A stretch of DNA of 64,000 bases. Source: Parvibaculum lavamentivorans DS-1 (GTDB taxonomy: Bacteria; Pseudomonadota; Alphaproteobacteria; Parvibaculales; Parvibaculaceae). The stretch lies in contig NC_009719.1 of the NCBI RefSeq assembly GCF_000017565.1, forward strand, positions 3,703,001 to 3,767,000. Reading direction: 5' to 3'. The notes beneath the pieces were generated by a model that did not search any database, was not told where the DNA came from, and saw only the letters and a list, made by a program, of their open reading frames with translations. Position numbers and translations under genes: made by a program. Of the stretch, positions 1-64,000 are shown piece after piece; the first letter of the stretch is position 1, and each line of letters opens with the position of its first letter.

Positions 1-720
1 CACCAGGACCCGACCATTGGCGAAGCATTGCTGGGGGAGATGTCGGACACCGCACGCGTGTTGTTCCCGGTGGATGCCAACACGGCGTGCGCCGCGCTGC
101 GAGCGGTCTACGCCAGCCGGGGCCAAGTGGCTTGTGTTGTGGTCTCCAAGCGCGACACGCCGAATCACTTCAATGCCGCCGCCGCTCAATCGCTGATCGA
201 GCACGGCGCAGCCCATGTAGCCGGCGATCCGGCTACAGCACAACTGCAGTTCGTGGCGATTGGCGCCTACCAGTTGGAGGAAGCGCTCAAAGCCCACGCC
301 CGCCTGGGGCACCATGGGTTTACGTCGTGCGTCACCGTGGCGATCGAGCCCGGCCGTCTGCGCATTCCACGAGACGACCTTGAGGCCGCCTTCGTGCTCG
401 GTGACGAAGCACTGCAAGCGCTCTTCCCGCCTCACCTGCCGCGCGTGTTGATGAGCCATACCCGCCCTGAGCCGATGCTGGGCGTGCTGCGCCGCATTGA
501 CAGCGGCCCCTCGAAGACGCGGGCTTTGGGCTACATCAACCGCGGCGGCACACTCGATGTGGCTGGAATGCTGATCGCCAACCGCTGCACCTGGGCGGAC
601 GCCATCTATGCGGCTGCGCAAGTGACCGGCTGGAACAGTTCGCAGGTTGCTGCGGCCGCGACCGACGCGCGAATTTCAAGTGGTTCTGACGCGGTCCGCG
701 GCGACCGCGCCGGTTCCTGA
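1..720 (+). CDS. Phosphoketolase, C-terminal part (partial at left edge)
   Basis: The reading frame is open from base 1 and ends at TGA 718-720, so the gene begins outside the window. The first residues, HQDP, match the THQDP motif that opens the last third of xylulose/fructose-6-phosphate phosphoketolases. The later stretch GYINRGGTLDVAGMLIANR matches the C-terminal XFP_C region. The enzyme family splits xylulose-5-P with phosphate into acetyl-P and glyceraldehyde-3-P using thiamine diphosphate in the cytosol; the cofactor-binding part is outside the window. The sequence is divergent from classical phosphoketolases, so substrate range is open. It is followed 35 bases later by a beta-CASP hydrolase and a nucleotide phosphorylase, which suggests a pentose-phosphate salvage cassette. 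Confidence 0.8.
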   Translation, partial: HQDPTIGEALLGEMSDTARVLFPVDANTACAALRAVYASRGQVACVVVSKRDTPNHFNAAAAQSLIEHGAAHVAGDPATAQLQFVAIGAYQLEEALKAHARLGHHGFTSCVTVAIEPGRLRIPRDDLEAAFVLGDEALQALFPPHLPRVLMSHTRPEPMLGVLRRIDSGPSKTRALGYINRGGTLDVAGMLIANRCTWADAIYAAAQVTGWNSSQVAAAATDARISSGSDAVRGDRAGS

Positions 721-755
721 TTTCACAACCCACCAACAAGAGAGGAGACAAATAC

Positions 756-2114
756 ATGCTCTCATTGACCAGCCTGGGTGGTGCCGGCACCGTCACCGGC
801 TCCAAGCACCTTATCACCCATGGCAATACCCGCATCCTGATCGACTGCGGACTGTTCCAGGGATTGAAAAACCTGCGCGAACTTAATTGGCAGCGCCTGG
901 CCGTTGAACCCAAGGACATCGATGCGGTCGTACTGACGCATGCGCACCTGGATCATTGTGGGTATCTGCCCCGATTGGTGCTGGACGGGTTCCGCGGGAA
1001 GATTTTCTCGACCTCAGCCACGCGAGATGTCGCCGAACTCATCCTGCTCGACAGTGCCTGGTTGCAAGAGAAGGACGCCGAGTTCGCCAATCGAAAAGGA
1101 TTTTCCAAACACAAGCCAGCCCTTCCGCTGTATCGGGTTCGGGATGCAGAACGTGCGCTCCTGCAGTTCAAACCGGTGCCGCTGCATCAAGAGACGGAAT
1201 TGCCGGGCAATGCCCGTCTACTGCTGCGCAGCGCTGGTCACATTCTTGGGGCGGCGACGGTTCAGATCGACATTGGCGGCAAGCGTTTGGTGTTCTCCGG
1301 CGACCTGGGGCGCTATGACGATGTGGTCATGCCTGATCCTGAACCCGTCACGGCAGCGGACTACATCATCATCGAGTCCACCTATGGCAATCGTCGTCAT
1401 GACCGTTCCGATGCCGTCGAAGCGCTGGGCGACATCATCGAGCGCACGACTCGCCGCGGAGGCACCGTAGTGATTCCCGCTTTTGCCGTTGGACGCGCGC
1501 AGTCGTTGATCTATGACCTATGGCTGTTGCGACAGCGCGGTCGGCTCCGCACCGTGCCCGTCTATCTGGACAGTCCCATGGCCACCAGCGCAACTGCGCT
1601 GCTGCACCGCCATGCCGACGACCACAAGCTCGCACAACACGATTTCGAGGCGGCATTCTCAGAAGTCACATACATGCGCGACGTTGAAGAGTCCAAGGCG
1701 CTATCGGCGAATCGCTACCCCAAGGTGATTATTTCCGCCAGCGGCATGGCCACCGGTGGCCGCGTGCTGCATCACATAGAAGCGTTTGGCGGCAGTCATC
1801 AGAACACGCTGCTGTTCTCTGGATTCCAGGCAGCAGGTACGCGCGGACGCAAGCTGCTTGAGGGCGCTCGCGAAGTCAAAATTCATGGGCGCTGGATGCC
1901 GATCAAGGCGGAGGTCGCCGAGCTTGCGATGTTGTCGGCTCATGCCGACAGCGATGAACTGATGCGTTGGCTGGGCGGCTTTACCCGGGCGCCGGAAGGG
2001 GTGTTCATTGTTCATGGTGAATCCAATGCCTCCGAGGCGCTGCGCGAACGTATTCAGCGCGAACTCAAATGGCACGCATCGGTGCCCATGCAAAACCAGG
2101 AGTTCGCCCTGTGA
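756..2114 (+). CDS. MBL-fold / beta-CASP metallo-hydrolase (RNA-processing exonuclease type)
   Basis: This is a 452-residue protein with a good ribosome-binding site (agaggag) before ATG 756. The metal-binding H62-A-H64-L-D66-H67 motif lies in the N-terminal metallo-beta-lactamase half. SAGHILGA, FSGDLGR and ESTYGNRRH follow. A beta-CASP insert (PAFAVGRAQSLIYDL) and a C-terminal RNA-metabolising domain (SAHADSDELMRW, IVHGESNAS) complete the CPSF/YsbB-like architecture. Family members act as zinc-dependent RNases in the cytosol. The stop codon overlaps the GTG start of the next gene, so translation is probably coupled. Its metabolic neighbours are unexpected for an RNase; this pairing occurs in mobile islands, but its purpose here is unknown. 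Confidence 0.85.
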   Translation: MLSLTSLGGAGTVTGSKHLITHGNTRILIDCGLFQGLKNLRELNWQRLAVEPKDIDAVVLTHAHLDHCGYLPRLVLDGFRGKIFSTSATRDVAELILLDSAWLQEKDAEFANRKGFSKHKPALPLYRVRDAERALLQFKPVPLHQETELPGNARLLLRSAGHILGAATVQIDIGGKRLVFSGDLGRYDDVVMPDPEPVTAADYIIIESTYGNRRHDRSDAVEALGDIIERTTRRGGTVVIPAFAVGRAQSLIYDLWLLRQRGRLRTVPVYLDSPMATSATALLHRHADDHKLAQHDFEAAFSEVTYMRDVEESKALSANRYPKVIISASGMATGGRVLHHIEAFGGSHQNTLLFSGFQAAGTRGRKLLEGAREVKIHGRWMPIKAEVAELAMLSAHADSDELMRWLGGFTRAPEGVFIVHGESNASEALRERIQRELKWHASVPMQNQEFAL

Positions 2115-3628
2115 GTGCCCGCATCACTCCCCAGACACCCGCCTTGCAAGCATTGCGCATGCGACTGCATGCCCAGCATCAACCCGTCGTCTTGATGCGT
2201 ACCGATTGCCATGTCTGCCGTGCCGAAGGGCTGGCACCGCGGTCACAGGTACTGATCATTGCCGGCGACCGCACTGTGCAAGCGCTACTGTACCAAATCG
2301 ACAGCGATCTGCTCAAAACCGGACAGATCGCTCTGTCCGAGGCCGCCTGGGATGCCCTGGACATTCATGAGGGCGATCTTGTGCAGGTTCGGCATCCTCC
2401 GCTGCTCGAATCGTTGTCGGCCGTGCGTGCGCGAATTCACGGCCACCGACTGCAAACGACGGAGTTGCAGGCGATCGTCCGTGATGTGGTCGATGGTCGC
2501 TATACCGATGTCGCACTTTCGGCCTTCCTGACCGCAACGGCGGTACTGCCTCTGGATATGCAAGAGACCATCCATCTCACCCGTGCGATGGTCGATGTCG
2601 GAGATCACCTGCAATGGCAGGCTCCGATTGTTGTGGACAAGCATTGCGTGGGCGGATTACCGGGAAATCGCACCACGCCGTTGGTGGTTGCCATCGCCGC
2701 AGCCAATGGATTGGTGATGCCCAAGACCTCATCACGCGCCATCACCTCTCCCGCTGGCACCGCGGACACCATGGAAACGCTGGCTCCTGTAGACCTGGAC
2801 CTGGATACGCTCAGAAAGGTCGTGGAGAAAGAGGGTGGATGCGTGGCGTGGGGCGGCGCGATGCACCTCAGCCCCGCGGACGACATCTTCGTGCGTATTG
2901 AGCGTGAACTGGATATCGACACGCAAGGACAACTGATTGCCTCGGTGTTATCCAAGAAGATTGCAGCAGGGGCGACCCACATCGTGATCGATATTCCGGT
3001 TGGGCCAACCGCAAAAGTCCGCAGCCGGGAAACTGCCGAGCATCTTGCGCATCACCTTTCGGAAGTCGCCGCGTCATTTGGCCTTGTATTGCGTTGCCTG
3101 TTTACAGACGGGAATCAGCCTGTCGGCAGAGGTATCGGCCCGGCGTTGGAGGCGCGCGACGTGTTGGCCGTATTGCGCAACGAGGCGGATGCGCCGCAAG
3201 ACCTATGTGACCGCGTGGCGTTGGTCGCGGGTGCGGTACTTGAGCTTGGCGGCGTCGCCAAAGAAGGGGATGGAATTCGATTGGCTCACGAGACGATCAG
3301 CAGTGGCCGCGCCTGGGAAAAATTTCAGAGGATCTGTGCCGCTCAGGGGGGATTTCGTGAGCCACCCCAAGCTCTTTACGTCGAACCGCTTTTGGCAACC
3401 ACTTCAGGCCGAGCAGTACACATCGACAACCGTAAGCTGTCCCGTTTAGCCAAATTAGCCGGAGCGCCTGAGAGTCCAGCCGCAGGGATTCAATTGCAAG
3501 TGCGCTTAGGTGACGAGGTAACACGCGGACAATCATTGATGTTTTTGCATGCGCAAACCTCTGGAGAGATGGCCTATGCACTCGCATACGTGCATGACAT
3601 TGGTGACATCGTAAAGATTGAACCTTAG
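2111..3628 (+). CDS. Thymidine/AMP phosphorylase family protein
   Basis: I chose GTG 2111 (505 residues) because it overlaps the upstream stop as GTGA; an in-frame ATG at 2069 would lie deep inside the preceding gene. The protein has an N-terminal beta domain (about 1-85) and then the nucleoside phosphorylase fold. The phosphate/substrate motif reads DKHCVGGLPGNRTT, followed by KTSSRAITSPAGTADTMETL. These are the AMP-phosphorylase versions of the motifs, not the DKHSTGG version of classical DeoA. Likely reaction: phosphorolysis of a nucleoside or nucleoside monophosphate to a base and (phospho)ribose-phosphate. With the upstream phosphoketolase this could feed nucleotide ribose to acetyl-phosphate, which is inference. 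Confidence 0.85.
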   Translation: MSARITPQTPALQALRMRLHAQHQPVVLMRTDCHVCRAEGLAPRSQVLIIAGDRTVQALLYQIDSDLLKTGQIALSEAAWDALDIHEGDLVQVRHPPLLESLSAVRARIHGHRLQTTELQAIVRDVVDGRYTDVALSAFLTATAVLPLDMQETIHLTRAMVDVGDHLQWQAPIVVDKHCVGGLPGNRTTPLVVAIAAANGLVMPKTSSRAITSPAGTADTMETLAPVDLDLDTLRKVVEKEGGCVAWGGAMHLSPADDIFVRIERELDIDTQGQLIASVLSKKIAAGATHIVIDIPVGPTAKVRSRETAEHLAHHLSEVAASFGLVLRCLFTDGNQPVGRGIGPALEARDVLAVLRNEADAPQDLCDRVALVAGAVLELGGVAKEGDGIRLAHETISSGRAWEKFQRICAAQGGFREPPQALYVEPLLATTSGRAVHIDNRKLSRLAKLAGAPESPAAGIQLQVRLGDEVTRGQSLMFLHAQTSGEMAYALAYVHDIGDIVKIEP

Positions 3629-3817
3629 CGCCGTAGATAAACAGGGCTCTTGAATGCTCAGTCAAACACAGCCCGGCCTCTCGTTTGGAAAAGTTGAACG
3701 CCTACGACTCGTGCTCAAAGAACATATGCCACATACATCGCTTAAAAGCAGTTTTCAACCTGCATAGCGTGGAGCAAATAGAAGGAGGTCGTCAGCGTCT
3801 GAATAGGAACATTGCTC

Positions 3818-4708
3818 ATGGAACTGCGACACCTGCGTTGCTTTATCGTTTTGGCCGAAGAGCTTCATTTCACACGGGCCGCCGAGCGCCTGCATATCGA
3901 GCAACCCCCTTTATCTCGCGCCATCAAAGAGCTTGAAGACGAACTGGGGGTGGTACTTTTCGACCGAAATCGCCGTGGAACCGTTCTGACCGCAGCAGGT
4001 GCTGCCTTCTTGCAGGATATTCGACGCCTGCTCACCGTCCTGGAGCAGGCACGAGAAAACGCCAAGGCTGTCGCCTCAGGCTTGCGAGGCAGCTTGCGCA
4101 TTGCAGTGTCCGATGGTGCGATCGATCCTCGACTGTCAGCATTTCTGGTCCGCTGCCGCGCAGAGGAACCGGAGATAGAGATACGCCTATCCGAGGTGCC
4201 GTTGGCCGAGCAGCTACGCGGCTTGCGGTCAGGCGACTTCACGATCGGATTCGCGCACACGGCCGAAGTCGGTGACGACATTGTTGCCGAACCCATCTGG
4301 CGGGATCCGTTGGTGATCGCCGTGCCAGCTCGGCACGCGCTGCTCGTCCACAAGAAGGTCCCACTTCATGAACTCCGGGGGCATCCGCTTGTCTTGTGCG
4401 ACCCTCACGCATGCGAGGGGTACTGCCGCGAATTGGGGCGGCTCTTGCAGGTGCTGGAGCACAAGCTGAACATCGTCGAGGAAGTGTCTTCGCTGGACAT
4501 GATGCTCACGCTGGTCGGTGCAGGATATGGCGTCGGCTTCATGACGGCGACCAAGATTCCGGTCTGCCAATGGCCGGATGTGGTGATTCGTCCCTTGGCG
4601 ATGGATTCCGCGGTGATCACCACCTACTTGCTTCGGCCTGAAAGCAACAGTTTGTCGGCTTCGCTGGAGCGGTTTATCGCTCGGTTACGCGACTCGTCCG
4701 ACGGTTGA
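3818..4708 (+). CDS. LysR-type transcriptional regulator
   Basis: This is a 296-residue protein starting at ATG 3818, two codons inside a possible TTG start. The N-terminal winged HTH occupies residues 1-60 (MELRHLRCFIVLAEELHF, then ERLHIEQPPLSRAIKELE). The C-terminal LysR effector-binding domain spans about 90-290, and the length is normal for the family. An AGGAGGT purine run lies about 30 bases before the ATG, too far to be the site actually used. It is monocistronic between the phosphorylase and the XRE gene. Its effector is unknown; LysR genes often regulate a nearby gene, here possibly the cassette upstream or the peroxidase downstream. Confidence 0.9.
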   Translation: MELRHLRCFIVLAEELHFTRAAERLHIEQPPLSRAIKELEDELGVVLFDRNRRGTVLTAAGAAFLQDIRRLLTVLEQARENAKAVASGLRGSLRIAVSDGAIDPRLSAFLVRCRAEEPEIEIRLSEVPLAEQLRGLRSGDFTIGFAHTAEVGDDIVAEPIWRDPLVIAVPARHALLVHKKVPLHELRGHPLVLCDPHACEGYCRELGRLLQVLEHKLNIVEEVSSLDMMLTLVGAGYGVGFMTATKIPVCQWPDVVIRPLAMDSAVITTYLLRPESNSLSASLERFIARLRDSSDG

Positions 4709-4731
4709 CGGAGTCCTGCCGGCGGACATCC

Positions 4732-5025
4732 TCAAGGATCGGTTTCGGCACGCAGATTGCGTTCGGTCGCCGTCATCAGTTCAGCCGCGCTTATCCTGAG
4801 CGCCGTAGAAATTCTCAGTATGAGAGGCAGTGTGGGCACGTGCTCACCGCGCTCGATCTTGCCCATGTGCGAGCGCGAGATGACTGCCCGAGACGCGAAC
4901 TCGTCTTGCGCGACTCCCTGAGCGACGCGGGCAGCGCGCACGGCCTGTCCGAAGGCCAACGCCGACTCGGATTCATACGTTGATGTGCCAGTAGGGCGGC
5001 CTGGCTGGATTGTTGATTTCTGCAT
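4732..5025 (-). CDS. XRE-family helix-turn-helix regulator
   Basis: A 97-residue protein (start ATG 5025; a longer in-frame start exists at 5052). The helix-turn-helix spans about residues 20-80: GQAVRAARVAQGVAQDEFAS, then SRSHMGKIERGEHVPTLPLI. It is read divergently from the LysR effector-domain gene at 5145. Three related palindromic sites lie in the gap between them, so autorepression and joint control are likely. Similar small XRE regulators are common near the integrase ends of conjugative elements. Confidence 0.85.
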   Translation of the reverse strand: MQKSTIQPGRPTGTSTYESESALAFGQAVRAARVAQGVAQDEFASRAVISRSHMGKIERGEHVPTLPLILRISTALRISAAELMTATERNLRAETDP

Positions 5026-5054
5026 TAGCAGAAGCGTCAAACAATCTTCCAAAA

Positions 5055-5104
5055 TTAACCACGTTATTTTTAACGACGTTAAACTTCACTCTTAACCACG
5101 ATGT
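5055..5104. promoter_or_regulatory. Three operator-like repeats between the XRE and LysR-domain genes
   Basis: The sequence shows TTAACGACGTTAA at 5070-5082, a perfect 13-base palindrome. A near-copy TTAACCACGTTAT lies at 5055-5067 and a partial copy TTAACCACGATGT at 5092-5104. The copies sit in the AT-rich gap between two divergent genes. They are the natural binding site for the XRE protein encoded at 4732-5025; binding is inferred. Confidence 0.6.
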
Positions 5105-5144
5105 TGGTTCGCCTTCCTGGCCAGATCGCTTCTTGGGGGTCCTC

Positions 5145-5798
5145 ATGCATGCCACCAGCCAGTTTTCTCATTTCAGGCTTGCTATAGCACCCGGGGTGCC
5201 GTCCTCATGCCTCTCCACGCTTCTCGCCCTGCAGCGCACGGAAGAGCCGGACACCCCCATCGCCTTCTTTGAAGCCTCGGGTGACGACCTGGTGATCGGC
5301 CTTGAAGAAGGCCGCTATGACGCAGGAATATCGCTTCGGCACGTGAGTGCTCCGTTCCTGAGAAGCCAGCCTTTGTGGATCGATAACATGGCTGTCGCCA
5401 TGCCATTGCGGTCTTCCTTGCTTGGCCGGGCAACGCTCACGACCGCCGAGGTTCTGGACTACCCCGGGTTTCGCTGGCAAGCAGAGACCTGCCCGCTGCT
5501 GGATCAGCGGTTGTCCTCCTTCCCGCCGCTGAGCGAGCAGAGCATGCAGCATGTCACTTCGTTTGAGATTTTGGCGCTATGGGTCGCCGCTGGCTATGGC
5601 GTCGGGATCTCTGCGCAATCGCGTATTGAGCGCGCCCATGCCTGGGGCATCACCATGCGGCCGCTTTCTGATGCTCCCTACGAGGTCGTGACACATCTGC
5701 AGCGGCCCAGGGAGCGAGCCAGCGCCATTTCTGAGCTGTTCGAGCGCAGGGCGATGCAGGTTGCCAAAGATAGCGCGGCCTACTCGAATACCCGATAG
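5145..5798 (+). CDS. LysR effector-binding domain protein without a DNA-binding domain
   Basis: From ATG 5145 this gives 217 residues that align with the substrate-binding half of LysR regulators (FRLAIAPGVPSS, GLEEGRYDAGISL, LWVAAGYGVGISAQSRIE, ending HLQR). No winged helix precedes it. The frame stays open to 5010 but the extra residues look nothing like an HTH and would run into the XRE gene. It is either a truncated regulator or a free-standing ligand sensor working with the divergent XRE protein. An intact frame and a clean divergent promoter favour a real gene. Confidence 0.7.
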   Translation: MHATSQFSHFRLAIAPGVPSSCLSTLLALQRTEEPDTPIAFFEASGDDLVIGLEEGRYDAGISLRHVSAPFLRSQPLWIDNMAVAMPLRSSLLGRATLTTAEVLDYPGFRWQAETCPLLDQRLSSFPPLSEQSMQHVTSFEILALWVAAGYGVGISAQSRIERAHAWGITMRPLSDAPYEVVTHLQRPRERASAISELFERRAMQVAKDSAAYSNTR

Positions 5799-5955
5799 CT
5801 CACTCGCGCTGCGTGCTCTCCACTCAGATGCCGACGCCAGGCATCCGTAATCGGCGCGGGAATTCACTGCTTCCTGGTAATTGCAACGGCACGCGCTGTC
5901 AATGCGCCAGCATCGCGTTTTCATCTCTGGCAACATGACGAATTAAACCGGCCTT

Positions 5956-6928
5956 ATGGAGATGCCAATGGTTGGAAGTAGTTGGGACCGAGTACCCATC
6001 GACTCGCAAAGCATCGATGCGCCACTGTCGCGCGCGGCGGTGTTTCTCACATTGACGGTCGCCGAGGGCCGAGAGTCCCTGCAGGCGGTCGCCGGCGTCC
6101 TGGACGGCCTGGACGACCTGATCAAGACGGTGGGCTTTCTTCGCGATCTCAACGGCCGGCTGTCGTGCATCACCCCCCTGGGATCGGCGCTGTGGGACCG
6201 TTTCCAGGCCGGAAGGCGCCCGAAAGAACTGCGTCCCTTCGCACCCATCAAGGGCGCGAAGCACACCGCGCCGGCCACGCCCGGCTCATATCCGGGCCGA
6301 GGGCGAGGACCTCTGCTTTGAATTCGAGCGCCTGCTGTTGGACCAATTGGGCAGCAGCGTGACGGTGGCCGACGAGGTGGCGTGCTTTCGCTATTTCGAC
6401 TCCCGCGATCTCCTTGGCTTCGTCGATGGCACAGCCAATCCGACCGGGCACGAAATCGGCGCATCCACGCTGGTCGGCAGTGAGGATCAGGAATTCGCCG
6501 GCGGGAGCTACGTGGTGGTGCAGATGTATCTGCATCAAATGCAGCCGTGGGCTCGGCTTCCCGAGGACCAGCAAGAGCAGATCATCGGCCGGGAGATCGT
6601 CAGCAATATCGAATTGCCCGATGCGACGAGCGGCCAGAAGTCGCACAAGACCCTCGCCACGATCGTGGGTGCTGACGGTACCGAGCACGACATCCTGCGC
6701 GACAACATGCCCTTTGGCCGCCCCGGCCAAGGCGAATACGGCACCTACTTCATCGGCTACTCCAGGCATCTGTGCGTCACGCAGAAGATGCTGAAGCGCA
6801 TGTTCCTCGGCGATCCGCCGGGCATGAACGACCGCCTGCTCGATTTCTCGACGGCGCACACTGGTGCCGTGTTCTTTGCGTCCGCCCCGCGCACGCTGAG
6901 CGAACTCGTGCAGGCTGTACAAGCGTAG
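5956..6928 (+). pseudogene. DyP-type haem peroxidase, frameshifted
   Basis: The N-terminal part (5956 to about 6286) reads in one frame up to APATPGS. The rest continues in the next frame from about 6287 (HIRAEGEDLCFEF) to the stop at 6928. The second part holds the DyP signature GFVDGTANP with the catalytic Asp, the proximal-haem region DFSTAHTGAVFFA and the usual C-terminus. Comparing the junction with the family pattern ATPG-DLL-x-HIRAE, about 11 bases have been lost, which explains the shift. Intact family members are cytosolic or encapsulated haem peroxidases of about 300 residues. The stop of the first frame and the absence of a slippery sequence argue for a pseudogene. Confidence 0.8.
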
Positions 6929-6965
6929 CGCGGGGGCCGCAAGGCGCCCGCAAGGGCTGGTAGCC

Positions 6966-8900
6966 CTATGCGCCGTCCAGAACCACGGCGCTGTCCACCA
7001 TTCGGCGAACGCTCTGCCGCACCTCCTCTGGGATAGGCCGCGGTGGGACTGTCTCTGGCGCATTCGCATGGAACTGGCCGCTTGCGATGACCTGGACCAC
7101 CATGCCCAGATTGCTTGGCGTCACCAAATCGATGGCCGCGCGATCGCCCAGGTCCGGGTGTGGCCGGGTCAGCATGCGGTAAAGCTCCCACGAATCCGCT
7201 TGCGGACACTGGCGCATGAGCACCTGGGCCAGCTTGTGCTTGAGCGGCACCAGTTGCCAATCGGGAACTCGCTGGCCCCGGTTGCCCAAGCTGACGGATA
7301 GCAGTTTGCCGGCCTTCAACTCGCGGTTGATCTGGTCTTTGGACTTCCCGGCCAACTTGCCGAACAGGGGGACCGGCAGGCTGCTCGGCGATTCATAGAT
7401 GGCCAGCATTTCCTCGCGCTCGCGCTGGATGGCAGATACTTCCGGTTCTGGCGCATGCGTCGGAGGCGGCGGCACCTGCGACAGCCGCTGGAACGTGATG
7501 CTCCCGTCGTTCGGCGTCACGACGATGGGAGCGGTCACCATCGACGGAACGGGTGCCGCAGAGGACGCTGCAACGATGGCGTCGGGCTTGTCCTCCTCTG
7601 CCATGGCCGGCACGCCCTCGATGTGAATGGTGAGGTGCGCGCTGGCCGCCTCCACCTGGCCCTGTTCGAGCAGGTCGAGGCGATCCGCCCAGTCCTGCAT
7701 CATCCGGCGGCGCGGCTCAACGTACTTGGCATGGTTGTAAGCCGAACTCACCTTGTTCGGGTCGGAGTGCGAGAGCTGCGCGTCCACCCAAATCTTGGGG
7801 TAGCCGATCTCGTTGAGCGCCGTCGAAATCGTTCCCCGGATGCCGTGGCCGGTCAGTTGGTCCTCGTAGCCCATCCGCTTCAAGGCGGCATTGAGGGTGT
7901 TCTCGCTGATGCGCTTCTTGAGTTCGCTGCGGTGCGCCAGCAGGTGGCGCTGGGCCGGCCGTATCACCCCCAGAAGGTAGCTCACGATCTCGATGGCTTG
8001 AAGGGACAGCGGTACGATGTAGGGCGGCACATCCTGGGGGCGCTTGCCGGCCTTGCGCATCTCATCCTGAAGCTGCTTGACGATCTGGGGCGGAATGATC
8101 CAGAGGCCGCGGTCCAGGTCGAACTGATCCGGGGTCGCCAGCCGCAGCTCGCCGGTTCGCACCCCGGTCAGGAACAGCAGCCGGATGCCGAGCTGGGTCT
8201 GCCAGCCACGCGGGTTGTAGAGCCGGAGCTTCTGAAGGAATTCCGGCAGCTCGGGCAAATGCAAGTACGGGTTGTGGTTCACCGGAGGCTTGGGCTCCGC
8301 CACCACATCCAGGTCAGAAGCCGGATTGGCCTCCAGCCCCTCGACGATCACGAGGGCATAGCGGAACAACTGGCTCAACCAGGTGCGGACCTTTTCTGCC
8401 GTGGTGAAAGCCTTGCGTTCCTCGATTCTTGCCAGGACGCCCAGAAGCTGGGGCCGGCGAATGTCGTAGATCGACATCTTCCCGAGGGCGGGCAGCACGT
8501 CCTTGCCGAAAATCCGCAGGATCTGCGAGAGGGTGCTTTGACGGCCTTCCTTGAGTTCCTTGCGCCGATGCTCGACCCAGGCATCGAAGACCGCCTTGAA
8601 CGTGTAGTCGGCCGCCAGCTTCACGGCATGGCGTTTCTGCTTGCGGTCGGTGTGAGGGTTGATGCCCCTAGCCAAGAGTGCGCGGGCTTCGTCGCGCAAG
8701 GTACGCGCTTCACGCAGGCCGATCTCGGGGTAGTTGCCCAGGGAGATGCGCTTTTGCTTGCCGAGCCAGTAGTAGCGCAGGTGCCACGATTTGCCGCCGG
8801 TAGGGGCGACCACCAGGCCGAGGCCATCGGTATCGGGGAGGCTGTAGGTTTTGTCAGCGGCCTTGGCTTGCCGCACAGTCAGATCAGAGAGTGCCATCAT
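6966..8900 (-). CDS. P4-type tyrosine integrase of an ICEclc-like element
   Basis: A 644-residue site-specific recombinase. The N-terminal DUF4102 arm-binding domain (LTVRQAKAADKTYSLPDTDG) is followed by a core-binding domain and the catalytic domain. Catalytic residues visible are the Arg in TGVRTGEL, the His-x-x-Arg in GHGIRGTIS, the His in QLSHSDPNK and the Tyr in SAYNHAKY. About 220 further residues follow the catalytic domain, a long proline-containing tail as in the integrases of the ICEclc family (IntB13 is of similar length). The gene reads away from the att core at 9126-9144. Such integrases recombine into the 3' end of tRNA-Gly. The start (ATG 8900 or 8897) has a TAGGAG site inside an inverted repeat. 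Confidence 0.93.
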   Translation of the reverse strand: MMALSDLTVRQAKAADKTYSLPDTDGLGLVVAPTGGKSWHLRYYWLGKQKRISLGNYPEIGLREARTLRDEARALLARGINPHTDRKQKRHAVKLAADYTFKAVFDAWVEHRRKELKEGRQSTLSQILRIFGKDVLPALGKMSIYDIRRPQLLGVLARIEERKAFTTAEKVRTWLSQLFRYALVIVEGLEANPASDLDVVAEPKPPVNHNPYLHLPELPEFLQKLRLYNPRGWQTQLGIRLLFLTGVRTGELRLATPDQFDLDRGLWIIPPQIVKQLQDEMRKAGKRPQDVPPYIVPLSLQAIEIVSYLLGVIRPAQRHLLAHRSELKKRISENTLNAALKRMGYEDQLTGHGIRGTISTALNEIGYPKIWVDAQLSHSDPNKVSSAYNHAKYVEPRRRMMQDWADRLDLLEQGQVEAASAHLTIHIEGVPAMAEEDKPDAIVAASSAAPVPSMVTAPIVVTPNDGSITFQRLSQVPPPPTHAPEPEVSAIQREREEMLAIYESPSSLPVPLFGKLAGKSKDQINRELKAGKLLSVSLGNRGQRVPDWQLVPLKHKLAQVLMRQCPQADSWELYRMLTRPHPDLGDRAAIDLVTPSNLGMVVQVIASGQFHANAPETVPPRPIPEEVRQSVRRMVDSAVVLDGA

Positions 8901-8907
8901 CGAAGCT

Positions 8908-8926
8908 CCTAAGTCTTGGACTTAGG
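8908..8926 (-). promoter_or_regulatory. Inverted repeat over the integrase leader
   Basis: CCTAAGTC-TTG-GACTTAGG is a perfect 8-base dyad with a 3-base loop. On the minus strand it sits immediately before the integrase start and includes part of the Shine-Dalgarno sequence. It could be an operator or a small RNA hairpin hiding the ribosome-binding site. Confidence 0.5.
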
Positions 8927-9056
8927 CCCGATGCTGCTGGTCATCCCGATCCAACCCCAGCAACAAACCGGAACCGGCACCGCCCGCATTCTTTGGCCTT
9001 GTTTTTGGCCTCAAAAACGCTGGCTGTCGGTGGATTCCAGTGGCTTTTGCTGGAAT

Positions 9057-9084
9057 GAAAAAAGGAGCCGAAGCTCCTCTTTTC
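9057..9084. terminator. Symmetrical Rho-independent terminator near the element end
   Basis: GGAGC-CGAA-GCTCC is flanked by an A-run on the left and TCTTTT on the right, so it can terminate transcription in both directions. It lies between the integrase promoter and the att core and would insulate the element from flanking transcription. A second small dyad, TACAGAC/GTCTGTA, follows at 9092-9115. Confidence 0.65.
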
Positions 9085-9125
9085 AACGACTTACAGACCC
9101 CAGTGGAAGTCTGTAGATCATAATT

Positions 9126-9144
9126 TGGAGCGGGAAGCGAGAAT
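9126..9144. other. att core of the integrative element (3' end of tRNA-Gly)
   Basis: On the minus strand the 19 bases read ATTCTCGCTTCCCGCTCCA, the T-arm/acceptor end of a proteobacterial tRNA-Gly ending in CCA's preceding stem. Only the 3' end is present; the sequence beyond 9145 does not continue as a tRNA. Together with the integrase gene reading away from it, this marks the end of an ICEclc-type element whose body lies to the left. The other copy of the repeat is not in the window. Confidence 0.75.
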
Positions 9145-9169
9145 ACCCCGAAAGCGCGCCAGGGAGCCT

Positions 9170-11029
9170 TTGTGGAAGGGGCGCAAGAGCCGACTCGTCC
9201 TTTTGACCGGCGCCCTCTTCGCACTTGCCTTCGCGATGGCGCAGATCTTTCCCGAACGGGAACAATGGCTTTATTCGGGCGCCGCGCTTTTAAGCGTCAT
9301 TCCCTTTGCGAGGCGCGCTGTTGCCGGAGCAATGTCCGGCTCGCCTTTTACTATCGAGACGCTGATGACGATTGCGGTGCTCGGTGCGGTCGTCATCGGA
9401 GAGGCCGAGGAAGCTGCCGTCGTCATTTTCCTGTTCGCGGTCGGAGAGCTGCTCGAAACCGTCGCGGCCGGCCGGGCGCGAGCGGGCATCAAGGCGCTGA
9501 TCGACCTCGTGCCGCGCGTGGCGTTTTGCGAGCGTAACGGCACGGTCGAAAAAGTCGCGGCGGAAGATCTGGTTGTTGGCGATGTCGTCGTAGTGCGGCC
9601 CGGCGACCGTGTTCCTTCCGACGGCACGGTGATCGACGGCATATCGGAGGTCGACGAAGCGCCAGTGACCGGCGAGTCCGTGCAGGCACTCAAGAAAGCA
9701 GGTTCGACGGTCTATGCCGGCAGCATCAACGCCAATGGCGAGCTGCGTGTCTCGATCGACCGTGTCACGTCCGACAACACGATTACACGCATCATCCACA
9801 TGGTTGAGAAAGCCCAGGAATCAAAGGCGCCGACCGCGCGCCTGATCGACCGCTTCAGCCGGTGGTATACGCCGGGTGCAATGGTTGTGGCGGCTCTGAT
9901 CGTCATGGTTCCACCACTCGCCTTTGACGGCGACTGGATGACGTGGACCTATCGGGGACTTGCCACGCTGCTGATCGCCTGCCCCTGCGCACTCGTCATC
10001 TCGACGCCCGCGGCAATCGCCTCGGGCCTTGCCGCCGGAGCGCGGCGGGGATTGTTGATCAAGGGGGGTGCGGCGCTCGAAACGCTTGGCAAGGTCAGGA
10101 CCGTTGCTTTCGACAAGACCGGAACGCTGACACGCGGCTGCCCGCAGGTAACGGATGTCGTGCCGGTCATGGGTAGTGAAGATTCGGTGTTGGCGGTAGC
10201 GGCAGCGGTCGAGCGCAACACCAGTCACCCGCTCGGTCGCGCGATCGTCGAGGTGGCGGTGATGCGCGGGCTGGACATGCCGGCTACCTTCGGCGGCGGC
10301 ACCGCAACACCTGGCAAGGCAGTGACGGTGCGGCTAGAAACCGGCTTTGCTTCTGTCGGTTCACCCCGTTATGCTGCGGAGCAGACTGCCATCGCCGCCG
10401 AGGTCGCAGAGAAGATCGCGACGCTGGAAAGCGAGGGCAAGACGGTTGTCGTGCTCCTGTCGGAAAAAGCCGTCGAGGGATTGATTGCACTTCGCGACGA
10501 ACCGCGTGAAGACGCGATGGAGGGCGTGAAGAGGCTGACGGAGCGTGGCATCCGTGCCTTGATGCTGACCGGCGACAACCTGCGCACGGCCAACGCCATT
10601 GCGGGTCACCTCGGCATGGAGGCGAGTGCCGAGCTTCTGCCGGACGCCAAGCTCGCCGAAATCAGCCGGCTTAAAGAGGATGGCCCTGTCGTCATGGTGG
10701 GAGACGGCATCAATGACGCGCCCGCGCTCGCTGCGGCCTCGGTCGGCGTTGCCATGGGTGTCGGCACCGATGTCGCGCTGGAGACGGCGGACGCCGCACT
10801 CCTGAAAAATCGGGTAACGGGCGTCGCCGATCTCATCGACCTGTCGCAGGCGACCCTTGGCAACATCCGGCAGAACATCGCAATCGCGCTGGGATTGAAG
10901 GCCGTCTTCCTCGCAACGACTCTTCTCGGCGTCACAACGTTGTGGATGGCGATCCTCGCGGATACGGGTGCTACTGTGCTTGTTACAGCCAACGCGCTGC
11001 GTCTTCTTGTTCGCGAGCCATCGAAATAG
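9170..11029 (+). CDS. cadA: Zn/Cd/Pb-translocating P1B-type ATPase lacking the N-terminal metal-binding domain
   Basis: About 619 residues from TTG 9170. The frame is actually open back to 9125, through the att core. The catalytic core is complete: first membrane helices (SRLVLLTGALFALAFAMAQ), actuator motif TGESVQ, transmembrane CPC (C271), phosphorylated D315 in DKTGTLT, HP motif (SHPLG), and the hinge GDGINDAPAL. The last helices contain LADTGATVLV, typical of the zinc/cadmium subgroup. Family members pump divalent heavy metals out through the inner membrane. The usual N-terminal HMA domain is missing, and the frame begins right at the element junction. The gene may therefore have lost its start to the integration event, or may use a weak internal start. 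Confidence 0.85.
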   Translation: MWKGRKSRLVLLTGALFALAFAMAQIFPEREQWLYSGAALLSVIPFARRAVAGAMSGSPFTIETLMTIAVLGAVVIGEAEEAAVVIFLFAVGELLETVAAGRARAGIKALIDLVPRVAFCERNGTVEKVAAEDLVVGDVVVVRPGDRVPSDGTVIDGISEVDEAPVTGESVQALKKAGSTVYAGSINANGELRVSIDRVTSDNTITRIIHMVEKAQESKAPTARLIDRFSRWYTPGAMVVAALIVMVPPLAFDGDWMTWTYRGLATLLIACPCALVISTPAAIASGLAAGARRGLLIKGGAALETLGKVRTVAFDKTGTLTRGCPQVTDVVPVMGSEDSVLAVAAAVERNTSHPLGRAIVEVAVMRGLDMPATFGGGTATPGKAVTVRLETGFASVGSPRYAAEQTAIAAEVAEKIATLESEGKTVVVLLSEKAVEGLIALRDEPREDAMEGVKRLTERGIRALMLTGDNLRTANAIAGHLGMEASAELLPDAKLAEISRLKEDGPVVMVGDGINDAPALAAASVGVAMGVGTDVALETADAALLKNRVTGVADLIDLSQATLGNIRQNIAIALGLKAVFLATTLLGVTTLWMAILADTGATVLVTANALRLLVREPSK

Positions 11030-11092
11030 GTGAGTTAGGAGCTGTGGAAGCCCAGGCGTCCTGCAAGAGACGACGTGCAACAACAGGAAGAC

Positions 11093-12238
11093 ATGAGGAT
11101 GATACCGGAGGTTGTGCATCCCGATGATGGCCGAACGGCGGAGCTTTGGGCGAAGACGTTCGATGTGCTGGTCATCGGTGCCGGGCAGGCGGGCCTCGCC
11201 GCGGGGTATCGTCTTGCCGGAACGGGATGCTCCTTTCTGATTGTAGATCGCCAAGCCCGTATCGGAGACAGCTGGCGCGGACGCTACGATTCACTCACCC
11301 TGTTTACGCCACGGGCTTTCAGTATGCTCCCGGGGCTCTCTCTCGATGGTGCGCCGGATGGCTATCCAACACGCGATGAGTTCGCCGACTATCTTGAGAC
11401 CTATGCAGATTATTTTGATCTGCCCGTCCTTTCCGGCAACGGGGTGAAACAACTCCGGTTACGGGCCGGGCGCTTCGAGGCAACGCTCGACGATGGACGG
11501 AAAATCGCAGCCAGAGCCGTGATTGTCGCTACGGGTGCCTTCCAGAAGTCCCGGATTCCGCCGGTTGCCGCCGATTTCGACAACACCGTCAAGCAACTGA
11601 CACCGGACACCTATCGCAATCCCGGTGATGTTCCGCGAGGCGCTGTCCTGGTGGCTGGAGACGGAGCGTCGGGGCGCGATATTGCCGCCGAGCTATCGGT
11701 GACCCACAATGTCGCGCTTGCAACGGGCCGGAGACGCCGGCTGTTTCCCGAACGCATCCTCGGCAAAAGCACATGGTGGTGGTTGAGGATTCTCGGATTG
11801 ATGAAAGCGAAACCGGGCTCGCTTGCGGGCCGCCTGATGCGCCGCACCGACCCCTTCCCCGACCGGGGGCGTAGTCTCGACGATTTACGGGTCCTGGGTG
11901 TCGCGGTTGTCCCCCGCCTCGTCGGTGCCGATGGCCGGACCGCATTCTTTGCCGATGGATCGACGCGGGAGTTGAACTGTGTCATCTGGTGTGCCGGCTA
12001 TCATGGCGACAACGCATGGCTTGATATCCCCGGCACGAAGGATCCACACGGCCGCTTCCAGCACGAAGGCGGACGAACCTCCGTCCCCGGTCTTTTTCAT
12101 CTTGGCTTGCCCTGGCAACGCAACCGTGCCTCTGCGCTCGTGATGGGAATAGAAGAAGACGCGGCGGAAATCGTCGCATTCGTTCGAGACTATCTGAATG
12201 TACCTATGACCCAAACTCAGGTTATTCGACCGGGTTGA
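11093..12238 (+). CDS. CzcO-like flavin-dependent monooxygenase/oxidoreductase
   Basis: A 381-residue protein (ATG 11093, preceded by CAGGAAG). The FAD-binding GAGQAGLAAG lies near the N-terminus. A second Rossmann motif (VAGDGASGRDIAAEL) for NAD(P) lies in the middle, with IVATGAFQKSRIPP between them. This is the COG2072 flavoprotein layout, named CzcO where it occurs beside metal-efflux genes. It begins 63 bases after the P-type ATPase stop and probably shares its transcript, suggesting a link to metal stress. The substrate is unknown. Confidence 0.8.
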   Translation: MRMIPEVVHPDDGRTAELWAKTFDVLVIGAGQAGLAAGYRLAGTGCSFLIVDRQARIGDSWRGRYDSLTLFTPRAFSMLPGLSLDGAPDGYPTRDEFADYLETYADYFDLPVLSGNGVKQLRLRAGRFEATLDDGRKIAARAVIVATGAFQKSRIPPVAADFDNTVKQLTPDTYRNPGDVPRGAVLVAGDGASGRDIAAELSVTHNVALATGRRRRLFPERILGKSTWWWLRILGLMKAKPGSLAGRLMRRTDPFPDRGRSLDDLRVLGVAVVPRLVGADGRTAFFADGSTRELNCVIWCAGYHGDNAWLDIPGTKDPHGRFQHEGGRTSVPGLFHLGLPWQRNRASALVMGIEEDAAEIVAFVRDYLNVPMTQTQVIRPG

Positions 12239-12344
12239 GGTGACCTGTTTCTATGTCTTGTGGGTCTTGGGGTGTGGCTTTCCCATAGCAATTGCACGAG
12301 CACTCCGAGTCTCTGCGTAAACTTCGGCATCGATACCCGCGCCA

Positions 12345-12953
12345 TCAAATCCCCCTGGCGAGACTGGCGACGGCCTGAGGATCCCGTCCCTCGATCAGCC
12401 ACTGCCTCGGCGTCATGGGTTCTTCGGATTCGTCGACGAGATCGGGTTGTTCGCTCTCGAAGAAACCGGCGATCTCGATCGGCAGGGCCGTTTCCCGGAT
12501 TGCCTTCAGAACGATGGCAAGCCCGGGCAACTCGCTTTCCCCGGCAAACTGGAATGACGGAATGAGCCACGCGTTCGCTCTTTTGACACCGATCAGCGTC
12601 CGCTCAGAGAGGTGCTGGCGCAGCCGGCGGCCGGAAATACCTAGAACCCTCGCCGCCTGCGCCGGCGACAGCGCTGTTGCGAGGAGAGTGCCCTCGAGAA
12701 TGGCCGTCCGCACGATCGGACGATAGAACGTCCCGGAGCGATCGACCGATACACCGACGGATTCGAGAGCTTTCCGTTCGGCATCGGTCAGAGGCTTGTT
12801 TTGCTCGCGCCCCGGATCGTATCGCTCCGCTATCGCCTCTGCGGCATCGGCAAAAGACTCCATCAGAACCCTCCGGATATCCGCGGGAAGCCTGTCCAGC
12901 TGCTCAGCCAGTCTGGCAGCGGCCTTTTGTTCGGTGCTGGATGCCTTTGACAT
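12345..12953 (-). CDS. Antitoxin-like protein with MbcA/ParS-type C-terminus
   Basis: A 202-residue protein starting at ATG 12953. The middle (SPAQAARVLGISGRRLRQHL) is a helix-turn-helix. The end (MTPRQWLIEGRDPQAVASLA) matches the toxin-binding domain of Xre/MbcA/ParS antitoxins, where a short segment plugs the active site of a RES-type toxin. No RES-domain gene is visible beside it; the next gene on this strand is a short protein of unknown function. It may therefore be an orphan antitoxin or a regulator. The family assignment rests on motif resemblance only. Confidence 0.6.
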   Translation of the reverse strand: MSKASSTEQKAAARLAEQLDRLPADIRRVLMESFADAAEAIAERYDPGREQNKPLTDAERKALESVGVSVDRSGTFYRPIVRTAILEGTLLATALSPAQAARVLGISGRRLRQHLSERTLIGVKRANAWLIPSFQFAGESELPGLAIVLKAIRETALPIEIAGFFESEQPDLVDESEEPMTPRQWLIEGRDPQAVASLARGI

Positions 12954-13091
12954 GGAAGCGCTCCTGCGGCGCTGGGGAATGACATTGCCGGGTTCTTCAT
13001 GGCCTGCCATTCGGGTGACGGGATAGCGGCGGCTTCTGCGCGCTTGCCGTGCCGATTGCTGTTTTACCGGCGTTCTCCGCCTGCTCTGCGC

Positions 13092-13138
13092 TTTAATCTG
13101 CGGTTCCGGACATATTTTGTCCGGAACCGCAGATTAAA
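13092..13138. promoter_or_regulatory. Perfect 20-base inverted repeat, 7-base loop
   Basis: The left arm TTTAATCTGCGGTTCCGGAC (13092-13111) and its exact reverse complement (13119-13138) are separated by ATATTTT. It lies between two minus-strand genes. There is no U-run, so an ordinary terminator is less likely. It could be an operator of the HTH protein next to it, an mRNA-stabilising hairpin or a recombination site. Confidence 0.7.
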
Positions 13139-13150
13139 TCCCGCCCGGCA

Positions 13151-13498
13151 TCAGGCCTGTATCCATTTCGCCATTGCCGGAGATGGCGATCCGAGCCTGT
13201 AGAAGCGGGAGAGAGTTCGGGCCCATCCGAGGTCGGGGGCGAACACACAGAGGTCCGACGTCATGGCTGTCGTCGCTCCGAGAAGGGGATGACCCGTGAC
13301 CTTTCCCTGCAGCGCGACCACGCCACGCTGGACGAATGAATAATCGTCGATGAAGGGAGCGTCCTCGAGGTCTTCGAATGACGGCAGGACGCCGGCTCTC
13401 AGCCATTCGAGATCGACGCAGAGCTCTTTCAGCCGCGCCAGTTCCTCATTCAGGTGGTTCGTTCGCAGAACACCTTCCCGTCCTACATAGATGACCAT
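13151..13498 (-). CDS. Small protein of unknown function (DUF6634-like)
   Basis: A 115-residue protein from ATG 13498 with a strong AAGGAGG site 7 bases before. A longer frame to 13735 exists but lacks coding character. The C-terminal part (GHPLLGATTAMTSDLCVFAP, then DLGWARTLSRFYRLG) resembles what I recall of the DUF6634 family of rhizobial islands; no function is known. It has no signal peptide or membrane segment. It precedes the ParS-like gene on the same strand, separated by the long palindrome at 13092-13138. Confidence 0.6.
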   Translation of the reverse strand: MVIYVGREGVLRTNHLNEELARLKELCVDLEWLRAGVLPSFEDLEDAPFIDDYSFVQRGVVALQGKVTGHPLLGATTAMTSDLCVFAPDLGWARTLSRFYRLGSPSPAMAKWIQA

Positions 13499-13846
13499 GT
13501 CCGTCCTCCTTGTTGATCGGAGGCAGGCTAAGGGCACCATTAGAACATAACAAGAACAAAAACATGTGCGATATCCCGAGTCAAGAAGCTTCTTCGATGG
13601 AAACTCTAAGGATCGCGCCGCTTCCCCAGATGGCGAGGCAGGGAATTTCTTGTCGAGCGCGAGGCTCGGGAGCATCTCTCCGGCAACCAACCCGTCACGG
13701 AAACCCGGCCCGCACTGCAACGAAGTGCGGGCCAAGGAGAGAAGTCTCCCCCAGCGTGAGCATGAACGAGTGGGCGTCCCGTCTTTCTGGGGAAACCTTG
13801 ATGGTCTAAGCGACGATGACGGATTCTCTATCCGATCCGGTGCTGC
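13499..13846. other. Gene-free stretch with a degenerate copy of the mobile-element leader
   Basis: No convincing gene is present. On the minus strand the stretch contains CGTGACGGGTTGG (reverse complement at 13687-13699), then GCCGGAGAGATGCTCC. This resembles the leaders at 57567, 58689 and 62061. A hairpin GGCCCGCACT/AGTGCGGGCC (13707-13733, 7-base loop) lies just upstream on that strand. The rest is presumably the promoter region of the small gene at 13151-13498. Confidence 0.4.
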
Positions 13847-14263
13847 TCAATCCTTGGGCAAGGCGTAGCGCAGCACCCGAAGCTCAATCCCGTCCTCCAG
13901 AAAGATTTCAAGAACCTGGTTGATGAGATCATCGTCGGCACTGAGTTCGACCAGCGCCTGCTCGAACAGCTCGATGTGCATGTCGAGATTCATGCTGGGT
14001 GGGCCGTTGAGACAGATCAACCCGGCATGGATGGCGACGTCGGCATACTGGCCCTTGGTGCCTGGCTTATCTTTCGGACCCCGGAAATCCACCGAATTCC
14101 TGGTGACGAACGTCCAGTCTCCGCCGAGAATGATCGGCTTCAGCTCCCAGTCTTTCAGGCCGGCGAGCTTCATCCAGACAACGTGGCTGGTCTCGTTATA
14201 TCCTTTTTTCAATGCCAGCTTCGCCAGTTCGGGACTTAGGCACTCGTCGATCAGAAACTTCAT
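13847..14263 (-). CDS. PIN-like toxin, DUF5615 family
   Basis: A 138-residue protein from ATG 14263. The N-terminal KFLIDECLSPELAKLALKKG is the hallmark of DUF5615 PIN-like proteins, with the first acidic metal ligand pair D-E. VTRNSVDF and the usual Asp follow. Family members are predicted Mg-dependent RNases of VapC type. The start codon overlaps the stop of the DUF433 gene by 4 bases (ATGA), the usual arrangement in which the DUF433 partner is the antitoxin. Confidence 0.8.
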   Translation of the reverse strand: MKFLIDECLSPELAKLALKKGYNETSHVVWMKLAGLKDWELKPIILGGDWTFVTRNSVDFRGPKDKPGTKGQYADVAIHAGLICLNGPPSMNLDMHIELFEQALVELSADDDLINQVLEIFLEDGIELRVLRYALPKD

Positions 14264-14913
14264 CCCGCCTTCCTGGCTCGAGGAATGCGGCGATCCGTGA
14301 TAATGACCGAGCCTTCGCAAAGATCGGCGGGAGCGCGTGGGCGACCGCGCAGCGGGTTTGCCTCCGCGTAGATTGTGGCAAGCCTGACTTTTTCGGTATC
14401 TAGGCTGGGCCAGGTCGCGAGGATGCGCTCCGTCGAATGGCCGGCGGCTACGGATGCCGCGACATCATAGACCGGAACACGGGTGCCCCGAATGACGGGT
14501 GTGCCGCCGAGAATGTCGGGTGAGGTCGTGACCATCTCCCGCGCGGTGGCGAGATCGTCCAGCCGCTCGCTCGCGCCCTTCATGAAGGGCAGCAGGTCGA
14601 TGGTCAGGAAATCGTCGCGGACGGTCCAATCCTCACGCAACAGCGCAGCCCAAGGCAGGGCGCGGGACCGCGCAAGCCGAGGCTCTGCGGTCCTGATGGC
14701 CGACAGGCGCTCTTCCGAGGTCAGGCGCCGGGCGCTCGCGAAATAGAAGGTGATGAGCGAACAGGCGCCGGCCAGGACGTAACGGCCATTGTCGAACGAG
14801 ACGAAGGCGTCCGGCAGGATGTGTTCGTCGAGAGCACGATTGACGTCGCGCAGGCTCACGCGCGAGACAACGGCGACCTCGCTGACCTTCAGCATTTCCG
14901 CGACTGCGGGCAT
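14260..14913 (-). CDS. DUF433 antitoxin-type protein
   Basis: A 217-residue protein with AGGAGG just before ATG 14913. The C-terminal part (residues about 125-195) holds the DUF433 core SPDILGGTPVIRGTRVPVYD. The region VAAGHSTERILATWPSLD follows, a winged-helix DNA-binding fold typical of VapB-like antitoxins. The N-terminal ~110 residues form an additional HTH-like domain (VSLRDVNRALDEHILPD). It forms an operon with the DUF5615 toxin. A palindrome directly upstream is the likely autoregulatory operator. Confidence 0.8.
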   Translation of the reverse strand: MPAVAEMLKVSEVAVVSRVSLRDVNRALDEHILPDAFVSFDNGRYVLAGACSLITFYFASARRLTSEERLSAIRTAEPRLARSRALPWAALLREDWTVRDDFLTIDLLPFMKGASERLDDLATAREMVTTSPDILGGTPVIRGTRVPVYDVAASVAAGHSTERILATWPSLDTEKVRLATIYAEANPLRGRPRAPADLCEGSVIITDRRIPRARKAG

Positions 14914-14932
14914 GGGAACCTCCTGATTAAAT

Positions 14933-14950
14933 ATTCCGACGCATCGGAAT
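14933..14950 (-). promoter_or_regulatory. Operator-like palindrome of the DUF433/DUF5615 operon
   Basis: ATTCCGA-CGCA-TCGGAAT is a perfect 7-base dyad just before the AGGAGG site of the DUF433 gene. Upstream on the minus strand lie TTGAAA and TATACA, 15 bases apart, a possible promoter with a short spacer. A half-site, TCCGAAAT, follows at about 14964. Confidence 0.6.
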
Positions 14951-15754
14951 GTATATCAGAGAGTCCGAAATTTCAATCCCTAATCCGGGCATTGTGAGAC
15001 GAGATGACGAGCTGGCCCGACATCACGTCGGCGAGCATGCGGGCGAACGCCGCCGGTCTCCCCGGCAAGGGTATCACCGCCTTAACCGGGACAGGTATAT
15101 ACGTGGGAGCAAGACGATCCTGATTATCAAGAAAAACATGTAATATATTATATAATTGTCGTTTTGTGGCGGGGGTTGCAAATACTACGCTGCGGCACGA
15201 AACAATCCGCTACAGCTCTCTTGGGCAAGCTGGTCGAGTACTGGCCGGCAGGTTAAGAGGAGCCACAAGTTGAGACGGTTGCCTCCACCGTAACCAGATC
15301 ACACAACAAAAACCCCGCAAAACCAATCGGTTATCGGGGTTTTGTTTTGCATGCACTGTCCCACTTCAACAAAATCAACCGCCTTGCAAGCGGAGGTTCA
15401 AATCGGATTTCTGAAATCCCGCAACCAGTTGTGAAACGTAGCGGTGTGCAGATAAGCACCCTGCAGAGGGCAGAAAGGGGACGCTGGCGTTAGAAGGCTA
15501 CGACAATTCGGGGACCAAAGGGGCTGGGGAACCGGCCTCACAGCCTTTCAACATTTATCATAGGGGCTGGCTCCTCGGGGGCGCCCTTTTTGCTGGAACT
15601 CCCTCATGCCGCAAGCGTTTCCCTTGCATCGGGCGGAGGATTAACTTTAGATATATTCCAGAAAGCCTTCACGCGCCGCCGCTCTCCCCCCAAGCGACGG
15701 GCCCATGACGGTGCGGAAGATCTGAAGTTTCAATCCTCGCTACAGGAGGGTTCG
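14951..15754. other. Long non-coding junction between the accessory region and the chromosome
   Basis: About 800 bases without a credible gene. It is AT-rich around 15120-15170, unlike its surroundings. A Rho-independent terminator lies at 15309-15343. A tRNA-Ala-like anticodon-arm fragment occurs near 15380-15410 but no complete tRNA folds. Near 15650 the sequence TTAGATATATT could be the -10 region of the downstream cfa gene. The boundary of the accessory region probably lies in this stretch, but I found no flanking repeat that fixes it. Confidence 0.5.
15309..15343 (+). terminator. Rho-independent terminator
   Basis: AAAACCCCG (15309-15317) pairs with CGGGGTTTT (15335-15343), and the stem is followed by GTTTT. 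The flanking A- and T-rich runs allow use on both strands. No gene ends just upstream on the plus strand, so it may end an unrecognised small transcript. Confidence 0.7.
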
Positions 15755-17002
15755 ATGTTTTTCAGCATGCTTCTCAGCCACGTCGTTCACCGCGGATCGC
15801 TGACCGTCATCAGCGCGAACGGCCGCAGACGCGAATTCGGCGACGGCACCGGCACACCGGTAACGGTGCGGCTTCACGACAAGACCGTGGCGCACGAAAT
15901 GGCGTTCAACCCTTACCTGAAGCTCGGCGAAGCCTATATGGACGGCCGGATGACCATCGACCCGCCGGCGACGATCTATGATCTGCTCAATGTGCTGACG
16001 GGAAATCTCGGGACCAAATTCGCGGGGCCTGCGTTCGAACTCTATGGCGCGCTGCGGCGCGCGAAGCGGCGGATCGACCAGCACAATCCCGTCGGCAAGG
16101 CGCAGAAGAACGTCGCTCACCACTACGATCTCGACGGCGGCATCTACGATCTCTTCCTCGACAAGGACAAGCAATATTCCTGCGCCTACTTCCAGCGGCC
16201 GGACATGACGCTTGAAGAAGCGCAGCTTGCGAAGAAGCGCCACATCGCCGCGAAGCTGCGCATCGAGCCGGGCATGCGCGTGCTCGACATCGGCTGCGGC
16301 TGGGGCGGCATGGCGCTGACGCTGGCGGAGGAAACGGGCGCGGATGTCGTCGGCGTGACGCTGAGCAAGGAGCAGCACAAGGTCGCGACGCGGCGCGCGG
16401 AGGAACGCGGGCTTTCGGGACAGGTTGAATTCCGGCTGCAGGACTATCGTTCGCTGAAGGAAAACTTCGACCGCGTGGTTTCCGTCGGCATGTTCGAACA
16501 TGTCGGCGTGGGTCATTTCCGTGAGTATTTCGACGGGGTGATGAAGCTGCTAAGTCACGATGGCGTCGCGCTTATTCACACGATCGGGCGGCTGGACGGG
16601 CCGGGCTCGACCAATCCCTGGATCGCGAAATACATCTTTCCCGGCGGCTATATTCCGGCACTGAGCGAGATGTCGGGCACGGTCGAACGCTCCGGCCTCT
16701 TCATGACCGATATCGAAATCCTGCGGCTCCATTATGCCGAAACGCTGCGCGAATGGCGGCGGCGCTTCATGGAGAAACGCGACACGGCGGCGCGCATCTA
16801 TGACGAAAGATTTTGCCGGATGTGGGAGTTCTATCTCGCGGGATCCGAAACCTCGTTCCGCAACGAGGGCATGGTCGTCTTCCAGATGCAGCTTGCCAAG
16901 CAGATCGCGACGCTGCCGCTCACCCGCGACTACATGGTCGAGGACGAGCGGCAACTGAACGCGGAACCGCAGGCGCAACGACGCCTGCTGGCCGGCGACT
17001 GA
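15755..17002 (+). CDS. cfa: Cyclopropane-fatty-acyl-phospholipid synthase
   Basis: A 415-residue protein from ATG 15755 (CAGGAGGG site); the longer open frame upstream has no ribosome-binding site. The N-terminal domain carries the AYMDGR signature. The methyltransferase domain has the SAM motif VLDIGCGWGGMAL and then VSVGMFEHVG, with YIFPGGYIP and LHYAETLREW typical of CFA synthases. It methylenates the double bond of membrane phospholipid acyl chains with S-adenosylmethionine, usually on entry to stationary phase or acid stress. It stands alone, facing the doxX gene. Confidence 0.93.
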   Translation: MFFSMLLSHVVHRGSLTVISANGRRREFGDGTGTPVTVRLHDKTVAHEMAFNPYLKLGEAYMDGRMTIDPPATIYDLLNVLTGNLGTKFAGPAFELYGALRRAKRRIDQHNPVGKAQKNVAHHYDLDGGIYDLFLDKDKQYSCAYFQRPDMTLEEAQLAKKRHIAAKLRIEPGMRVLDIGCGWGGMALTLAEETGADVVGVTLSKEQHKVATRRAEERGLSGQVEFRLQDYRSLKENFDRVVSVGMFEHVGVGHFREYFDGVMKLLSHDGVALIHTIGRLDGPGSTNPWIAKYIFPGGYIPALSEMSGTVERSGLFMTDIEILRLHYAETLREWRRRFMEKRDTAARIYDERFCRMWEFYLAGSETSFRNEGMVVFQMQLAKQIATLPLTRDYMVEDERQLNAEPQAQRRLLAGD

Positions 17003-17016
17003 AACGCAACCGTTGC

Positions 17017-17415
17017 TTATGCCGCAGCGACTGCCGGCGCGCCGCGCCTGCCGTCTATGCTGTAGGCACCGGCGCCGAAGGCGAAGACATAAAGGAAGCC
17101 GCCGGCGAGCGCGAGGTTCTTCAGGAAGGACGGATCCGACAGGCCGGGGTGAAAAATCAGCGCCGTCATCACGCAGAAAACCGCGAAGGCGAGACCGACA
17201 AGACGCGCCTGGAAACCGACCAGCAGCAGGATGCCGCCGCCCAGCTCAAGCGCGACAGTCAGCACATAAATCACCTGCGGAAGCGGCAGACCCTTGGATT
17301 CGATGAAGCCTATCGTGCCCTCCGCGCCCAAGGCCTTGTTGAGGCCGGCGAGGATGAAAAGAGCGGCGAGCAGGACGCGGCCGGCGAGCATCACGATATC
17401 GTTGGAAACCTTCAT
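17017..17415 (-). CDS. DoxX-family inner-membrane protein
   Basis: 132 residues from ATG 17415 (GGGGGGAGAACC site). Four membrane helices are evident: VMLAGRVLLAALFILAGLNK, VIYVLTVALELGGGILLLVG, LVGLAFAVFCVMTALIF and NLALAGGFLYVFAFGAG. This is the DoxX/YphA layout, a small quinone- or redox-related membrane protein in the few studied cases; the role here is unknown. It converges on cfa. A three-unit Pho-box-like array lies 79-107 bases upstream, possibly placing the gene under phosphate control. Confidence 0.85.
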   Translation of the reverse strand: MKVSNDIVMLAGRVLLAALFILAGLNKALGAEGTIGFIESKGLPLPQVIYVLTVALELGGGILLLVGFQARLVGLAFAVFCVMTALIFHPGLSDPSFLKNLALAGGFLYVFAFGAGAYSIDGRRGAPAVAAA

Positions 17416-17466
17416 GGTTCTCCCCCCAAATGATTGCAACGGCGCAAGCTTAGGCTCGCTTCAGGC

Positions 17467-17694
17467 GGGGATAAAGCGGCGTTATGGAACCGACTGTCAT
17501 CGAACTGTCATCAAACCGTCATGACGCAGAAACGGCATGCGCGGGTGCCCTCCCCGGCTTGCCAAAACGGGGATAAAGGTGCCTGCCGGGGATAAAAGCC
17601 GCGACTCGGGTTAAACTCAAACCGCCCACAGGTCTTTGCAGCCGAAAGTCCTTTTGTACCAAGGGACTAGCGCCGGGAGGCCGACTTATGCACA
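17467..17694. promoter_or_regulatory. dnaB upstream region with DnaA-box-like repeats
   Basis: The 365-base gap between doxX and dnaB contains GGGGATAAA three times (17467, 17569, 17588), each preceded by C. CGGGGATAA differs from the DnaA box TGTGGATAA at two positions. TTATGCACA at 17686-17694 differs from TTATCCACA at one. DnaA control of the replicative helicase gene would make sense, but the matches are imperfect. Confidence 0.35.
17494..17522 (+). promoter_or_regulatory. Pho-box-like array (three direct repeats, 11-base period)
   Basis: CTGTCAT at 17494, CTGTCAT at 17505 and CCGTCAT at 17516 are each separated by 4 bases. This is exactly the PhoB pattern CTGTCAT-N4-CTGTCA(T). The array lies between doxX (minus strand) and dnaB (plus strand, 259 bases away). 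Repeat orientation matches plus-strand transcription, but no clear promoter for dnaB follows closely. Confidence 0.7.
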
Positions 17695-17780
17695 GGGCCG
17701 GGACAAAAAACCTGTGAAATCTTGTCCCCGCCCCCGGAATCGCGCCCCCGCGCGCACCCGTTTCGACTAGAACCAACGCC

Positions 17781-19274
17781 ATGGAAAACAGCCAAGCCGC
17801 CTATTCACGAGAGCCCGAGGGAGACGCCGTGAGCGACTACCGGGTGCAGCCCCACAATATCGACGCGGAGCAGGCGCTGCTCGGCGCGATGCTGGTCAAC
17901 AATGAGAGCTACGACCGGGTGGCGAGCTTTCTGGAGCCATCGCATTTCTTCGATGCCGTACACGGACGAATTTACGAGGCGGCGGCGAAGCTCATCACGC
18001 AAGGCCACCTCGCCTCGCCCGTGACGCTGAAGAATTTCTTCGAGCGCGACGCGGCGCTGGCCGAGATCGGCGGCCCGCAATATCTCGCAAGGCTCGCGGG
18101 CGCGGCGACGACGATCATCAACGCGGAAGAATATGGCCGCACCATCTACGAACTCGCGATCCGCCGCGAACTCATCAATGTCGGCACGGAAATCCACAAC
18201 CGCGCCTATGACGCGCCCATCGACGACACGCCGGCGCAGCAGATCCTCGATGCGGAGCAATCGCTCTACCAACTGGCCGAACGCGGCAAATACGAAGGCG
18301 GCTTCCAGAGCTTCCACGAGTCGCTCAACATCGCCATCGACATGGCGGCGGAAGCCTTCAAGCGCGACGGCGGGCTTTCCGGCATCTCGACGGGATTGCG
18401 CGACCTCGACCAGCGGCTGGGCGGCTTGCAGCCTTCCGACCTCCTGATCCTTGCCGGCCGCCCCTCGATGGGGAAGACCGCGCTTGCGACCAACATCGCC
18501 TTCTCGGCCGCGAAGAGCTACAAGGCGGAGCACCACGCGGACGGCACGGTGACGGCGACGGATGGCGCCATTGTCGGTTTCTTCTCGCTCGAAATGTCGG
18601 CCGAACAATTGGCGACGCGACTGCTCGCCGAACAATCGGGCGTGCCGTCGGAACGCATCCGGCGCGGCAATATCCATGAGGACGAATTTCACCAGCTTGT
18701 CGACGCGGCGCGCGAGCTGCAGAGCATTCCGCTTTACATCGACGATACGGGCGGCCTCACCATCGCGACGGTGGCCGCCCGCGCACGCCGCCTGAAGCGG
18801 CAGCGCGGCCTCGGGCTGCTCGTCATCGACTATCTGCAATTGCTGGCGGGCTCGGGAAAGAGCGGCGAAAACCGCGTGCAGGAAGTGACGCAGATCACGA
18901 CGGGGCTGAAGGCGCTGGCGAAGGAGCTGAACGTGCCGATCCTCGCGCTGTCGCAGCTTTCGCGCCAGGTGGAAGCGCGCGACGACAAGCGGCCGCAACT
19001 ATCGGACTTGCGCGAATCCGGCTCGATCGAGCAGGACGCCGACGTCGTCATGTTCGTGTTCCGCGAGGAATATTACGTCTCGCGCCGCGAGCCGACCGAG
19101 GGCACGCCGGAACATCTTCAGTGGCAGGAAGATATGAACAAGGTGCATGGCCTCGCCGAATGCATCATCGGCAAGCAGCGCCACGGGCCGACGGGGACGG
19201 TGAAGCTGCAGTTCCAGGCGGATGTGACGAGGTTTTCGGATCTGGATCAGGTGCATACGGAGGGGTTCGAGTGA
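17781..19274 (+). CDS. dnaB: Replicative DNA helicase DnaB
   Basis: A 497-residue protein. The N-terminal domain (about 20-125: NIDAEQALLGAMLVNNESYD) mediates hexamer and primase contacts. The RecA-like domain has Walker A GRPSMGKTA, Walker B GLLVIDYLQLL and the arginine-finger region KQRHGPTGTV. DnaB unwinds DNA ahead of the replication fork as a ring-shaped hexamer loaded by DnaC/DciA. No intein is present. The ATG at 17781 was kept, although an internal GTG before SDYRVQPHNID is possible. Confidence 0.97.
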   Translation: MENSQAAYSREPEGDAVSDYRVQPHNIDAEQALLGAMLVNNESYDRVASFLEPSHFFDAVHGRIYEAAAKLITQGHLASPVTLKNFFERDAALAEIGGPQYLARLAGAATTIINAEEYGRTIYELAIRRELINVGTEIHNRAYDAPIDDTPAQQILDAEQSLYQLAERGKYEGGFQSFHESLNIAIDMAAEAFKRDGGLSGISTGLRDLDQRLGGLQPSDLLILAGRPSMGKTALATNIAFSAAKSYKAEHHADGTVTATDGAIVGFFSLEMSAEQLATRLLAEQSGVPSERIRRGNIHEDEFHQLVDAARELQSIPLYIDDTGGLTIATVAARARRLKRQRGLGLLVIDYLQLLAGSGKSGENRVQEVTQITTGLKALAKELNVPILALSQLSRQVEARDDKRPQLSDLRESGSIEQDADVVMFVFREEYYVSRREPTEGTPEHLQWQEDMNKVHGLAECIIGKQRHGPTGTVKLQFQADVTRFSDLDQVHTEGFE

Positions 19275-19316
19275 GGGGGACAACCTCACTGTATGAGACT
19301 GTATGAGGGACGGAGT

Positions 19317-19382
19317 TCCGGAGAATCCGCAAAGTTGTCTCCGGATTGCCGGGGCCTATCGATACCCCCGACGAAACGGGGG
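19317..19382. terminator. Two hairpins between convergent dnaB and CBS genes
   Basis: TCCGGAGA/TCTCCGGA (19317-19345, 13-base loop) and CCCCCG/CGGGGG (19365-19382, 6-base loop) lie between the ends of two convergent genes. Neither has a strong U-run. They may terminate transcription in both directions or protect 3' ends. Confidence 0.45.
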
Positions 19383-19390
19383 CGAAGCGT

Positions 19391-19801
19391 TTATCTCCCC
19401 TCCGCCTCCCTTAGATAATGGATCGTCATGTCGCGCAGCGTGACGAGACCGACGAGATCGCGGTTATCGAGCACGAGGCAGTGAGACATGCCGAACTGCG
19501 ACATGAAGCGCACGGCATATTTTATGTTCATCTCCGCATCGACCGTCGGGGCCGGTTTCGTCATGATCTCATAGATATTGGTGCGGGAGAGCGGACGATT
19601 CTTGCCGATCGCCTCGCGCGCAATATCCGCAGCGAGGAGCAGACCAAATTCGTCGCGCTCGTCGCGCCGGTCCACCACGAGCGAGGAGATGCCGCGATTT
19701 TCCATACGGGCGAGCGCCTCCCTGACCGTGGCCATGCCATCGATGCGCTGCGGGTCACGCGTCATTACCTCGCGGACGGGCAGGAAAAAGGACTGGTTCA
19801 T
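19391..19801 (-). CDS. CBS-domain pair protein
   Basis: 136 residues forming two CBS motifs: VREVMTRDPQRIDGMATVRE with GISSLVVDR, and IYEIMTKPAPTVDAEMNIKY with MSHCLVLDNRDLVGLVTLRD. CBS pairs bind adenine nucleotides and report energy state. The start overlaps the end of the P-II-like gene by 4 bases. It is the last gene of a four-gene operon with two DUF1538 membrane proteins and a P-II-like protein, so it probably acts as a second nucleotide sensor for that transporter-like complex. Confidence 0.85.
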   Translation of the reverse strand: MNQSFFLPVREVMTRDPQRIDGMATVREALARMENRGISSLVVDRRDERDEFGLLLAADIAREAIGKNRPLSRTNIYEIMTKPAPTVDAEMNIKYAVRFMSQFGMSHCLVLDNRDLVGLVTLRDMTIHYLREAEGR

Positions 19802-20148
19802 ATTTCATCTCCTACCTTGCTGGCCAACTCGCGGATTTGCGAGGTGAGGCCTACGGCATCCTCGATCGATATCTGGACGGCGATGCCGGAGCCCGGTTTC
19901 TCATCGAACTGCCCCGCTTCGGCAACCCGCTCGAGAATACCGCGGCTCAGATGCTCCTCCACGACGAGCAGAACGACATTGCGATGCTGCGAGAGATCGA
20001 GCCCCAGAAAGGTCTTTTCCTGTTTCAACCCCTCGCCGCGCGCACCGGTGATGACCGTCGCGCCGGTCGAGCCCGCCTCGCGGGCGGCATCCAGCACCGC
20101 GCCCACGCGCGAGTCGTCCGTCAGCACGAGAAGCAACTTAAACTGCAT
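19798..20148 (-). CDS. P-II-like signalling protein
   Basis: 116 residues with the ferredoxin-like pattern of P-II proteins: FKLLLVLTDDSRVGAVLDAA at the start, GATVITGARGEGL in the region of the T-loop, and VVLLVVEEHLSRGILERV. The T-loop lacks the classical uridylylated Tyr context, so it is a P-II-like member rather than GlnB. The start overlaps the DUF1538 gene by 11 bases. P-II-like proteins typically bind nucleotides and gate a membrane partner, here presumably DUF1538. Confidence 0.75.
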   Translation of the reverse strand: MQFKLLLVLTDDSRVGAVLDAAREAGSTGATVITGARGEGLKQEKTFLGLDLSQHRNVVLLVVEEHLSRGILERVAEAGQFDEKPGSGIAVQISIEDAVGLTSQIRELASKVGDEI

Positions 20149-20905
20149 CTTTTCCTCCTTTGCCTCCGCTCACCAATCTGGCCTGAATTGAGGCGAAGGC
20201 AAGCAGCAATACAGCCGGCGACAACAGCGCCAGTACGATAAGTCCGAACCCGTCGGCGGCGGTGGCCTCGTTCGGCATGGCCTCCGCCACCGCCACTCCG
20301 TAAGCGGCGATCATGGGTACGGTGACCACCGAGGTCGCCATGCCGCCGCTGTCGAGTGCGAGCGGCACAATCTCCTTCGGCGCAAGCGCGACCGCCACAA
20401 TGAGCATCGCGACAAAGCCTGCAAGAAGCCACGCAAGCGGAATACCGTCCACGATCCGCAGAGTACCCATGACGAGGCCGATCGCCACTCCGCAGGCGAT
20501 GACGAGGCGAAGCGCAAGAGCACGGAGCGTGCCGCCCGAGAGTTCCTGCACGCGGTCTCCGGCGGCAATAAGCGTCGGCTCGATCAACGTGACGGAGAAG
20601 CCGATGAACCCGGCAAAGACGAGAAGAGGCAGATAAGCGGCCACCCCTCCTCCGCCCTCCACGAAACCGCGGATCACCAGAGCGCGGGCAATGTCTCCGC
20701 CTATCGGAATGAGCGATTGCTCGAGTCCGATGCGAAAGAGCGTGAGCCCAAGCGCGACATAGGCGAGACCGACGAGGATAGCCTTGAGATTACCGACCGG
20801 TTTGCGGACGACAACAAACTGGAAAAACCCGATCACCAGCACCAGCGGCGCAAGGTCCACCAGCGTGCGGAGCGTTTCGCCGGCAAAAATTCCGAGAAAT
20901 TCCAT
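20138..20905 (-). CDS. DUF1538 membrane protein (second half of the pair)
   Basis: 255 residues with seven or so hydrophobic helices (LVDLAPLVLVIGFFQFVVV, YLPLLVFAGFIGFSVTLIEP, LIVLALLSPAVLLLAFASI). The signature TLIEPTLIAAGDRVQELSGG and LDSGGMATSVVTVPMIAA are characteristic of DUF1538. The family is uncharacterised; it resembles a transporter or channel. In many bacteria two DUF1538 domains are fused; here they are two genes 3 bases apart. The P-II-like gene overlapping its end suggests regulated transport. Confidence 0.8.
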   Translation of the reverse strand: MEFLGIFAGETLRTLVDLAPLVLVIGFFQFVVVRKPVGNLKAILVGLAYVALGLTLFRIGLEQSLIPIGGDIARALVIRGFVEGGGGVAAYLPLLVFAGFIGFSVTLIEPTLIAAGDRVQELSGGTLRALALRLVIACGVAIGLVMGTLRIVDGIPLAWLLAGFVAMLIVAVALAPKEIVPLALDSGGMATSVVTVPMIAAYGVAVAEAMPNEATAADGFGLIVLALLSPAVLLLAFASIQARLVSGGKGGKDAV

Positions 20906-20908
20906 CCG

Positions 20909-21646
20909 TCAGCCTGCGAAGAGCGAAAAGACCAGAACGACGAGCATCGGCGCAAGGCTTGCCATAGCAACGAAACCGAAACCGTCAACCACAGGATTGC
21001 GCCCGCGAATGGTAGTGGCAAGCCCCACGCCGAGCGCGAGCATCAGCGGAATGTTGATAGCCGAGGTGGAGGCGGCGCCCGCGTCGAACGCGATATCGCC
21101 GAGCGCGGAGCCGCTGGCGAGCGCGAAGACCGTCGCCAGTGTGTAGCCGGGAAGGATGAACCAGACAATAGGCCATCCTTTCACGAGGCGGAGTACGGCA
21201 AGCGCCACGCCGGCACCCACGGCGCAGGCAACAACATAGCGCAACACCGTCGCGAAGGCGCCGACCGCGCCGTCGCCTGGCGCCGGGCCGCGCGTATCCG
21301 CAAGGGCGCTCGACGCCTGGAGCGCGACGATGCCGAGAGCAGGCTCGGCCACCGTGCTGCCGAAGCCGATGGCGAAGCCAAAGCCGACGAGAAGGAGCAG
21401 GCTGCCGCGCCGGGCGACGAGATCCGCCAAATCCTCGCCCAGCGGAAAGATGCTCATGGCAAGGCCGCGCACGAACAGCGTCATTCCGACAAGAAGGAGA
21501 AGAATTCCTGCGAACCTGCGGTAGAGGTCAGGCATCTCCTCGCCGAGAACAAGGAACTGGAACAAGGCCACCACGCCGAGTACAGGCAGAAGGTCGCGCA
21601 GATTGCCCGCGATCTCTCTCAGGAACAGTATGGCCCGACCGTACAC
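20909..21646 (-). CDS. DUF1538 membrane protein (first half of the pair)
   Basis: I chose GTG 21646 (245 residues) because it has a GAGGGGGCG site. The longer frame to 21763 would overlap the divergent uspA-like gene. Hydrophobic segments include LLPVLGVVALFQFLVLGEE, LLLLVGMTLFVRGLAM and LLLLVGFGFAIGFGSTVAEP. GSTVAEPALGIVALQ corresponds to the TLIEPTL site in the sister protein and FDAGAASTSAINIP to its second motif. The two halves thus look like a tandem duplication split over two genes. Function is unknown; a role in ion or small-solute transport is inference. Confidence 0.78.
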   Translation of the reverse strand: MYGRAILFLREIAGNLRDLLPVLGVVALFQFLVLGEEMPDLYRRFAGILLLLVGMTLFVRGLAMSIFPLGEDLADLVARRGSLLLLVGFGFAIGFGSTVAEPALGIVALQASSALADTRGPAPGDGAVGAFATVLRYVVACAVGAGVALAVLRLVKGWPIVWFILPGYTLATVFALASGSALGDIAFDAGAASTSAINIPLMLALGVGLATTIRGRNPVVDGFGFVAMASLAPMLVVLVFSLFAG

Positions 21647-21741
21647 CCGCCCCCTCGCTGGAAGTTTGAAATGCTTTTCGTATAGAATAATGAGGTGGAC
21701 AGGATTTAAAAGGACGCAGTGGCCCGCCTGACGGAGAAATA

Positions 21742-22611
21742 ATGAAACATCTTCTCGCGGCAACGGATTTGTCGCACCGGTCGGACAAGGCGCTCGACCG
21801 GGCAGCGCTTCTTGCAGGACAGTTCTCCGCCTCTCTCGACGTGCTGCATGTCGTCGACGACGATCAGCCCGCGGACATCATCGAGCGGGAAATGCAGCAA
21901 GTGCGCGCGCTGCTCGAGACGCGCGCGGCGGCACTTGAAAAAGCGGCGGGCACGGCACCGGCGATGTTCGTGGCGAAAGGCGATCCCTTCCAGGAAATTT
22001 CCCGCGCAGGCGAGGAGAAGCACGCCGACCTTATCGTGATGGGCGCCCACCGCCGCCGGATTCTCAAAGACGTCTTCACGGGAACGACCGTCGAACGCGT
22101 CATCCGGACGGGCCGCCTGCCCGTTCTGGTGGCAAATTCGGAAGCGGAGGGTCCCTATCGCAACGTCGTCGTCGCAACCGACCTGTCCGACGCCTCGGTC
22201 CGGGCCCTGCGCACGGCCAGGGCGCTCGGAATCCTCGACGGACTCAAGGTCACGCTCCTGCATGCGTTTCTCCCACTGGCCAAAGGCATGATGGTCTATG
22301 CGAATGTCGAACCGGACAAGATCGCGGATTACGTGGCGCATGAATCCTCGGAAGCCGGACAGGCCATCCAAACCTTCATCGAGGGGCTCGACCTCGCGCC
22401 GAACGACTATGAACTGAAGTTGGAGGAAGGCGCTCCCTTCGACGTCATCGCCAGGGCGGTGGCGGAAAGGAAGGCCGATCTGCTCATCATCGGCACGAAG
22501 GGACTTACGGGCGCCAAGCGTCTGCTGCTCGGCAGCGTGGCGGACGCGGTTCTCAAAAGTGTGGATTGCGACGTGTTGGCGGTGCCGATCGCATTGCAGG
22601 CAGGCGCATAA
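21742..22611 (+). CDS. Universal stress protein with two Usp domains
   Basis: 289 residues made of two tandem UspA folds (about 1-132 and 148-286). The second carries the ATP-binding pattern GTKGLTG...LLLGSVADAVL, while the first has the degenerate GAHRRRILKDVFTGTTVERV. Each begins with a beta-strand-Asp (LLAATDLS, VVVATDLS). The family binds ATP in the cytosol and aids survival under stress. It is divergent from the DUF1538 operon with a 95-base gap, so joint regulation is possible. Confidence 0.9.
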   Translation: MKHLLAATDLSHRSDKALDRAALLAGQFSASLDVLHVVDDDQPADIIEREMQQVRALLETRAAALEKAAGTAPAMFVAKGDPFQEISRAGEEKHADLIVMGAHRRRILKDVFTGTTVERVIRTGRLPVLVANSEAEGPYRNVVVATDLSDASVRALRTARALGILDGLKVTLLHAFLPLAKGMMVYANVEPDKIADYVAHESSEAGQAIQTFIEGLDLAPNDYELKLEEGAPFDVIARAVAERKADLLIIGTKGLTGAKRLLLGSVADAVLKSVDCDVLAVPIALQAGA

Positions 22612-22684
22612 AGGATTTTCATTCGCGGAGCGAGGCCCTCGGCTTTCCTGTTGCGCCGCGTTGCGGTCTCGGGCGAGGCGCCCC

Positions 22685-24799
22685 TTACCCGGCAGCGCAG
22701 GCGAGGTCCGGGGCGGAGGGCAGGCAGCGTTCGCGCGGGAGGGTAATGGTGACCGTGGTGCCGCGGCCGGGGGTGCTTTCGATGGCGAAGTGGCCGCCAT
22801 GCTGTTCGGTCAGCACCTGGACGATGGGCAGGCCGAGGCCGAGGCCTTCGTATTTGCGGCGGAACTGGTCTTCGAGCTGACCGAAGCGGGCGAGCGCCTT
22901 GGGGATGTCTTCGGCGACGATGCCGATGCCGGTGTCGGCGACGGCGATGCGGTAGCCGCTCTCGTCCCGCGCGAGCGTGACCGCGACCGTGCCGCCGGGG
23001 ACATTGAACTTGATCGCGTTGCCGACGAGGTTCGTCAGTATCTGCCTGATCTTGCGCTCGTCGGCGAAGACCGGCGGGAGGCCGGCATCCGCATCGAGGC
23101 GGCAGACGACTTCCGCCTTACCGGCCTGAGCGGCGGTGGCGGCGAGCACCGCCCTTGCCACGCTTTCGATGCAGACTTCCTCTTCGTTGAGCGCATCGGT
23201 GCCGGATTCGACGCGGGAGATGTCGAGGATGTCGCTGACGAGATCGAGAAGATGGGTGCCCGAATTGTTGATGTCCTTCGCATATTCCGCATATTTGCCG
23301 TGGCCGAGAGGGCCGAAGACTTCGAGCTTCATAGTTTCGGAAAAGCCGATAATGGCGTTCAGGGGCGTGCGGAGCTCGTGGCTCATGGTGGCGAGGAATT
23401 CGGATTTGGCGAGGGATGCCTGTTCGGCGGCCATGAGGGCGCGGGTGAGCTCGTCGGCGCGCGCCTCGAGAACGGCGTTCGCATCGCGCAGGGTCCGGTG
23501 GAGGGTGTCGCGCTCGCCCTCCACGCGGCGGTATTTCAGCATGAAGGCGCGGATGTGGAGCATGGTGACGAAGACGATGAGAAGGTTCGACAGCTCCATC
23601 GAGGCGCCGATGATCTTCATGCTCGTCAGCACTTCGTAGGCGAAATAGACCATGGCGGCGAGAAGGACGGCGAGCGCATCGCGGCGCGCTTCCTTTTCCA
23701 TCAGCAGCGTACGGAGGATCGTGACGCCGACGGCGAGGATGATGACGGCCCAGAGAAGCTGGAACGGCTCGCGCAGCAGCGTGACGGTGCCCGGCGCCAT
23801 GAAGGGCGCGACAAGAAGGGCGAAAAGGCAGAAGACGGCCGAGACGCCATAGATCAGCTTGTCGACCCAGACCACCCTGCCCTCGCGGAAGAGATAGCAG
23901 ATGAAAGCGTAGTAAGCGGGGGCGACAAGGAAGAGCGAGAAATATTCGAGGTCGTATTTGCGCGCTTCCGGGAAGGAGGGCAGATAGTCCCAGATGAGAT
24001 TGCTGACAAGGACGACACGAAGCGCCGAGGTGGCGCAGAGGGCGGCGAAGATCAGATGGCCGCGCGGGTTGCTGGTGGAACGGCCGACGACGAGCGTGAG
24101 GATCGCGACAAGGACGAGGACAAGTGCGAGCGCCGTCGGCAGCGCGCTGGCGCGGCGCTCGGCGGAATCCATTTTTTGCAGGAAGCCGATCGAGGGCACG
24201 TCGACGATGCCGCCCTGCTTGTGAACGTAATTGGCGAGCTGCACGACGAGGCGGAACTGCCGGAGATCGTGGGGCAGCGGGATGACGGGCGCGGTCGGGT
24301 TGACGGCAACGATGCCTTCCGCGCGCGACGGATCGCCATTGCGGTGCAGGGACTGCACTTCCAACTCGCCATAGCGTCCTCTCGAGACGGCATAGATCGC
24401 GTAGACGGAGCGCGTGGTGCCGAGGGAGAGGGCCAGCGCCTGCGAGGTTTGCGGCAGGGCGAGATCGAGGCAATAGGTGGCGGTGCCGTGGCCTGTGGAA
24501 ACGCGGGTGGTGAGCGCGGGGCCCCAGATATCGGGAAGTGTCACGTGCTCGGCTTCGAGACCTGCGAAGGAGAGGGAGCAGCCGCCGCCGAAGCGCGCCG
24601 CAGGCACAAGGGCGTCGCGATAGACGGTCCAGCCTTCCTCCAGCATCAGAGGATCGCCATTGGCGAGGCCGGCGGCGGATGGCGGCCGCAGGACGGTTTC
24701 GCCCGATGCGGGCAGCGGCGCGGCCCAAGCCAAAAGACAGGCAAGGAGAAAGGCCGCCATGCCAATCATCGGCTTGTGTCTGATCGAGGTCCGGTCCAT
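22685..24799 (-). CDS. Membrane sensor histidine kinase with 7TM-type input region
   Basis: 704 residues. A signal-like helix (AAFLLACLLAWAAPLPASG) is followed by a periplasmic domain to about 215. Seven or so membrane helices (about 220-400) give a 7TMR-DISM-like arrangement. A coiled coil leads to the HisKA dimerisation helix with phosphoacceptor H474 in MSHELRTPLNAIIGFSE. The ATPase domain has the N box NLVGNAIKFN and the G boxes DTGIGI and GLGLGL. No response regulator is adjacent, so it is an orphan kinase. The ligand is unknown. Confidence 0.9.
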   Translation of the reverse strand: MDRTSIRHKPMIGMAAFLLACLLAWAAPLPASGETVLRPPSAAGLANGDPLMLEEGWTVYRDALVPAARFGGGCSLSFAGLEAEHVTLPDIWGPALTTRVSTGHGTATYCLDLALPQTSQALALSLGTTRSVYAIYAVSRGRYGELEVQSLHRNGDPSRAEGIVAVNPTAPVIPLPHDLRQFRLVVQLANYVHKQGGIVDVPSIGFLQKMDSAERRASALPTALALVLVLVAILTLVVGRSTSNPRGHLIFAALCATSALRVVLVSNLIWDYLPSFPEARKYDLEYFSLFLVAPAYYAFICYLFREGRVVWVDKLIYGVSAVFCLFALLVAPFMAPGTVTLLREPFQLLWAVIILAVGVTILRTLLMEKEARRDALAVLLAAMVYFAYEVLTSMKIIGASMELSNLLIVFVTMLHIRAFMLKYRRVEGERDTLHRTLRDANAVLEARADELTRALMAAEQASLAKSEFLATMSHELRTPLNAIIGFSETMKLEVFGPLGHGKYAEYAKDINNSGTHLLDLVSDILDISRVESGTDALNEEEVCIESVARAVLAATAAQAGKAEVVCRLDADAGLPPVFADERKIRQILTNLVGNAIKFNVPGGTVAVTLARDESGYRIAVADTGIGIVAEDIPKALARFGQLEDQFRRKYEGLGLGLPIVQVLTEQHGGHFAIESTPGRGTTVTITLPRERCLPSAPDLACAAG

Positions 24800-25012
24800 C
24801 GCGGTCGCTCCAAGGGCGATGGCGAGTGTGGAGCAATACTCTTAAGAAGTTCTCACGCGTAAAGGAGCTTTTGAGCAACGGGCATTAACCATTCCTGTCC
24901 AAATATAGTGAAAGACAGATTTTCTTTTCGCCTCATCTCCGAGGGTTCAAGTATTCGCTGTCTCAACCCGGGTCAGCGATGAAGGACGGTTTCCCCGGCG
25001 CGGCGATCCAGT

Positions 25013-26239
25013 ATGATCGCGCGGGCCTTTCTCCGATTCACGAAGCGAGCACCAGTCATCGGTACCGATACAGATCTTGCTGCCGCGGGCGGCCTTCTCA
25101 CCATCGATCTCGATGCTGTGGCGGCGAATTACGACATGTTGCGGGCGGAGGCGGCCGGCGCCGAGGTTTCGGCGGTCGTGAAGGCCAATGCCTATGGACT
25201 CGGCATGGGGCCGGTGGCCCGGCGGCTGGCGGCGGAGGGCTGCCGAAGCTTCTTTGTGGCGGAGGCAAATGAGGGCGCGGCGCTGCGGGCGCTGCTGCCC
25301 GACGCGGAGATTTATGTTCTGAACGGGCTTTTTCCGGGAACGGCGGGGTTTTATGCCGCGCATGGGCTCGTGCCCTGCCTCGCCTCGATGGCGGAAGTGG
25401 CCGAATGGCGGGAGGCGGCGAAGGGCGGGAGCCTGAAGGCGGCGCTGCATTTCGACACCGGCATGAACCGGCTCGGCATGAGCGAGGCGGATGCGGCGGC
25501 GCTGGCGGCGGAGGGCGCGCTGACGGCGGGGATCGAGGTGCGGCTCATCATGAGCCATCTTGCCTGTGCGGACGATGCGGCGAGCCCGATGAATGCAAGG
25601 CAACTGGCGCGGTTTCGCGGGCTGCGGACAATACTGGCCGGGCGCTTTGCCGGGGCGAAGGCGAGCCTGGCCAATTCGGGCGGTATCTATCTCGGGAAAG
25701 ACTACCATTTCGACCTGGTGAGGCCCGGCGTGTCGCTTTACGGGGGGAGCCCCTTTACGGGGCGGGAACACCCCTTCCGCCCCGCCGTGACCGTCGAAGC
25801 GCGGGTGCTGGCGGTGCGGGAGATGGCGGCGGAGGAGACGGCCGGCTATGGCGCGACCTGGAAGGCGCGCGGAACGGCCCGCATGGCGGTGCTCGCGGCG
25901 GGATATGCCGATGGCTATATGAGGGCGCTGAGCTCTCCCCGGCCAAACGGCGATGGCGGCGACGATTATGGCGGACAGGTGCGGATTGCGGGTTACACTG
26001 CGCCCGTCGCGGGGCGAATCTCCATGGATATGCTGATCGTCGACGTGAGCGGGCTACCCGAAGGGGCGGTGAAGCGCGGCGACATGGCGGAGCTGATCGG
26101 CCCGCATATCACGGTGGACGATGTGGGCCTCAAGGCGGGAACACTCGGCTATGAAATTCTGACGAGCCTGGGCGGCAGATATATGCGGATCTATGTTTCG
26201 GGCGGCAAGGCCATGACTGAAGGCGGGGGACGGGTTTGA
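25013..26239 (+). CDS. alr: Alanine racemase
   Basis: 408 residues. The pyridoxal-phosphate lysine is K57 in AVVKANAYGLG. The second catalytic base is Y279 in GYGATW, and GYADGY and RISMDM complete the fold. It interconverts L- and D-alanine for peptidoglycan. It lies between dnaB and radA, as in many Hyphomicrobiales. Its stop overlaps the TTG start of the next gene. A 213-base gap separates it from the divergent kinase gene. Confidence 0.95.
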   Translation: MIARAFLRFTKRAPVIGTDTDLAAAGGLLTIDLDAVAANYDMLRAEAAGAEVSAVVKANAYGLGMGPVARRLAAEGCRSFFVAEANEGAALRALLPDAEIYVLNGLFPGTAGFYAAHGLVPCLASMAEVAEWREAAKGGSLKAALHFDTGMNRLGMSEADAAALAAEGALTAGIEVRLIMSHLACADDAASPMNARQLARFRGLRTILAGRFAGAKASLANSGGIYLGKDYHFDLVRPGVSLYGGSPFTGREHPFRPAVTVEARVLAVREMAAEETAGYGATWKARGTARMAVLAAGYADGYMRALSSPRPNGDGGDDYGGQVRIAGYTAPVAGRISMDMLIVDVSGLPEGAVKRGDMAELIGPHITVDDVGLKAGTLGYEILTSLGGRYMRIYVSGGKAMTEGGGRV

Positions 26240-27009
26240 ATTTTTTCGCGGTTATCGGGCGGGTCGTGCTGGCGCTGCTTGGCGAGATCGGACGGCTGTC
26301 GCTATTCGTCTGGCTGTCGGTTTCCCACATCCTGCGGCCGCCCTTCTTCTGGCGGCTGACGGCGCAGCAGATGCTGCGGATCGGCTATTTCTCGCTGCCG
26401 GTGGTGGCGCTCACCGCCTTCTTCACGGGTGGCGCGCTGGCGCTGCAAATCTATTACGGCGGCAACTCGTTCAATTCGGAATCGATCGTCGCGACCATCG
26501 TCGCGCTCGGCATCACACGCGAACTGGGGCCGGTGCTTGGCGGCCTGATGGTGGCGGGGCGCGTTTCGGCGGCGATCGCGGCGGAACTCGGCACGATGCG
26601 CGTGACAGAGCAGATCGACGCGCTGACGACGCTTTCGACCAACCCGCATAAATATCTGGTGGTGCCGCGCGTGGTGGCAGCCGTCATCACGCTGCCGCTG
26701 CTGGTGCTCGTTGCCGACATCATCGGCATCATGGGCGGCTATGTGGTGGGCACGGCGTCGCTCGATTTCAACGGCGGCGTCTATATCAAGAATACGGCGG
26801 ACTTCCTGAAGCTCGACGATGTGACGTCCGGCCTCATCAAGGCGGCGGTGTTCGGCTTCATCATCGCCGTCATGGGCTGCTTCCACGGCTTCAACTCGAA
26901 GGGTGGCGCGCAGGGCGTGGGCCGCGCGACGACGAACGCGGTGGTGACGGCCTCCATTCTGATCCTTGCGGCGAACTACGTCATGACGTCGCTGCTGTTT
27001 GCGAGCTGA
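26236..27009 (+). CDS. MlaE-family ABC transporter permease
   Basis: 257 residues with TTG start overlapping the alr stop (TTGA). Membrane helices and the conserved permease loop ITRELGPVLGGLMVAGRVSAAIAAELGTM (shown only as landmarks 88-116: EL, GR, EQ) identify the DUF140/MlaE family. In MlaFEDB the permease moves phospholipid between inner membrane and periplasmic carriers to maintain outer-membrane asymmetry. The ATPase follows 4 bases later. The usual MlaD and MlaC partners are not in the neighbourhood, so they are encoded elsewhere or this pair has another substrate. Confidence 0.9.
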   Translation: MNFFAVIGRVVLALLGEIGRLSLFVWLSVSHILRPPFFWRLTAQQMLRIGYFSLPVVALTAFFTGGALALQIYYGGNSFNSESIVATIVALGITRELGPVLGGLMVAGRVSAAIAAELGTMRVTEQIDALTTLSTNPHKYLVVPRVVAAVITLPLLVLVADIIGIMGGYVVGTASLDFNGGVYIKNTADFLKLDDVTSGLIKAAVFGFIIAVMGCFHGFNSKGGAQGVGRATTNAVVTASILILAANYVMTSLLFAS

Positions 27010-27013
27010 CATC

Positions 27014-27787
27014 ATGAGCGACGCCAAGATCGAACTCAGGAACGTCCACAAGCGCTTCGGCAAGAAGGTGGTGCTGGACGGCATCAACCTTACTGTGCCG
27101 AAAGGCGAGTCTCTTGTCGTGATCGGCGGCTCGGGCACCGGCAAGTCGGTGATGATCAAATGCGTGCTCGGCATCATCCGGCCGGACAGCGGCGAAATTT
27201 TCGTCGACGGCAAGAACGTGCTGAAAATGGATAGCGGCGAGCGCGAGAAGGTGCTCCGCAAATTCGGCATGCTGTTTCAGGGCGCGGCGCTGTTCGACAG
27301 CCTGCCTGTCTGGGAGAATGTCGCCTTCGGCCTGATACAAGGGCGGAAGATGAAGCGCAAACAGGCGAAAGACATTGCCATCGAGAAGCTTGCCAAGGTG
27401 GGGCTCGCGCCGGAAGTGGGCGAGCTTTATCCCGCCGAGCTTTCAGGCGGCATGCAGAAGCGCGTCGGACTTGCGCGCGCCATCGCGACGGAGCCGGAAA
27501 TCATTTTCTTCGACGAACCCACCACGGGCCTCGACCCGATCATGGCGGACGTCATCAACGATCTGATCGTCGACAGCGTGAAAGACCTTGGCGCAACGAC
27601 ACTCTCGATCACGCATGACATGGCGAGCGCACGCAAGATCGCGGACAAGGTGGCGATGATCTACAAGGGGAAGATCATCTGGTCGGGCAGCCGCGCGGAA
27701 GTGGACAATAGCGGCAATGAGTATGTCGACCAGTTCATTCATGGGCGGGCGGAAGGCCCGATCCAGATGGAAGTGCTGAAGCCTTAA
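27014..27787 (+). CDS. MlaF-family ABC transporter ATPase
   Basis: 257 residues. Walker A is GGSGTGKS, the ABC signature LSGGMQKRVGLARA, Walker B IIFFDEPTTGLDP and the switch His in SITHDM. The MQKR version of the signature is typical of MlaF/Ttg2A. It is coupled to the MlaE-like permease 4 bases upstream and energises that transporter at the inner membrane. A long palindromic repeat begins 20 bases after its stop. Confidence 0.92.
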   Translation: MSDAKIELRNVHKRFGKKVVLDGINLTVPKGESLVVIGGSGTGKSVMIKCVLGIIRPDSGEIFVDGKNVLKMDSGEREKVLRKFGMLFQGAALFDSLPVWENVAFGLIQGRKMKRKQAKDIAIEKLAKVGLAPEVGELYPAELSGGMQKRVGLARAIATEPEIIFFDEPTTGLDPIMADVINDLIVDSVKDLGATTLSITHDMASARKIADKVAMIYKGKIIWSGSRAEVDNSGNEYVDQFIHGRAEGPIQMEVLKP

Positions 27788-27806
27788 GGGTTTTCACTCC
27801 ACGGCA

Positions 27807-27900
27807 GTCATTGCGAGCGAAGCGAAGCAATCCAGGGGCGGCTTGCTCCTGTGCCTGTAGCCCCTGGATTGCTTCGTCGGCTTCGCCTCCTCGCAATGAC
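27807..27900. repeat. Dispersed palindromic repeat (about 94 bases)
   Basis: It begins GTCATTGCGAG and ends CTCGCAATGAC. Inside, GAAGCAATCCAGGGGC pairs with GCCCCTGGATTGCTTC. This CATTGCGAG...GCAATCCAG hairpin resembles a widespread intergenic repeat of proteobacteria. It sits between the ABC transporter and radA and could terminate or attenuate transcription. Only one copy was seen in this window. Confidence 0.75.
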
Positions 27901-27927
27901 GAATTTTTGAAAGGCAAACACCGCATC

Positions 27928-29352
27928 ATGGCGCGCGCATCACGCACATTTGTCTGTCAGGCTTGCGGGGCGGTGACGGCCCGCTGGGCGGGGCGGTGCG
28001 AGAGTTGCGGCGAGTGGAACACCATCGTCGAGGAGGCGCCCGACAGCGCCGGCGTCGGCGGCGGGCCGCAGAAATCGCTCGCAGGCGCGCGGGCGAAGGG
28101 GCGGAAGATCGAACTCGTCGCGATGAGCGGCGAGACGGCCGACCCGCCGCGCCATGTGACCGGCGTCGGCGAATTCGACCGGGTGACGGGCGGCGGGCTG
28201 GTGCCGGGCTCGGCACTGCTGATCGGAGGCGATCCGGGCATCGGCAAGTCGACGCTGCTTTTGCAGGTGATGGCGGCGCTGGCGCGGAAAGGAAAATCCG
28301 TCGTCTATATTTCCGGCGAAGAGGCAATTGCGCAGGTGAGGATGCGGGCGCGCAGGCTCGGGCTTGCGGATGCCGAAGTGCAGCTCGGCGCGGAGACGAA
28401 CCTCAAGGACATCATCGGCACGCTGGAAAGCGGACAGGCGCCGGACGCGGTGGTGATCGACTCCATCCAGACGATGTGGACGGATGTGCTGGAATCCGCG
28501 CCCGGCACGGTGGCGCAGGTGCGCGCCTCGGCGCAGGAGCTTGTGCGCTTTGCAAAGAAGCGCGGGTCGGCCGTCATTCTCGTCGGCCATGTGACCAAGG
28601 AAGGCCAGATCGCGGGGCCACGAGTCGTCGAGCACATGGTCGATGCGGTGATCTATTTCGAAGGCGAGCGCGGACACCAGTTCCGCATCCTGCGGGCGGT
28701 GAAGAACCGCTTCGGACCGGCAAACGAAATCGGCGTGTTCGAGATGGGGGAAATGGGGCTCGCCGAAGTGCCGAACCCATCGGCGCTCTTTCTCGGCGAG
28801 CGCGACGGGGAGACGAGCGGCTCGGCGGTCTTTGCCGGGATCGAGGGGACGCGGCCGGTGCTGGTCGAAATCCAGGCGCTGGTGGCGCAAAGTTCGCTCG
28901 GCACGCCGCGCCGGGCGGTTGTCGGCTGGGACGGGGGGCGGCTTTCCATGATCCTCGCGGTGCTGGAGGCGCGGTGCGGCCTCTCGCTGGCGGGGCAGGA
29001 TGTTTACCTCAATGTGGCGGGCGGATTGCGAATCAACGAGCCGGCGGCGGACCTTGCGGTGGCGGCGGCGCTTGTTTCATCCGTTTCGGGGATGCCGCTG
29101 CCGCCCGATTGCGTCATTTTCGGCGAAATCAGCCTTTCGGGCGCCGTGCGGCCCGTGAACCAGATGGATGCTCGGCTGAAAGAGGCGGAAAAGCTGGGCT
29201 TTACGCGGGGCATCATTCCCGCCAGCGCGGCGCGGACAAGGCCTTCCACGGCGCTGAAATTTACTGAAATTTCGGACCTTGCGGGGCTTATAGCCCATCT
29301 CACGGCGGGGGACGGCAAGGGCAAGGGCGACCGCCGGGCACGCGATGTGTGA
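27928..29352 (+). CDS. radA: DNA repair protein RadA (branch-migration helicase)
   Basis: 474 residues from ATG 27928; an upstream frame through the palindromic repeat is not coding. The zinc finger CQACG...CESCG is near the start. Walker A GGDPGIGKST and the RadA-specific KNRFG motif (VKNRFGPANEIGVFEM) follow. The C-terminal Lon-protease-like domain (LRINEPAADLAVAAALVSS) completes it. RadA drives branch migration in homologous recombination. It precedes cvpA by 30 bases and likely shares an operon with cvpA-purF. Confidence 0.96.
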   Translation: MARASRTFVCQACGAVTARWAGRCESCGEWNTIVEEAPDSAGVGGGPQKSLAGARAKGRKIELVAMSGETADPPRHVTGVGEFDRVTGGGLVPGSALLIGGDPGIGKSTLLLQVMAALARKGKSVVYISGEEAIAQVRMRARRLGLADAEVQLGAETNLKDIIGTLESGQAPDAVVIDSIQTMWTDVLESAPGTVAQVRASAQELVRFAKKRGSAVILVGHVTKEGQIAGPRVVEHMVDAVIYFEGERGHQFRILRAVKNRFGPANEIGVFEMGEMGLAEVPNPSALFLGERDGETSGSAVFAGIEGTRPVLVEIQALVAQSSLGTPRRAVVGWDGGRLSMILAVLEARCGLSLAGQDVYLNVAGGLRINEPAADLAVAAALVSSVSGMPLPPDCVIFGEISLSGAVRPVNQMDARLKEAEKLGFTRGIIPASAARTRPSTALKFTEISDLAGLIAHLTAGDGKGKGDRRARDV

Positions 29353-29382
29353 TAAAGTGCGGCAGGTTTCCGGGAGAGAGTT

Positions 29383-30081
29383 TTGACGCTTTTCGACCTC
29401 TTCGTCATAGGTGTGCTGCTGGTTTCGAGTGTGCTGGCGCTGTTGCGCGGGTTCACCAACGAGGTCTTGTCGATCCTTGCCTGGATCGTCGGCGCCCTTG
29501 CGGCGCTGTGGCTGTTTCCCTATGTAACGCCCATATTGAGAGACGTGATCTCGCCGCCCTGGCTTGCCTCGGTCGTGGCGGCGGTCGGGATTTTCGTCGT
29601 CGCCTATGCGATCGTCGCGGCGCTTACCGCCCGCTGGTCCGGCGGATTGATGGATCTGCATGAACGGGCAGCCCTTCTCGACCGGACGCTTGGCCTTATT
29701 TTCGGCGCCGCGAGGGGATTGCTGATCGTCACGGTCGCTTATCTTTTCTTCGCGTGGCTGGTGCCGAACCCCGACGACCAGCCAGGCTGGATCAGATACG
29801 CAAAGACGAGGCCCCTGGTCGAGGATACGGCCGCCCTGCTCTTTTCGCTCGCGCCGGCCCCCGGCGGACGCGAGGTCGCGCCGCGATCCCCGGCACCGGC
29901 GCGGGAAACGATACCGGCGCCGAGCTACCGCGAGACGCCGCGTCAAGAGGCCGCGCCGGCACCGGCCCAAGCGACCCCCGCGCCCGCCAATTCGGGCGCT
30001 GACACGGGAAATGGCCCGGGGTATAACCCGTCCGAACGGAGGGGACTCGACCGATTGTTCGAGAACACGACCGGGGATTAG
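29383..30081 (+). CDS. cvpA: CvpA-family membrane protein
   Basis: 232 residues from TTG 29383 (GGGAGAGAG site). Four membrane helices lie in the first 150 residues (FDLFVIGVLLVSSVLALLRG, LAWIVGALAALWLFP, VVAAVGIFVVAYAIVAAL, GLLIVTVAYLFFAWLV). A proline/alanine-rich cytosolic or periplasmic tail follows. CvpA homologues are required for colicin V export and for envelope resistance. The gene directly before purF is the classical arrangement. Confidence 0.9.
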   Translation: MTLFDLFVIGVLLVSSVLALLRGFTNEVLSILAWIVGALAALWLFPYVTPILRDVISPPWLASVVAAVGIFVVAYAIVAALTARWSGGLMDLHERAALLDRTLGLIFGAARGLLIVTVAYLFFAWLVPNPDDQPGWIRYAKTRPLVEDTAALLFSLAPAPGGREVAPRSPAPARETIPAPSYRETPRQEAAPAPAQATPAPANSGADTGNGPGYNPSERRGLDRLFENTTGD

Positions 30082-30107
30082 TACCCGTTTCTTTTGGAGT
30101 CCCAGCG

Positions 30108-31619
30108 ATGTCCGACCAGATGCAGCTGCCCTTCCCGCTTCCTTCTCAGGCGCCCGAACCGGCGTATTTTCAGGATGACGGGATGGACGACGACAAGCTG
30201 CGCGAGGAATGCGGCGTATTCGGCGTGTTCGGCCATAACGACGCGGCGGCGCTGACGGCGCTCGGCCTGCATGCCCTGCAGCATCGCGGGCAGGAAGCGG
30301 CGGGCATCGTCGCCTATGACGGCGAACATTTTCATTCGGAGCGGCGACTCGGGCTTGTGGGCGACCACTTCTCTTCCGCCAAGGTCATCGACCGGCTGAT
30401 CGGCGACGCGGCTATCGGCCATGTGCGCTATTCGACGACGGGCGAGACGATCCTGCGCAACGTGCAGCCGCTGTTTGCCGACCTGTGGGGCGGCGGTTTT
30501 GCGGTCGCGCATAATGGCAACCTCACCAATGCCATCACACTCCGCAACGAGCTGGTGCGCGACGGCGCGATCTTCCAGTCGACCTCCGACACAGAGACGA
30601 TCCTGCAGCTTGTGGCGCGGAGCCGGAAGCCGCGCGTGGTGGAGCGCTTCGTCGAGGCGCTGTCGCAGATACAGGGCGCCTATGCGCTGGTGGCGCTGAC
30701 CAACAAGAAGCTGATCGGCGCGCGCGATCCGCTCGGCATTCGGCCGCTGGTGCTGGGCAAGCTGGCGGGGGCGCCGATCCTCGCTTCGGAAACGGTGGCG
30801 CTGGACATTATCGGCGCGCAATTCGTGCGCGAGATCGAGCCCGGCGAGATCGTGGTGTGCACGAAGGAAGGGATCGAATCCATTCGCCCGTTCCCGCAGC
30901 AGAGGGTGCGGCCCTGCGTGTTCGAGTACATCTATTTTGCGCGGCCCGACAGCGTGGTCGGCGGCAAGAGCGTCTATAATGTGCGCAAGCGGCTCGGGCA
31001 GGAACTGGCGCGTGAAAGCGCGGTGGAAGCCGATGTCGTGATACCGGTGCCGGATTCCGGCGTGCCTGCCGCCATCGGCTATGCGGCGGAGAGCGGCATA
31101 CCGTTCGAGCTCGGCATCATCCGCAACCATTATGTGGGGCGGACCTTCATCGAGCCGACGCAGCACATTCGCCAGCTCGGCGTGAAGCTCAAGCACAATG
31201 CGAACCGCGCCATTGTGGAAGGCAAGCGCATCATTCTCGTGGACGACAGCGTGGTGCGCGGCACGACCTCCATCAAGATCGTGAAGATGATGTATGAAGC
31301 GGGCGCGAAGGAAGTGCATATGCGCGTCGCCAGCCCGCCGATCACGCATTCGGATTTCTATGGCATCGACACGCCGGAGCGCGAACAACTGCTCGCCTCC
31401 AATTACGACCTCGAAGGAATGCGCGCCTATATCGGCGTCGACAGCCTTGCCTTCATTTCGGTCGACGGCCTTTACCGCGCGATGGGTTTCACGCATCGCG
31501 ACCAGCAGAACCCGCAACTGACCGACCACTGCTTCACCGGCGACTATCCGACACCGCTCACCGACCGCGACGGCGAGCAGCGGACGCGGCAATTGTCGCT
31601 TCTGGCGGAAATCGCCTGA
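30108..31619 (+). CDS. purF: Amidophosphoribosyltransferase
   Basis: 503 residues. The glutaminase nucleophile is C35 in EECGVFGVFG, exposed after removal of a 34-residue propeptide. GHVRYSTTG and the PRPP-binding ILVDDSVVRGTTS are intact. It catalyses the first step of purine synthesis, PRPP + glutamine to phosphoribosylamine. The C-x-x-C-F-T-G motif of iron-sulfur PurFs reads TDHCFTG here, so one cluster ligand of that pair is absent and cluster binding is uncertain. It follows cvpA by 26 bases. Confidence 0.96.
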   Translation: MSDQMQLPFPLPSQAPEPAYFQDDGMDDDKLREECGVFGVFGHNDAAALTALGLHALQHRGQEAAGIVAYDGEHFHSERRLGLVGDHFSSAKVIDRLIGDAAIGHVRYSTTGETILRNVQPLFADLWGGGFAVAHNGNLTNAITLRNELVRDGAIFQSTSDTETILQLVARSRKPRVVERFVEALSQIQGAYALVALTNKKLIGARDPLGIRPLVLGKLAGAPILASETVALDIIGAQFVREIEPGEIVVCTKEGIESIRPFPQQRVRPCVFEYIYFARPDSVVGGKSVYNVRKRLGQELARESAVEADVVIPVPDSGVPAAIGYAAESGIPFELGIIRNHYVGRTFIEPTQHIRQLGVKLKHNANRAIVEGKRIILVDDSVVRGTTSIKIVKMMYEAGAKEVHMRVASPPITHSDFYGIDTPEREQLLASNYDLEGMRAYIGVDSLAFISVDGLYRAMGFTHRDQQNPQLTDHCFTGDYPTPLTDRDGEQRTRQLSLLAEIA

Positions 31620-31645
31620 GCCCTTGACGAGTTTGGACTTCTGAC

Positions 31646-32365
31646 ATGACCGGACGATTGCAGGACCGCCTGGCGGTTATCACAGGCGCTTCGCGCGGCA
31701 TTGGCAGAGCGGTGGCGCTCGGCATGGCGGCGGAGGGGGCGCATGTGATCCTCGTCGCGCGCACCGTGGGCGGGCTTGAGGAAGTGGATAATGAAATCCG
31801 CAAGGTGGGCGGCAAGGCGACGCTGGTGCCTCTCGACCTTACCGACATGCCCGGCATCGACCGGCTGGGCGCGACGATTTTCGAACGCTGGGGGAAGCTC
31901 GACATCCTTGTCGGCAATGCGGGGCTGCTCGGCACGCTGACGCCGATGGCGCATCTCGAACCCAAGGACTGGGACAAGACGCTGGCCGTGAACGTCACCG
32001 CCAACTACCGCCTCATCCGCTCGCTTGAGCCGCTGCTGAAACGCTCCGATGCGGGGCGCGCGATTTTCGTGACCTCCGGGGCGGCGCAGAAGTGCAAGCC
32101 CTATTGGGGCAGCTATTCAGTGACCAAGGCGGCGCTCGACGCGATGATGAAGACATGGGCGGCGGAGGTCGAGACATCGGCCATCCGCGTCAACTCGGTG
32201 AGCCCGGGGCCGACGCGGACCGCCATGCGCAAGAAGGCGATGCCGGGCGAAGACCCGACGACGCTGACGAAGCCCGCCGACCTCGTGCCGCTCTTTATCG
32301 AACTGGCCATGCCCGGCTGCACCCGGCATGGCGAGATCGTGGAATATCAGAAGGTGAAGGCGTAA
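31646..32365 (+). CDS. Short-chain dehydrogenase/reductase
   Basis: 239 residues. The cofactor motif TGASRGIG, NAGLLG and the catalytic YSVTK (Tyr-x-x-x-Lys) after SGAAQ show a classical SDR. The substrate is unknown. It lies 26 bases after purF on the same strand, and this neighbour order is common in alphaproteobacteria. It ends 4 bases before the convergent NTF2-like gene. Confidence 0.88.
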   Translation: MTGRLQDRLAVITGASRGIGRAVALGMAAEGAHVILVARTVGGLEEVDNEIRKVGGKATLVPLDLTDMPGIDRLGATIFERWGKLDILVGNAGLLGTLTPMAHLEPKDWDKTLAVNVTANYRLIRSLEPLLKRSDAGRAIFVTSGAAQKCKPYWGSYSVTKAALDAMMKTWAAEVETSAIRVNSVSPGPTRTAMRKKAMPGEDPTTLTKPADLVPLFIELAMPGCTRHGEIVEYQKVKA

Positions 32366-32369
32366 GGCC

Positions 32370-32696
32370 TTAGCCGATCGCCAGATGCGCTATGCGGCCG
32401 CCGGCAAGGGTGAAGTCATAGCCGAGCATGGCGGGGCTGCCGGGGAAATTGCCGGAGACGAGCGCCTTCACTTTCACGTTCTCGCCCGCGACAGCGACCT
32501 CCCGGACGTCCACGGTGACGGCGTATTTCCGCGTCGTTTCAATCATCCAATCGCGAATGGCGGCCTGCCCCGTCATCGTCGCCCCTTCATCCTTCACCAC
32601 CGCATCTTCCGCGAAGGGCGCGAGCATGGCATCGATCTCGTGGCGGTTTTTCGCGGTGAAATAGGCGGAGAGAGGAGCCGGGAGTTTGTCGGTCAC
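32370..32696 (-). CDS. NTF2-like/SnoaL-like small protein
   Basis: 108 residues from GTG 32696 (GGAAAGGAAACACC site). A longer frame to 32768 would overlap the divergent HxlR gene. The pattern LSAYFTAKNRHEIDAMLAPF, then AEDAVVKDEG and GQAAIRDWM, is typical of nuclear-transport-factor-2 folds used by small isomerases or ligand-binding proteins. It is divergent from an HxlR regulator 65 bases away and is its probable target. Confidence 0.78.
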   Translation of the reverse strand: MTDKLPAPLSAYFTAKNRHEIDAMLAPFAEDAVVKDEGATMTGQAAIRDWMIETTRKYAVTVDVREVAVAGENVKVKALVSGNFPGSPAMLGYDFTLAGGRIAHLAIG

Positions 32697-32761
32697 GGTG
32701 TTTCCTTTCGGTTGCGGATCGTCCAATTGCCTGACACCAGAAATGGCGGCATGCTTCCGCA

Positions 32762-33136
32762 ATGACAAGAACGCACGAAAAAGTGGGTGACTTACCGCCG
32801 GGTAAGCCCGAGGCGCATACGCCGGAAAGCGCGGCGGCGGGGATCGACGCCGCGTTCGGCATGCTTGGCGGCCGATGGAAGCTCATCATCCTGTTTCATC
32901 TTTTCGGCGGGCAGGTGAAGCGCTTTTCGGAGCTGGAGGCCGCCATTCCCGCCGTCTCGCAGAAGATGCTCGCGCAGCAATTGCGCCAGATGGAGACGGA
33001 CGGCCTGGTGCTGCGTACGGTCTATCCCGAGGTGCCGCCGAGGGTGGATTACCGGCTGACGGATTGGGGGCAATCGCTCTGCCCGGCGCTGGACGCCTTG
33101 CTTCAATGGGCGGAGGACAAGCAAGGCGCGAGGTAG
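32762..33136 (+). CDS. HxlR-family transcriptional regulator
   Basis: 124 residues with the HxlR winged-helix core: GGRWKLIILFHLFGG, KRFSELEAAIPAVSQKMLAQ, and LRQMETDGLVLRTVYPEVPP. HxlR proteins are small dimeric regulators of detoxification and redox genes. No conserved redox Cys is present at the N-terminus. It is divergent from the NTF2-like gene and probably represses it. Confidence 0.88.
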   Translation: MTRTHEKVGDLPPGKPEAHTPESAAAGIDAAFGMLGGRWKLIILFHLFGGQVKRFSELEAAIPAVSQKMLAQQLRQMETDGLVLRTVYPEVPPRVDYRLTDWGQSLCPALDALLQWAEDKQGAR

Positions 33137-33254
33137 CGAACCCCACGCCTTGCCCCAGAAGGCGCAAACGGGCGGACAGCGGCGGTGCTTGCGTATAAAG
33201 TGGTTGGGGATGAGGGCGACAATTGAATAGTTGCGGGTGAGGATCGGGGCGGGG

Positions 33255-36155
33255 ATGCAGAGCGGAGAAACGCCGTTCCTTCTGGCGGGCAGCGAAGCAA
33301 GCGACATCATCGCCTCGTTCGATTGGGCAGCGACGCCTCTCGGGCCGATGTCATCCTGGCCGAGCAGCCTCAAAGCCACGATTGGCCTTATCCTGCGATC
33401 GCCCGTTCCCATCGTCACGCTGTGGGGCGGAGACGGCATCATGATCTACAATGATGCCTATTCGATTTTCGCGGGCGGGCGGCATCCCGGCATTTTCGGC
33501 TCGAAGGTCCGCGACGGCTGGCCCGAGGTCGCTGACTTCAACGACAATGTGATGAAGGTCGGCCTTGCGGGCGGAACGCTCGCCTATCGCGACCAGGAGT
33601 TGACGCTTTACCGGAATGGCGAACCGGAACAAGTGTGGATGAACCTCGACTATTCGCCTCTTCCCGACGAGACCGGCAAGCCGGTGGGCGTGATCGCCAT
33701 TGTGGTCGAAACGACGCGGCGCGTGGAAGCGGAGAGACAGCTCGAGCGGGGCTTCGAAACGCTGCGGCGGATGTTCGAGCAGGCGCCGGGCTTCGTTGCG
33801 ATCCTGGCGGGGCCAGAACACACCTTCGTCATGGTCAACAACGCCTATATGCAGCTTATCGGCCATCGCGACACGCTGGGAAAACCCATTCGCGAGGCGC
33901 TGCCGGAAATCGTGGATCAGGGCTTCGCCTCGCTTCTCGACCGCGTGCGCGACACCCAGCAACCCTATATCGGACGCGGCATTCGCGTGTTGCTGCAGCG
34001 CGAACCGGGAATGGCGCCGGAAGAACGCTATCTCGATTTCGTCTTCCATCCGGTAGCAGCCGCCCGCAGCGACGTGCGCGGCATTTTCGTGCAGGGGCAC
34101 GACGTGACCGAGCGGCGGCTTGCCGAGATCGCGCTGCGGGAAAGCGAAGAGCGGTTCCGCCTCGTTGCCGAAAGCGCGCCGGTGATGCTGTGGATGGGCG
34201 ACGAGACCGGCAAGTGCATCTATCTGAACGATGCGCTGCGCCGGTTCTGGAATGTGACGGCCGAGGGCGTGGCCGATTTCAACTGGGCGACGACGGTTCA
34301 TCCCGACGACAGCGATACGCTCCACGGCCCATTCAGTGCCGCCATGGAAGCGCACACCGCGTTCTCCGTGGAAGTGCGGTTTCGCCGCGCCGATGGCGAA
34401 TACCGGATCATCAGGACGAATGCACAGCCGCGCTTTGGGCCTGACGGGAAGTTTTCCGGCATGATCGGCGTGAATGTCGACGTGACCGAGATGAGGCGAG
34501 CGGAAGAGGCGCTGCACGCCGCCAATGCGAACCTGGAGCAACGCGTGGCACGGGAAGTGGCCGAACGCTCGAAGGCCGAAGACGCCTTGTGGCAGGCGCA
34601 GAAGATGGAAGCCATCGGCAAGCTGACCGGCGGCGTCGCGCATGACTTCAACAACCTGCTGCAGGTCGTCTCCGGCAATCTGCAATTGCTGCTGAAGGAC
34701 CTGGACGGAAACGAACGGGCGCAGCGGCGGATAACAAACGCGCTTGCCGGTGTCGACCGCGGCTCCAAGCTTGCGAGCCAGCTTCTCGCTTTCGGGCGGC
34801 GGCAACCGCTGGAACCGAAGGTCGTCAACATCGGGCGGCTGGTTTCAGGCATGGGCGACATGCTGCGGCGAACCATCGGTGAAAATGTCGAAGTTGAAAC
34901 CGTGGTGTCGGGCGGGCTGTGGAATACATTCGCGGACCCTGCGCAGCTCGAGAATGCACTGCTCAATCTGGCCATCAACGCGCGCGACGCGATGAACGAG
35001 CAGGGACGCATGACGATCGAGGTGGGGAACGCCTATCTCGACGATGTCTATGCGCTCGATCATCCGGAAATTGCGCCCGGCCAATATGTGGTTCTGGCAG
35101 TGACAGATACGGGCTGTGGCATTCCGGCGGATGTGTTGCCGCAGGTATTCGAGCCGTTCTTCTCGACCAAGCCACAGGAGAAGGGCACGGGTCTCGGGCT
35201 TTCGATGGTCTATGGCTTCGTCAAACAATCGGGCGGGCACATCAAGATTTACAGTGAGGTCGGACACGGGACGACCGTGAAGCTCTACCTGCCGCGCGTG
35301 AACGAGATGGAAGACATAAGCGCGCTGCCGGGGGTTGGCGTTCCAACCGGCGGAACGGAGACCATTCTGGTGGCGGAGGACGACGAGGCCGTGCGCACGG
35401 TCGTGGTCGAGATGCTGAACGATCTCGGGTATCGGGTGCTGACGGCGCGGGACGCGGCGAGCGCGCTGACCGTGCTGGAAAGCGGGGTGCCGGTGGACCT
35501 GCTCTTTACCGACGTGGTGATGCCGGGACCGCTCAAGAGCACCGACCTTGCGAGGAAGGCGCGCGAAAGGCTGCCCAGTATCGGCGTGCTCTTCACATCG
35601 GGCTATACCGAAAATTCGATCGTGCATGGCGGACGGCTCGATCCCGGCGTCGACCTTCTGTCGAAGCCCTATACGCGGGAGGCGCTGGCGCGGAAGCTGC
35701 GCCAGGTCCTGGACGGCAAGGAGCCGAAGAAGGCGACAGTGACAATGGCGACGTCGTCCGCCGCGAATGCGCAGGAAGCGGGAGCAACGCCCGCTGCGGG
35801 TCTGACGATACTGCTATGCGAGGACGATGCGCTGATCCGCATGAGCACAGCGGACATGCTGCGCGAAGTGGGGCTGATCGTTATCGAGACGGATACGGCG
35901 CAAGAGGCGCTCGACATAATCGAGAATGGTGCGGTCGACCTTCTTATCACCGATGTGGGACTGCCGGATATGTCGGGCGTGGAACTTGCGCTGGCGTTGC
36001 GGAAATCCAGGCGGGACATACCGGTAATCTTCGCGACCGGCCATGCGGAACTCGACGGCGCTGACGGCATATTGCGCAGTGCGGTTGTATCGAAGCCTTA
36101 TGCGGTGATCGAACTGAAGCGGTGCATCGACCAGCTGATGGCGCTCGGCGCCTAG
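33255..36155 (+). CDS. Hybrid sensor histidine kinase with PAS domains and two receivers
   Basis: 966 residues from ATG 33255 (GGGGCGGGG site). There are no membrane helices, so it is cytosolic. Three PAS domains (about 35-150, 160-275, 290-410) precede a coiled coil and the phosphoacceptor H463 in GGVAHDFNNLLQVVSGNLQL. The ATPase domain has NLAINARDAM, DTGCGI and GTGLGLSM. Two receivers follow, with D753 (FTDVVMP) and D900 (ITDVGLP). The GGVAHDFNNLL type is common in rhizobial hybrid kinases. No separate response regulator is nearby. The signal sensed is unknown. Confidence 0.92.
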   Translation: MQSGETPFLLAGSEASDIIASFDWAATPLGPMSSWPSSLKATIGLILRSPVPIVTLWGGDGIMIYNDAYSIFAGGRHPGIFGSKVRDGWPEVADFNDNVMKVGLAGGTLAYRDQELTLYRNGEPEQVWMNLDYSPLPDETGKPVGVIAIVVETTRRVEAERQLERGFETLRRMFEQAPGFVAILAGPEHTFVMVNNAYMQLIGHRDTLGKPIREALPEIVDQGFASLLDRVRDTQQPYIGRGIRVLLQREPGMAPEERYLDFVFHPVAAARSDVRGIFVQGHDVTERRLAEIALRESEERFRLVAESAPVMLWMGDETGKCIYLNDALRRFWNVTAEGVADFNWATTVHPDDSDTLHGPFSAAMEAHTAFSVEVRFRRADGEYRIIRTNAQPRFGPDGKFSGMIGVNVDVTEMRRAEEALHAANANLEQRVAREVAERSKAEDALWQAQKMEAIGKLTGGVAHDFNNLLQVVSGNLQLLLKDLDGNERAQRRITNALAGVDRGSKLASQLLAFGRRQPLEPKVVNIGRLVSGMGDMLRRTIGENVEVETVVSGGLWNTFADPAQLENALLNLAINARDAMNEQGRMTIEVGNAYLDDVYALDHPEIAPGQYVVLAVTDTGCGIPADVLPQVFEPFFSTKPQEKGTGLGLSMVYGFVKQSGGHIKIYSEVGHGTTVKLYLPRVNEMEDISALPGVGVPTGGTETILVAEDDEAVRTVVVEMLNDLGYRVLTARDAASALTVLESGVPVDLLFTDVVMPGPLKSTDLARKARERLPSIGVLFTSGYTENSIVHGGRLDPGVDLLSKPYTREALARKLRQVLDGKEPKKATVTMATSSAANAQEAGATPAAGLTILLCEDDALIRMSTADMLREVGLIVIETDTAQEALDIIENGAVDLLITDVGLPDMSGVELALALRKSRRDIPVIFATGHAELDGADGILRSAVVSKPYAVIELKRCIDQLMALGA

Positions 36156-36165
36156 GCTTGCCCGT

Positions 36166-37587
36166 TCAGGACCGCTTTTTCCGGTCTGCGTAGGGATTGT
36201 GCGTTTTGCGCATAAAGAGGCGTATGGGAACACCCGGCAGATCGAAAGTTTCGCGCAGGCCGTTCACCAGATAGCGCCGATAGGAGGTCGGCACGTCGTC
36301 TGCGCGGCTGGAGAAGACGGCGAAGGTGGGCGGGCGCGACTTCACCTGAGATATATATTTCAGATTGACCGGGCGGCCATGCGCGGCGGGCGGCTGGTGG
36401 CGGGAAACGGCTTCCTGCATCCAGCGATTGAGCCGCGCTGTCGGGACGCGCGCATTCCAGAAGGTATGCACACGCTCGATGGCGGGCATGAGCTTGTCCG
36501 TTCCCCTGCCCGTCAGCGCCGACAGCGTGACGATGGGAACGCCACGTATCTGCGGCAGAAGACGCTCCAGCTCTTCCTTCAGCACACGAAGCACTTCCTG
36601 CGGCTCCGCGACCATGTCCCATTTGTTGACGACGATCAGGAGGCCGCGGCCTTCCTGCTCCACGAGATCGGCGATATGGAGGTCCTGCCGCTCGAAAGGC
36701 TGCGTTGCGTCAAGAAGGATGACGACGACCTCGGCGAAGCGGACGGCGCGGAGTGTGTCCGCCACCGAAAGCTTTTCGAGCTTTTCGGTAACGCGGGCGC
36801 GGCGCCGCATGCCGGCAGTATCCCAGAGCTTGACGCGGCGGCCGCGCCATTCCCATTCGATGCCGATACTGTCGCGGGTGATACCGGCTTCGGGGCCGGT
36901 GAGCATCCGGTCTTCGCCGAGAAGCTGATTGACGAGGGTCGACTTGCCGACATTGGGACGGCCGATGATGGCGACACGGAGAGGGGCTTCGAGGTCCGGC
37001 TCATAGGGCGCGTCCGGATCGAAGCCTGCGTCGGCATCCTGCTCCTCGGCGAGCGCATCCTCGACCGCCTGTCCGGCATCGTCCGCTTCGAGGCCCTTCG
37101 CGAATTGGGCGAGCGCGTCATAAAGGTCGCCGAGCCCTTCGCCATGTTCAGCCGAGAGCGGAAGCGGCGCGCCGAGGCCGAGCTCATAAGCCTCCATCCG
37201 GCCGGCCTTCCCCGCGCCACCTTCGCATTTGTTGGCGGCTAGGATGACCGGCGTCGGCGACTTGCGGAGAATTTGCGAGAAGCTCTTGTCGAGCGGCGTC
37301 ACGCCCGCGCGTGCATCGATCAGCAGGAGACAAAGATCCGCATCGGCAATGGCACGCTCGGTACCGATGCGCATGCGGGCTTCAAGGGTGCCTGTGGCGG
37401 CTTCTTCCAGCCCGGCCGTATCTATGATGGTGAAGGACAGGTCGCCAAGACGCGCCTCTCCCTCGCGACGGTCGCGCGTTACGCCCGGCGTATCGTCCAC
37501 CAATGCGAGCTTCTTGCCCACGAGCCGGTTGAACAGCGTGGACTTGCCGACATTGGGCCGACCGACAATGGCGACCTTGAATGACAC
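36166..37587 (-). CDS. der: Ribosome-associated GTPase Der (EngA)
   Basis: 473 residues with two GTPase domains. The first has [16 protein letters not shown] and DTPGVTRD; the second has [24 protein letters not shown] and NKWD. A C-terminal KH-like domain follows. The acidic linker between the G domains is long, as in alphaproteobacteria. In the first domain the NKxD motif reads NKCE, a variant seen in this group. Der acts in assembly of the 50S subunit. It is the downstream gene of a bamB-der operon, 21 bases after bamB. Confidence 0.95.
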
Positions 37588-37608
37588 TTCGTGTGGCCTT
37601 TGTATGCG

Positions 37609-38994
37609 CTATTTCAGGGCAACGAGCTCGGCGTTGCGCGTCAGAATATAGAGCGTTTCATTTGCGACGACCGGCGCAATCAACGTACCGCGCGGCAAGT
37701 CGATGCGTCCCAGCATTTCGCCTGTATAGGGCGAAATCGAGACTGCGTCTCCTTCCGACGAGACGAGCACCAGGCGATCGCTGACGAGAACCGGGCCCGA
37801 CCATTCAATCGGCCCTTCCCTGTCTTCCGGGTCCTCGAAGCGCGGCAGCGGCGTGATCCAGCGGATGCGCCCGTCGCGACGGGAAATCGCCAGGACTTCC
37901 TGATTGTTCGTGACGAGGAAGATGAAATCGCCCGCGAGCCACGGCGTCTGCACGCCACCGATCTCACGCGTCCAGACGCGTTCGCCGGTGCGCAGGTCGA
38001 TCGAGACCATGCGGCCCGAATGGCTGATGGCGAAGACGCGGCCACGGTCGATGACCGGACGGCCGGCGATGTCGTTCAACTCACCCAGCGAGGTGACGTT
38101 GCCCGTGCGGGTGAGAGAGTCGCTCCAGACGGGGCTGCCGTTTTCCACGCGCAGCGCGACCAGCTCGCCCGACGAATAGGGCGCGATGACGATTGCGCCT
38201 GCAACGGCGGGGCTGGTGGAGCTGAGGATGCCAGCGCTTTCGGCGATGCCGCGATGGCGCCATAGCACGTCGCCGGTTTCCTGCGCGAAGGCGATCATCT
38301 GATTGTCGGAGGTGATGGCGAAGACGCGGCCGCCATTCGCCGTCGGCGCGGCGCGGAAGGGCTCGCCCAGCTTCTGGGTCCATATCACCGTGCCGGCCGC
38401 CGCATCGAGCGCGAAGGCAGTGCCGAAGCCGGTTACCACGAAGACGCGGCCGCCATCGAAGGCAACGCCGCCGCCGCGCCCTTCCCTGCCGTCTTCCCCA
38501 TCGGGGACGAGCTCTGCGGCCCAAAGACGCTTTCCCGTCGCCTGATCGAAAGCGCGGACATTCGTTTCGGCATCGAGAACGAAAATCTTGCCATCGGCGA
38601 TGACCGGCGACGCAACGAGCTGCGCGACGCGGCCGGAGCCGGCACCGGCATCGACCGACCAAATGCGCTGAAGCGAGCCGGGCGCCGCGAGATGGTGCAT
38701 CACATTGTCGGCTGTGCCGCCCGGCTGAGGCCAGGCTTCGTTGACGTAAGGCTGCGGCAACACGACCGCTTCGTCGGCGATTTCCGGGTCCACTTCGAGG
38801 GCCGCACCCAGCTCCATGACGGAGAGGCGCTTGCCGGGAAGCACCGTCTTGTTGTCATCGGACGAGAACATGTTGCCCACGGTGTCGCAACCGGCGAGGC
38901 CGATGACGACAAGGCCGAGCAGTGCGATACGAAGGGCCGATCCGATTGCCGATCCGGCTTTCGCGTTCTCAGCCGGCATGAATTCCGTGGTCAT
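37609..38994 (-). CDS. bamB: Outer-membrane assembly lipoprotein BamB
   Basis: 461 residues. A signal peptide ends in the lipobox LAGC (VVIGLAGCDT, about residue 36), so the protein is lipid-anchored in the outer membrane. About eight beta-propeller (PQQ-like) repeats follow, for example RAFDQATGKRLWAAEL, VSIDLRTGERVWTREI and LAISRRDGRIRWITPL. BamB helps BamA insert beta-barrel proteins. The order TPR gene - bamB - der is the conserved one. Confidence 0.93.
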   Translation of the reverse strand: MTTEFMPAENAKAGSAIGSALRIALLGLVVIGLAGCDTVGNMFSSDDNKTVLPGKRLSVMELGAALEVDPEIADEAVVLPQPYVNEAWPQPGGTADNVMHHLAAPGSLQRIWSVDAGAGSGRVAQLVASPVIADGKIFVLDAETNVRAFDQATGKRLWAAELVPDGEDGREGRGGGVAFDGGRVFVVTGFGTAFALDAAAGTVIWTQKLGEPFRAAPTANGGRVFAITSDNQMIAFAQETGDVLWRHRGIAESAGILSSTSPAVAGAIVIAPYSSGELVALRVENGSPVWSDSLTRTGNVTSLGELNDIAGRPVIDRGRVFAISHSGRMVSIDLRTGERVWTREIGGVQTPWLAGDFIFLVTNNQEVLAISRRDGRIRWITPLPRFEDPEDREGPIEWSGPVLVSDRLVLVSSEGDAVSISPYTGEMLGRIDLPRGTLIAPVVANETLYILTRNAELVALK

Positions 38995-39000
38995 TCAGGA

Positions 39001-39723
39001 TTACTCCGTCTCGGCCGGGGGCTCTGTGGCTGGGGCTTCTTGTGTTGTCTCGGCAGGTTGCGCTTCTTCTTCGGCCAAGAGGTGCGGCGCGACGAGGGCC
39101 TGTATGACGTGAGCACGGTCGCGCAGACCGGCGGGCGTCGCCTGATTTGCGATGATCGCCGCCGCATTCCGGTTTGCATCTTCCCATTCGCCGTCGCGCA
39201 TGGCGGCGAGCGCCAGCAGCTCCAGCGCATTTTCACGCCAGGGCGAGGCGCTGTCGACGAGCGGCGACATGCGCGCCTTCATATCGTCGTAGCTTGCGGT
39301 ATCGACGAGGAGGAGGCCTTCCTTGATCCGGGCCATGCCACGGACAATGGCGGGGGCGCCGCCATTTGCCACTTCGCCGTAGACCGCCAGCGCGACATCG
39401 CGCTCGCCGGCCGCGAGGCGCTTGTCCGCTTCGTGCAGTCGGGCGAGGACGGCATAACCGCCGCTGGTGCTTTCCGCGAGTTCGGCGAAGGCGGCGGCGG
39501 CTTCCGCCGGCGCGGCGTCCTGAGCCTTTATGACCGTCTCCTCGAAACGGGCGGAAGCCTCCACCCGCTGCGAATGGGACCAGGCGCGCCAGCCGACAAT
39601 GGCGGCGACAACGAGAACCAAGGCGACGACGGCGCCGATAAGCCAGGCGCCGTACTTATCCCAAAGCTTGCTGAATTGTTCGCGGCGAAGGTCTTCTTCG
39701 ACTTCGCGAAAGAGATCGGTCAA
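39001..39723 (-). CDS. YfgM-like membrane-anchored TPR protein
   Basis: 240 residues. A cytosolic N-terminus (MTDLFREVEEDLRREQFSKL) precedes a single membrane helix (about 27-47) and a periplasmic helical-repeat domain. The tail is rich in Ala, Glu and Pro. This is the YfgM/TPR_21 architecture; YfgM works with the periplasmic chaperone network at the SecYEG translocon. The bamB start is 7 bases after its stop, so the three genes probably form one operon. Confidence 0.88.
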   Translation of the reverse strand: MTDLFREVEEDLRREQFSKLWDKYGAWLIGAVVALVLVVAAIVGWRAWSHSQRVEASARFEETVIKAQDAAPAEAAAAFAELAESTSGGYAVLARLHEADKRLAAGERDVALAVYGEVANGGAPAIVRGMARIKEGLLLVDTASYDDMKARMSPLVDSASPWRENALELLALAAMRDGEWEDANRNAAAIIANQATPAGLRDRAHVIQALVAPHLLAEEEAQPAETTQEAPATEPPAETE

Positions 39724-39870
39724 AACAATACTCCGCGGAGAAAATCAATGGGCGCGGGAACAAGGGCCCCACGCCCGGCACCTGCCCCCTGCAGGCCGCG
39801 TAAAATAGCCCGGCAACCGGCACAAGGCAAACCCGTCCGGCAGGACGGCAAAAGCCCGCAACGGCTTGAG

Positions 39871-40695
39871 CTATTTTGCCTTTTTCATGCTGTAGGTGTG
39901 TTCCGCCGCCGGGAAGCTGCGCTCGCGGACGGCGCGGGCATAGGCCTCCGCCGCACCGGCGATCTGGGCCCCCAGAGTGGCGAATTCGCGGACGAATTTC
40001 GCCGGGCGGGGCGAGAGGCCCAGCATGTCCTCGAGCACCAGAATCTGGCCGTCGCAATTGGGCGAGGCGCCGATGCCGATGGTCGGGATGTCGATCTGAC
40101 CGGTAATGCGGGCGGCGAGCGGCTCGGCCATGCCCTCCAGCACGACGGCGAAGGCGCCAGCCTCCGCGACGGCCTTGGCATCTGCCTCGATGGCGGCCCA
40201 TTCGCCCTCTTCGCGGCCTTGCGTCTTGAAGCCGCCCATGACCTGGATGTTCTGCGGCGTGAGGCCGATATGGGCCATGACGGGGATGCCGCGCAAGGTG
40301 AGATAACGGATCGTTTCGGCAATGCGGGTGCCGCCTTCGAGCTTTACCGCCGTGCAGCCGGTTTCCTTGATGACCCGGCAGGCATTTCGGAAGGCAATTT
40401 CGGGGCTTTCCTCGTAGGAGCCGAAGGGCATGTCGACCACGACCAGCGCGCGCTCGGTGCCGCGCACCACGGCGGCGCCGTGAGCAATCATCATGTCGAG
40501 GGTGACGCCGAGCGTCGTCTCCATGCCGTACATGACCATGCCGAGACTGTCGCCCACGAGGAGGAAGTCGACATAGGGGTCGATGTAGCGCGCCGTATGC
40601 GCGTGATAGGCGGTGAGGGAGACGATGGGCTCCGCTCCCTTGCGGGCGCGAATTTCAGGCACGGTGACGCGCTTGATCTTGGATTGTACAGACAT
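39871..40695 (-). CDS. panB: 3-methyl-2-oxobutanoate hydroxymethyltransferase
   Basis: 274 residues from ATG 40695. Metal and substrate residues lie in [20 protein letters not shown] and [23 protein letters not shown] and GASPNCDGQ complete the PanB fold. It transfers a hydroxymethyl group from methylene-THF to 2-oxoisovalerate, the first step to pantothenate. No panC is next to it. Confidence 0.96.
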
Positions 40696-40784
40696 TCGGA
40701 TCATCCCTTACGCGTGGCACGGACACTTACCCAAAGATGGGGTTTTGTCCGGGAATTGCGACAGCGGCCGGATGCCGCGACGAA

Positions 40785-40825
40785 AAGGGCTTACGTTACA
40801 AGCCCTTAGGTGCCTCCCGGCACCT
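40785..40825 (-). terminator. Tandem hairpin terminator
   Basis: On the minus strand, AGGTGCC/GGCACCT (40808-40825) is followed by AAGGGCTT/AAGCCCTT (40785-40807) and then TTTTC. It would end the transcript of the membrane-protein gene that stops at 40884 and insulate panB. Confidence 0.7.
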
Positions 40826-40883
40826 TTCCTGATCCTTACAGGCGGACCCTACAAAAAACGGGGCGGGAGCGCAATCAGAGGGC

Positions 40884-41642
40884 TCAGAAGTCCTCGTCGC
40901 CACTATCCGGGGCCTGGGTACCGGGCGGCCCGACCAGTTCGCGATAGGCAATGGAGAGGACCGCCACGTTGACGACGGCGAAGAAGATGGAGACGAGCGC
41001 AATCGCGATCAGGGCGGCAATGGCGGCGGCGGGCCCTTGCGTGACGAGGCCGCCGAGGAGGCCCGCGACGACGAGGACCGGCAGGACCGCTAGTACGAGC
41101 ACCGCAGCGAGGCGCCAGAAGTTCCCTCGTGTGCGCTCAAGCACGAGACGCGGATTGACCGGGTCGTCCACGGAGACGGCCGGCAGGAGAAGCGACAACC
41201 GCACAAAGAAGTAGAGAGAGACGAAAAGAAAAAGCAGACCGAAAAAGCTCAACAGCGACGTCGTCATTGTCTGCGGCATGGAGACGGCGATGACCATAAG
41301 GATGCCGCCGGGCATGAAGAGCAGGACAAGGAATATCGAGAACAGCAGAAAGCGCGCCTCTCGGCGGCCGAAGGACAAATTGAACCTTCCGGCAGGCGCA
41401 TCGCCCAGCAGGATGAAGCGGTGCCAGGCGACGGCGATGATGGGCCAAAGGAAGAGCGAGATGAAGTCGATCAGCACGGCAACGAAAAGCTGCTCCCCGC
41501 GGTCGACAAAGGCGCTGGCGACCGACAATACGAGATACAGCAGGCCCGGCAGCCAGATGAGGCGCAGCATTTCACCGAAATGCTGCCAGGCGCCCTTGTA
41601 GGCCTCCCTGACAGTGGCGACGACATCGAGCTTTGCGTTCAT
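40884..41642 (-). CDS. Predicted polytopic membrane protein
   Basis: 252 residues with about six hydrophobic segments (LIWLPGLLYLVLSVASAF, FVAVLIDFISLFLWPIIAVA, FLLFSIFLVLLFMPGGILMV, LLSFFGLLFLFVSLYFFVRL, AAVLVLAVLPVLVVAGLLGG, ALIAIALVSIFFAVVNVAVL). The ending SIAYRELVGPP resembles glycerophosphoryl-diester-phosphodiesterase-associated or YciC-like membrane families. I do not recognise a function. Its start overlaps the end of the TPR gene by 4 bases. Confidence 0.75.
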   Translation of the reverse strand: MNAKLDVVATVREAYKGAWQHFGEMLRLIWLPGLLYLVLSVASAFVDRGEQLFVAVLIDFISLFLWPIIAVAWHRFILLGDAPAGRFNLSFGRREARFLLFSIFLVLLFMPGGILMVIAVSMPQTMTTSLLSFFGLLFLFVSLYFFVRLSLLLPAVSVDDPVNPRLVLERTRGNFWRLAAVLVLAVLPVLVVAGLLGGLVTQGPAAAIAALIAIALVSIFFAVVNVAVLSIAYRELVGPPGTQAPDSGDEDF

Positions 41643-42175
41643 TCCGCGTCCAGTCCCAGAATTTTGTCTTTATACGCCTCGTTGTCCGGCTCAAGGCCCA
41701 AGGCCGTCATGTAGAACTTGCGCGCGGACACCTTGTCTTCGCGCGCCTCCATGATGGCGCCGCGCACATACCACGCGGCGGCACTTTGCGGATCGAGAGA
41801 GATCGATTGTTCGATATCGGCGGTGGCGGCGTCGTAGTCCCCCATCTCGCGCAATGCGTTGGCTCGATTGCGGTAGACGAGCGCATCGCGCGGCGCGATA
41901 CGCAGCGCGGCGGTGTAATCGGCGATGGCGGCTTCGAGATTGCCGACATTCTTGTAGGCGACGCCGCGATTGATGAGGGCGGAGATGAGGTCCGGCTCCG
42001 AAAGCTCTCCGGAATCGATCGCCTTCGTGCAGTAGCCGATGGCGGCCTCATTGTTGCCGGTCGCGAATTGAGCGTAGCAGAAATTGTTGTCGTCTATCGC
42101 ATCCGCGCGCAGAGCGGCAGGCGCCATGAACGCGAGCGCCGCCAGCAATGCCGCCATGTACTCTCTTACCCGCAT
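41639..42175 (-). CDS. Secreted tetratricopeptide-repeat protein
   Basis: 178 residues. A signal peptide (MAALLAALAFMAPAALRADA) is followed by four TPR units: NFCYAQFATGNNEAAIGYCT, ALINRGVAYKNVGNLEAAIA, YRNRANALREMGDYDAATAD, and WYVRGAIMEAREDKVSARKF. TPRs mediate protein contacts; the partner in the periplasm is unknown. It is co-transcribed with the downstream membrane protein (ATGA overlap). Confidence 0.85.
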   Translation of the reverse strand: MRVREYMAALLAALAFMAPAALRADAIDDNNFCYAQFATGNNEAAIGYCTKAIDSGELSEPDLISALINRGVAYKNVGNLEAAIADYTAALRIAPRDALVYRNRANALREMGDYDAATADIEQSISLDPQSAAAWYVRGAIMEAREDKVSARKFYMTALGLEPDNEAYKDKILGLDAE

Positions 42176-42223
42176 CTCTCCACCCGGTAGTTGTGTTTCG
42201 GGAGAGACTAGCCCTTACCGCGC

Positions 42224-43908
<1,685 letters not shown>

Positions 43909-44064
43909 CTCCCTCCCCTTTTTGGACGCCTCCCAGCGCCTCATGGATTATGCATTTCATAAATTGTTTCTTTTGTAAATAGTTTAGGCGCTCCCTCCCA
44001 AAAGGCCGGCGCGATAGACTGCGGGAGAGATTCGCGCCGTTCGACGCGCGAACAAGGAGGCGGC

Positions 44065-44565
44065 GTGGCGGCGAAAAAGGCGGGAAACAAGGGCAAGGAA
44101 GCGGTGCCGCAGGCGGCGCTGCGCTTTCTCGAATATTACTATCCGATCCATTACAAGGCCGGCATCGGCGTCGAGGATGCGTTGCGCGGGGGGCAGCTCA
44201 GCCGTCACCAGGTGGCGATGCTGTGGCTCATCCATTCGGAGGGGGCGAACGGCCGGGAGATGAACCGCAAGGCCATCGAACGGTCGCTGGAGACCTGGTT
44301 CGAAATCTCTGGCGCGGCTATTACCAAGGCGCTCCGGGCCATGGCGCAGCCGCCGCTGGAGCTGGTGCGGCTGGTGGAGGACCCGAAATCCGGCCGCGAG
44401 AAGATCGTTATCCTGACGCCGAAGGGCGAGGCCCATATGAGAAAGATGATCGCCGGTGGCGAGGCCTATGTGCAGCGGATCATCGACCATATGAGCGATG
44501 AGGAAATCGAGCGGGGACTGCACTTTTTCAAGCGCGTCTCGGAGATCGTCGAAATGCTCCGCTGA
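44065..44565 (+). CDS. MarR-family transcriptional regulator
   Basis: 166 residues from GTG 44065, preceded by AAGGAGG. The winged helix runs through HQVAMLWLIHSEGANGREMN, RKAIERSLETWFEISGAAIT and ALRAMAQPPLELVRLVEDPK. The C-terminal helices support dimerisation. It is divergent from the P450 operon and is its probable repressor, released by an aromatic or lipophilic ligand. Confidence 0.85.
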   Translation: MAAKKAGNKGKEAVPQAALRFLEYYYPIHYKAGIGVEDALRGGQLSRHQVAMLWLIHSEGANGREMNRKAIERSLETWFEISGAAITKALRAMAQPPLELVRLVEDPKSGREKIVILTPKGEAHMRKMIAGGEAYVQRIIDHMSDEEIERGLHFFKRVSEIVEMLR

Positions 44566-44675
44566 GGGGTTGCGACCTCGCGCCCCGCCCCCAACCTCTT
44601 GCTCCATCCCCCAGCCACTGTTATAGGCACGGCGCTGTTTATGGGCCTTTTCCGGCCCGGCCTGGAGTGAGAGAC

Positions 44676-45689
44676 ATGAACCCGAACCCCGTCGTCGCCA
44701 TTGCGGGCGCGACCGGCGCCGTGGGCGTCGAGATGATCCGCTGCCTCGAAGAGCGCAACTTCCCGGTGAAGGAGCTGAAGCTCCTTGCCAGTGCGCGTTC
44801 GGCGGGCAAGACCATGAAATTCCGGGGCAAGGATATCGTCGTCGAGGAACTGACCGAAGCGAGCTTCAAGGGCGTCGACATCGCCTTCTTCTCGGCGGGG
44901 GGCGGCATTTCGCGGAAGTTCGCACAGGCAGTGAAGGAGGCGGGCGCGGTGATGATCGACAATTCGTCGGCCTACCGCATGGACCCGAACGTGCCGCTCG
45001 TCATTCCGGAGATCAATCCGGAAGCGGCGCTTCACCACAACGGCATCATCGCCAATCCGAACTGTTCGACCATCATCGCGATCACGCCGCTCTGGCCGAT
45101 CCACAAAGTGAACCGCGTGAAGCGGCTCGTCGCGGCGACCTATCAGGCGGCCTCAGGCGCGGGCGCGGCGGCGATGGAAGAGCTCGAACAGGCGACGCGT
45201 GCGTTTCTCTCGGGCGAGCCCTTCGAGCAGAAGATCATTCCGCATCCCTATCCCTTCAACGTCTTCAGCCACAATTCCAATGTGGACCCCGAAACGGGCT
45301 ACAACGAGGAAGAGCTGAAGATGGTGAAGGAGACGAAAAAGATTTTCGGCGACGACAACATCCGCGTGACGGCGACCTGTGTGCGCGTGCCGGTTTTGCG
45401 CGCACATTCCGAAGCGCTCGATTTCGAGTGCGAAAACCCGATCACGCCGAAGGAAGTGCGCGACATTCTCGCGAAGGCGCCGGGTGTGAAGATCGTCGAC
45501 GATGTGAGCGCGAATTATTTCCCGATGCCGAAAGACGCTTCCGGCAAGGACGACATTCTCGTTGGCCGCATAAGGCAGGATATTTCCGACCCCTCGGGCC
45601 GGTCGATCGCGATGTTCGTCGCGGGCGACCAGTTGCTCAAGGGTGCGGCGCTCAACGCGGTGCAGATCGGCGAGTTGCTGGTTCGCTGA
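44676..45689 (+). CDS. asd: Aspartate-semialdehyde dehydrogenase
   Basis: 337 residues from ATG 44676; a GTG 9 bases before lacks support. The NADP motif GATGAVG is followed by the catalytic C130 in NPNCSTI, YQAASGAGAAAMEEL and HNSNVDPETG. It reduces aspartyl phosphate in the lysine/threonine/methionine and diaminopimelate pathways. It is monocistronic and convergent with a VOC gene 2 bases away. Confidence 0.97.
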   Translation: MNPNPVVAIAGATGAVGVEMIRCLEERNFPVKELKLLASARSAGKTMKFRGKDIVVEELTEASFKGVDIAFFSAGGGISRKFAQAVKEAGAVMIDNSSAYRMDPNVPLVIPEINPEAALHHNGIIANPNCSTIIAITPLWPIHKVNRVKRLVAATYQAASGAGAAAMEELEQATRAFLSGEPFEQKIIPHPYPFNVFSHNSNVDPETGYNEEELKMVKETKKIFGDDNIRVTATCVRVPVLRAHSEALDFECENPITPKEVRDILAKAPGVKIVDDVSANYFPMPKDASGKDDILVGRIRQDISDPSGRSIAMFVAGDQLLKGAALNAVQIGELLVR

Positions 45690-45691
45690 AA

Positions 45692-46459
45692 TCAGCGGCG
45701 CGCGCCGACAAGTGCGAAGGATGCGCCCTGCGGGTCAAGTGCCTGGATGATCCATGCATCGCCGGGCACCTGATGCGGGCCGGACGTGACGGAGCCGCCC
45801 TTTTCGCCTATGCGCGCCATGGCGGCATCGATGTCGTCGACACAGAAGTAAAAAAGCCAATGGGGACCGGCGTTCTTGTCCTGTCTTTTCATCATTGCGC
45901 CGACGGCCTCGCCGCCTGCGGCGAAGAGCTGATAGACCTCGCCATTGCCCATATCCATCGCCTGATCCTTCGTCCAGCCGAAGAGGCGGGAGTAAAAGGC
46001 AAAGGCGGTGCCGACATCGCCGCCATTCAGCTCATGCCAACCGACCGTGCCTTGCGTACCCGGCGCCGGCTGTGACATCGGTCCACCCTCGCCCTTGAAA
46101 ATGACGAAAGCGGCACCCGCCGGATCCGCAACGACGGCAAAGCGAAGAATGCCGGGGACGTCATCCGGTTCCCGCAGAAGGCGCCCGCCTGCTTGCTGCA
46201 CATTTTTCACTTCCTCGTCCACATCGTCCACGCCGATGTAACCGACCCAGCCGGGCGTCGCGCCTTGATCGCAGGCCTCCTTGGGGAGTTCCATCATGCC
46301 GCCGATGCCCTGATCCTCGACGAGGAAGAGCGTGTAGGGATTGCGCGGGGTTCCGCCATCGCCGGTTTTCCATCCCACCACATGCGAGTAGAAGCCGGCG
46401 GCGGCGCCGGTGTCCGACGTCATCAGTTCGTACCAGAGAAAATTCTTCGGGGTGCTCAT
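45692..46459 (-). CDS. VOC-superfamily protein with two glyoxalase-like domains
   Basis: 255 residues. Two bleomycin-resistance/glyoxalase folds: KNFLWYELMTSDTGAAAGFY (about 5-120) and GTVGWHELNGGDVGTAFAFY (about 135-253). Members include hydroxylases and metal-dependent lyases, but this subtype is uncharacterised. It is the third gene downstream of the ArsR regulator, on the same strand. Confidence 0.82.
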   Translation of the reverse strand: MSTPKNFLWYELMTSDTGAAAGFYSHVVGWKTGDGGTPRNPYTLFLVEDQGIGGMMELPKEACDQGATPGWVGYIGVDDVDEEVKNVQQAGGRLLREPDDVPGILRFAVVADPAGAAFVIFKGEGGPMSQPAPGTQGTVGWHELNGGDVGTAFAFYSRLFGWTKDQAMDMGNGEVYQLFAAGGEAVGAMMKRQDKNAGPHWLFYFCVDDIDAAMARIGEKGGSVTSGPHQVPGDAWIIQALDPQGASFALVGARR

Positions 46460-46482
46460 CGATCAGTTCCTTGTCCGGTGTT

Positions 46483-46953
46483 TTATGCAGCGTAGGCGGC
46501 TTCAAGCTTCGCGATATCGAGCTTGACCATCTGCAACATCGCCTGTGTTACCCTTTGTGCTTTCTCAGCGTTGGGATCGTTCATCATCTCGATGAGGACC
46601 GAGGGGACGATCTGCCACGACACGCCGAACTTGTCCTTGAGCCAGCCGCATTGCTGCTCCCGACCGCCTTCCAGAAGCTTGTTCCAGTAGTAGTCAACCT
46701 CGTCCTGGGATTTGCAGTCGACCATGAACGAGACGGCTTCGTTGAACTGGAAGATCGGCCCGCCATTGAGGGCGGTGAATTGCTGCCCTTCGATTTCAAA
46801 TTCGACGGTGAGCACCGTTCCGGCCTTCATGGGCGCTTCTTCGCCGTAGTGCAGCACCCTGCCCTTTTTCGAATTTCTGAAGATGGAGGTGTAGAAGTTC
46901 ACTGCCTCTTCGGCCTGGGTATCGAACCACAGGCAGGCGGAAATTTTCTGCAT
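46483..46953 (-). CDS. PhnB-like VOC protein
   Basis: 156 residues. ISACLWFDTQAEEAVNFYTS, VLTVEFEIEGQQFTALNGGP and SWQIVPSVLIEMM match the family misnamed 3-demethylubiquinone methyltransferase/PhnB. True function is unknown. It sits between the ArsR gene and the two-domain VOC protein, with gaps of 60 and 23 bases. Confidence 0.85.
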   Translation of the reverse strand: MQKISACLWFDTQAEEAVNFYTSIFRNSKKGRVLHYGEEAPMKAGTVLTVEFEIEGQQFTALNGGPIFQFNEAVSFMVDCKSQDEVDYYWNKLLEGGREQQCGWLKDKFGVSWQIVPSVLIEMMNDPNAEKAQRVTQAMLQMVKLDIAKLEAAYAA

Positions 46954-47013
46954 GATACGGCCCTTCCAAGATGGTGCGGTCTTCGGGCGACGATGCGACC
47001 ATCGCCCGGTGAT

Positions 47014-47373
47014 TTATTTCCTTGGCTTGCGGATGCCGGGTGCCACTGCCTCTTCCTGGGGGCGGGCCAGGAAGGCCTCCAGCCGGTCGAGCCGCGCTGC
47101 CCAGACGCGTCGATACTCCTCGAGCCAGGCATCCACTTCCTTCATCGCCTCAGGCTCGAGCCGGCAGGGACGCCATTGCGCCTCGCGGCCACGCGCGATG
47201 AGGCCCGCCCGCTCCAGCACCTTCAGATGCTTCGAAACGGCCGGGAGGCTCATGTCGAATGGTTCGGCGAGCTCTTTCACCGAGGCATCGCCAAGTGCGA
47301 GGCGAGCGAGAATGGCCCTTCTCGTCGGGTCGGCGAGAGCAGCGAATTTGTTGCTGAGGGGGTCGGCGGCCAT
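47014..47373 (-). CDS. ArsR-family transcriptional repressor
   Basis: 119 residues, an ArsR winged helix: FAALADPTRRAILARLALGD, VKELAEPFDMSLPAVSKHLK and VLERAGLIARGREAQWRPCR. The Cys metal sites of ArsR/SmtB are absent, so it is of the non-metal type usually paired with SRPBCC or VOC genes. An extended dyad at 47376-47409 touches the start codon and is the likely autoregulatory operator. Confidence 0.9.
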   Translation of the reverse strand: MAADPLSNKFAALADPTRRAILARLALGDASVKELAEPFDMSLPAVSKHLKVLERAGLIARGREAQWRPCRLEPEAMKEVDAWLEEYRRVWAARLDRLEAFLARPQEEAVAPGIRKPRK

Positions 47374-47375
47374 TA

Positions 47376-47409
47376 TTAAACCAACTAGTTACTTAACTAA
47401 TTGGTTTAA
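47376..47409. promoter_or_regulatory. 34-base dyad, operator of the ArsR/VOC operon
   Basis: TTAAACCAA (47376) and TTGGTTTAA (47401) flank the inner TAGTTA-CT-TAACTA. All share one axis at 47392.5, and 16 of 17 base pairs match. The site abuts the ArsR start codon and covers the expected ribosome-binding and promoter region. Confidence 0.8.
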
Positions 47410-47430
47410 TATTACCAAACCGGGCTGCTG

Positions 47431-48828
47431 TCAAGCCGCCTGCCGCGGACGATGGCGGTTGAGCTTTTCGCTGAGAGAGCTGTCGTAGATGCAGGCCTGG
47501 ATGATGTCGCTGTTGTAGTAGACGTCGTCGTCGAGAGACCGGATCGCCTTGCGGGTGCGGAGGCGCACCAGAAGCTTGATGAGCCAGCGGTAATTGTTCA
47601 GGGAGGCACGGCTGCCGGAACTGGTGCCACTGGCGGCGATTTCGCCCCAGATCGTTTCCACCAGATCGTCCAGGGACGGGGGCTCTTCTTCGGTGCGCCG
47701 GGAAGGCTGGAAGCGGTTGCCGTAGATGCGCTCCTCGCCGAGAAGCTCGCGCGCCAGAAGATCGGAGACATAGGGCGCCAGCGTGATCCCGCTTTTGTAG
47801 AAACCGGCGGCCGCCCAGACGCCCGGGACAAGCGAGCCGAGGACGGGATAGGTGTCCTGCGACATCGCACGGATGCCCCCCGTGAGTTGCAGCTCGTTGA
47901 GATTCAGATCGGGGTCGTAGAAATCGAGGCTGCGCTGCAGATGCGTCGTCACTTCGACCCGGTGCGTATTTGCGATGGCGGATGCACCGACATAAAGATG
48001 TCCCGGATAATGGACCGCATAGTCGCCGCAGCTGGCGCCGAAGGTCGGCGTGCGGACGGTGAACGGCTCGTCGGATGTCACTGGCATGGTGGAGCCGATA
48101 CCGTAGACCGGGATCATCAACGGCACATCTGTTACGCCTAGACCTTCAGTGAGATCGTTGAAGCCAAAGCTGTTGGCGAGCACCACGGCATCATAGCTCT
48201 CTTCACCACCCTCACGGTCGCGGACGACGCGCCGTTCATCGACCTTCTCCACAAACACCAGACGGAAGGTGACGTTCGAACGTGCAGACAGAGCGGCATG
48301 GAGGCCATTCACCAGCTTGCCGGCATTCAGAAACATTTCACCAGGAACGAAAATTCCCTGCTCGAAACGATCCTGCCGCACGACGCGGTGACGCAAAGGC
48401 TTCTTCAGATTTACTTCCTCGAAAGCGTGGCCGCGCTCCGCCAGCGTTTCGCATATCGCATGGAGATTGCGCCGCTCGTCTTCAACATCCCGGCGGCTGA
48501 GTATGTAGGTTCCGCCGTAGAGATTGACTTGCGGGACGCCGAGCGGCGCAAGATCGCGATTGAGCCTCTCGACGAATTCCGGCCACAAGCGCATCGCCTG
48601 CTCACCGATCTCCAGCATATGACGCGCGGCCCAGGAGGTGCGGACCCTTGTGGTGACCTCACCGAGGACATTGACCATTGCAGGCGCGGCGGTACTGCCT
48701 GCATAGGCGCCTTGAAGGTCGCCCGGTCCGTAGATCACTACATTCGGTGCGGGTGCGCTGTTGGCAAGGCGATAAGCCAACGACAGACCGGCGACGCCGT
48801 TACCCACGATGGCGATGCGTTGTGTCAT
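47431..48828 (-). CDS. FAD-dependent oxidoreductase (DAO type)
   Basis: 465 residues. The N-terminal FAD motif IVGNGVAGLSLAYRLA is followed by GSTAAPAMVNVLGEV. The C-terminal VWAAAGFYKSGITLAPYVSD is the second FAD contact typical of glycine-oxidase/D-amino-acid-oxidase relatives. A C-terminal extension of about 90 residues has no known counterpart to me. The substrate is unknown. It lies upstream of the ArsR gene on the same strand; the gap of 57 bases carries the ArsR operator. Confidence 0.82.
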   Translation of the reverse strand: MTQRIAIVGNGVAGLSLAYRLANSAPAPNVVIYGPGDLQGAYAGSTAAPAMVNVLGEVTTRVRTSWAARHMLEIGEQAMRLWPEFVERLNRDLAPLGVPQVNLYGGTYILSRRDVEDERRNLHAICETLAERGHAFEEVNLKKPLRHRVVRQDRFEQGIFVPGEMFLNAGKLVNGLHAALSARSNVTFRLVFVEKVDERRVVRDREGGEESYDAVVLANSFGFNDLTEGLGVTDVPLMIPVYGIGSTMPVTSDEPFTVRTPTFGASCGDYAVHYPGHLYVGASAIANTHRVEVTTHLQRSLDFYDPDLNLNELQLTGGIRAMSQDTYPVLGSLVPGVWAAAGFYKSGITLAPYVSDLLARELLGEERIYGNRFQPSRRTEEEPPSLDDLVETIWGEIAASGTSSGSRASLNNYRWLIKLLVRLRTRKAIRSLDDDVYYNSDIIQACIYDSSLSEKLNRHRPRQAA

Positions 48829-48914
48829 GAGATTCCCAGCAAGGCGGTGTGATGTGACGCTCCATAATCCAACGAATGCTCACGAAATATGTTCCGCAGG
48901 CAAAAGCTGATCCA

Positions 48915-49526
48915 TCAAGAACGCGGCACGGCAACAAATGGGGCGGGCCTCCAATGCGCACGCAGCAACGGAAACTGAAGCAGCAGGAACGCGAAGTTCA
49001 AACCGGCTAGAACGAAGGTTTTGAATGCGATCCATGTTTCAGTCGAAAATTCGATCCGAACGAATTCATTGGTAAGAGCGAGAGCGACGAGATAGCCGAC
49101 AATACGCCAAGTCAGCTTTTCCCATCCGGCATCGTCCAGGTGGAGTTCCGGCGAGAAGGTTCTTTTCAACAGATTGTGGCCGGACAGTAGCGCCCCGCTC
49201 AGCACCGCGGCGTAAAGCGCGTTTGCTGCCGTAGGCTGCATCTTCACGTAGGTGCTTTCATGGAAAAGGAGCGTGAGCCCGCCGAAGCAAAGGACAAGGA
49301 AGGCGGTAACGATCGGCGTGATTGGAAAGGTGCGCCGCTCGGCATAGGTCACGGCGACGGATATGAGAGCGGCAGCCATGAACGCCCCGGTGCCCACCAT
49401 AATTCCCTGCCAGGAAAAGGCAGCGAAAAAAATGAGCGCCGGCCCCAGCTCAATTACCGTCCGCCGCAGGAAGGGGACAGCAACACTGCTCAGGCTTGGG
49501 GCTATCGGAGATGCGGCGTGCTGCAC
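48915..49526 (-). CDS. YciB/IspZ-type inner-membrane (septation) protein
   Basis: 203 residues from GTG 49526 (AGGAG site); a longer open frame upstream is not supported. Membrane segments include LGPALIFFAAFSWQGIMVGT, FPITPIVTAFLVLCFGGLTL, YAAVLSGALLSGHNLLKRTF and FKTFVLAGLNFAFLLLQFPL. LHLDDAGWEKLTWR matches the conserved loop of the YciB family, which affects cell-envelope integrity and division. It is somewhat divergent, so it may be a second copy. Confidence 0.78.
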   Translation of the reverse strand: MQHAASPIAPSLSSVAVPFLRRTVIELGPALIFFAAFSWQGIMVGTGAFMAAALISVAVTYAERRTFPITPIVTAFLVLCFGGLTLLFHESTYVKMQPTAANALYAAVLSGALLSGHNLLKRTFSPELHLDDAGWEKLTWRIVGYLVALALTNEFVRIEFSTETWIAFKTFVLAGLNFAFLLLQFPLLRAHWRPAPFVAVPRS

Positions 49527-49709
49527 AGTTTCTCCACTCCTTCGGATGCCGTGAGGAAACGTCCGAAGGCCAAAGAGGTTCACACGGCCGGCAAGAATCC
49601 ATGCGGGCGCACCCGCGACCCCAGGGCCCGGATTGCGTGCGATTTTCGCGGAACAGAACCTTCCGGCAAGCCGTTGCTTCCCAAGGGGCGACGCGTGCAA
49701 GGAGGCAAC

Positions 49710-50777
49710 ATGGCCAGGAAACTCAAGCCTATTTCCGAGCAGACTATCGTGATTACGGGCGCCAGTTCAGGAATTGGCCTGACGACGGCGCAGCGGGCGG
49801 CGCGAGCCGGTGCAAATGTGGTTCTTGTCTCGCGGAATGAGATGGCACTGAAGAAAATCCGCGATGAAATCCGTTCAGCGGGTGGCAAGGCGGATTTTGT
49901 AGCCGCCGACATGGGCGTGCGCGATGAGGTCAGGAATGTCGTCGATACGGTCGTGGAGCGCCATGGCGGCTTCGATACATGGGTGAACGGTGCCGGCGTC
50001 GGCATCTACGCACGACTGGAGGAAACATCCGACGAGGATCACCAGAAAATTTTCCAGACCAATTACTGGGGTGTCGTCTACGGGTCCCTCGAGGCACTGA
50101 AGCACCTCAAGTACAAGCATGGCGCCCTTATCAATATCGGCTCCATCAGTTCGGACATGCCCGCGCCCATTCTCAGCGCCTACACGGCATCCAAGCATGC
50201 AGTGAAAGGCTTTACCGATTCACTCCGGCTGGAATTGCTGCACGACAAGGCGCCGGTGTCGGTTACCCTGATCAAGCCAAGTGGCATACAGACACCGTTC
50301 GGTGATCATGCCAAGAACTACATGGATGCCGCTTCGCGCGTGCCGCCGCCGGTCTATCATCCAGAAGTCGTGGCGGAGGCCATTCTGCGTGCTGCGACGC
50401 ATCCGATGCGCGACATCACTGTGGGTGGCGCCGGTCTGGCGATGACGATGCTGGCGGGCATTGCGCCTGCTCTCTCGGACAGGCTTTTCGCCTGGTCTTT
50501 TTTCAAGACGGCGCGGGACGAAAAGCAGAAGAAGCATGACGAATCCGCGTTGCATGAGCCGGGAGACGGCGGGAGGAAACTTGGCGAACAGAGCGGCCAC
50601 ATTCGCGAGACCAGCCTTGCCGCGAAAGCGCAAATGCACCCTTTCGCTACTGCGGGACTAACGGCAATCGCTGCTGTTGCGGTGCTCTCGCTGCGCAAGA
50701 GCGGACGTCAGAGATTGGGCAACGCGACGCGAGCCGCTATTCCCACTCGATTATTGATTGGCAGCATAACGCCTTGA
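49710..50777 (+). CDS. Membrane-tethered short-chain dehydrogenase
   Basis: 355 residues from ATG 49710 (AAGGAGG site 6 bases before). TGASSGIGLTTAQRAARAG, NGAGVG and the catalytic YTASK identify an SDR. About 100 residues follow the catalytic core, including LAMTMLAGIAPALSD and a terminal hydrophobic stretch (FATAGLTAIAAVAVLSL), which could anchor it. The substrate is unknown. It is the last gene before the right-hand mobile element. Confidence 0.85.
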   Translation: MARKLKPISEQTIVITGASSGIGLTTAQRAARAGANVVLVSRNEMALKKIRDEIRSAGGKADFVAADMGVRDEVRNVVDTVVERHGGFDTWVNGAGVGIYARLEETSDEDHQKIFQTNYWGVVYGSLEALKHLKYKHGALINIGSISSDMPAPILSAYTASKHAVKGFTDSLRLELLHDKAPVSVTLIKPSGIQTPFGDHAKNYMDAASRVPPPVYHPEVVAEAILRAATHPMRDITVGGAGLAMTMLAGIAPALSDRLFAWSFFKTARDEKQKKHDESALHEPGDGGRKLGEQSGHIRETSLAAKAQMHPFATAGLTAIAAVAVLSLRKSGRQRLGNATRAAIPTRLLIGSITP

Positions 50778-51034
50778 AATATCGTCATTAAAAATATTTC
50801 TTACGGCGATATACCGTCAGCTATCCCGGCAAAATGGCTGGCTTTTGAAATTATTGGATTTTTCCGGGATGCCCCGAAAAACCGTACTTTCGGGATCTAT
50901 CGTCAAGCGAGGAACGCAGGAAACAATCCGACTCGATCCATGCATTCCGCCGATTTCACGATGTAGCTCTATCATCAAAGCGGCTAATTGTCACGCGAGG
51001 CCGGAGCGCAAATGGCTCGCGCATCGTCACCAAG

Positions 51035-52951
51035 TCAGTCGTTTTTCGCGCTGATAGCTTTCCAGCCCCATGTGCTTCGCTTCTTGTCGAAATTGATAAC
51101 GGCTAGGCCTTCCACCCGATCGCCATCGACGACCCTGGATTCTGCAACGATATCCGGCGGAATAAAGATGCCAGCGGAAGTGAAGCCGAGGCCATTACGG
51201 ACTTCGACATCGTCGTTGAAAGGCTTCAGCACATCCGTTCCAGGCGATCGGGTGGTAGAGGAAACCGACAGCGTCCGAGTGCGCGCACCTTTCCGGCTAT
51301 GATAGCGGGTCGCCCGAACCGCGACAGCCTGTCCTATCGTTGCTGAACCGGTAAAGTCGGCCAATGGAAACGTGCCGTCGATTCCCTTAGCCACCACAAA
51401 ATGGAGGAGCGACTTGGCCCGGTTGATGTGATCGATCACGCCGCATAGTTCCGGCACAACGTCATCGCTGGCGCCGTTCCGTGGCTGAATCCGATGCACC
51501 ATCGCCTTCCATGGTTCGGCGGTCGACACCTCCATCTGCACCCTGATCGGAGCGCCCGACCGGCAGCCCCGCACGTCCGGGTGCCCCGCAGAGACGCTGA
51601 TTTCTAAAGGCAGCGGGCTGGCCTTAACGAATATCCGCCGGCGTGTCCGATCCTTCTGCCCTTCCTGCCCCTCGATCACGAATTCGTCGCCGACTAATGC
51701 ATCGGTCCAAGGGAGATGGGCGAAGAGCAACTCCTCGGCGCGCGACTTGAAGCGATCGTAGAACGAACGGCCCGGGGTAGATGGTGCCGCGGCAAGGAAC
51801 CAGGCGCTTTCCGCCATCCGCTGGGCGTCGATGGGAATGCGGGTGCCCTCGCGACGTCTATGTTCGATCACCCGTTCCACTTCGGCTCTCGCCTCACCGG
51901 GATGATCGGCGGCGACCAGGGCCGCGAACTTGAGACGCAGCTTGCTGACGAACGTATCGTCCTCCGAGCAAGTCAGCGCCTTCGCATAGCACGAAAGGCG
52001 CATAACCGGCTCCACCTCGAGGTCGCCGATCAACTCCCAGGTCCAATATTCGCCTGCCTTGCTGCGGGCGAACTCAGTCGCGAGCAGTCGAGCCTCATCT
52101 AGCCGTTCGAGGCCGCGCAGCAACTTTACCATGTTCAACTTCAGCCAGACGTTCTCAGGGAACAGCTCCAGCCCGCGCTCAAGGTAGGGCAGGATATAGT
52201 TCATCTCCGCTGGAGATCCGCCCTTCACAGCTTCCTTGGATGCGCGTTGCAGCACCGTTTCCGCAAGCGGGGGGAAGGTCTTGCCGTCGTCGAGTCGGGA
52301 CTCCTCGAAGTCCTCGCGCCGGAACGAATCCAGACCCCACAAGCGTGCGAATGCGGCGAGGCGGAGATGGTCGCCATGGGACAACCGGACCGCCTGCTGC
52401 ATCATGCAGCTATGTAATAGACCGGACTCCGAGATGCCGAGCTTGAGATAGGTGTTGAGGTGCCGCTTGACGGTATCGATGGCGCTCGGCGCCAAATCCT
52501 GCCCCCCAGCCGCTCGGAAGATCGCCTGGGTGGCCCGGTAGAGCTCCCAGCCGAAAGCAGTCTTGTCGTCCTTGGTCAGACCGCCTTTCGCCATGAGTGC
52601 CGCAAACGCGCCAACGGCCATGTCGTGCTGGCCATCCTTGCCGAGCTTTCGGGCTGCCATGACGGCACGACGATCATCGTCGACCAATGCCAGCGCCCGC
52701 TCTCGGTGTTCGGCGAGAAGCTCATTTCCACTAGGGACCTCAAACTTCGTCAGCAGGCGCAGATAGCCATGCAGCGATGCCTGATCCCGGTCGGCGGCAT
52801 GCCGCTTCACGAGATCGATCAGACACCAGCCGTAGGCGCCGACCTCCCATTCGTTCGCCTCCGGCGCCGCAACCAGTTCCGTGGCGAGTTTGAACGCTTC
52901 ATCGAGTTGGCCGCCCTTGCGCAAGGCCGTGACCTGCTGCCCCGGCTTCAC
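51035..52951 (-). CDS. Helical-repeat protein with C-terminal OB/cold-shock-like domains
   Basis: 638 residues. About the first 400 form helical, TPR-like repeats (QVTALRKGGQLDEAFKLATE, LKLNMVKLLRGLERLDEARL). A linker leads to two beta-rich units: about 503-566 (LCGVIDHINRAKSLLHFVVA, then GIDGTFPLADF) and about 583-634 (IFIPPDIVAESRVVDGDRVE, then WGWKAI). These recall, from memory, the S1/cold-shock domains of so-called TOTE conflict systems. Its start overlaps the helicase stop by 4 bases (ATGA), so the two are translated together. No catalytic site is apparent; a nucleic-acid-binding adaptor for the helicase is inferred. It is the last gene of the operon. Confidence 0.75.
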   Translation of the reverse strand: MKPGQQVTALRKGGQLDEAFKLATELVAAPEANEWEVGAYGWCLIDLVKRHAADRDQASLHGYLRLLTKFEVPSGNELLAEHRERALALVDDDRRAVMAARKLGKDGQHDMAVGAFAALMAKGGLTKDDKTAFGWELYRATQAIFRAAGGQDLAPSAIDTVKRHLNTYLKLGISESGLLHSCMMQQAVRLSHGDHLRLAAFARLWGLDSFRREDFEESRLDDGKTFPPLAETVLQRASKEAVKGGSPAEMNYILPYLERGLELFPENVWLKLNMVKLLRGLERLDEARLLATEFARSKAGEYWTWELIGDLEVEPVMRLSCYAKALTCSEDDTFVSKLRLKFAALVAADHPGEARAEVERVIEHRRREGTRIPIDAQRMAESAWFLAAAPSTPGRSFYDRFKSRAEELLFAHLPWTDALVGDEFVIEGQEGQKDRTRRRIFVKASPLPLEISVSAGHPDVRGCRSGAPIRVQMEVSTAEPWKAMVHRIQPRNGASDDVVPELCGVIDHINRAKSLLHFVVAKGIDGTFPLADFTGSATIGQAVAVRATRYHSRKGARTRTLSVSSTTRSPGTDVLKPFNDDVEVRNGLGFTSAGIFIPPDIVAESRVVDGDRVEGLAVINFDKKRSTWGWKAISAKND

Positions 52952-55722
52952 GGGATGACCTGCGCGGTGAGTATCTCAAGCACCTCGGGCAACAACGTAC
53001 CCGCTGGGACGCCCTGCCTTCCCCCGACGTTGATCGGCATGCATTTCGTGAACCGATCTCGTCCGTCGTAGAAGACATCGACGACGGCAGCATCACCGCC
53101 ACGCGAGAAGGTGTAGCGCTGGCTCCACGCCTGTTCCTTCAATCCCACAATGTGGATTTGGCGTTCCCTGAGAAGAGGCAACAGGCGGTCGTGGAACTGT
53201 GCAAGGAAAGGGCGGCTTGGCGATTGCAGGCCCGACGAGCCACCCGTGCCGGCGACTGGCAGTGCCGAGCCAATGGACTGACCGACCAACGGCCGAAGAA
53301 GCTCGCCTAGCTGCTCGCTGAAAGCGCCTGCGGGAGGAACAGCCACCGCTGTAACCTTGAACTTGCCATTGTAACTGATGTTAGCGCGGGCGGTGTCGAG
53401 GTCACGACGCAGGTAGAAGGCTTCCTGGTACTGGTGATGCGCGACATCGTCGATCTCGATGCCCGTCTCCCCGAGAAGGTCCCGCACGCGCGCCAGAACA
53501 CCGAGGCGGAATGCCTCCTGGGGCGATATGATTGAGGCGGTGCCTCCCGCCTGCGCAGCTGCCGAGAGCTGCCCATCCGTCGATGTCGTCGATACCTCCG
53601 AAGGCGACCACCAGTCAGGTCCGGCGACCTTCAACCTGACTTCGGGCGGGTCGATCATATACAGCTTCCCGCTTGAGCGGGTCATGGCCGTATAGAGCCA
53701 ACGGAAATACTCGGCCGATCTCGGATTCTGGCCAGACGGGCAATTCACGAACACATGCCCCCATTCGCCACCCTGCGCCTTGTGGCAAGTCACCGCGTAG
53801 CCGAACTTTACGCGGAGCGCGTTAAAGTACGGGTCCTGGCGTATGATCTGGCTGAGGCGTTCTCGGTCGTGGCCGCGCTTCAAATCAGGGTGACGCTTGA
53901 GGAAGTCCACATAGAGCGCGCGCTGCTGCGCAGCGTCGAGCCCGGCCCCGCTATCGTGAAGATGATCGTCGAGGATTTTCGCGGTCAGAACGGTCTCGGC
54001 GCCATCTGGCGACGAAACGGTTATCTGGATGTCGCGGAACACTAACGACACCTCGATGACGTCGACTGCCCCGGTCTCCTCGTTACGGTATCGGAGATTG
54101 ACGGACCGCCGCTCCACCATGGTTTCCGCATCGACGACATCGACAAACTCACCGTTAGCCAGGAAGCTGCCGTTCACAACGGCGTTGGCGGTGACGATCA
54201 GCCGATCACCGGCCGCCACGAAGTCACGTCCGGGGAAAAGTGCATCCCGGATCGCCCGGTTGTAACTGGCCGCTTCGCTGTTAGACCGCGTAATGACAAT
54301 CGGAATGTTCGCTTCGCCGGTAGAGCGTGCCGCCATATATAACGGGAGAACCTCGTCGGCGCGGAGACGCAGGACATCTTCGTCGAATTCGAAGCTGAGG
54401 CTACCAAATGTGCCCTTTGAAAGGCTATCGCGAAGCGGCATGACGTTACGGATAATCCCGCTATCCGCCTTCTGCCGCAGTACTTCCTTCAACTCGTATT
54501 CGGCCGCATCCAACCCGAGGTGCTTGTGGAGGTACTCCGTATCAAGCGCTGGGGAGACGGACATCCCCACCGGGGGAAGCTGAGCGGGATCGCCTACGAG
54601 GATAATCTTCCGGTCGGTCTCGCCATGCTTGAATCCGACATAGCTAATCAGGTCGTGCAACAGGTATCCGGTTCCCGATCGGAAGAACTCGCTCTCCGAA
54701 TAGACGTCCGAAAGAAGCGACGCCTCGTCCACGATATAGACCGTATTGGCCTGATCTTGGTTGGCCGCGATCTCCGCATAGAACTTGAACGTCTCCGACC
54801 CAACCTCCTGATCCCCCTTCGTATATTCCTTCAGGTCGCTGAAGTTGTAGATTTGGCTATGCACCGTCCGCGCGTCGCGCCCGGTCTTCTCCGAGATAAT
54901 CTTCGCCGCCCGCCCGGTCGGTGCTGCGAGGCGGAAAGCGCGACCCTGTGCCGAAAGATATTCGGTGATGCCCTTGGCGAGGAAGGTCTTGCCGGTGCCC
55001 GCATAGCCCTTGAGCAGGAATACATGCTGCGTCGGACTGGAGAGGAATGTGGAAAGCGCGTCGAGGCAGGCGGCTTGGTCGCTCGACAGACTTTCCGTAA
55101 AGGCCTCGTGAAGTGTGATGCTGGTCCGAAGTTGGCGCACCCTCGGATCGACTTCCGCCATCGCGCGGGAGACCTGCTCCCGTATGCGCCGGACGCGCTC
55201 CTCGGGAAACTTGAGTATGTTCGATGACTTACCCGGGACCGTCGGCTGCCGCTCGGCAGAAACGTCCTGCGTTTCCACCATGGATGGAACCGAGAGGGGA
55301 TTGGCGTTCTGCCTCGCTGGAGTCAGCCATTCGATGTCGGGACGCATGAAGCGGCAGAACCAGCACGAAAGAGACCAAGCATCTTCCAAAAGAGCTTCAG
55401 CTTGTGCCGGCGTAACCTTCCCGTTGTGTGCGGCATTGTTGCCGACCTTCCGGATAGCGTGAAATTTGGAAAGGAGACGGGCGTCGAGCAGGTCTGCATT
55501 CTCCAACAGGACCAACCTGTCGAAATGCGAATGCGCCGGGTCGTACTGAAGTCCCAGTTGCCCAAACAGTTTGACGACCATCGTCTCGGTAAGCCCACGC
55601 AGCCGGATGGCCACGAGGTCCGGCTCATGCGGTCCAGCCTGTTCCGCCTTTCTCCCGAGATCATGGAGATCTGGCCAGAACCGCTGAAGGAAATTGAAGC
55701 TGTCGGAGTGATCTCCGATCAT
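52948..55722 (-). CDS. DUF4145-RecD-like superfamily 1 helicase
   Basis: 924 residues. The N-terminal domain (about 36-126; RKVGNNAAHNGK) is DUF4145-like, also found at the start of type I restriction HsdR subunits. The helicase core has Walker A 239-246 (GYAGTGKT), PTGRAAK, Walker B YIVDEAS (329-335) and GDPAQLPPVG (378-387). The UvrD_C-like HKAQGGEW (about 647) and YTAMTRSSGKLY (about 677) complete it. This is a RecD2/AAA_30 architecture. About 200 C-terminal residues have no recognised fold. No nuclease motif was seen. It follows the AbiEii gene by 83 bases and is coupled to the OB protein. I infer a defence role from context. Confidence 0.85.
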   Translation of the reverse strand: MIGDHSDSFNFLQRFWPDLHDLGRKAEQAGPHEPDLVAIRLRGLTETMVVKLFGQLGLQYDPAHSHFDRLVLLENADLLDARLLSKFHAIRKVGNNAAHNGKVTPAQAEALLEDAWSLSCWFCRFMRPDIEWLTPARQNANPLSVPSMVETQDVSAERQPTVPGKSSNILKFPEERVRRIREQVSRAMAEVDPRVRQLRTSITLHEAFTESLSSDQAACLDALSTFLSSPTQHVFLLKGYAGTGKTFLAKGITEYLSAQGRAFRLAAPTGRAAKIISEKTGRDARTVHSQIYNFSDLKEYTKGDQEVGSETFKFYAEIAANQDQANTVYIVDEASLLSDVYSESEFFRSGTGYLLHDLISYVGFKHGETDRKIILVGDPAQLPPVGMSVSPALDTEYLHKHLGLDAAEYELKEVLRQKADSGIIRNVMPLRDSLSKGTFGSLSFEFDEDVLRLRADEVLPLYMAARSTGEANIPIVITRSNSEAASYNRAIRDALFPGRDFVAAGDRLIVTANAVVNGSFLANGEFVDVVDAETMVERRSVNLRYRNEETGAVDVIEVSLVFRDIQITVSSPDGAETVLTAKILDDHLHDSGAGLDAAQQRALYVDFLKRHPDLKRGHDRERLSQIIRQDPYFNALRVKFGYAVTCHKAQGGEWGHVFVNCPSGQNPRSAEYFRWLYTAMTRSSGKLYMIDPPEVRLKVAGPDWWSPSEVSTTSTDGQLSAAAQAGGTASIISPQEAFRLGVLARVRDLLGETGIEIDDVAHHQYQEAFYLRRDLDTARANISYNGKFKVTAVAVPPAGAFSEQLGELLRPLVGQSIGSALPVAGTGGSSGLQSPSRPFLAQFHDRLLPLLRERQIHIVGLKEQAWSQRYTFSRGGDAAVVDVFYDGRDRFTKCMPINVGGRQGVPAGTLLPEVLEILTAQVIP

Positions 55723-55772
55723 TTCGCTGCACTCCGAACTACAACGCTCGCCGGAATGTCAGACATACCCAT
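55719..55772 (-). CDS. Possible 17-residue leader peptide before the helicase
   Basis: ATG 55772 (or 55766) opens MGMSDIPASVVVRSAAK and stops as TGA overlapping the helicase ATG (ATGA). It could couple ribosomes from the upstream mRNA to the helicase start. No strong ribosome-binding site precedes it and it may be chance. Confidence 0.3.
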   Translation of the reverse strand: MGMSDIPASVVVRSAAK

Positions 55773-55805
55773 TACCGTCACTACACGCCCCCTCATCGTC
55801 GTTTC

Positions 55806-56822
55806 TTAACTGGCCGCGTTGTTGGCTCGCGCGGCCATCTCGGCGCATCGCGCCATGAGCGCCTCGAACGGTTCTGCGTCATCGAAGAGCAGCCCATCCT
55901 CGACCATGCGGATATAGTCGTCCTTCAGCGCTTTCGCGCCATCGCCGACCGGCACAAGCTGCAAGCCGCCGTTGACGGCCATTGCATAGTCGATCGGCGA
56001 GCGATCAGCGGCTTTCTCCGCAAAGAACATCGACTTATGACGAACGACCGCGTTCGCCAGTTCGCGATCCGCGAAGGCAGCGTCCGCAAGACCGGCTTCA
56101 TCGAGCCGGGCGACATCATGCCAGTGCCGGGCGAAGCGGTCCCCACGCAGCCGGTCCTGGTGGCAGAAGACATGGATGGCGGTCGCCTTCTCCCAGAACG
56201 TCCGCTCGGCGTGCATGACGCGCGGACGTGCTGTCGGAAATATCAGGCCATCGATCAGGCCGGACGCATCGCAGGCAACATCGCGCAAGCTGGCCGGCTC
56301 GCCCGTCGACCGCGCACCGAACTCCAGCATGACACTTGGGGCGACATAGCCCGATCCGGTTGCGGTCGGTTCGTAGTCGATAAAGAGCCGATCACCTTCG
56401 ACGCGGATCGCCGCAGCCAAACCTTCCGTTGCCAGGGCGTCGGAGATCACCGGCTGCACGACAGCGCCAACCCATTCCGGTAGCCGGCGACGAACCTCGC
56501 TGGACCAGCGCTTTTCCTCGCTTCGCGTTTTCGGCAGGCCCTCGCCATTGTCCCCGACCAGGTCGGGCGCGATGGCCCGAATGTCGTAGGTCATATCCAC
56601 ATCCTCCGAAAACCGATGGATGACCTGATAGGCTTTCGACAGCGATGTGCCGCCCTTGAACACCAGATGCTCACCAAGCGGCGCCGTGTAGAGCGTGCTC
56701 AACGCCCACACCACCCAGACGTCCTTTTCGAGCAGATGCGCGGGCCGCCCCGAACGATCCGCCGCGACGCCAAGGGCGTCGCGGCGATCCTGAGCCGAGA
56801 GGAGCAGGAAGGTTTCAGCCAT
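55806..56822 (-). CDS. AbiEii/AbiGii-type nucleotidyltransferase toxin
   Basis: 338 residues from ATG 56822. The polymerase-beta motif is FKGGTSLSKAYQVI (G57-G58-T59-S60) with SEDVD (72-76). RTFWEKATAIHVF in the C-terminal half is the conserved TFWEK of the DUF1814 family. AbiEii transfers nucleotides (GTP in the studied case) or otherwise blocks growth when phage attack. Its start overlaps the antitoxin stop by 8 bases, the standard AbiE arrangement. It is followed by the helicase on the same strand. Confidence 0.9.
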   Translation of the reverse strand: MAETFLLLSAQDRRDALGVAADRSGRPAHLLEKDVWVVWALSTLYTAPLGEHLVFKGGTSLSKAYQVIHRFSEDVDMTYDIRAIAPDLVGDNGEGLPKTRSEEKRWSSEVRRRLPEWVGAVVQPVISDALATEGLAAAIRVEGDRLFIDYEPTATGSGYVAPSVMLEFGARSTGEPASLRDVACDASGLIDGLIFPTARPRVMHAERTFWEKATAIHVFCHQDRLRGDRFARHWHDVARLDEAGLADAAFADRELANAVVRHKSMFFAEKAADRSPIDYAMAVNGGLQLVPVGDGAKALKDDYIRMVEDGLLFDDAEPFEALMARCAEMAARANNAAS

Positions 56823-57408
56823 AGGCCGCCTTCCCGACACTCTGCGCCAACCATGTCGGAAGCTGCGGCGCGGCCGCCACCAATTCGCCAAAGGCGCCGG
56901 GCGGCAGCTTTCGCTTCAATGTCCTGAGCGCAGTTTCGGCTTTCTCCGGGCCGAGCCAAGCCAAGGCCCGGACGGCCTCTCCCGCCGGCCGGTTGGCCAG
57001 AGCCAGTTGCCAGCGCGGGGCATGGCGCAATTCCACGACCTGCTTGCCGAGATTCATCTTCCGGCTGCGCCCGGAGGTCAGATAGACCGAGCGAACCGGC
57101 ACCTGCGTCGTCAGGCCAAGGGCGTTTGCGGCCGCCGCACCGTTCGAGACGATGGTCTCGCCACGCTGGCTGGCAAGGGCTTCCACAGCCTGTTCCACCG
57201 ACGGCGCGCGCGTCCCGAATCGACTGGCGACGGGGCGGAGATAGACACCGCGCCCAGCCCGGATGAGTTGTTCGCGCTCGGCCAGACGCGACAAGGCCTG
57301 GTCCACTGCGGCGCGATTGCCGAGATGGAGCAGCCCCTTAGCGGACACAGAAGCGCCCTCGGGCAAACCCGTCATATGCGACAGAATCTGTTCGGTCAGC
57401 CGTGTCAT
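56815..57408 (-). CDS. AbiEi-type antitoxin (DUF6088)
   Basis: 197 residues from ATG 57408; the longer open frame upstream crosses the promoter. The N-terminal winged helix (LTEQILSHMTGLPEGASVSA, then DQALSRLAEREQLIRAGRGV) binds DNA. The C-terminal part (GAAAANALGLTTQVPVRSVY, VELRHAPRWQLAL) is typical of DUF6088/AbiEi. It neutralises the AbiEii toxin and represses its own promoter; a matching inverted repeat lies just upstream. Confidence 0.88.
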   Translation of the reverse strand: MTRLTEQILSHMTGLPEGASVSAKGLLHLGNRAAVDQALSRLAEREQLIRAGRGVYLRPVASRFGTRAPSVEQAVEALASQRGETIVSNGAAAANALGLTTQVPVRSVYLTSGRSRKMNLGKQVVELRHAPRWQLALANRPAGEAVRALAWLGPEKAETALRTLKRKLPPGAFGELVAAAPQLPTWLAQSVGKAAYG

Positions 57409-57418
57409 CGTCTTTCTC

Positions 57419-57455
57419 CTGTCAGGAACATACGCAGTTTTCTGACAGTTTTCAA
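57419..57455 (-). promoter_or_regulatory. Promoter and inverted-repeat operator of the abiE-helicase operon
   Basis: On the minus strand, TTGAAA (57455-57450) and TATGTT (57432-57427) are 17 bases apart, a good sigma-70 promoter. CTGTCAG (57419-57425) and its exact inverse CTGACAG (57442-57448) straddle the -10 and lie inside the promoter. This is the arrangement known for AbiEi autorepression. Confidence 0.7.
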
Positions 57456-57540
57456 GGAAACACATCCGGGACGGAAAGCTGGGACAAGGGGGAAAGCCTT
57501 CCCCTGCGGTCGAGCCAAAGGGTCTCGCCCGACCCCTTCT

Positions 57541-57556
57541 GCGGGGAGATCCCCGC
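57541..57556. other. Short GC hairpin before the first leader copy
   Basis: GCGGGG-AGAT-CCCCGC forms a perfect 6-base stem. It lies 10 bases before the TAGAGTGAGAG motif of the first leader. It may be a terminator or part of the leader. Confidence 0.4.
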
Positions 57557-57566
57557 AACGCCCCCC

Positions 57567-57648
57567 TAGAGTGAGAGTGCGGACGGGTTTCCCGTGACGG
57601 GTCGAGGGCTGGAGAAGAGGTCTCCGGCGCCCGTCGCGGAGAACCGCG
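57567..57648 (+). promoter_or_regulatory. Conserved leader element, copy A (before ardC-like gene)
   Basis: It opens with TAGAGTGAGAG (57567-57577). An outer stem GTGACGGG (57594-57601)/CCCGTCGC (57630-57637) encloses a perfect inner hairpin GGAGA-AGAGG-TCTCC (57611-57625). GGAG, the likely ribosome-binding site, follows the 3' arm directly and ATG comes at 57649. The same layout recurs at 58689, and a related one at 62061. Confidence 0.65.
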
Positions 57649-58611
57649 ATGTTCAGAAAAAACCACAGCGCCCGCGCCGGCTCAGGCCGGGCGAGCCTCT
57701 ATGACGACATCACCGACAAGATCATCGCCGAGCTTGAGGCGGGCCGTGCTCCCTGGGTCCAGCCATGGGGATCGGCCGCGGCCAAGGCGCCGCTCGCCAT
57801 GCCCCGCAACGCTGCGACCGGACGGCACTATTCCGGCATCAATGTGCTCATCCTCTGGGGGGCGGTGATCCAGCACGGCTTCCCTGGCCAGAGTTGGCTC
57901 ACCTTCCGCCAGGCGCTGTCGCTGGGCAGCAATGTCCGCAAGGGTGAGCATGGCACGACCGTCGTCTATGCCGACCGCTTCACGCCGGAGGACGAGAAGC
58001 GTCGCGCCCGCGAGACCGGCGAAGACGCCGCCGCGATTCCGTTCCTCAAGCGCTTCACCGTCTTCAACGCCGCGCAATGCGACGGCCTGCCGGACAACAT
58101 CGCCGCCATCGCTCCACCGCCGCCGCCTGGCCTCATCGAGCCGCGCGTCGAGGCTCTGATCGAAGCGACGGGCATCGATTTCCGCATCGGCGGCGATCGC
58201 GCCTTCTATGTGTCGGCGCACGACTATGTGCAGGTGCCGCCGCCGCAAGCCTATTTCGAGCCGATCAACTGGCACCGCACGGCCCTGCACGAACTCGGGC
58301 ACGCCAGCGGCCATGCCTCCCGGCTCGGCCGCGATCTGACCGGCGGTTTCGGCACGAAGAAATACGCCTTCGAGGAGTTGGTGGCCGAAATCAACGCCGC
58401 CTTCTGCTGCGCGTCTCTCGGCATCGCGCCGACCGTCCGCCATGCCGACTATATCGGCGCCTGGCTGGAGGTGCTGCGCGAGGACAATCGCGCCATCGTC
58501 CGCGCCGCCTCCCAGGCGAGCAAGGCGGCCGATTGGCTGCTCGGCTTCCTGCCCGACGCCGATCTCGGCCCGGACGACACCATGGCCGGCGACGAACGGC
58601 AGGCGGCGTGA
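57649..58611 (+). CDS. ArdC-like antirestriction protein
   Basis: 320 residues. The N-terminal ssDNA-binding ArdC_N/DUF1738 domain spans about 15-135 (LYDDITDKIIAELEAGRAPW, then GRHYSGINVLILWGA). A zinc-metallopeptidase-like domain carries H214-E-L-G-H218 in HELGHASGH and a downstream Glu in YAFEELVAEINAAFCC. ArdC protects incoming single-stranded DNA from host restriction during conjugation. It is the first plus-strand gene of the element, divergent from the abiE operon and preceded by leader copy A. Confidence 0.92.
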   Translation: MFRKNHSARAGSGRASLYDDITDKIIAELEAGRAPWVQPWGSAAAKAPLAMPRNAATGRHYSGINVLILWGAVIQHGFPGQSWLTFRQALSLGSNVRKGEHGTTVVYADRFTPEDEKRRARETGEDAAAIPFLKRFTVFNAAQCDGLPDNIAAIAPPPPPGLIEPRVEALIEATGIDFRIGGDRAFYVSAHDYVQVPPPQAYFEPINWHRTALHELGHASGHASRLGRDLTGGFGTKKYAFEELVAEINAAFCCASLGIAPTVRHADYIGAWLEVLREDNRAIVRAASQASKAADWLLGFLPDADLGPDDTMAGDERQAA

Positions 58612-58688
58612 TCGAATATGAATACCGGAAAGGCGGGAAAGCAGGTCTCCGGCTTCACGCCTTTCCGCTTCTGCGGCGCGGCCCTTCT

Positions 58689-58772
58689 TAGAGTGAGAGG
58701 GCGGCGCTTCGCTTCGTGACGGGTTGGAGGTCGAGAGAGAGTCTCCTGGCCGCCCGTCGCGGAGTAACGAAC
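58689..58772 (+). promoter_or_regulatory. Conserved leader element, copy B (before parB-like gene)
   Basis: It contains TAGAGTGAGAG (58689-58699), outer stem GTGACGGG (58716-58723)/CCCGTCGC (58753-58760), and inner GGAG (58726)/CTCC (58743) around GGTCGAGAGAGAG (58729-58741). GGAG at 58761-58764 and the ATG at 58773 follow. Both stem arms are identical to copy A while the linking bases differ, which supports a conserved structure. Confidence 0.65.
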
Positions 58773-60893
58773 ATGGCGACTGCCATCCAGAAGATCACCC
58801 TGTCGTCGGCGCGCGACATCCCCTTCAACAAGCTGGCGCTGAGCCAGTCCAACGTCCGACGCGTCAAGGCCGGGGTCTCGATCGAGGAAATGGCCGAGTC
58901 CATCGGCCGGCGCGGCCTCATCCAGAGCCTCCATGTCCGCCCGGTCCTTGATGGTGATGGCGCGGAGACCGGCATGTTCGAGGTGCCGGCCGGCGGCCGC
59001 CGCTATCGCGCACTCGAACTGCTCGTGAAGCAGAAGCGTTTGGCCAAGACGGCGACGGTGCCCTGCGTCATCGGCGACGCCAACAGCGACATCCTCGTCG
59101 ACGAAGTGTCGCTAGTCGAGAACATGGAACGCGCACCACTCCATCCACTCGACCAGTTCCGCGCCTTTCAGGCCATGCGCGACAAGGGCATGACCGAGGA
59201 GGCCATCGCCGCCGCCTTCTTCGTCAACGTCACCGTGGTGAAGCAGCGCCTGCGTCTCACCTCCGTTTCGCCGACCCTGCTCGAAACCTATGCCGATGAC
59301 GGCATGACGCTCGAACAGCTCATGGCCTTCACCGTCAGCCCCGACCATGCCCGTCAGGAGCAGGTCTGGGACGCGATCAAGGATAGCTGGCAGAAGGAGC
59401 CCTACCAGATCCGGCGGATGCTGACCGAGACCGCGGTTCGCGCCTCGGACAAGCGGGCCAATTTCGTCGGTGTCGATGCCTACGAGGCCGCAGGCGGCAT
59501 CGTACTGCGCGATCTCTTCCAGTCCGACGACGGCGGTTGGCTGCAAGACCCCGTCCTGCTCGACCGTATGGTGGCGGAGAAGCTGAAAGCCACCGCCGAT
59601 CAGATCGCCGAGGAAGGCTGGAAGTGGATCGAGGTCGCGGTGAGCTTCCCCTATGGCCACGACCACGGCCTGCGTGAACTCGCCGGCGTTGCGGTCGATC
59701 TGACCGACGAGGAGCGTGCGACCCGCGAAGCGCTGCGCGAGGAATATGACCGGATCGAAGCGGAATATTCCGAGGCCGACGAGCTGCCCGACGCGATCGA
59801 TCAACGTCTCGGCGAGATCGAGCAGGCCCTGGAGGCCTTCGAGAACCGCCCCGTCAGCTACGATCAGGCCGACATCGCAATCGCCGGCGCCTTCGTCAGC
59901 CTCGACGCCGACGGTTCGCTGTCGATCGACCGCGGTTATGTCCGCGCCAAGGATGAGCCCCAGGCCGAGCCCGATGGCGAGGCGTCCGGGGGCGACCAGC
60001 CCGATACGCCGGCCGTCCAACGCGCGGTCATCACCATCGGTGGCCAGCCCGCCGAGCCCGAGGACGATGAGGAAGACGGCATCAAGCCGTTGCCCGAGCG
60101 TCTCGTGATCGAGTTGACCGCCCATCGCACCCTGGCGCTGCGCAACGCGCTGGCGGAACATCCGCACGTCGCCATGACCATGTTGCTGCACAAGCTTCTG
60201 AGCGACACCTTCATCCACACCAACCCGTCCGGTTGCCTCGAGGCCAATGTCCGCCACATCTTCTTCTCGGCCCAGTCCGAGGAATTGAAGGACAGCCCAT
60301 CGGCGCAGGCGGTCAACGATCGCCACGAACGCTGGGGGGATCACATCCCCGCTGACAATGAGGCGCTCTGGGACTGGCTGACCGATCTCGATGACGGCAC
60401 GCGCCTGGAACTTCTGGCGCTTTGCGTCAGCTACGGCGTCAATGCGCTATTCGAGCGTCCGAACCCCTATTCCGGCTCGGGCGTCAGCCAGCATGGCCTC
60501 GATATGCGTCTGGCGCAGGCCGACCGGCTCGCACGGGCTACGGGCATGGACATGGTGGCCGCAGGCTGGAAGCCCACTGTCGGCAATTATCTCGGCCGCG
60601 TGACCAAGCCCCGCATTCTCGAAGCCGTGCGTGAAGGTGCCGGAGAGCGGGCCGCGCAGCTCATCGACCACATGAAGAAGGGCGACATGGCCAAGGAAGC
60701 CGAGCGCCTTCTGGCCGACAGCGGCTGGCTGCCCGAGCCGCTGCGCCTCGCGTCCATCGATGGCGATCAGTCTGGTCCCGACGATCAGGCCGATAACGGC
60801 GAAGACACCGCCTTGCCGGACTTCCTCACCGAGGACGGCGAGGACGAAGACACCGACGAGGATGAAGTCCAGCACGCCGTCGCCGCCGAATAG
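58773..60893 (+). CDS. Large ParB/RepB-family protein
   Basis: 706 residues from ATG 58773. The ParB N-terminal CTPase/nuclease-like domain spans about 15-110: IPFNKLALSQSNVRRVKAGV, GLIQSLHVRPVL, VPAGGRRYRALELLV and SLVENMERAPLHP (the GxxR and ENxxR motifs). A helix-turn-helix follows (MTEEAIAAAFFVNVTVVKQR). The remaining ~500 residues are acidic and helical and of unknown role. Such oversized ParB-like proteins are typical of conjugative plasmids and ICEs of alphaproteobacteria. No parA partner is adjacent. It may act in partition or as a transcription factor rather than as a classical ParB. Confidence 0.88.
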   Translation: MATAIQKITLSSARDIPFNKLALSQSNVRRVKAGVSIEEMAESIGRRGLIQSLHVRPVLDGDGAETGMFEVPAGGRRYRALELLVKQKRLAKTATVPCVIGDANSDILVDEVSLVENMERAPLHPLDQFRAFQAMRDKGMTEEAIAAAFFVNVTVVKQRLRLTSVSPTLLETYADDGMTLEQLMAFTVSPDHARQEQVWDAIKDSWQKEPYQIRRMLTETAVRASDKRANFVGVDAYEAAGGIVLRDLFQSDDGGWLQDPVLLDRMVAEKLKATADQIAEEGWKWIEVAVSFPYGHDHGLRELAGVAVDLTDEERATREALREEYDRIEAEYSEADELPDAIDQRLGEIEQALEAFENRPVSYDQADIAIAGAFVSLDADGSLSIDRGYVRAKDEPQAEPDGEASGGDQPDTPAVQRAVITIGGQPAEPEDDEEDGIKPLPERLVIELTAHRTLALRNALAEHPHVAMTMLLHKLLSDTFIHTNPSGCLEANVRHIFFSAQSEELKDSPSAQAVNDRHERWGDHIPADNEALWDWLTDLDDGTRLELLALCVSYGVNALFERPNPYSGSGVSQHGLDMRLAQADRLARATGMDMVAAGWKPTVGNYLGRVTKPRILEAVREGAGERAAQLIDHMKKGDMAKEAERLLADSGWLPEPLRLASIDGDQSGPDDQADNGEDTALPDFLTEDGEDEDTDEDEVQHAVAAE

Positions 60894-60949
60894 CGCGGAT
60901 CGCGCGGGTCGGCGCCGTTCGTCCCGCGCATCTCACCCCGATCTTCCAC

Positions 60950-61004
60950 ACTGCCCGGTCCCACGCTCGACAGCCTGCGCGGCTGTACGCGCGGGCCGGG
61001 CAGT
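60950..61004 (+). other. Nested hairpin between parB and the small-gene operon
   Basis: ACTGCCCGG (60950-60958) pairs with CCGGGCAGT (60996-61004), and inside it ACAGCC (60970)/GGCTGT (60981-60986) forms a second stem. A separate stem GCGCGGG/CCCGCGC lies at 60902-60929. There is no U-run. It leads, 13 bases later, to CAGGAG and the ATG at 61024, so it may be another structured leader or a processing site. Confidence 0.5.
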
Positions 61005-61023
61005 CTCGTTTCAGGAGCCTGTC

Positions 61024-61440
61024 ATGGCCGACTATTTCACCCATTTCTCGTGCCTGCTCGATGTCGGCACGCCCGAGAACGCCGCCCGCGCGCTCGACCT
61101 CTACAACCGCCTCTCCGAGGCCGGCGCATCGGAAGAACCACCTTCCGAGGGCTTCCTCCTGTCGATCCAGCCCGAGCATGGTGGCACGCAGCTCTGGATG
61201 CACGACGACGTCACTGGCGATCCCGAGCGCCTGATCCAGTTCGTGAAGCGCTGCGCCACAGAGTTCGGCCTGAGCGGCCGATGGGGGTTCCAATATGCCA
61301 ACACCTGCTCGAAGCCCCGGCTCGACGGCTTCGGCGGCGGCGCGCATGTCCTCGATCTCGCCACCGGGGAGACCGTGGACTGGATCTATACCGATGGCTG
61401 GCTCGACCAGACCCTCTCCGACGAGGGAGGCCCGCTATGA
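61024..61440 (+). CDS. Small mobile-element protein of unknown function
   Basis: 138 residues from ATG 61024 (TTTCAGGAG site). The protein is acidic, with no signal peptide or membrane segment: YFTHFSCLLDVGTPENAARA, GFLLSIQPEHGGTQLWMHDD, LSGRWGFQYANTC. I recognise no family; similar proteins accompany ArdC/ParB genes in alphaproteobacterial plasmids. It overlaps the next gene by 4 bases (ATGA). Confidence 0.75.
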   Translation: MADYFTHFSCLLDVGTPENAARALDLYNRLSEAGASEEPPSEGFLLSIQPEHGGTQLWMHDDVTGDPERLIQFVKRCATEFGLSGRWGFQYANTCSKPRLDGFGGGAHVLDLATGETVDWIYTDGWLDQTLSDEGGPL

Positions 61441-61703
61441 GCATTCCATCCCATGCCCAGAGCAATTTTCAGACGCTGCTGCGCGCTGCCGGTGACGGCA
61501 ACCTTGCGCTCATGGAATGCCTCGATGCCGTGACCGGCGATCCGCGTTACGTCATCTGCGCGGTGGGACGAAACGATGGTGATTTCGTCTTCACGCCCTT
61601 CGGCCACCTCGCCGACGGCAATCCCTATGACGCCTACCTACCGCCCGACCCCGGCGATCCTGGCGGCTTCATTCATCGGGGCACGCCCGGAGAGGCGTCA
61701 TGA
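61437..61703 (+). CDS. Small DUF6117-like protein
   Basis: 88 residues starting inside the preceding stop (ATGA). It reads FQTLLRAAGDGNLALMECLD, then RYVICAVGRNDGDFVFTPFG, then HLADGNPYDAYLPPDP, resembling what I recall of DUF6117, a small family found in plasmids and ICEs. Function is unknown. The stop overlaps the next start by 4 bases. Confidence 0.7.
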   Translation: MSIPSHAQSNFQTLLRAAGDGNLALMECLDAVTGDPRYVICAVGRNDGDFVFTPFGHLADGNPYDAYLPPDPGDPGGFIHRGTPGEAS

Positions 61704-61996
61704 TGGACATCGACGCCATCTTCGCCGCCGATCACGAGCGGCCGCCAGCCGAGCGGTCTCTCCCCTGGCTGGAAACCAGAGACGGGATCACCGTCATCGT
61801 GGAGCCCAAGCCCCATTGGGCCAGCGACATGCGGGCCTTCCGGGCCGAAGCTCGCGAATATTGCGCCTATGCCGATTGGACTGCGAACGGCGCGCGCGCT
61901 CGGTTCTTCGGGCACATCGACACCAGCGGCGATGACCTAGTCCGCAAGGCGCGCAGGCTCGTCGCCCGCGAGATCACCGACGGACACTGGGCCTGA
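61700..61996 (+). CDS. Small mobile-element protein of unknown function
   Basis: 98 residues from ATG 61700 (an alternative ATG follows immediately). The sequence (ERSLPWLETRDGITVIVEPK, EYCAYADWTANGARARFFGH) shows no recognised domain. It is the last of three translationally coupled small genes. A Rho-independent terminator follows 7 bases after the stop. Confidence 0.7.
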   Translation: MMDIDAIFAADHERPPAERSLPWLETRDGITVIVEPKPHWASDMRAFRAEAREYCAYADWTANGARARFFGHIDTSGDDLVRKARRLVAREITDGHWA

Positions 61997-62003
61997 CCTC
62001 TCA

Positions 62004-62037
62004 AAGCGCCTCTGCCGCTCGGCCGAGGCGCTTTTTT
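62004..62037 (+). terminator. Rho-independent terminator
   Basis: AAGCGCCTC (62004-62012) pairs with GAGGCGCTT (62025-62033), followed by TTTT. It ends the operon that includes the three small genes. Confidence 0.85.
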
Positions 62038-62060
62038 CATGTCGGCAGCGACGTGTTGGA

Positions 62061-62154
62061 GAGTGAGAGGGCCGCCGGGACGGGTTTGAGTCCGTGCGGT
62101 CGAGAGAGAGCGCCGTCCGGGCTTCCCGTTCCCGCTCTCCCGAGGTTCTGATCC
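62061..62154 (+). promoter_or_regulatory. Conserved leader element, copy C (before the methylase-helicase gene)
   Basis: GAGTGAGAG (62061-62069) is followed by GGACGG (62078-62083), which pairs with CCGTCC (62113-62118). The loop carries GGTCGAGAGAGAG (62098-62110), identical to copy B. GAGG precedes the ATG at 62155. It is longer than copies A and B and its outer stem has different bases, but the order of elements is the same. Confidence 0.6.
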
Positions 62155-64000
62155 ATGAACATCATGTCCCCCGTAGCCGGTCCGGCTGCGCCCGTTGCCC
62201 GCGCGTCCGCCATCATCGCCGCCGCCCATCAGCTTCTCACCCTGCTCGAACGCGGCCAGCGGATGGACAACGCCGATCTCCGCATCGCCATGGAAACGGC
62301 CTTCGAGGCTTCCGACACGAGCGGCGCTTGGGACTGGAAGACGGCCTACGAAGCCTGTGAAGGCGCGACCGTCCTGTTCCTGCGCAAATACGGACGTGCG
62401 CTTTTCCGTAAAGCCGGCACTCCGGCTGCACGGCTTTCCGCTTTGTCGAAAATCACCGGCCTTCTGCCGACGCACACCCGTCGCTCCGAGGAAGCCCAGG
62501 CGCTTCAGCAATTCTCGACGCCGGTCCCGCTCGGCCTCGCCGCTATCGCGGCCGCCGCGATCACAACGCACGACATTGTGCTGGAGCCGTCGGCAGGCAC
62601 GGGTCTTCTCGCCATCCTCGCCGAGATCAGCGGCGGCTCGCTGCTTCTCAACGAACTGGCGGAAACCCGCGCCGATCTACTTGGCCAGCTCTTTCCCGCC
62701 CTTGCCGTCACGCGATGCGACGCCGCCCAGATCGACGACCACCTTCCGGCGTGCGCCGTCCCTTCCGTCATCGTGATGAACCCGCCCTTCTCGGTGATGG
62801 AGCACGTCTCCGGCCGGGTCGCCGACGCCGCTGCGCGTCATGTTGCTTCGGCCCTGGCGCGGCTTGCCGATGGTGGGCGTCTGGTGACGATCACCGGCGC
62901 AAACTTCGGCCCCGAGCAACCGGCCTGGCGCGACACCTTCGCCCGGCTTCAGGTGCGTGGCCGCGTCGTCTTCACCGCGGCGATCCACGGCTCGGTCTAT
63001 GCCAAGCATGGCACGAGCATCGAAACGCGGCTGACCGTCATCGACAAGCTGCCGGCCGAAGACCCGGCCACGTTCCCTGCGTCCGCTGGCGTTGCGCCCG
63101 ACGTCGCCACGCTGCTCGCATGGATCGAAGCGCGGATTCCACCGCGCCTGCCGGTCGCACTGCCCGACATCGCGCCGCCCGTGTCGGGTTCGGCACCCCG
63201 CACCGTGCGGGGTTATCTCGCGCGCACCGCCACAGAGCGTCCGGCCGCACGCTCCACCATGGATCCGCAGGGCGTTGAACTCGCCTACGACACGATGGAC
63301 TGGACGCCGCCGGAAGGCGCCCACCTCACGGATGCGATCTATGAAGAATACGGATTGCAGTCGATCCGTATTGCCAGTTCTCAGGCGCACCCCACCAAGC
63401 TCGTGCAGTCGGCGGCCATGGCGAGCGTTGCACCGCCCAAGCCCGCCTATCGGCCGATGCTGCCCGCGAACATCACCGATCTCCTGTCGGACGCCCAGCT
63501 CGAAACCGTCATCTATGCCGGCGAAGCCCATTCGGACTTCCTCACCGGCTCCTGGACCGTCGATGCGACCTGCGATCTCGTGCAGGCGGCCAAGCCCGAT
63601 GCCGAAAACGCCGTGCGCTTCCGGCGCGGCTTTATGCTCGGCGACGGCACCGGAGCCGGCAAAGGCCGTCAATCTGCCGGCATCATCCTCGACAACTGGC
63701 TGCGCGGTCGCCGCAAGGCGGTCTGGATCTCCAAATCCGACAAGCTGATCGAGGACGCGCAGCGCGATTGGTCAGCGCTCGGCATGGAGCGCCTGCTGGT
63801 CACGCCGCTGTCGCGCTTCGCGCAAGGGCGGCCGATCACGCTGTCGGAAGGCGTCCTGTTTGCAACCTATGCCACGCTACGGTCCGACGACCGTGGTGAG
63901 AAGGTTTCCCGCGTCCGGCAGATCGTCGAATGGTTGGGCTCCGATTTCGATGGAGTGATCATTTTCGACGAGAGCCACGCCATGGCCAATGCCGCAGGCG
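62155..64000 (+). CDS. N6-adenine methylase / strawberry-notch-like helicase fusion (partial at right edge)
   Basis: At least 615 residues from ATG 62155, open at the window end. The methylase domain (about 115-260) has the SAM motif LEPSAGTGLLA and the catalytic NPPF at N209-F212. The helicase domain starts at about 480 with GDGTGAGKGRQ (from G496), a Walker A of the strawberry-notch type, and DESH at D605-H608. The fusion resembles the polyvalent/DarB-like anti-restriction proteins of phages and conjugative elements, which modify incoming DNA; that role is inferred. It follows leader copy C, which puts it in the same regulon as ArdC- and ParB-like genes. Confidence 0.85.
   Translation, partial: MNIMSPVAGPAAPVARASAIIAAAHQLLTLLERGQRMDNADLRIAMETAFEASDTSGAWDWKTAYEACEGATVLFLRKYGRALFRKAGTPAARLSALSKITGLLPTHTRRSEEAQALQQFSTPVPLGLAAIAAAAITTHDIVLEPSAGTGLLAILAEISGGSLLLNELAETRADLLGQLFPALAVTRCDAAQIDDHLPACAVPSVIVMNPPFSVMEHVSGRVADAAARHVASALARLADGGRLVTITGANFGPEQPAWRDTFARLQVRGRVVFTAAIHGSVYAKHGTSIETRLTVIDKLPAEDPATFPASAGVAPDVATLLAWIEARIPPRLPVALPDIAPPVSGSAPRTVRGYLARTATERPAARSTMDPQGVELAYDTMDWTPPEGAHLTDAIYEEYGLQSIRIASSQAHPTKLVQSAAMASVAPPKPAYRPMLPANITDLLSDAQLETVIYAGEAHSDFLTGSWTVDATCDLVQAAKPDAENAVRFRRGFMLGDGTGAGKGRQSAGIILDNWLRGRRKAVWISKSDKLIEDAQRDWSALGMERLLVTPLSRFAQGRPITLSEGVLFATYATLRSDDRGEKVSRVRQIVEWLGSDFDGVIIFDESHAMANAAG

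Follow-up and report, generated by a model that had tools for sequence, protein, structure and literature searches.

Four near-contiguous genes lie on the minus strand of the window, the 64,000-nucleotide stretch of DNA analysed here, taken from a 3.9-Mb genome assembled as a single contig. In order they encode a predicted AbiEi-type antitoxin/repressor (DUF6088; 56815..57408; 92 bits in Pfam, 224 bits with the PADLOC AbiEi model), a predicted AbiEii nucleotidyltransferase toxin (55806..56822; PF08843 at 1.3e-37 and 130 bits, PADLOC AbiEii at 327 bits; no match to PDB sequences at E 1), a helicase (52948..55722) and a TPR/OB protein (51035..52951, with a GTG start). The first two genes overlap by 8 nt, the second and third are separated by 83 nt, and the last two overlap by 4 nt, in agreement with a preliminary description of the locus, whose assignment of an AbiE module, a helicase and an OB partner is likewise borne out by the Pfam and PADLOC matches. 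The proximal pair has the features of AbiE, namely an AbiEii nucleotidyltransferase and an AbiEi regulator in one operon with inverted repeats at its promoter. Adjoining it on the plus strand is the divergent ArdC-type gene noted before (57649..58611, from Pfam), followed by a ParB-type gene (58716..60893, plus strand, from Pfam and locus comparison); both belong to the backbone of the surrounding element, and the former is kept beside AbiE in L052-L054, L131-L135, L143, L017 and L018 of the loci compared below.

The abiE promoter, with an operator-like inverted repeat and a ribosome site, occupies 57416..57455 of the minus strand. Its -35 hexamer TTGAAA (57455-57450) and, after 17 nt, its -10 hexamer TATGTT (57432-57427) are the sole minus-strand sigma-70-like match in a scan of 50700-57800, and the arms CTGTCAG (57448-57442) and CTGACAG (57425-57419) flank the -10. 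Taken by itself the scan is at chance level, both strands together giving two sites against 1.7 expected from shuffled sequences. In 36 of 36 aligned AbiE loci, however, one can recognise the -35, the arms flanking the -10 and the ribosome site, single arms varying in some rows, while the DNA upstream of the -35 is unlike between groups of loci, relatives inside one group (e.g. conjugative elements) sharing some of it; because of this contrast we regard the promoter as more than a chance match, and the single promoter with an AbiEi-type repeat reported earlier at the head of the operon stands. A sequence scan of the 83-nt junction on the minus strand (55723..55805), where homology to other AbiE loci stops, found no terminator-like or promoter-like site.

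The TOTE pair and its host element

By domain content the two distal genes form a candidate example of an already described type of predicted conflict system. The helicase, PDC-M16A in PADLOC (1215 bits), has DUF4145, AAA_30, UvrD_C_2 and, in two stretches, TBP-TOTE repeats (PF22721, 6.7e-38) in Pfam; it is RecD/Pif1-like, of the SF1 type, and its nearest solved structures by sequence are RecD-type and related helicases. Its N-terminus resembles the type I restriction subunit HsdR (PRK11448, 1.3e-19), so that the DUF4145 domain and the HsdR likeness recorded in the preliminary description both hold. The partner, PDC-M16B (865 bits; both PADLOC matches nearly full-length), has DUF7017 and two S1CSD-TOTE (OB) domains (PF22708, PF22707) above the Pfam cut-off, and TPR_19 at 21.4 bits, below the cut-off of 25. 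No nuclease domain was recognised by Pfam in either protein. TOTE denotes TPR, OB, TBP and Effector and is attributed, in an excerpt of PMC12458937, to Aravind, Iyer et al. 2022. A TBP-like domain together with a helicase/effector, and, encoded in one operon with it, a partner with TPR and S1/OB domains, are all found here, and the earlier view that the composition was undescribed is superseded: an undescribed helicase system is rejected, the pair already existing as Pfam TOTE domains and PADLOC PDC-M16A/B. A phage origin of the pair is also rejected, as the partner, which served as the query, matches only 1 of 50,697 phage records, with 25% identity over 40% of its length.

The stretch 51035-57408 is present twice in the genome with 100% identity, as part of a 61,265-bp block that runs from window position 50742 to past the window's end and is repeated with one mismatch near its far end. 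At that far end lies a tyrosine integrase, adjoined by a BREX set (BrxC, PglX, BrxHI, PglZ, BrxA), and the block carries relaxase-type (DUF3363), TraG-type, VirB4/TrbE-type and TrbI genes. For one copy the end falls within the final codons of guaA; the window copy occupies a second insertion site, at the 3' end of what looks like a short-chain dehydrogenase gene. Integrase, relaxase, coupling protein, mating-pair genes and attachment ends are thus all present, and by these features the 61-kb block is a predicted integrative conjugative element (ICE), in which BREX and AbiE-TOTE stand at opposite ends. Its terminus in the window (50742..51034), with the attachment site at 50742, is the edge of the repeat and is common to L131 and L016-L018, and the TOTE pair stands between the abiEii stop and this terminus.

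Genes behind the same AbiE head in other genomes

A DNA search with 50742-57700 returned AbiE blocks in Niveispirillum, Haematobacter and Novosphingobium, 82-84% identical to the window and ending at window position 55801, the abiEii stop; behind them, starting at 23 nt, stand SIR2, HerA and a DEDDh exonuclease. SIR2-HerA also follows the head of L091. Elsewhere, the same-strand genes behind abiEii are GajA and GajB of type PDLC00070 (L139, L140, L147) or of a second type, PDLC00096 (L136, L092); GajA of a third type, PDLC00063, cut by a contig end (L137); HamA and HamB of Hachiman (L105, L144); PDC-S32 and then an AbiJ_NTD3 protein (L090); DUF4238 and then Dsr1 (L055); a 640-aa UvrD-type helicase (L107); and a methyltransferase lying between a 443-aa and a 703-aa protein (L145). 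L103 has an AAA_21 protein and a UvrD helicase, Gabija-like in look and without a tblastn match to the Gabija queries. Wherever the defence cargo is intact its first gene is co-directional with abiEii, the two genes overlapping by up to 4 nt or standing up to 83 nt apart when longest-ORF starts are used; with the annotated starts the distance becomes 129 nt for L103 and 15 nt for L105.

No intact recognised cargo was found in L101, L102, L138, L104, L131, L143, L089, L106, L142, L146 and L141, in the IS-bearing L132-L135, or in the broken heads L056, L095 and L096. Remnants are visible in some of them, of PDC-S32 in L142 (70% over 165 aa, from +7), of GajB in L146 (86% over 125 aa, from +60) and of SIR2 in L135 (78% over 92 aa, from +197), and L141 has a PD-T7-1-like fragment behind the head. 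A 336-aa ORF behind AbiEii in Tistrella (L104) was set aside as an artefact, the annotated gene there being a LysR gene on the opposite strand. Behind distant AbiE relatives (L097-L099, about 40% identity) the genes lie on the opposite strand. Viral contigs yielded ten AbiEii relatives of 49-60% identity, one with only 341 nt behind it and two followed by a co-directional ORF without an assignment; directly behind these ten, none of the cargo sought was present.

The boundaries of the shared head are sharp. In loci without ardC the alignment with the window begins, within a few bases, at the -35 hexamer, and its end falls in the interval from 162 nt ahead of the abiEii stop to 5 nt past it, the exceptions being L056 and L147, whose frames are shifted. 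The sister element L131 matches the window at 95-96% identity across parB, ardC and abiE as far as 26 nt before the stop, continues with 4.65 kb of other DNA, and rejoins the window with 92% identity over the last 236 bp at the same attachment site. This intervening DNA has ACR3-like and arsH-like genes on the opposite strand (an arsC-like gene was recognised by eye only) and a 400-aa ORF whose best matches reach at most 47%, two of them on stretches annotated as chrA; no same-strand ORF longer than 54 aa begins within 40 nt of its abiEii stop. At the sequence level, L131 and the window differ by a clean cargo swap.

Exchange is also visible between heads that do not form one clade. Between L054 and L091, AbiEii is 75% identical, SIR2 92% and HerA 95%, and DNA identity rises at the abiEii stop from 62-82% before it to mostly 86-96% behind it. 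The SIR2 proteins of the SIR2-HerA operons are 92-99% identical; in a tree of 33 AbiEii sequences, L091 stands apart from the other SIR2-HerA heads, and a single clade of the four SIR2-HerA heads is rejected (p-AU 1.85e-5). Mapped on 20 rows, ten cargo states need 11 changes, the minimum possible being 9; because the count is so near this floor, exchange is taken as occasional, with cargo mostly inherited together with its head.

In our judgement it is likely that a self-contained two-gene TOTE/PDC-M16 candidate defence system is the exchangeable cargo of a slot bounded by the abiEii stop and the ICE terminus, that the abiE cassette is its constant head, and that the cargo is read from the AbiEi-repressed abiE promoter.

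Defence cargo in the AbiE lineage and TOTE loci elsewhere

AbiEii relatives were sampled from 387 genomes of the class (24 matches at 1e-30) and 344 genomes of a second family (23 at 1e-90), regions being taken at 14 places from the first sample and 18 from the second, with weaker, truncated and broken ones left out and heads placed by tblastn. The focal set of 23 consists of the window and the genome-sampled places whose AbiEii is at least 70% identical and not visibly broken. A recognised defence cargo stands directly behind abiEii in 10 of the 23, as compared with 2 of 37 loci of other AbiE lineages (p 0.0006; p 0.0001 against 1 of 37), and the excess persists when near-duplicates are reduced (10/20 vs. 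2/37, p 0.0002). Six positives come from PADLOC (L052, L090, L136, L137, L140 and the window) and four from tblastn, at 91-100% to PADLOC-based ones or to the L105 Hachiman pair (L091, L092, L139, L144). L145 (G1049), in which only the second gene had a PADLOC hit, was scored negative, and G898 (L147, with Gabija behind) and G839 (L146, with the GajB remnant) were excluded as broken heads. G318 has no AbiEii start, at a contig end, and G878 has less than 0.5 kb behind abiEii. The near relatives merged for the reduced count were the second place in G1088 and G1020, G878 and G1097 (IS-type genes or disrupted SIR2).

To arrive at the 37 controls, three of 40 loci were taken out, two because less than 1.5 kb lies behind abiEii and the third, G580, because it is a focal locus without cargo, assigned by its 85% AbiEi identity and not by AbiEii. 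PADLOC was run on six of the controls, those whose first ORF lay on the same strand, began within 100 nt and reached 200 aa or more, and the tblastn cargo set on all 40. Among these 40, themselves drawn from a longer match list, L193 has an Mrr_cat protein, HamA and HamB behind abiEii and L209 a weaker defence call, and defence cargo as a property of AbiE in general is rejected, as the 40 other-lineage loci show it at these two places; L213 has an RmrA-like gene at +1.2 kb and L211 a 23% helicase match at +1.7 kb. At thirteen of the 23 focal loci abiEii is not directly followed by an intact, recognised defence gene, an observation that counts against the slot reading.

A tally by tblastn gave cargo downstream at 19 of 32 focal loci, upstream at 0 of 31, and at 3 of 40 controls, and is partly circular, its queries having been drawn from these loci; its independent part consists of the remnants and the cross-locus matches (L016-L018, L056, L133 and L134 were omitted from it; L087 and L088 had been dropped as duplicates at the placement of the heads). 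At ten focal loci chosen by hand, the upstream gene had a PADLOC hit in three, two of them divergent, and a recognised defence gene came first behind abiEii in seven; Shedu is annotated upstream of AbiE in L107. Because of these upstream hits, part of the downstream excess reflects the general clustering of defence islands.

The same observations bear on a rival account, which we consider less likely, namely that the edge DNA behind abiEii is a passive landing site that harmlessly accepts genes, the cargo being expressed on its own and AbiE having no role. That IS-type genes (L132-L134), arsenic genes (L131) and an opposite-strand integrase (L143) occupy the slot as well is what it would predict, as is the occurrence of TOTE without AbiE in front. 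It fits less well with the co-directional, nearly touching placement of intact defence cargo, or with the rarity of near first ORFs in other AbiE lineages: a first ORF on the same strand that starts within 100 nt and has 200 aa or more is found at 11 of 23 focal and 6 of 38 control loci (p 0.009; the 38-locus count predates the reassignment of G580). Still less probable, in our estimation, is that AbiE serves for addiction alone, stabilising the element and its neighbours without control of cargo expression. Such a role has precedent in Streptococcus suis, in which, according to an excerpt of PMC11062541, AbiE and SezAT stabilise an ICE, AbiEi acting at oriT, but by itself it leaves the co-directional, nearly overlapping cargo unexplained, and L147 has full-length Gabija genes behind an AbiEii frame that stops prematurely.

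The TOTE pair itself shows no sign, in the loci compared, of depending on AbiE. TBP-TOTE is sparse, in 2 of 98, 6 of 387 and 5 of 397 genomes of overlapping samples in each of which the window's genome is counted, and the helicase matches 74 of 72,556 plasmid records at 1e-30, including 24 from Klebsiella and 23 from Escherichia. Outside the element, 14 of 14 TOTE loci are without a window-type AbiE by tblastn at 1e-4, a threshold that a very distant AbiE could escape, with L049 covering only 3 kb. The 4-nt overlap of helicase and partner recurs in L034-L038 (as annotated), L046, L050 and L051; L047 has a 202-nt gap, L048 a partner farther away and a short helicase frame, L019 no recognised partner, and no spacing is given for L044, L045 and the short L049. 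AbiE was seen ahead of TOTE only in near-identical elements of Brevundimonas nasdae (L016), Nitrospirillum amazonense (L017) and Asaia bogorensis (L018), which share 96-99% DNA identity with the window and the same end at 50738-50741; outside this element type no TOTE pair was seen behind AbiE, the helicase match behind control L211 being the one partial likeness. The preliminary description had proposed a compound defence system, and the obligate part of that proposal fails, as does, largely, the tie of the helicase pair to AbiE across genomes, whereas a broader link survives in that this AbiE lineage often has a defence operon directly behind it. That AbiE, helicase and OB protein are mutually dependent parts of one system is very improbable: the short junction, the single promoter and the recurrence of the same four genes in L016-L018 agree with it, but an obligate compound is rejected by the outside loci, by the many loci that pair the same head with other cargo, and by sister element L131, which has no TOTE.

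Proposed AbiEi control and relation to known systems

Returning to the TOTE pair as exchangeable cargo behind a constant abiE head, the conserved operator, the absence of terminator or promoter matches in the gap and the nearly touching cargo in many loci argue for a single transcript. In the simplest model the abiE cassette would bring its own promoter, operator, antitoxin-repressor and toxin, the cargo most likely having no promoter of its own, and one AbiEi-controlled transcript would run from antitoxin through toxin to the defence system; loss or titration of AbiEi would then raise the cargo level. Nucleic acid is probably what the TBP-like and S1/OB domains bind and the RecD/Pif1-like helicase remodels, in a putative anti-phage action, and TOTE would be under AbiEi control in the window's element and under other control elsewhere. 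More tentatively, the AbiE lineage as a whole might be a portable control-and-addiction head in which one repressed promoter governs both toxin and defence operon, such that an infection depleting AbiEi would free the growth-arrest toxin and the defence at the same time, and cells that lose the cassette would pay a penalty.

The activation of defence systems, and their exchange by mobile elements with expression kept intact, make up a largely open field, for which the same head with Gabija, Hachiman, SIR2-HerA or TOTE cargo offers a natural, testable series. Reading behind the abiEii stop is also a cheap route to new defence genes, the 443-aa and 703-aa proteins of L145 and the 640-aa UvrD-type protein of L107 being candidates.

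TOTE/PDC-M16, AbiE, its presence on ICEs and in defence islands, and shared repressors of defence genes are already known. As in TOTE conflict systems (PDC-M16), all the named domains are present, in a helicase-TBP gene and a TPR-S1/OB gene overlapping by 4 nt; in contrast to the named scheme the effector is apparently the helicase itself, and, unlike the 14 outside loci, the window's pair stands behind an AbiE head. The type IV toxin-antitoxin AbiE of Streptococcus agalactiae, as excerpted from PMC3985639, is likewise a bicistronic AbiEi-AbiEii unit, whose promoter lies no more than about 60 bp from the start and has inverted repeats that AbiEi binds to repress it, AbiEii being a predicted nucleotidyltransferase; by comparison, the window's repeat is shorter (7-nt arms) and a further operon follows directly. 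AbiE lies inside defence islands of Streptococcus thermophilus (excerpt of PMC11514479), and on ICESa2603-type elements it stabilises the ICE, the excerpt of PMC11062541 mentioning no exchangeable cargo slot behind abiEii. We recognised no description, in open-access PMC full text, of defence systems carried behind AbiE as a constant head, and a toxin-antitoxin cassette heading exchangeable defence operons looks new. In its control the cassette is comparable to the BrxR/WYL repressors, which, according to an excerpt of PMC9122601, bind inverted repeats and are co-localised with diverse defence systems; whereas BrxR is not a toxin-antitoxin member, the repressor in the window would itself be an antitoxin.

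Two copies of the integrative conjugative element and its BREX genes

The genome carries two copies of a 61,265-bp integrative conjugative element (ICE), which differ at one mismatch. The copy in the window occupies positions 50742-64000 and continues beyond its end (C1:3753742-3815006 in genome coordinates), while the second copy lies at C1:1302562-1363826. The end point of one copy is guaA, and the window copy terminates within the 3' end of a gene other than guaA.

Past the window end, within the same ICE, a BREX set comprising BrxC, PglX, BrxHI, PglZ and BrxA adjoins the integrase of the element (positions 94139-109997 in numbering continued from the window; regions L009, L010 and L013). 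Interspersed among these genes are those for proteins of 620 and 629 aa, neither with a recognised identity.

TOTE helicase loci outside the element

Escherichia and Klebsiella plasmids accounted for 47 of the 74 plasmid records matching the TOTE helicase (1e-30), and on the plasmid record NZ_CP026578.2 (L038) tet(A) was located about 7 kb from the helicase. In three genomes of one family (L044, L045 and L046), the TOTE helicase gene was immediately preceded by a co-directional gene of 433-434 aa, which is perhaps a third TOTE component.

Further AbiE loci

When two AbiE loci with SIR2-HerA cargo from other genomes (L053 and L091) were compared, identity fell to only 40-64% in the central part of the HerA gene, located some 2.0-2.9 kb downstream of abiEii, whereas the flanking DNA on both sides was ~80-93% identical. 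This dip, which looks like a swapped specificity region within HerA, was absent from the comparison of L054, a further such locus, with L091.

The window's own genome encodes a third AbiE, distinct from the others (L209, C1:1995686-2006540), where a 1312-aa protein with a weak AAA_16 match begins at about the AbiE stop codon. Also encoded behind AbiE is a protein of 1346 aa whose N-terminus resembles PDC-M68A, and the locus is possibly a further example of an AbiE-headed defence operon.
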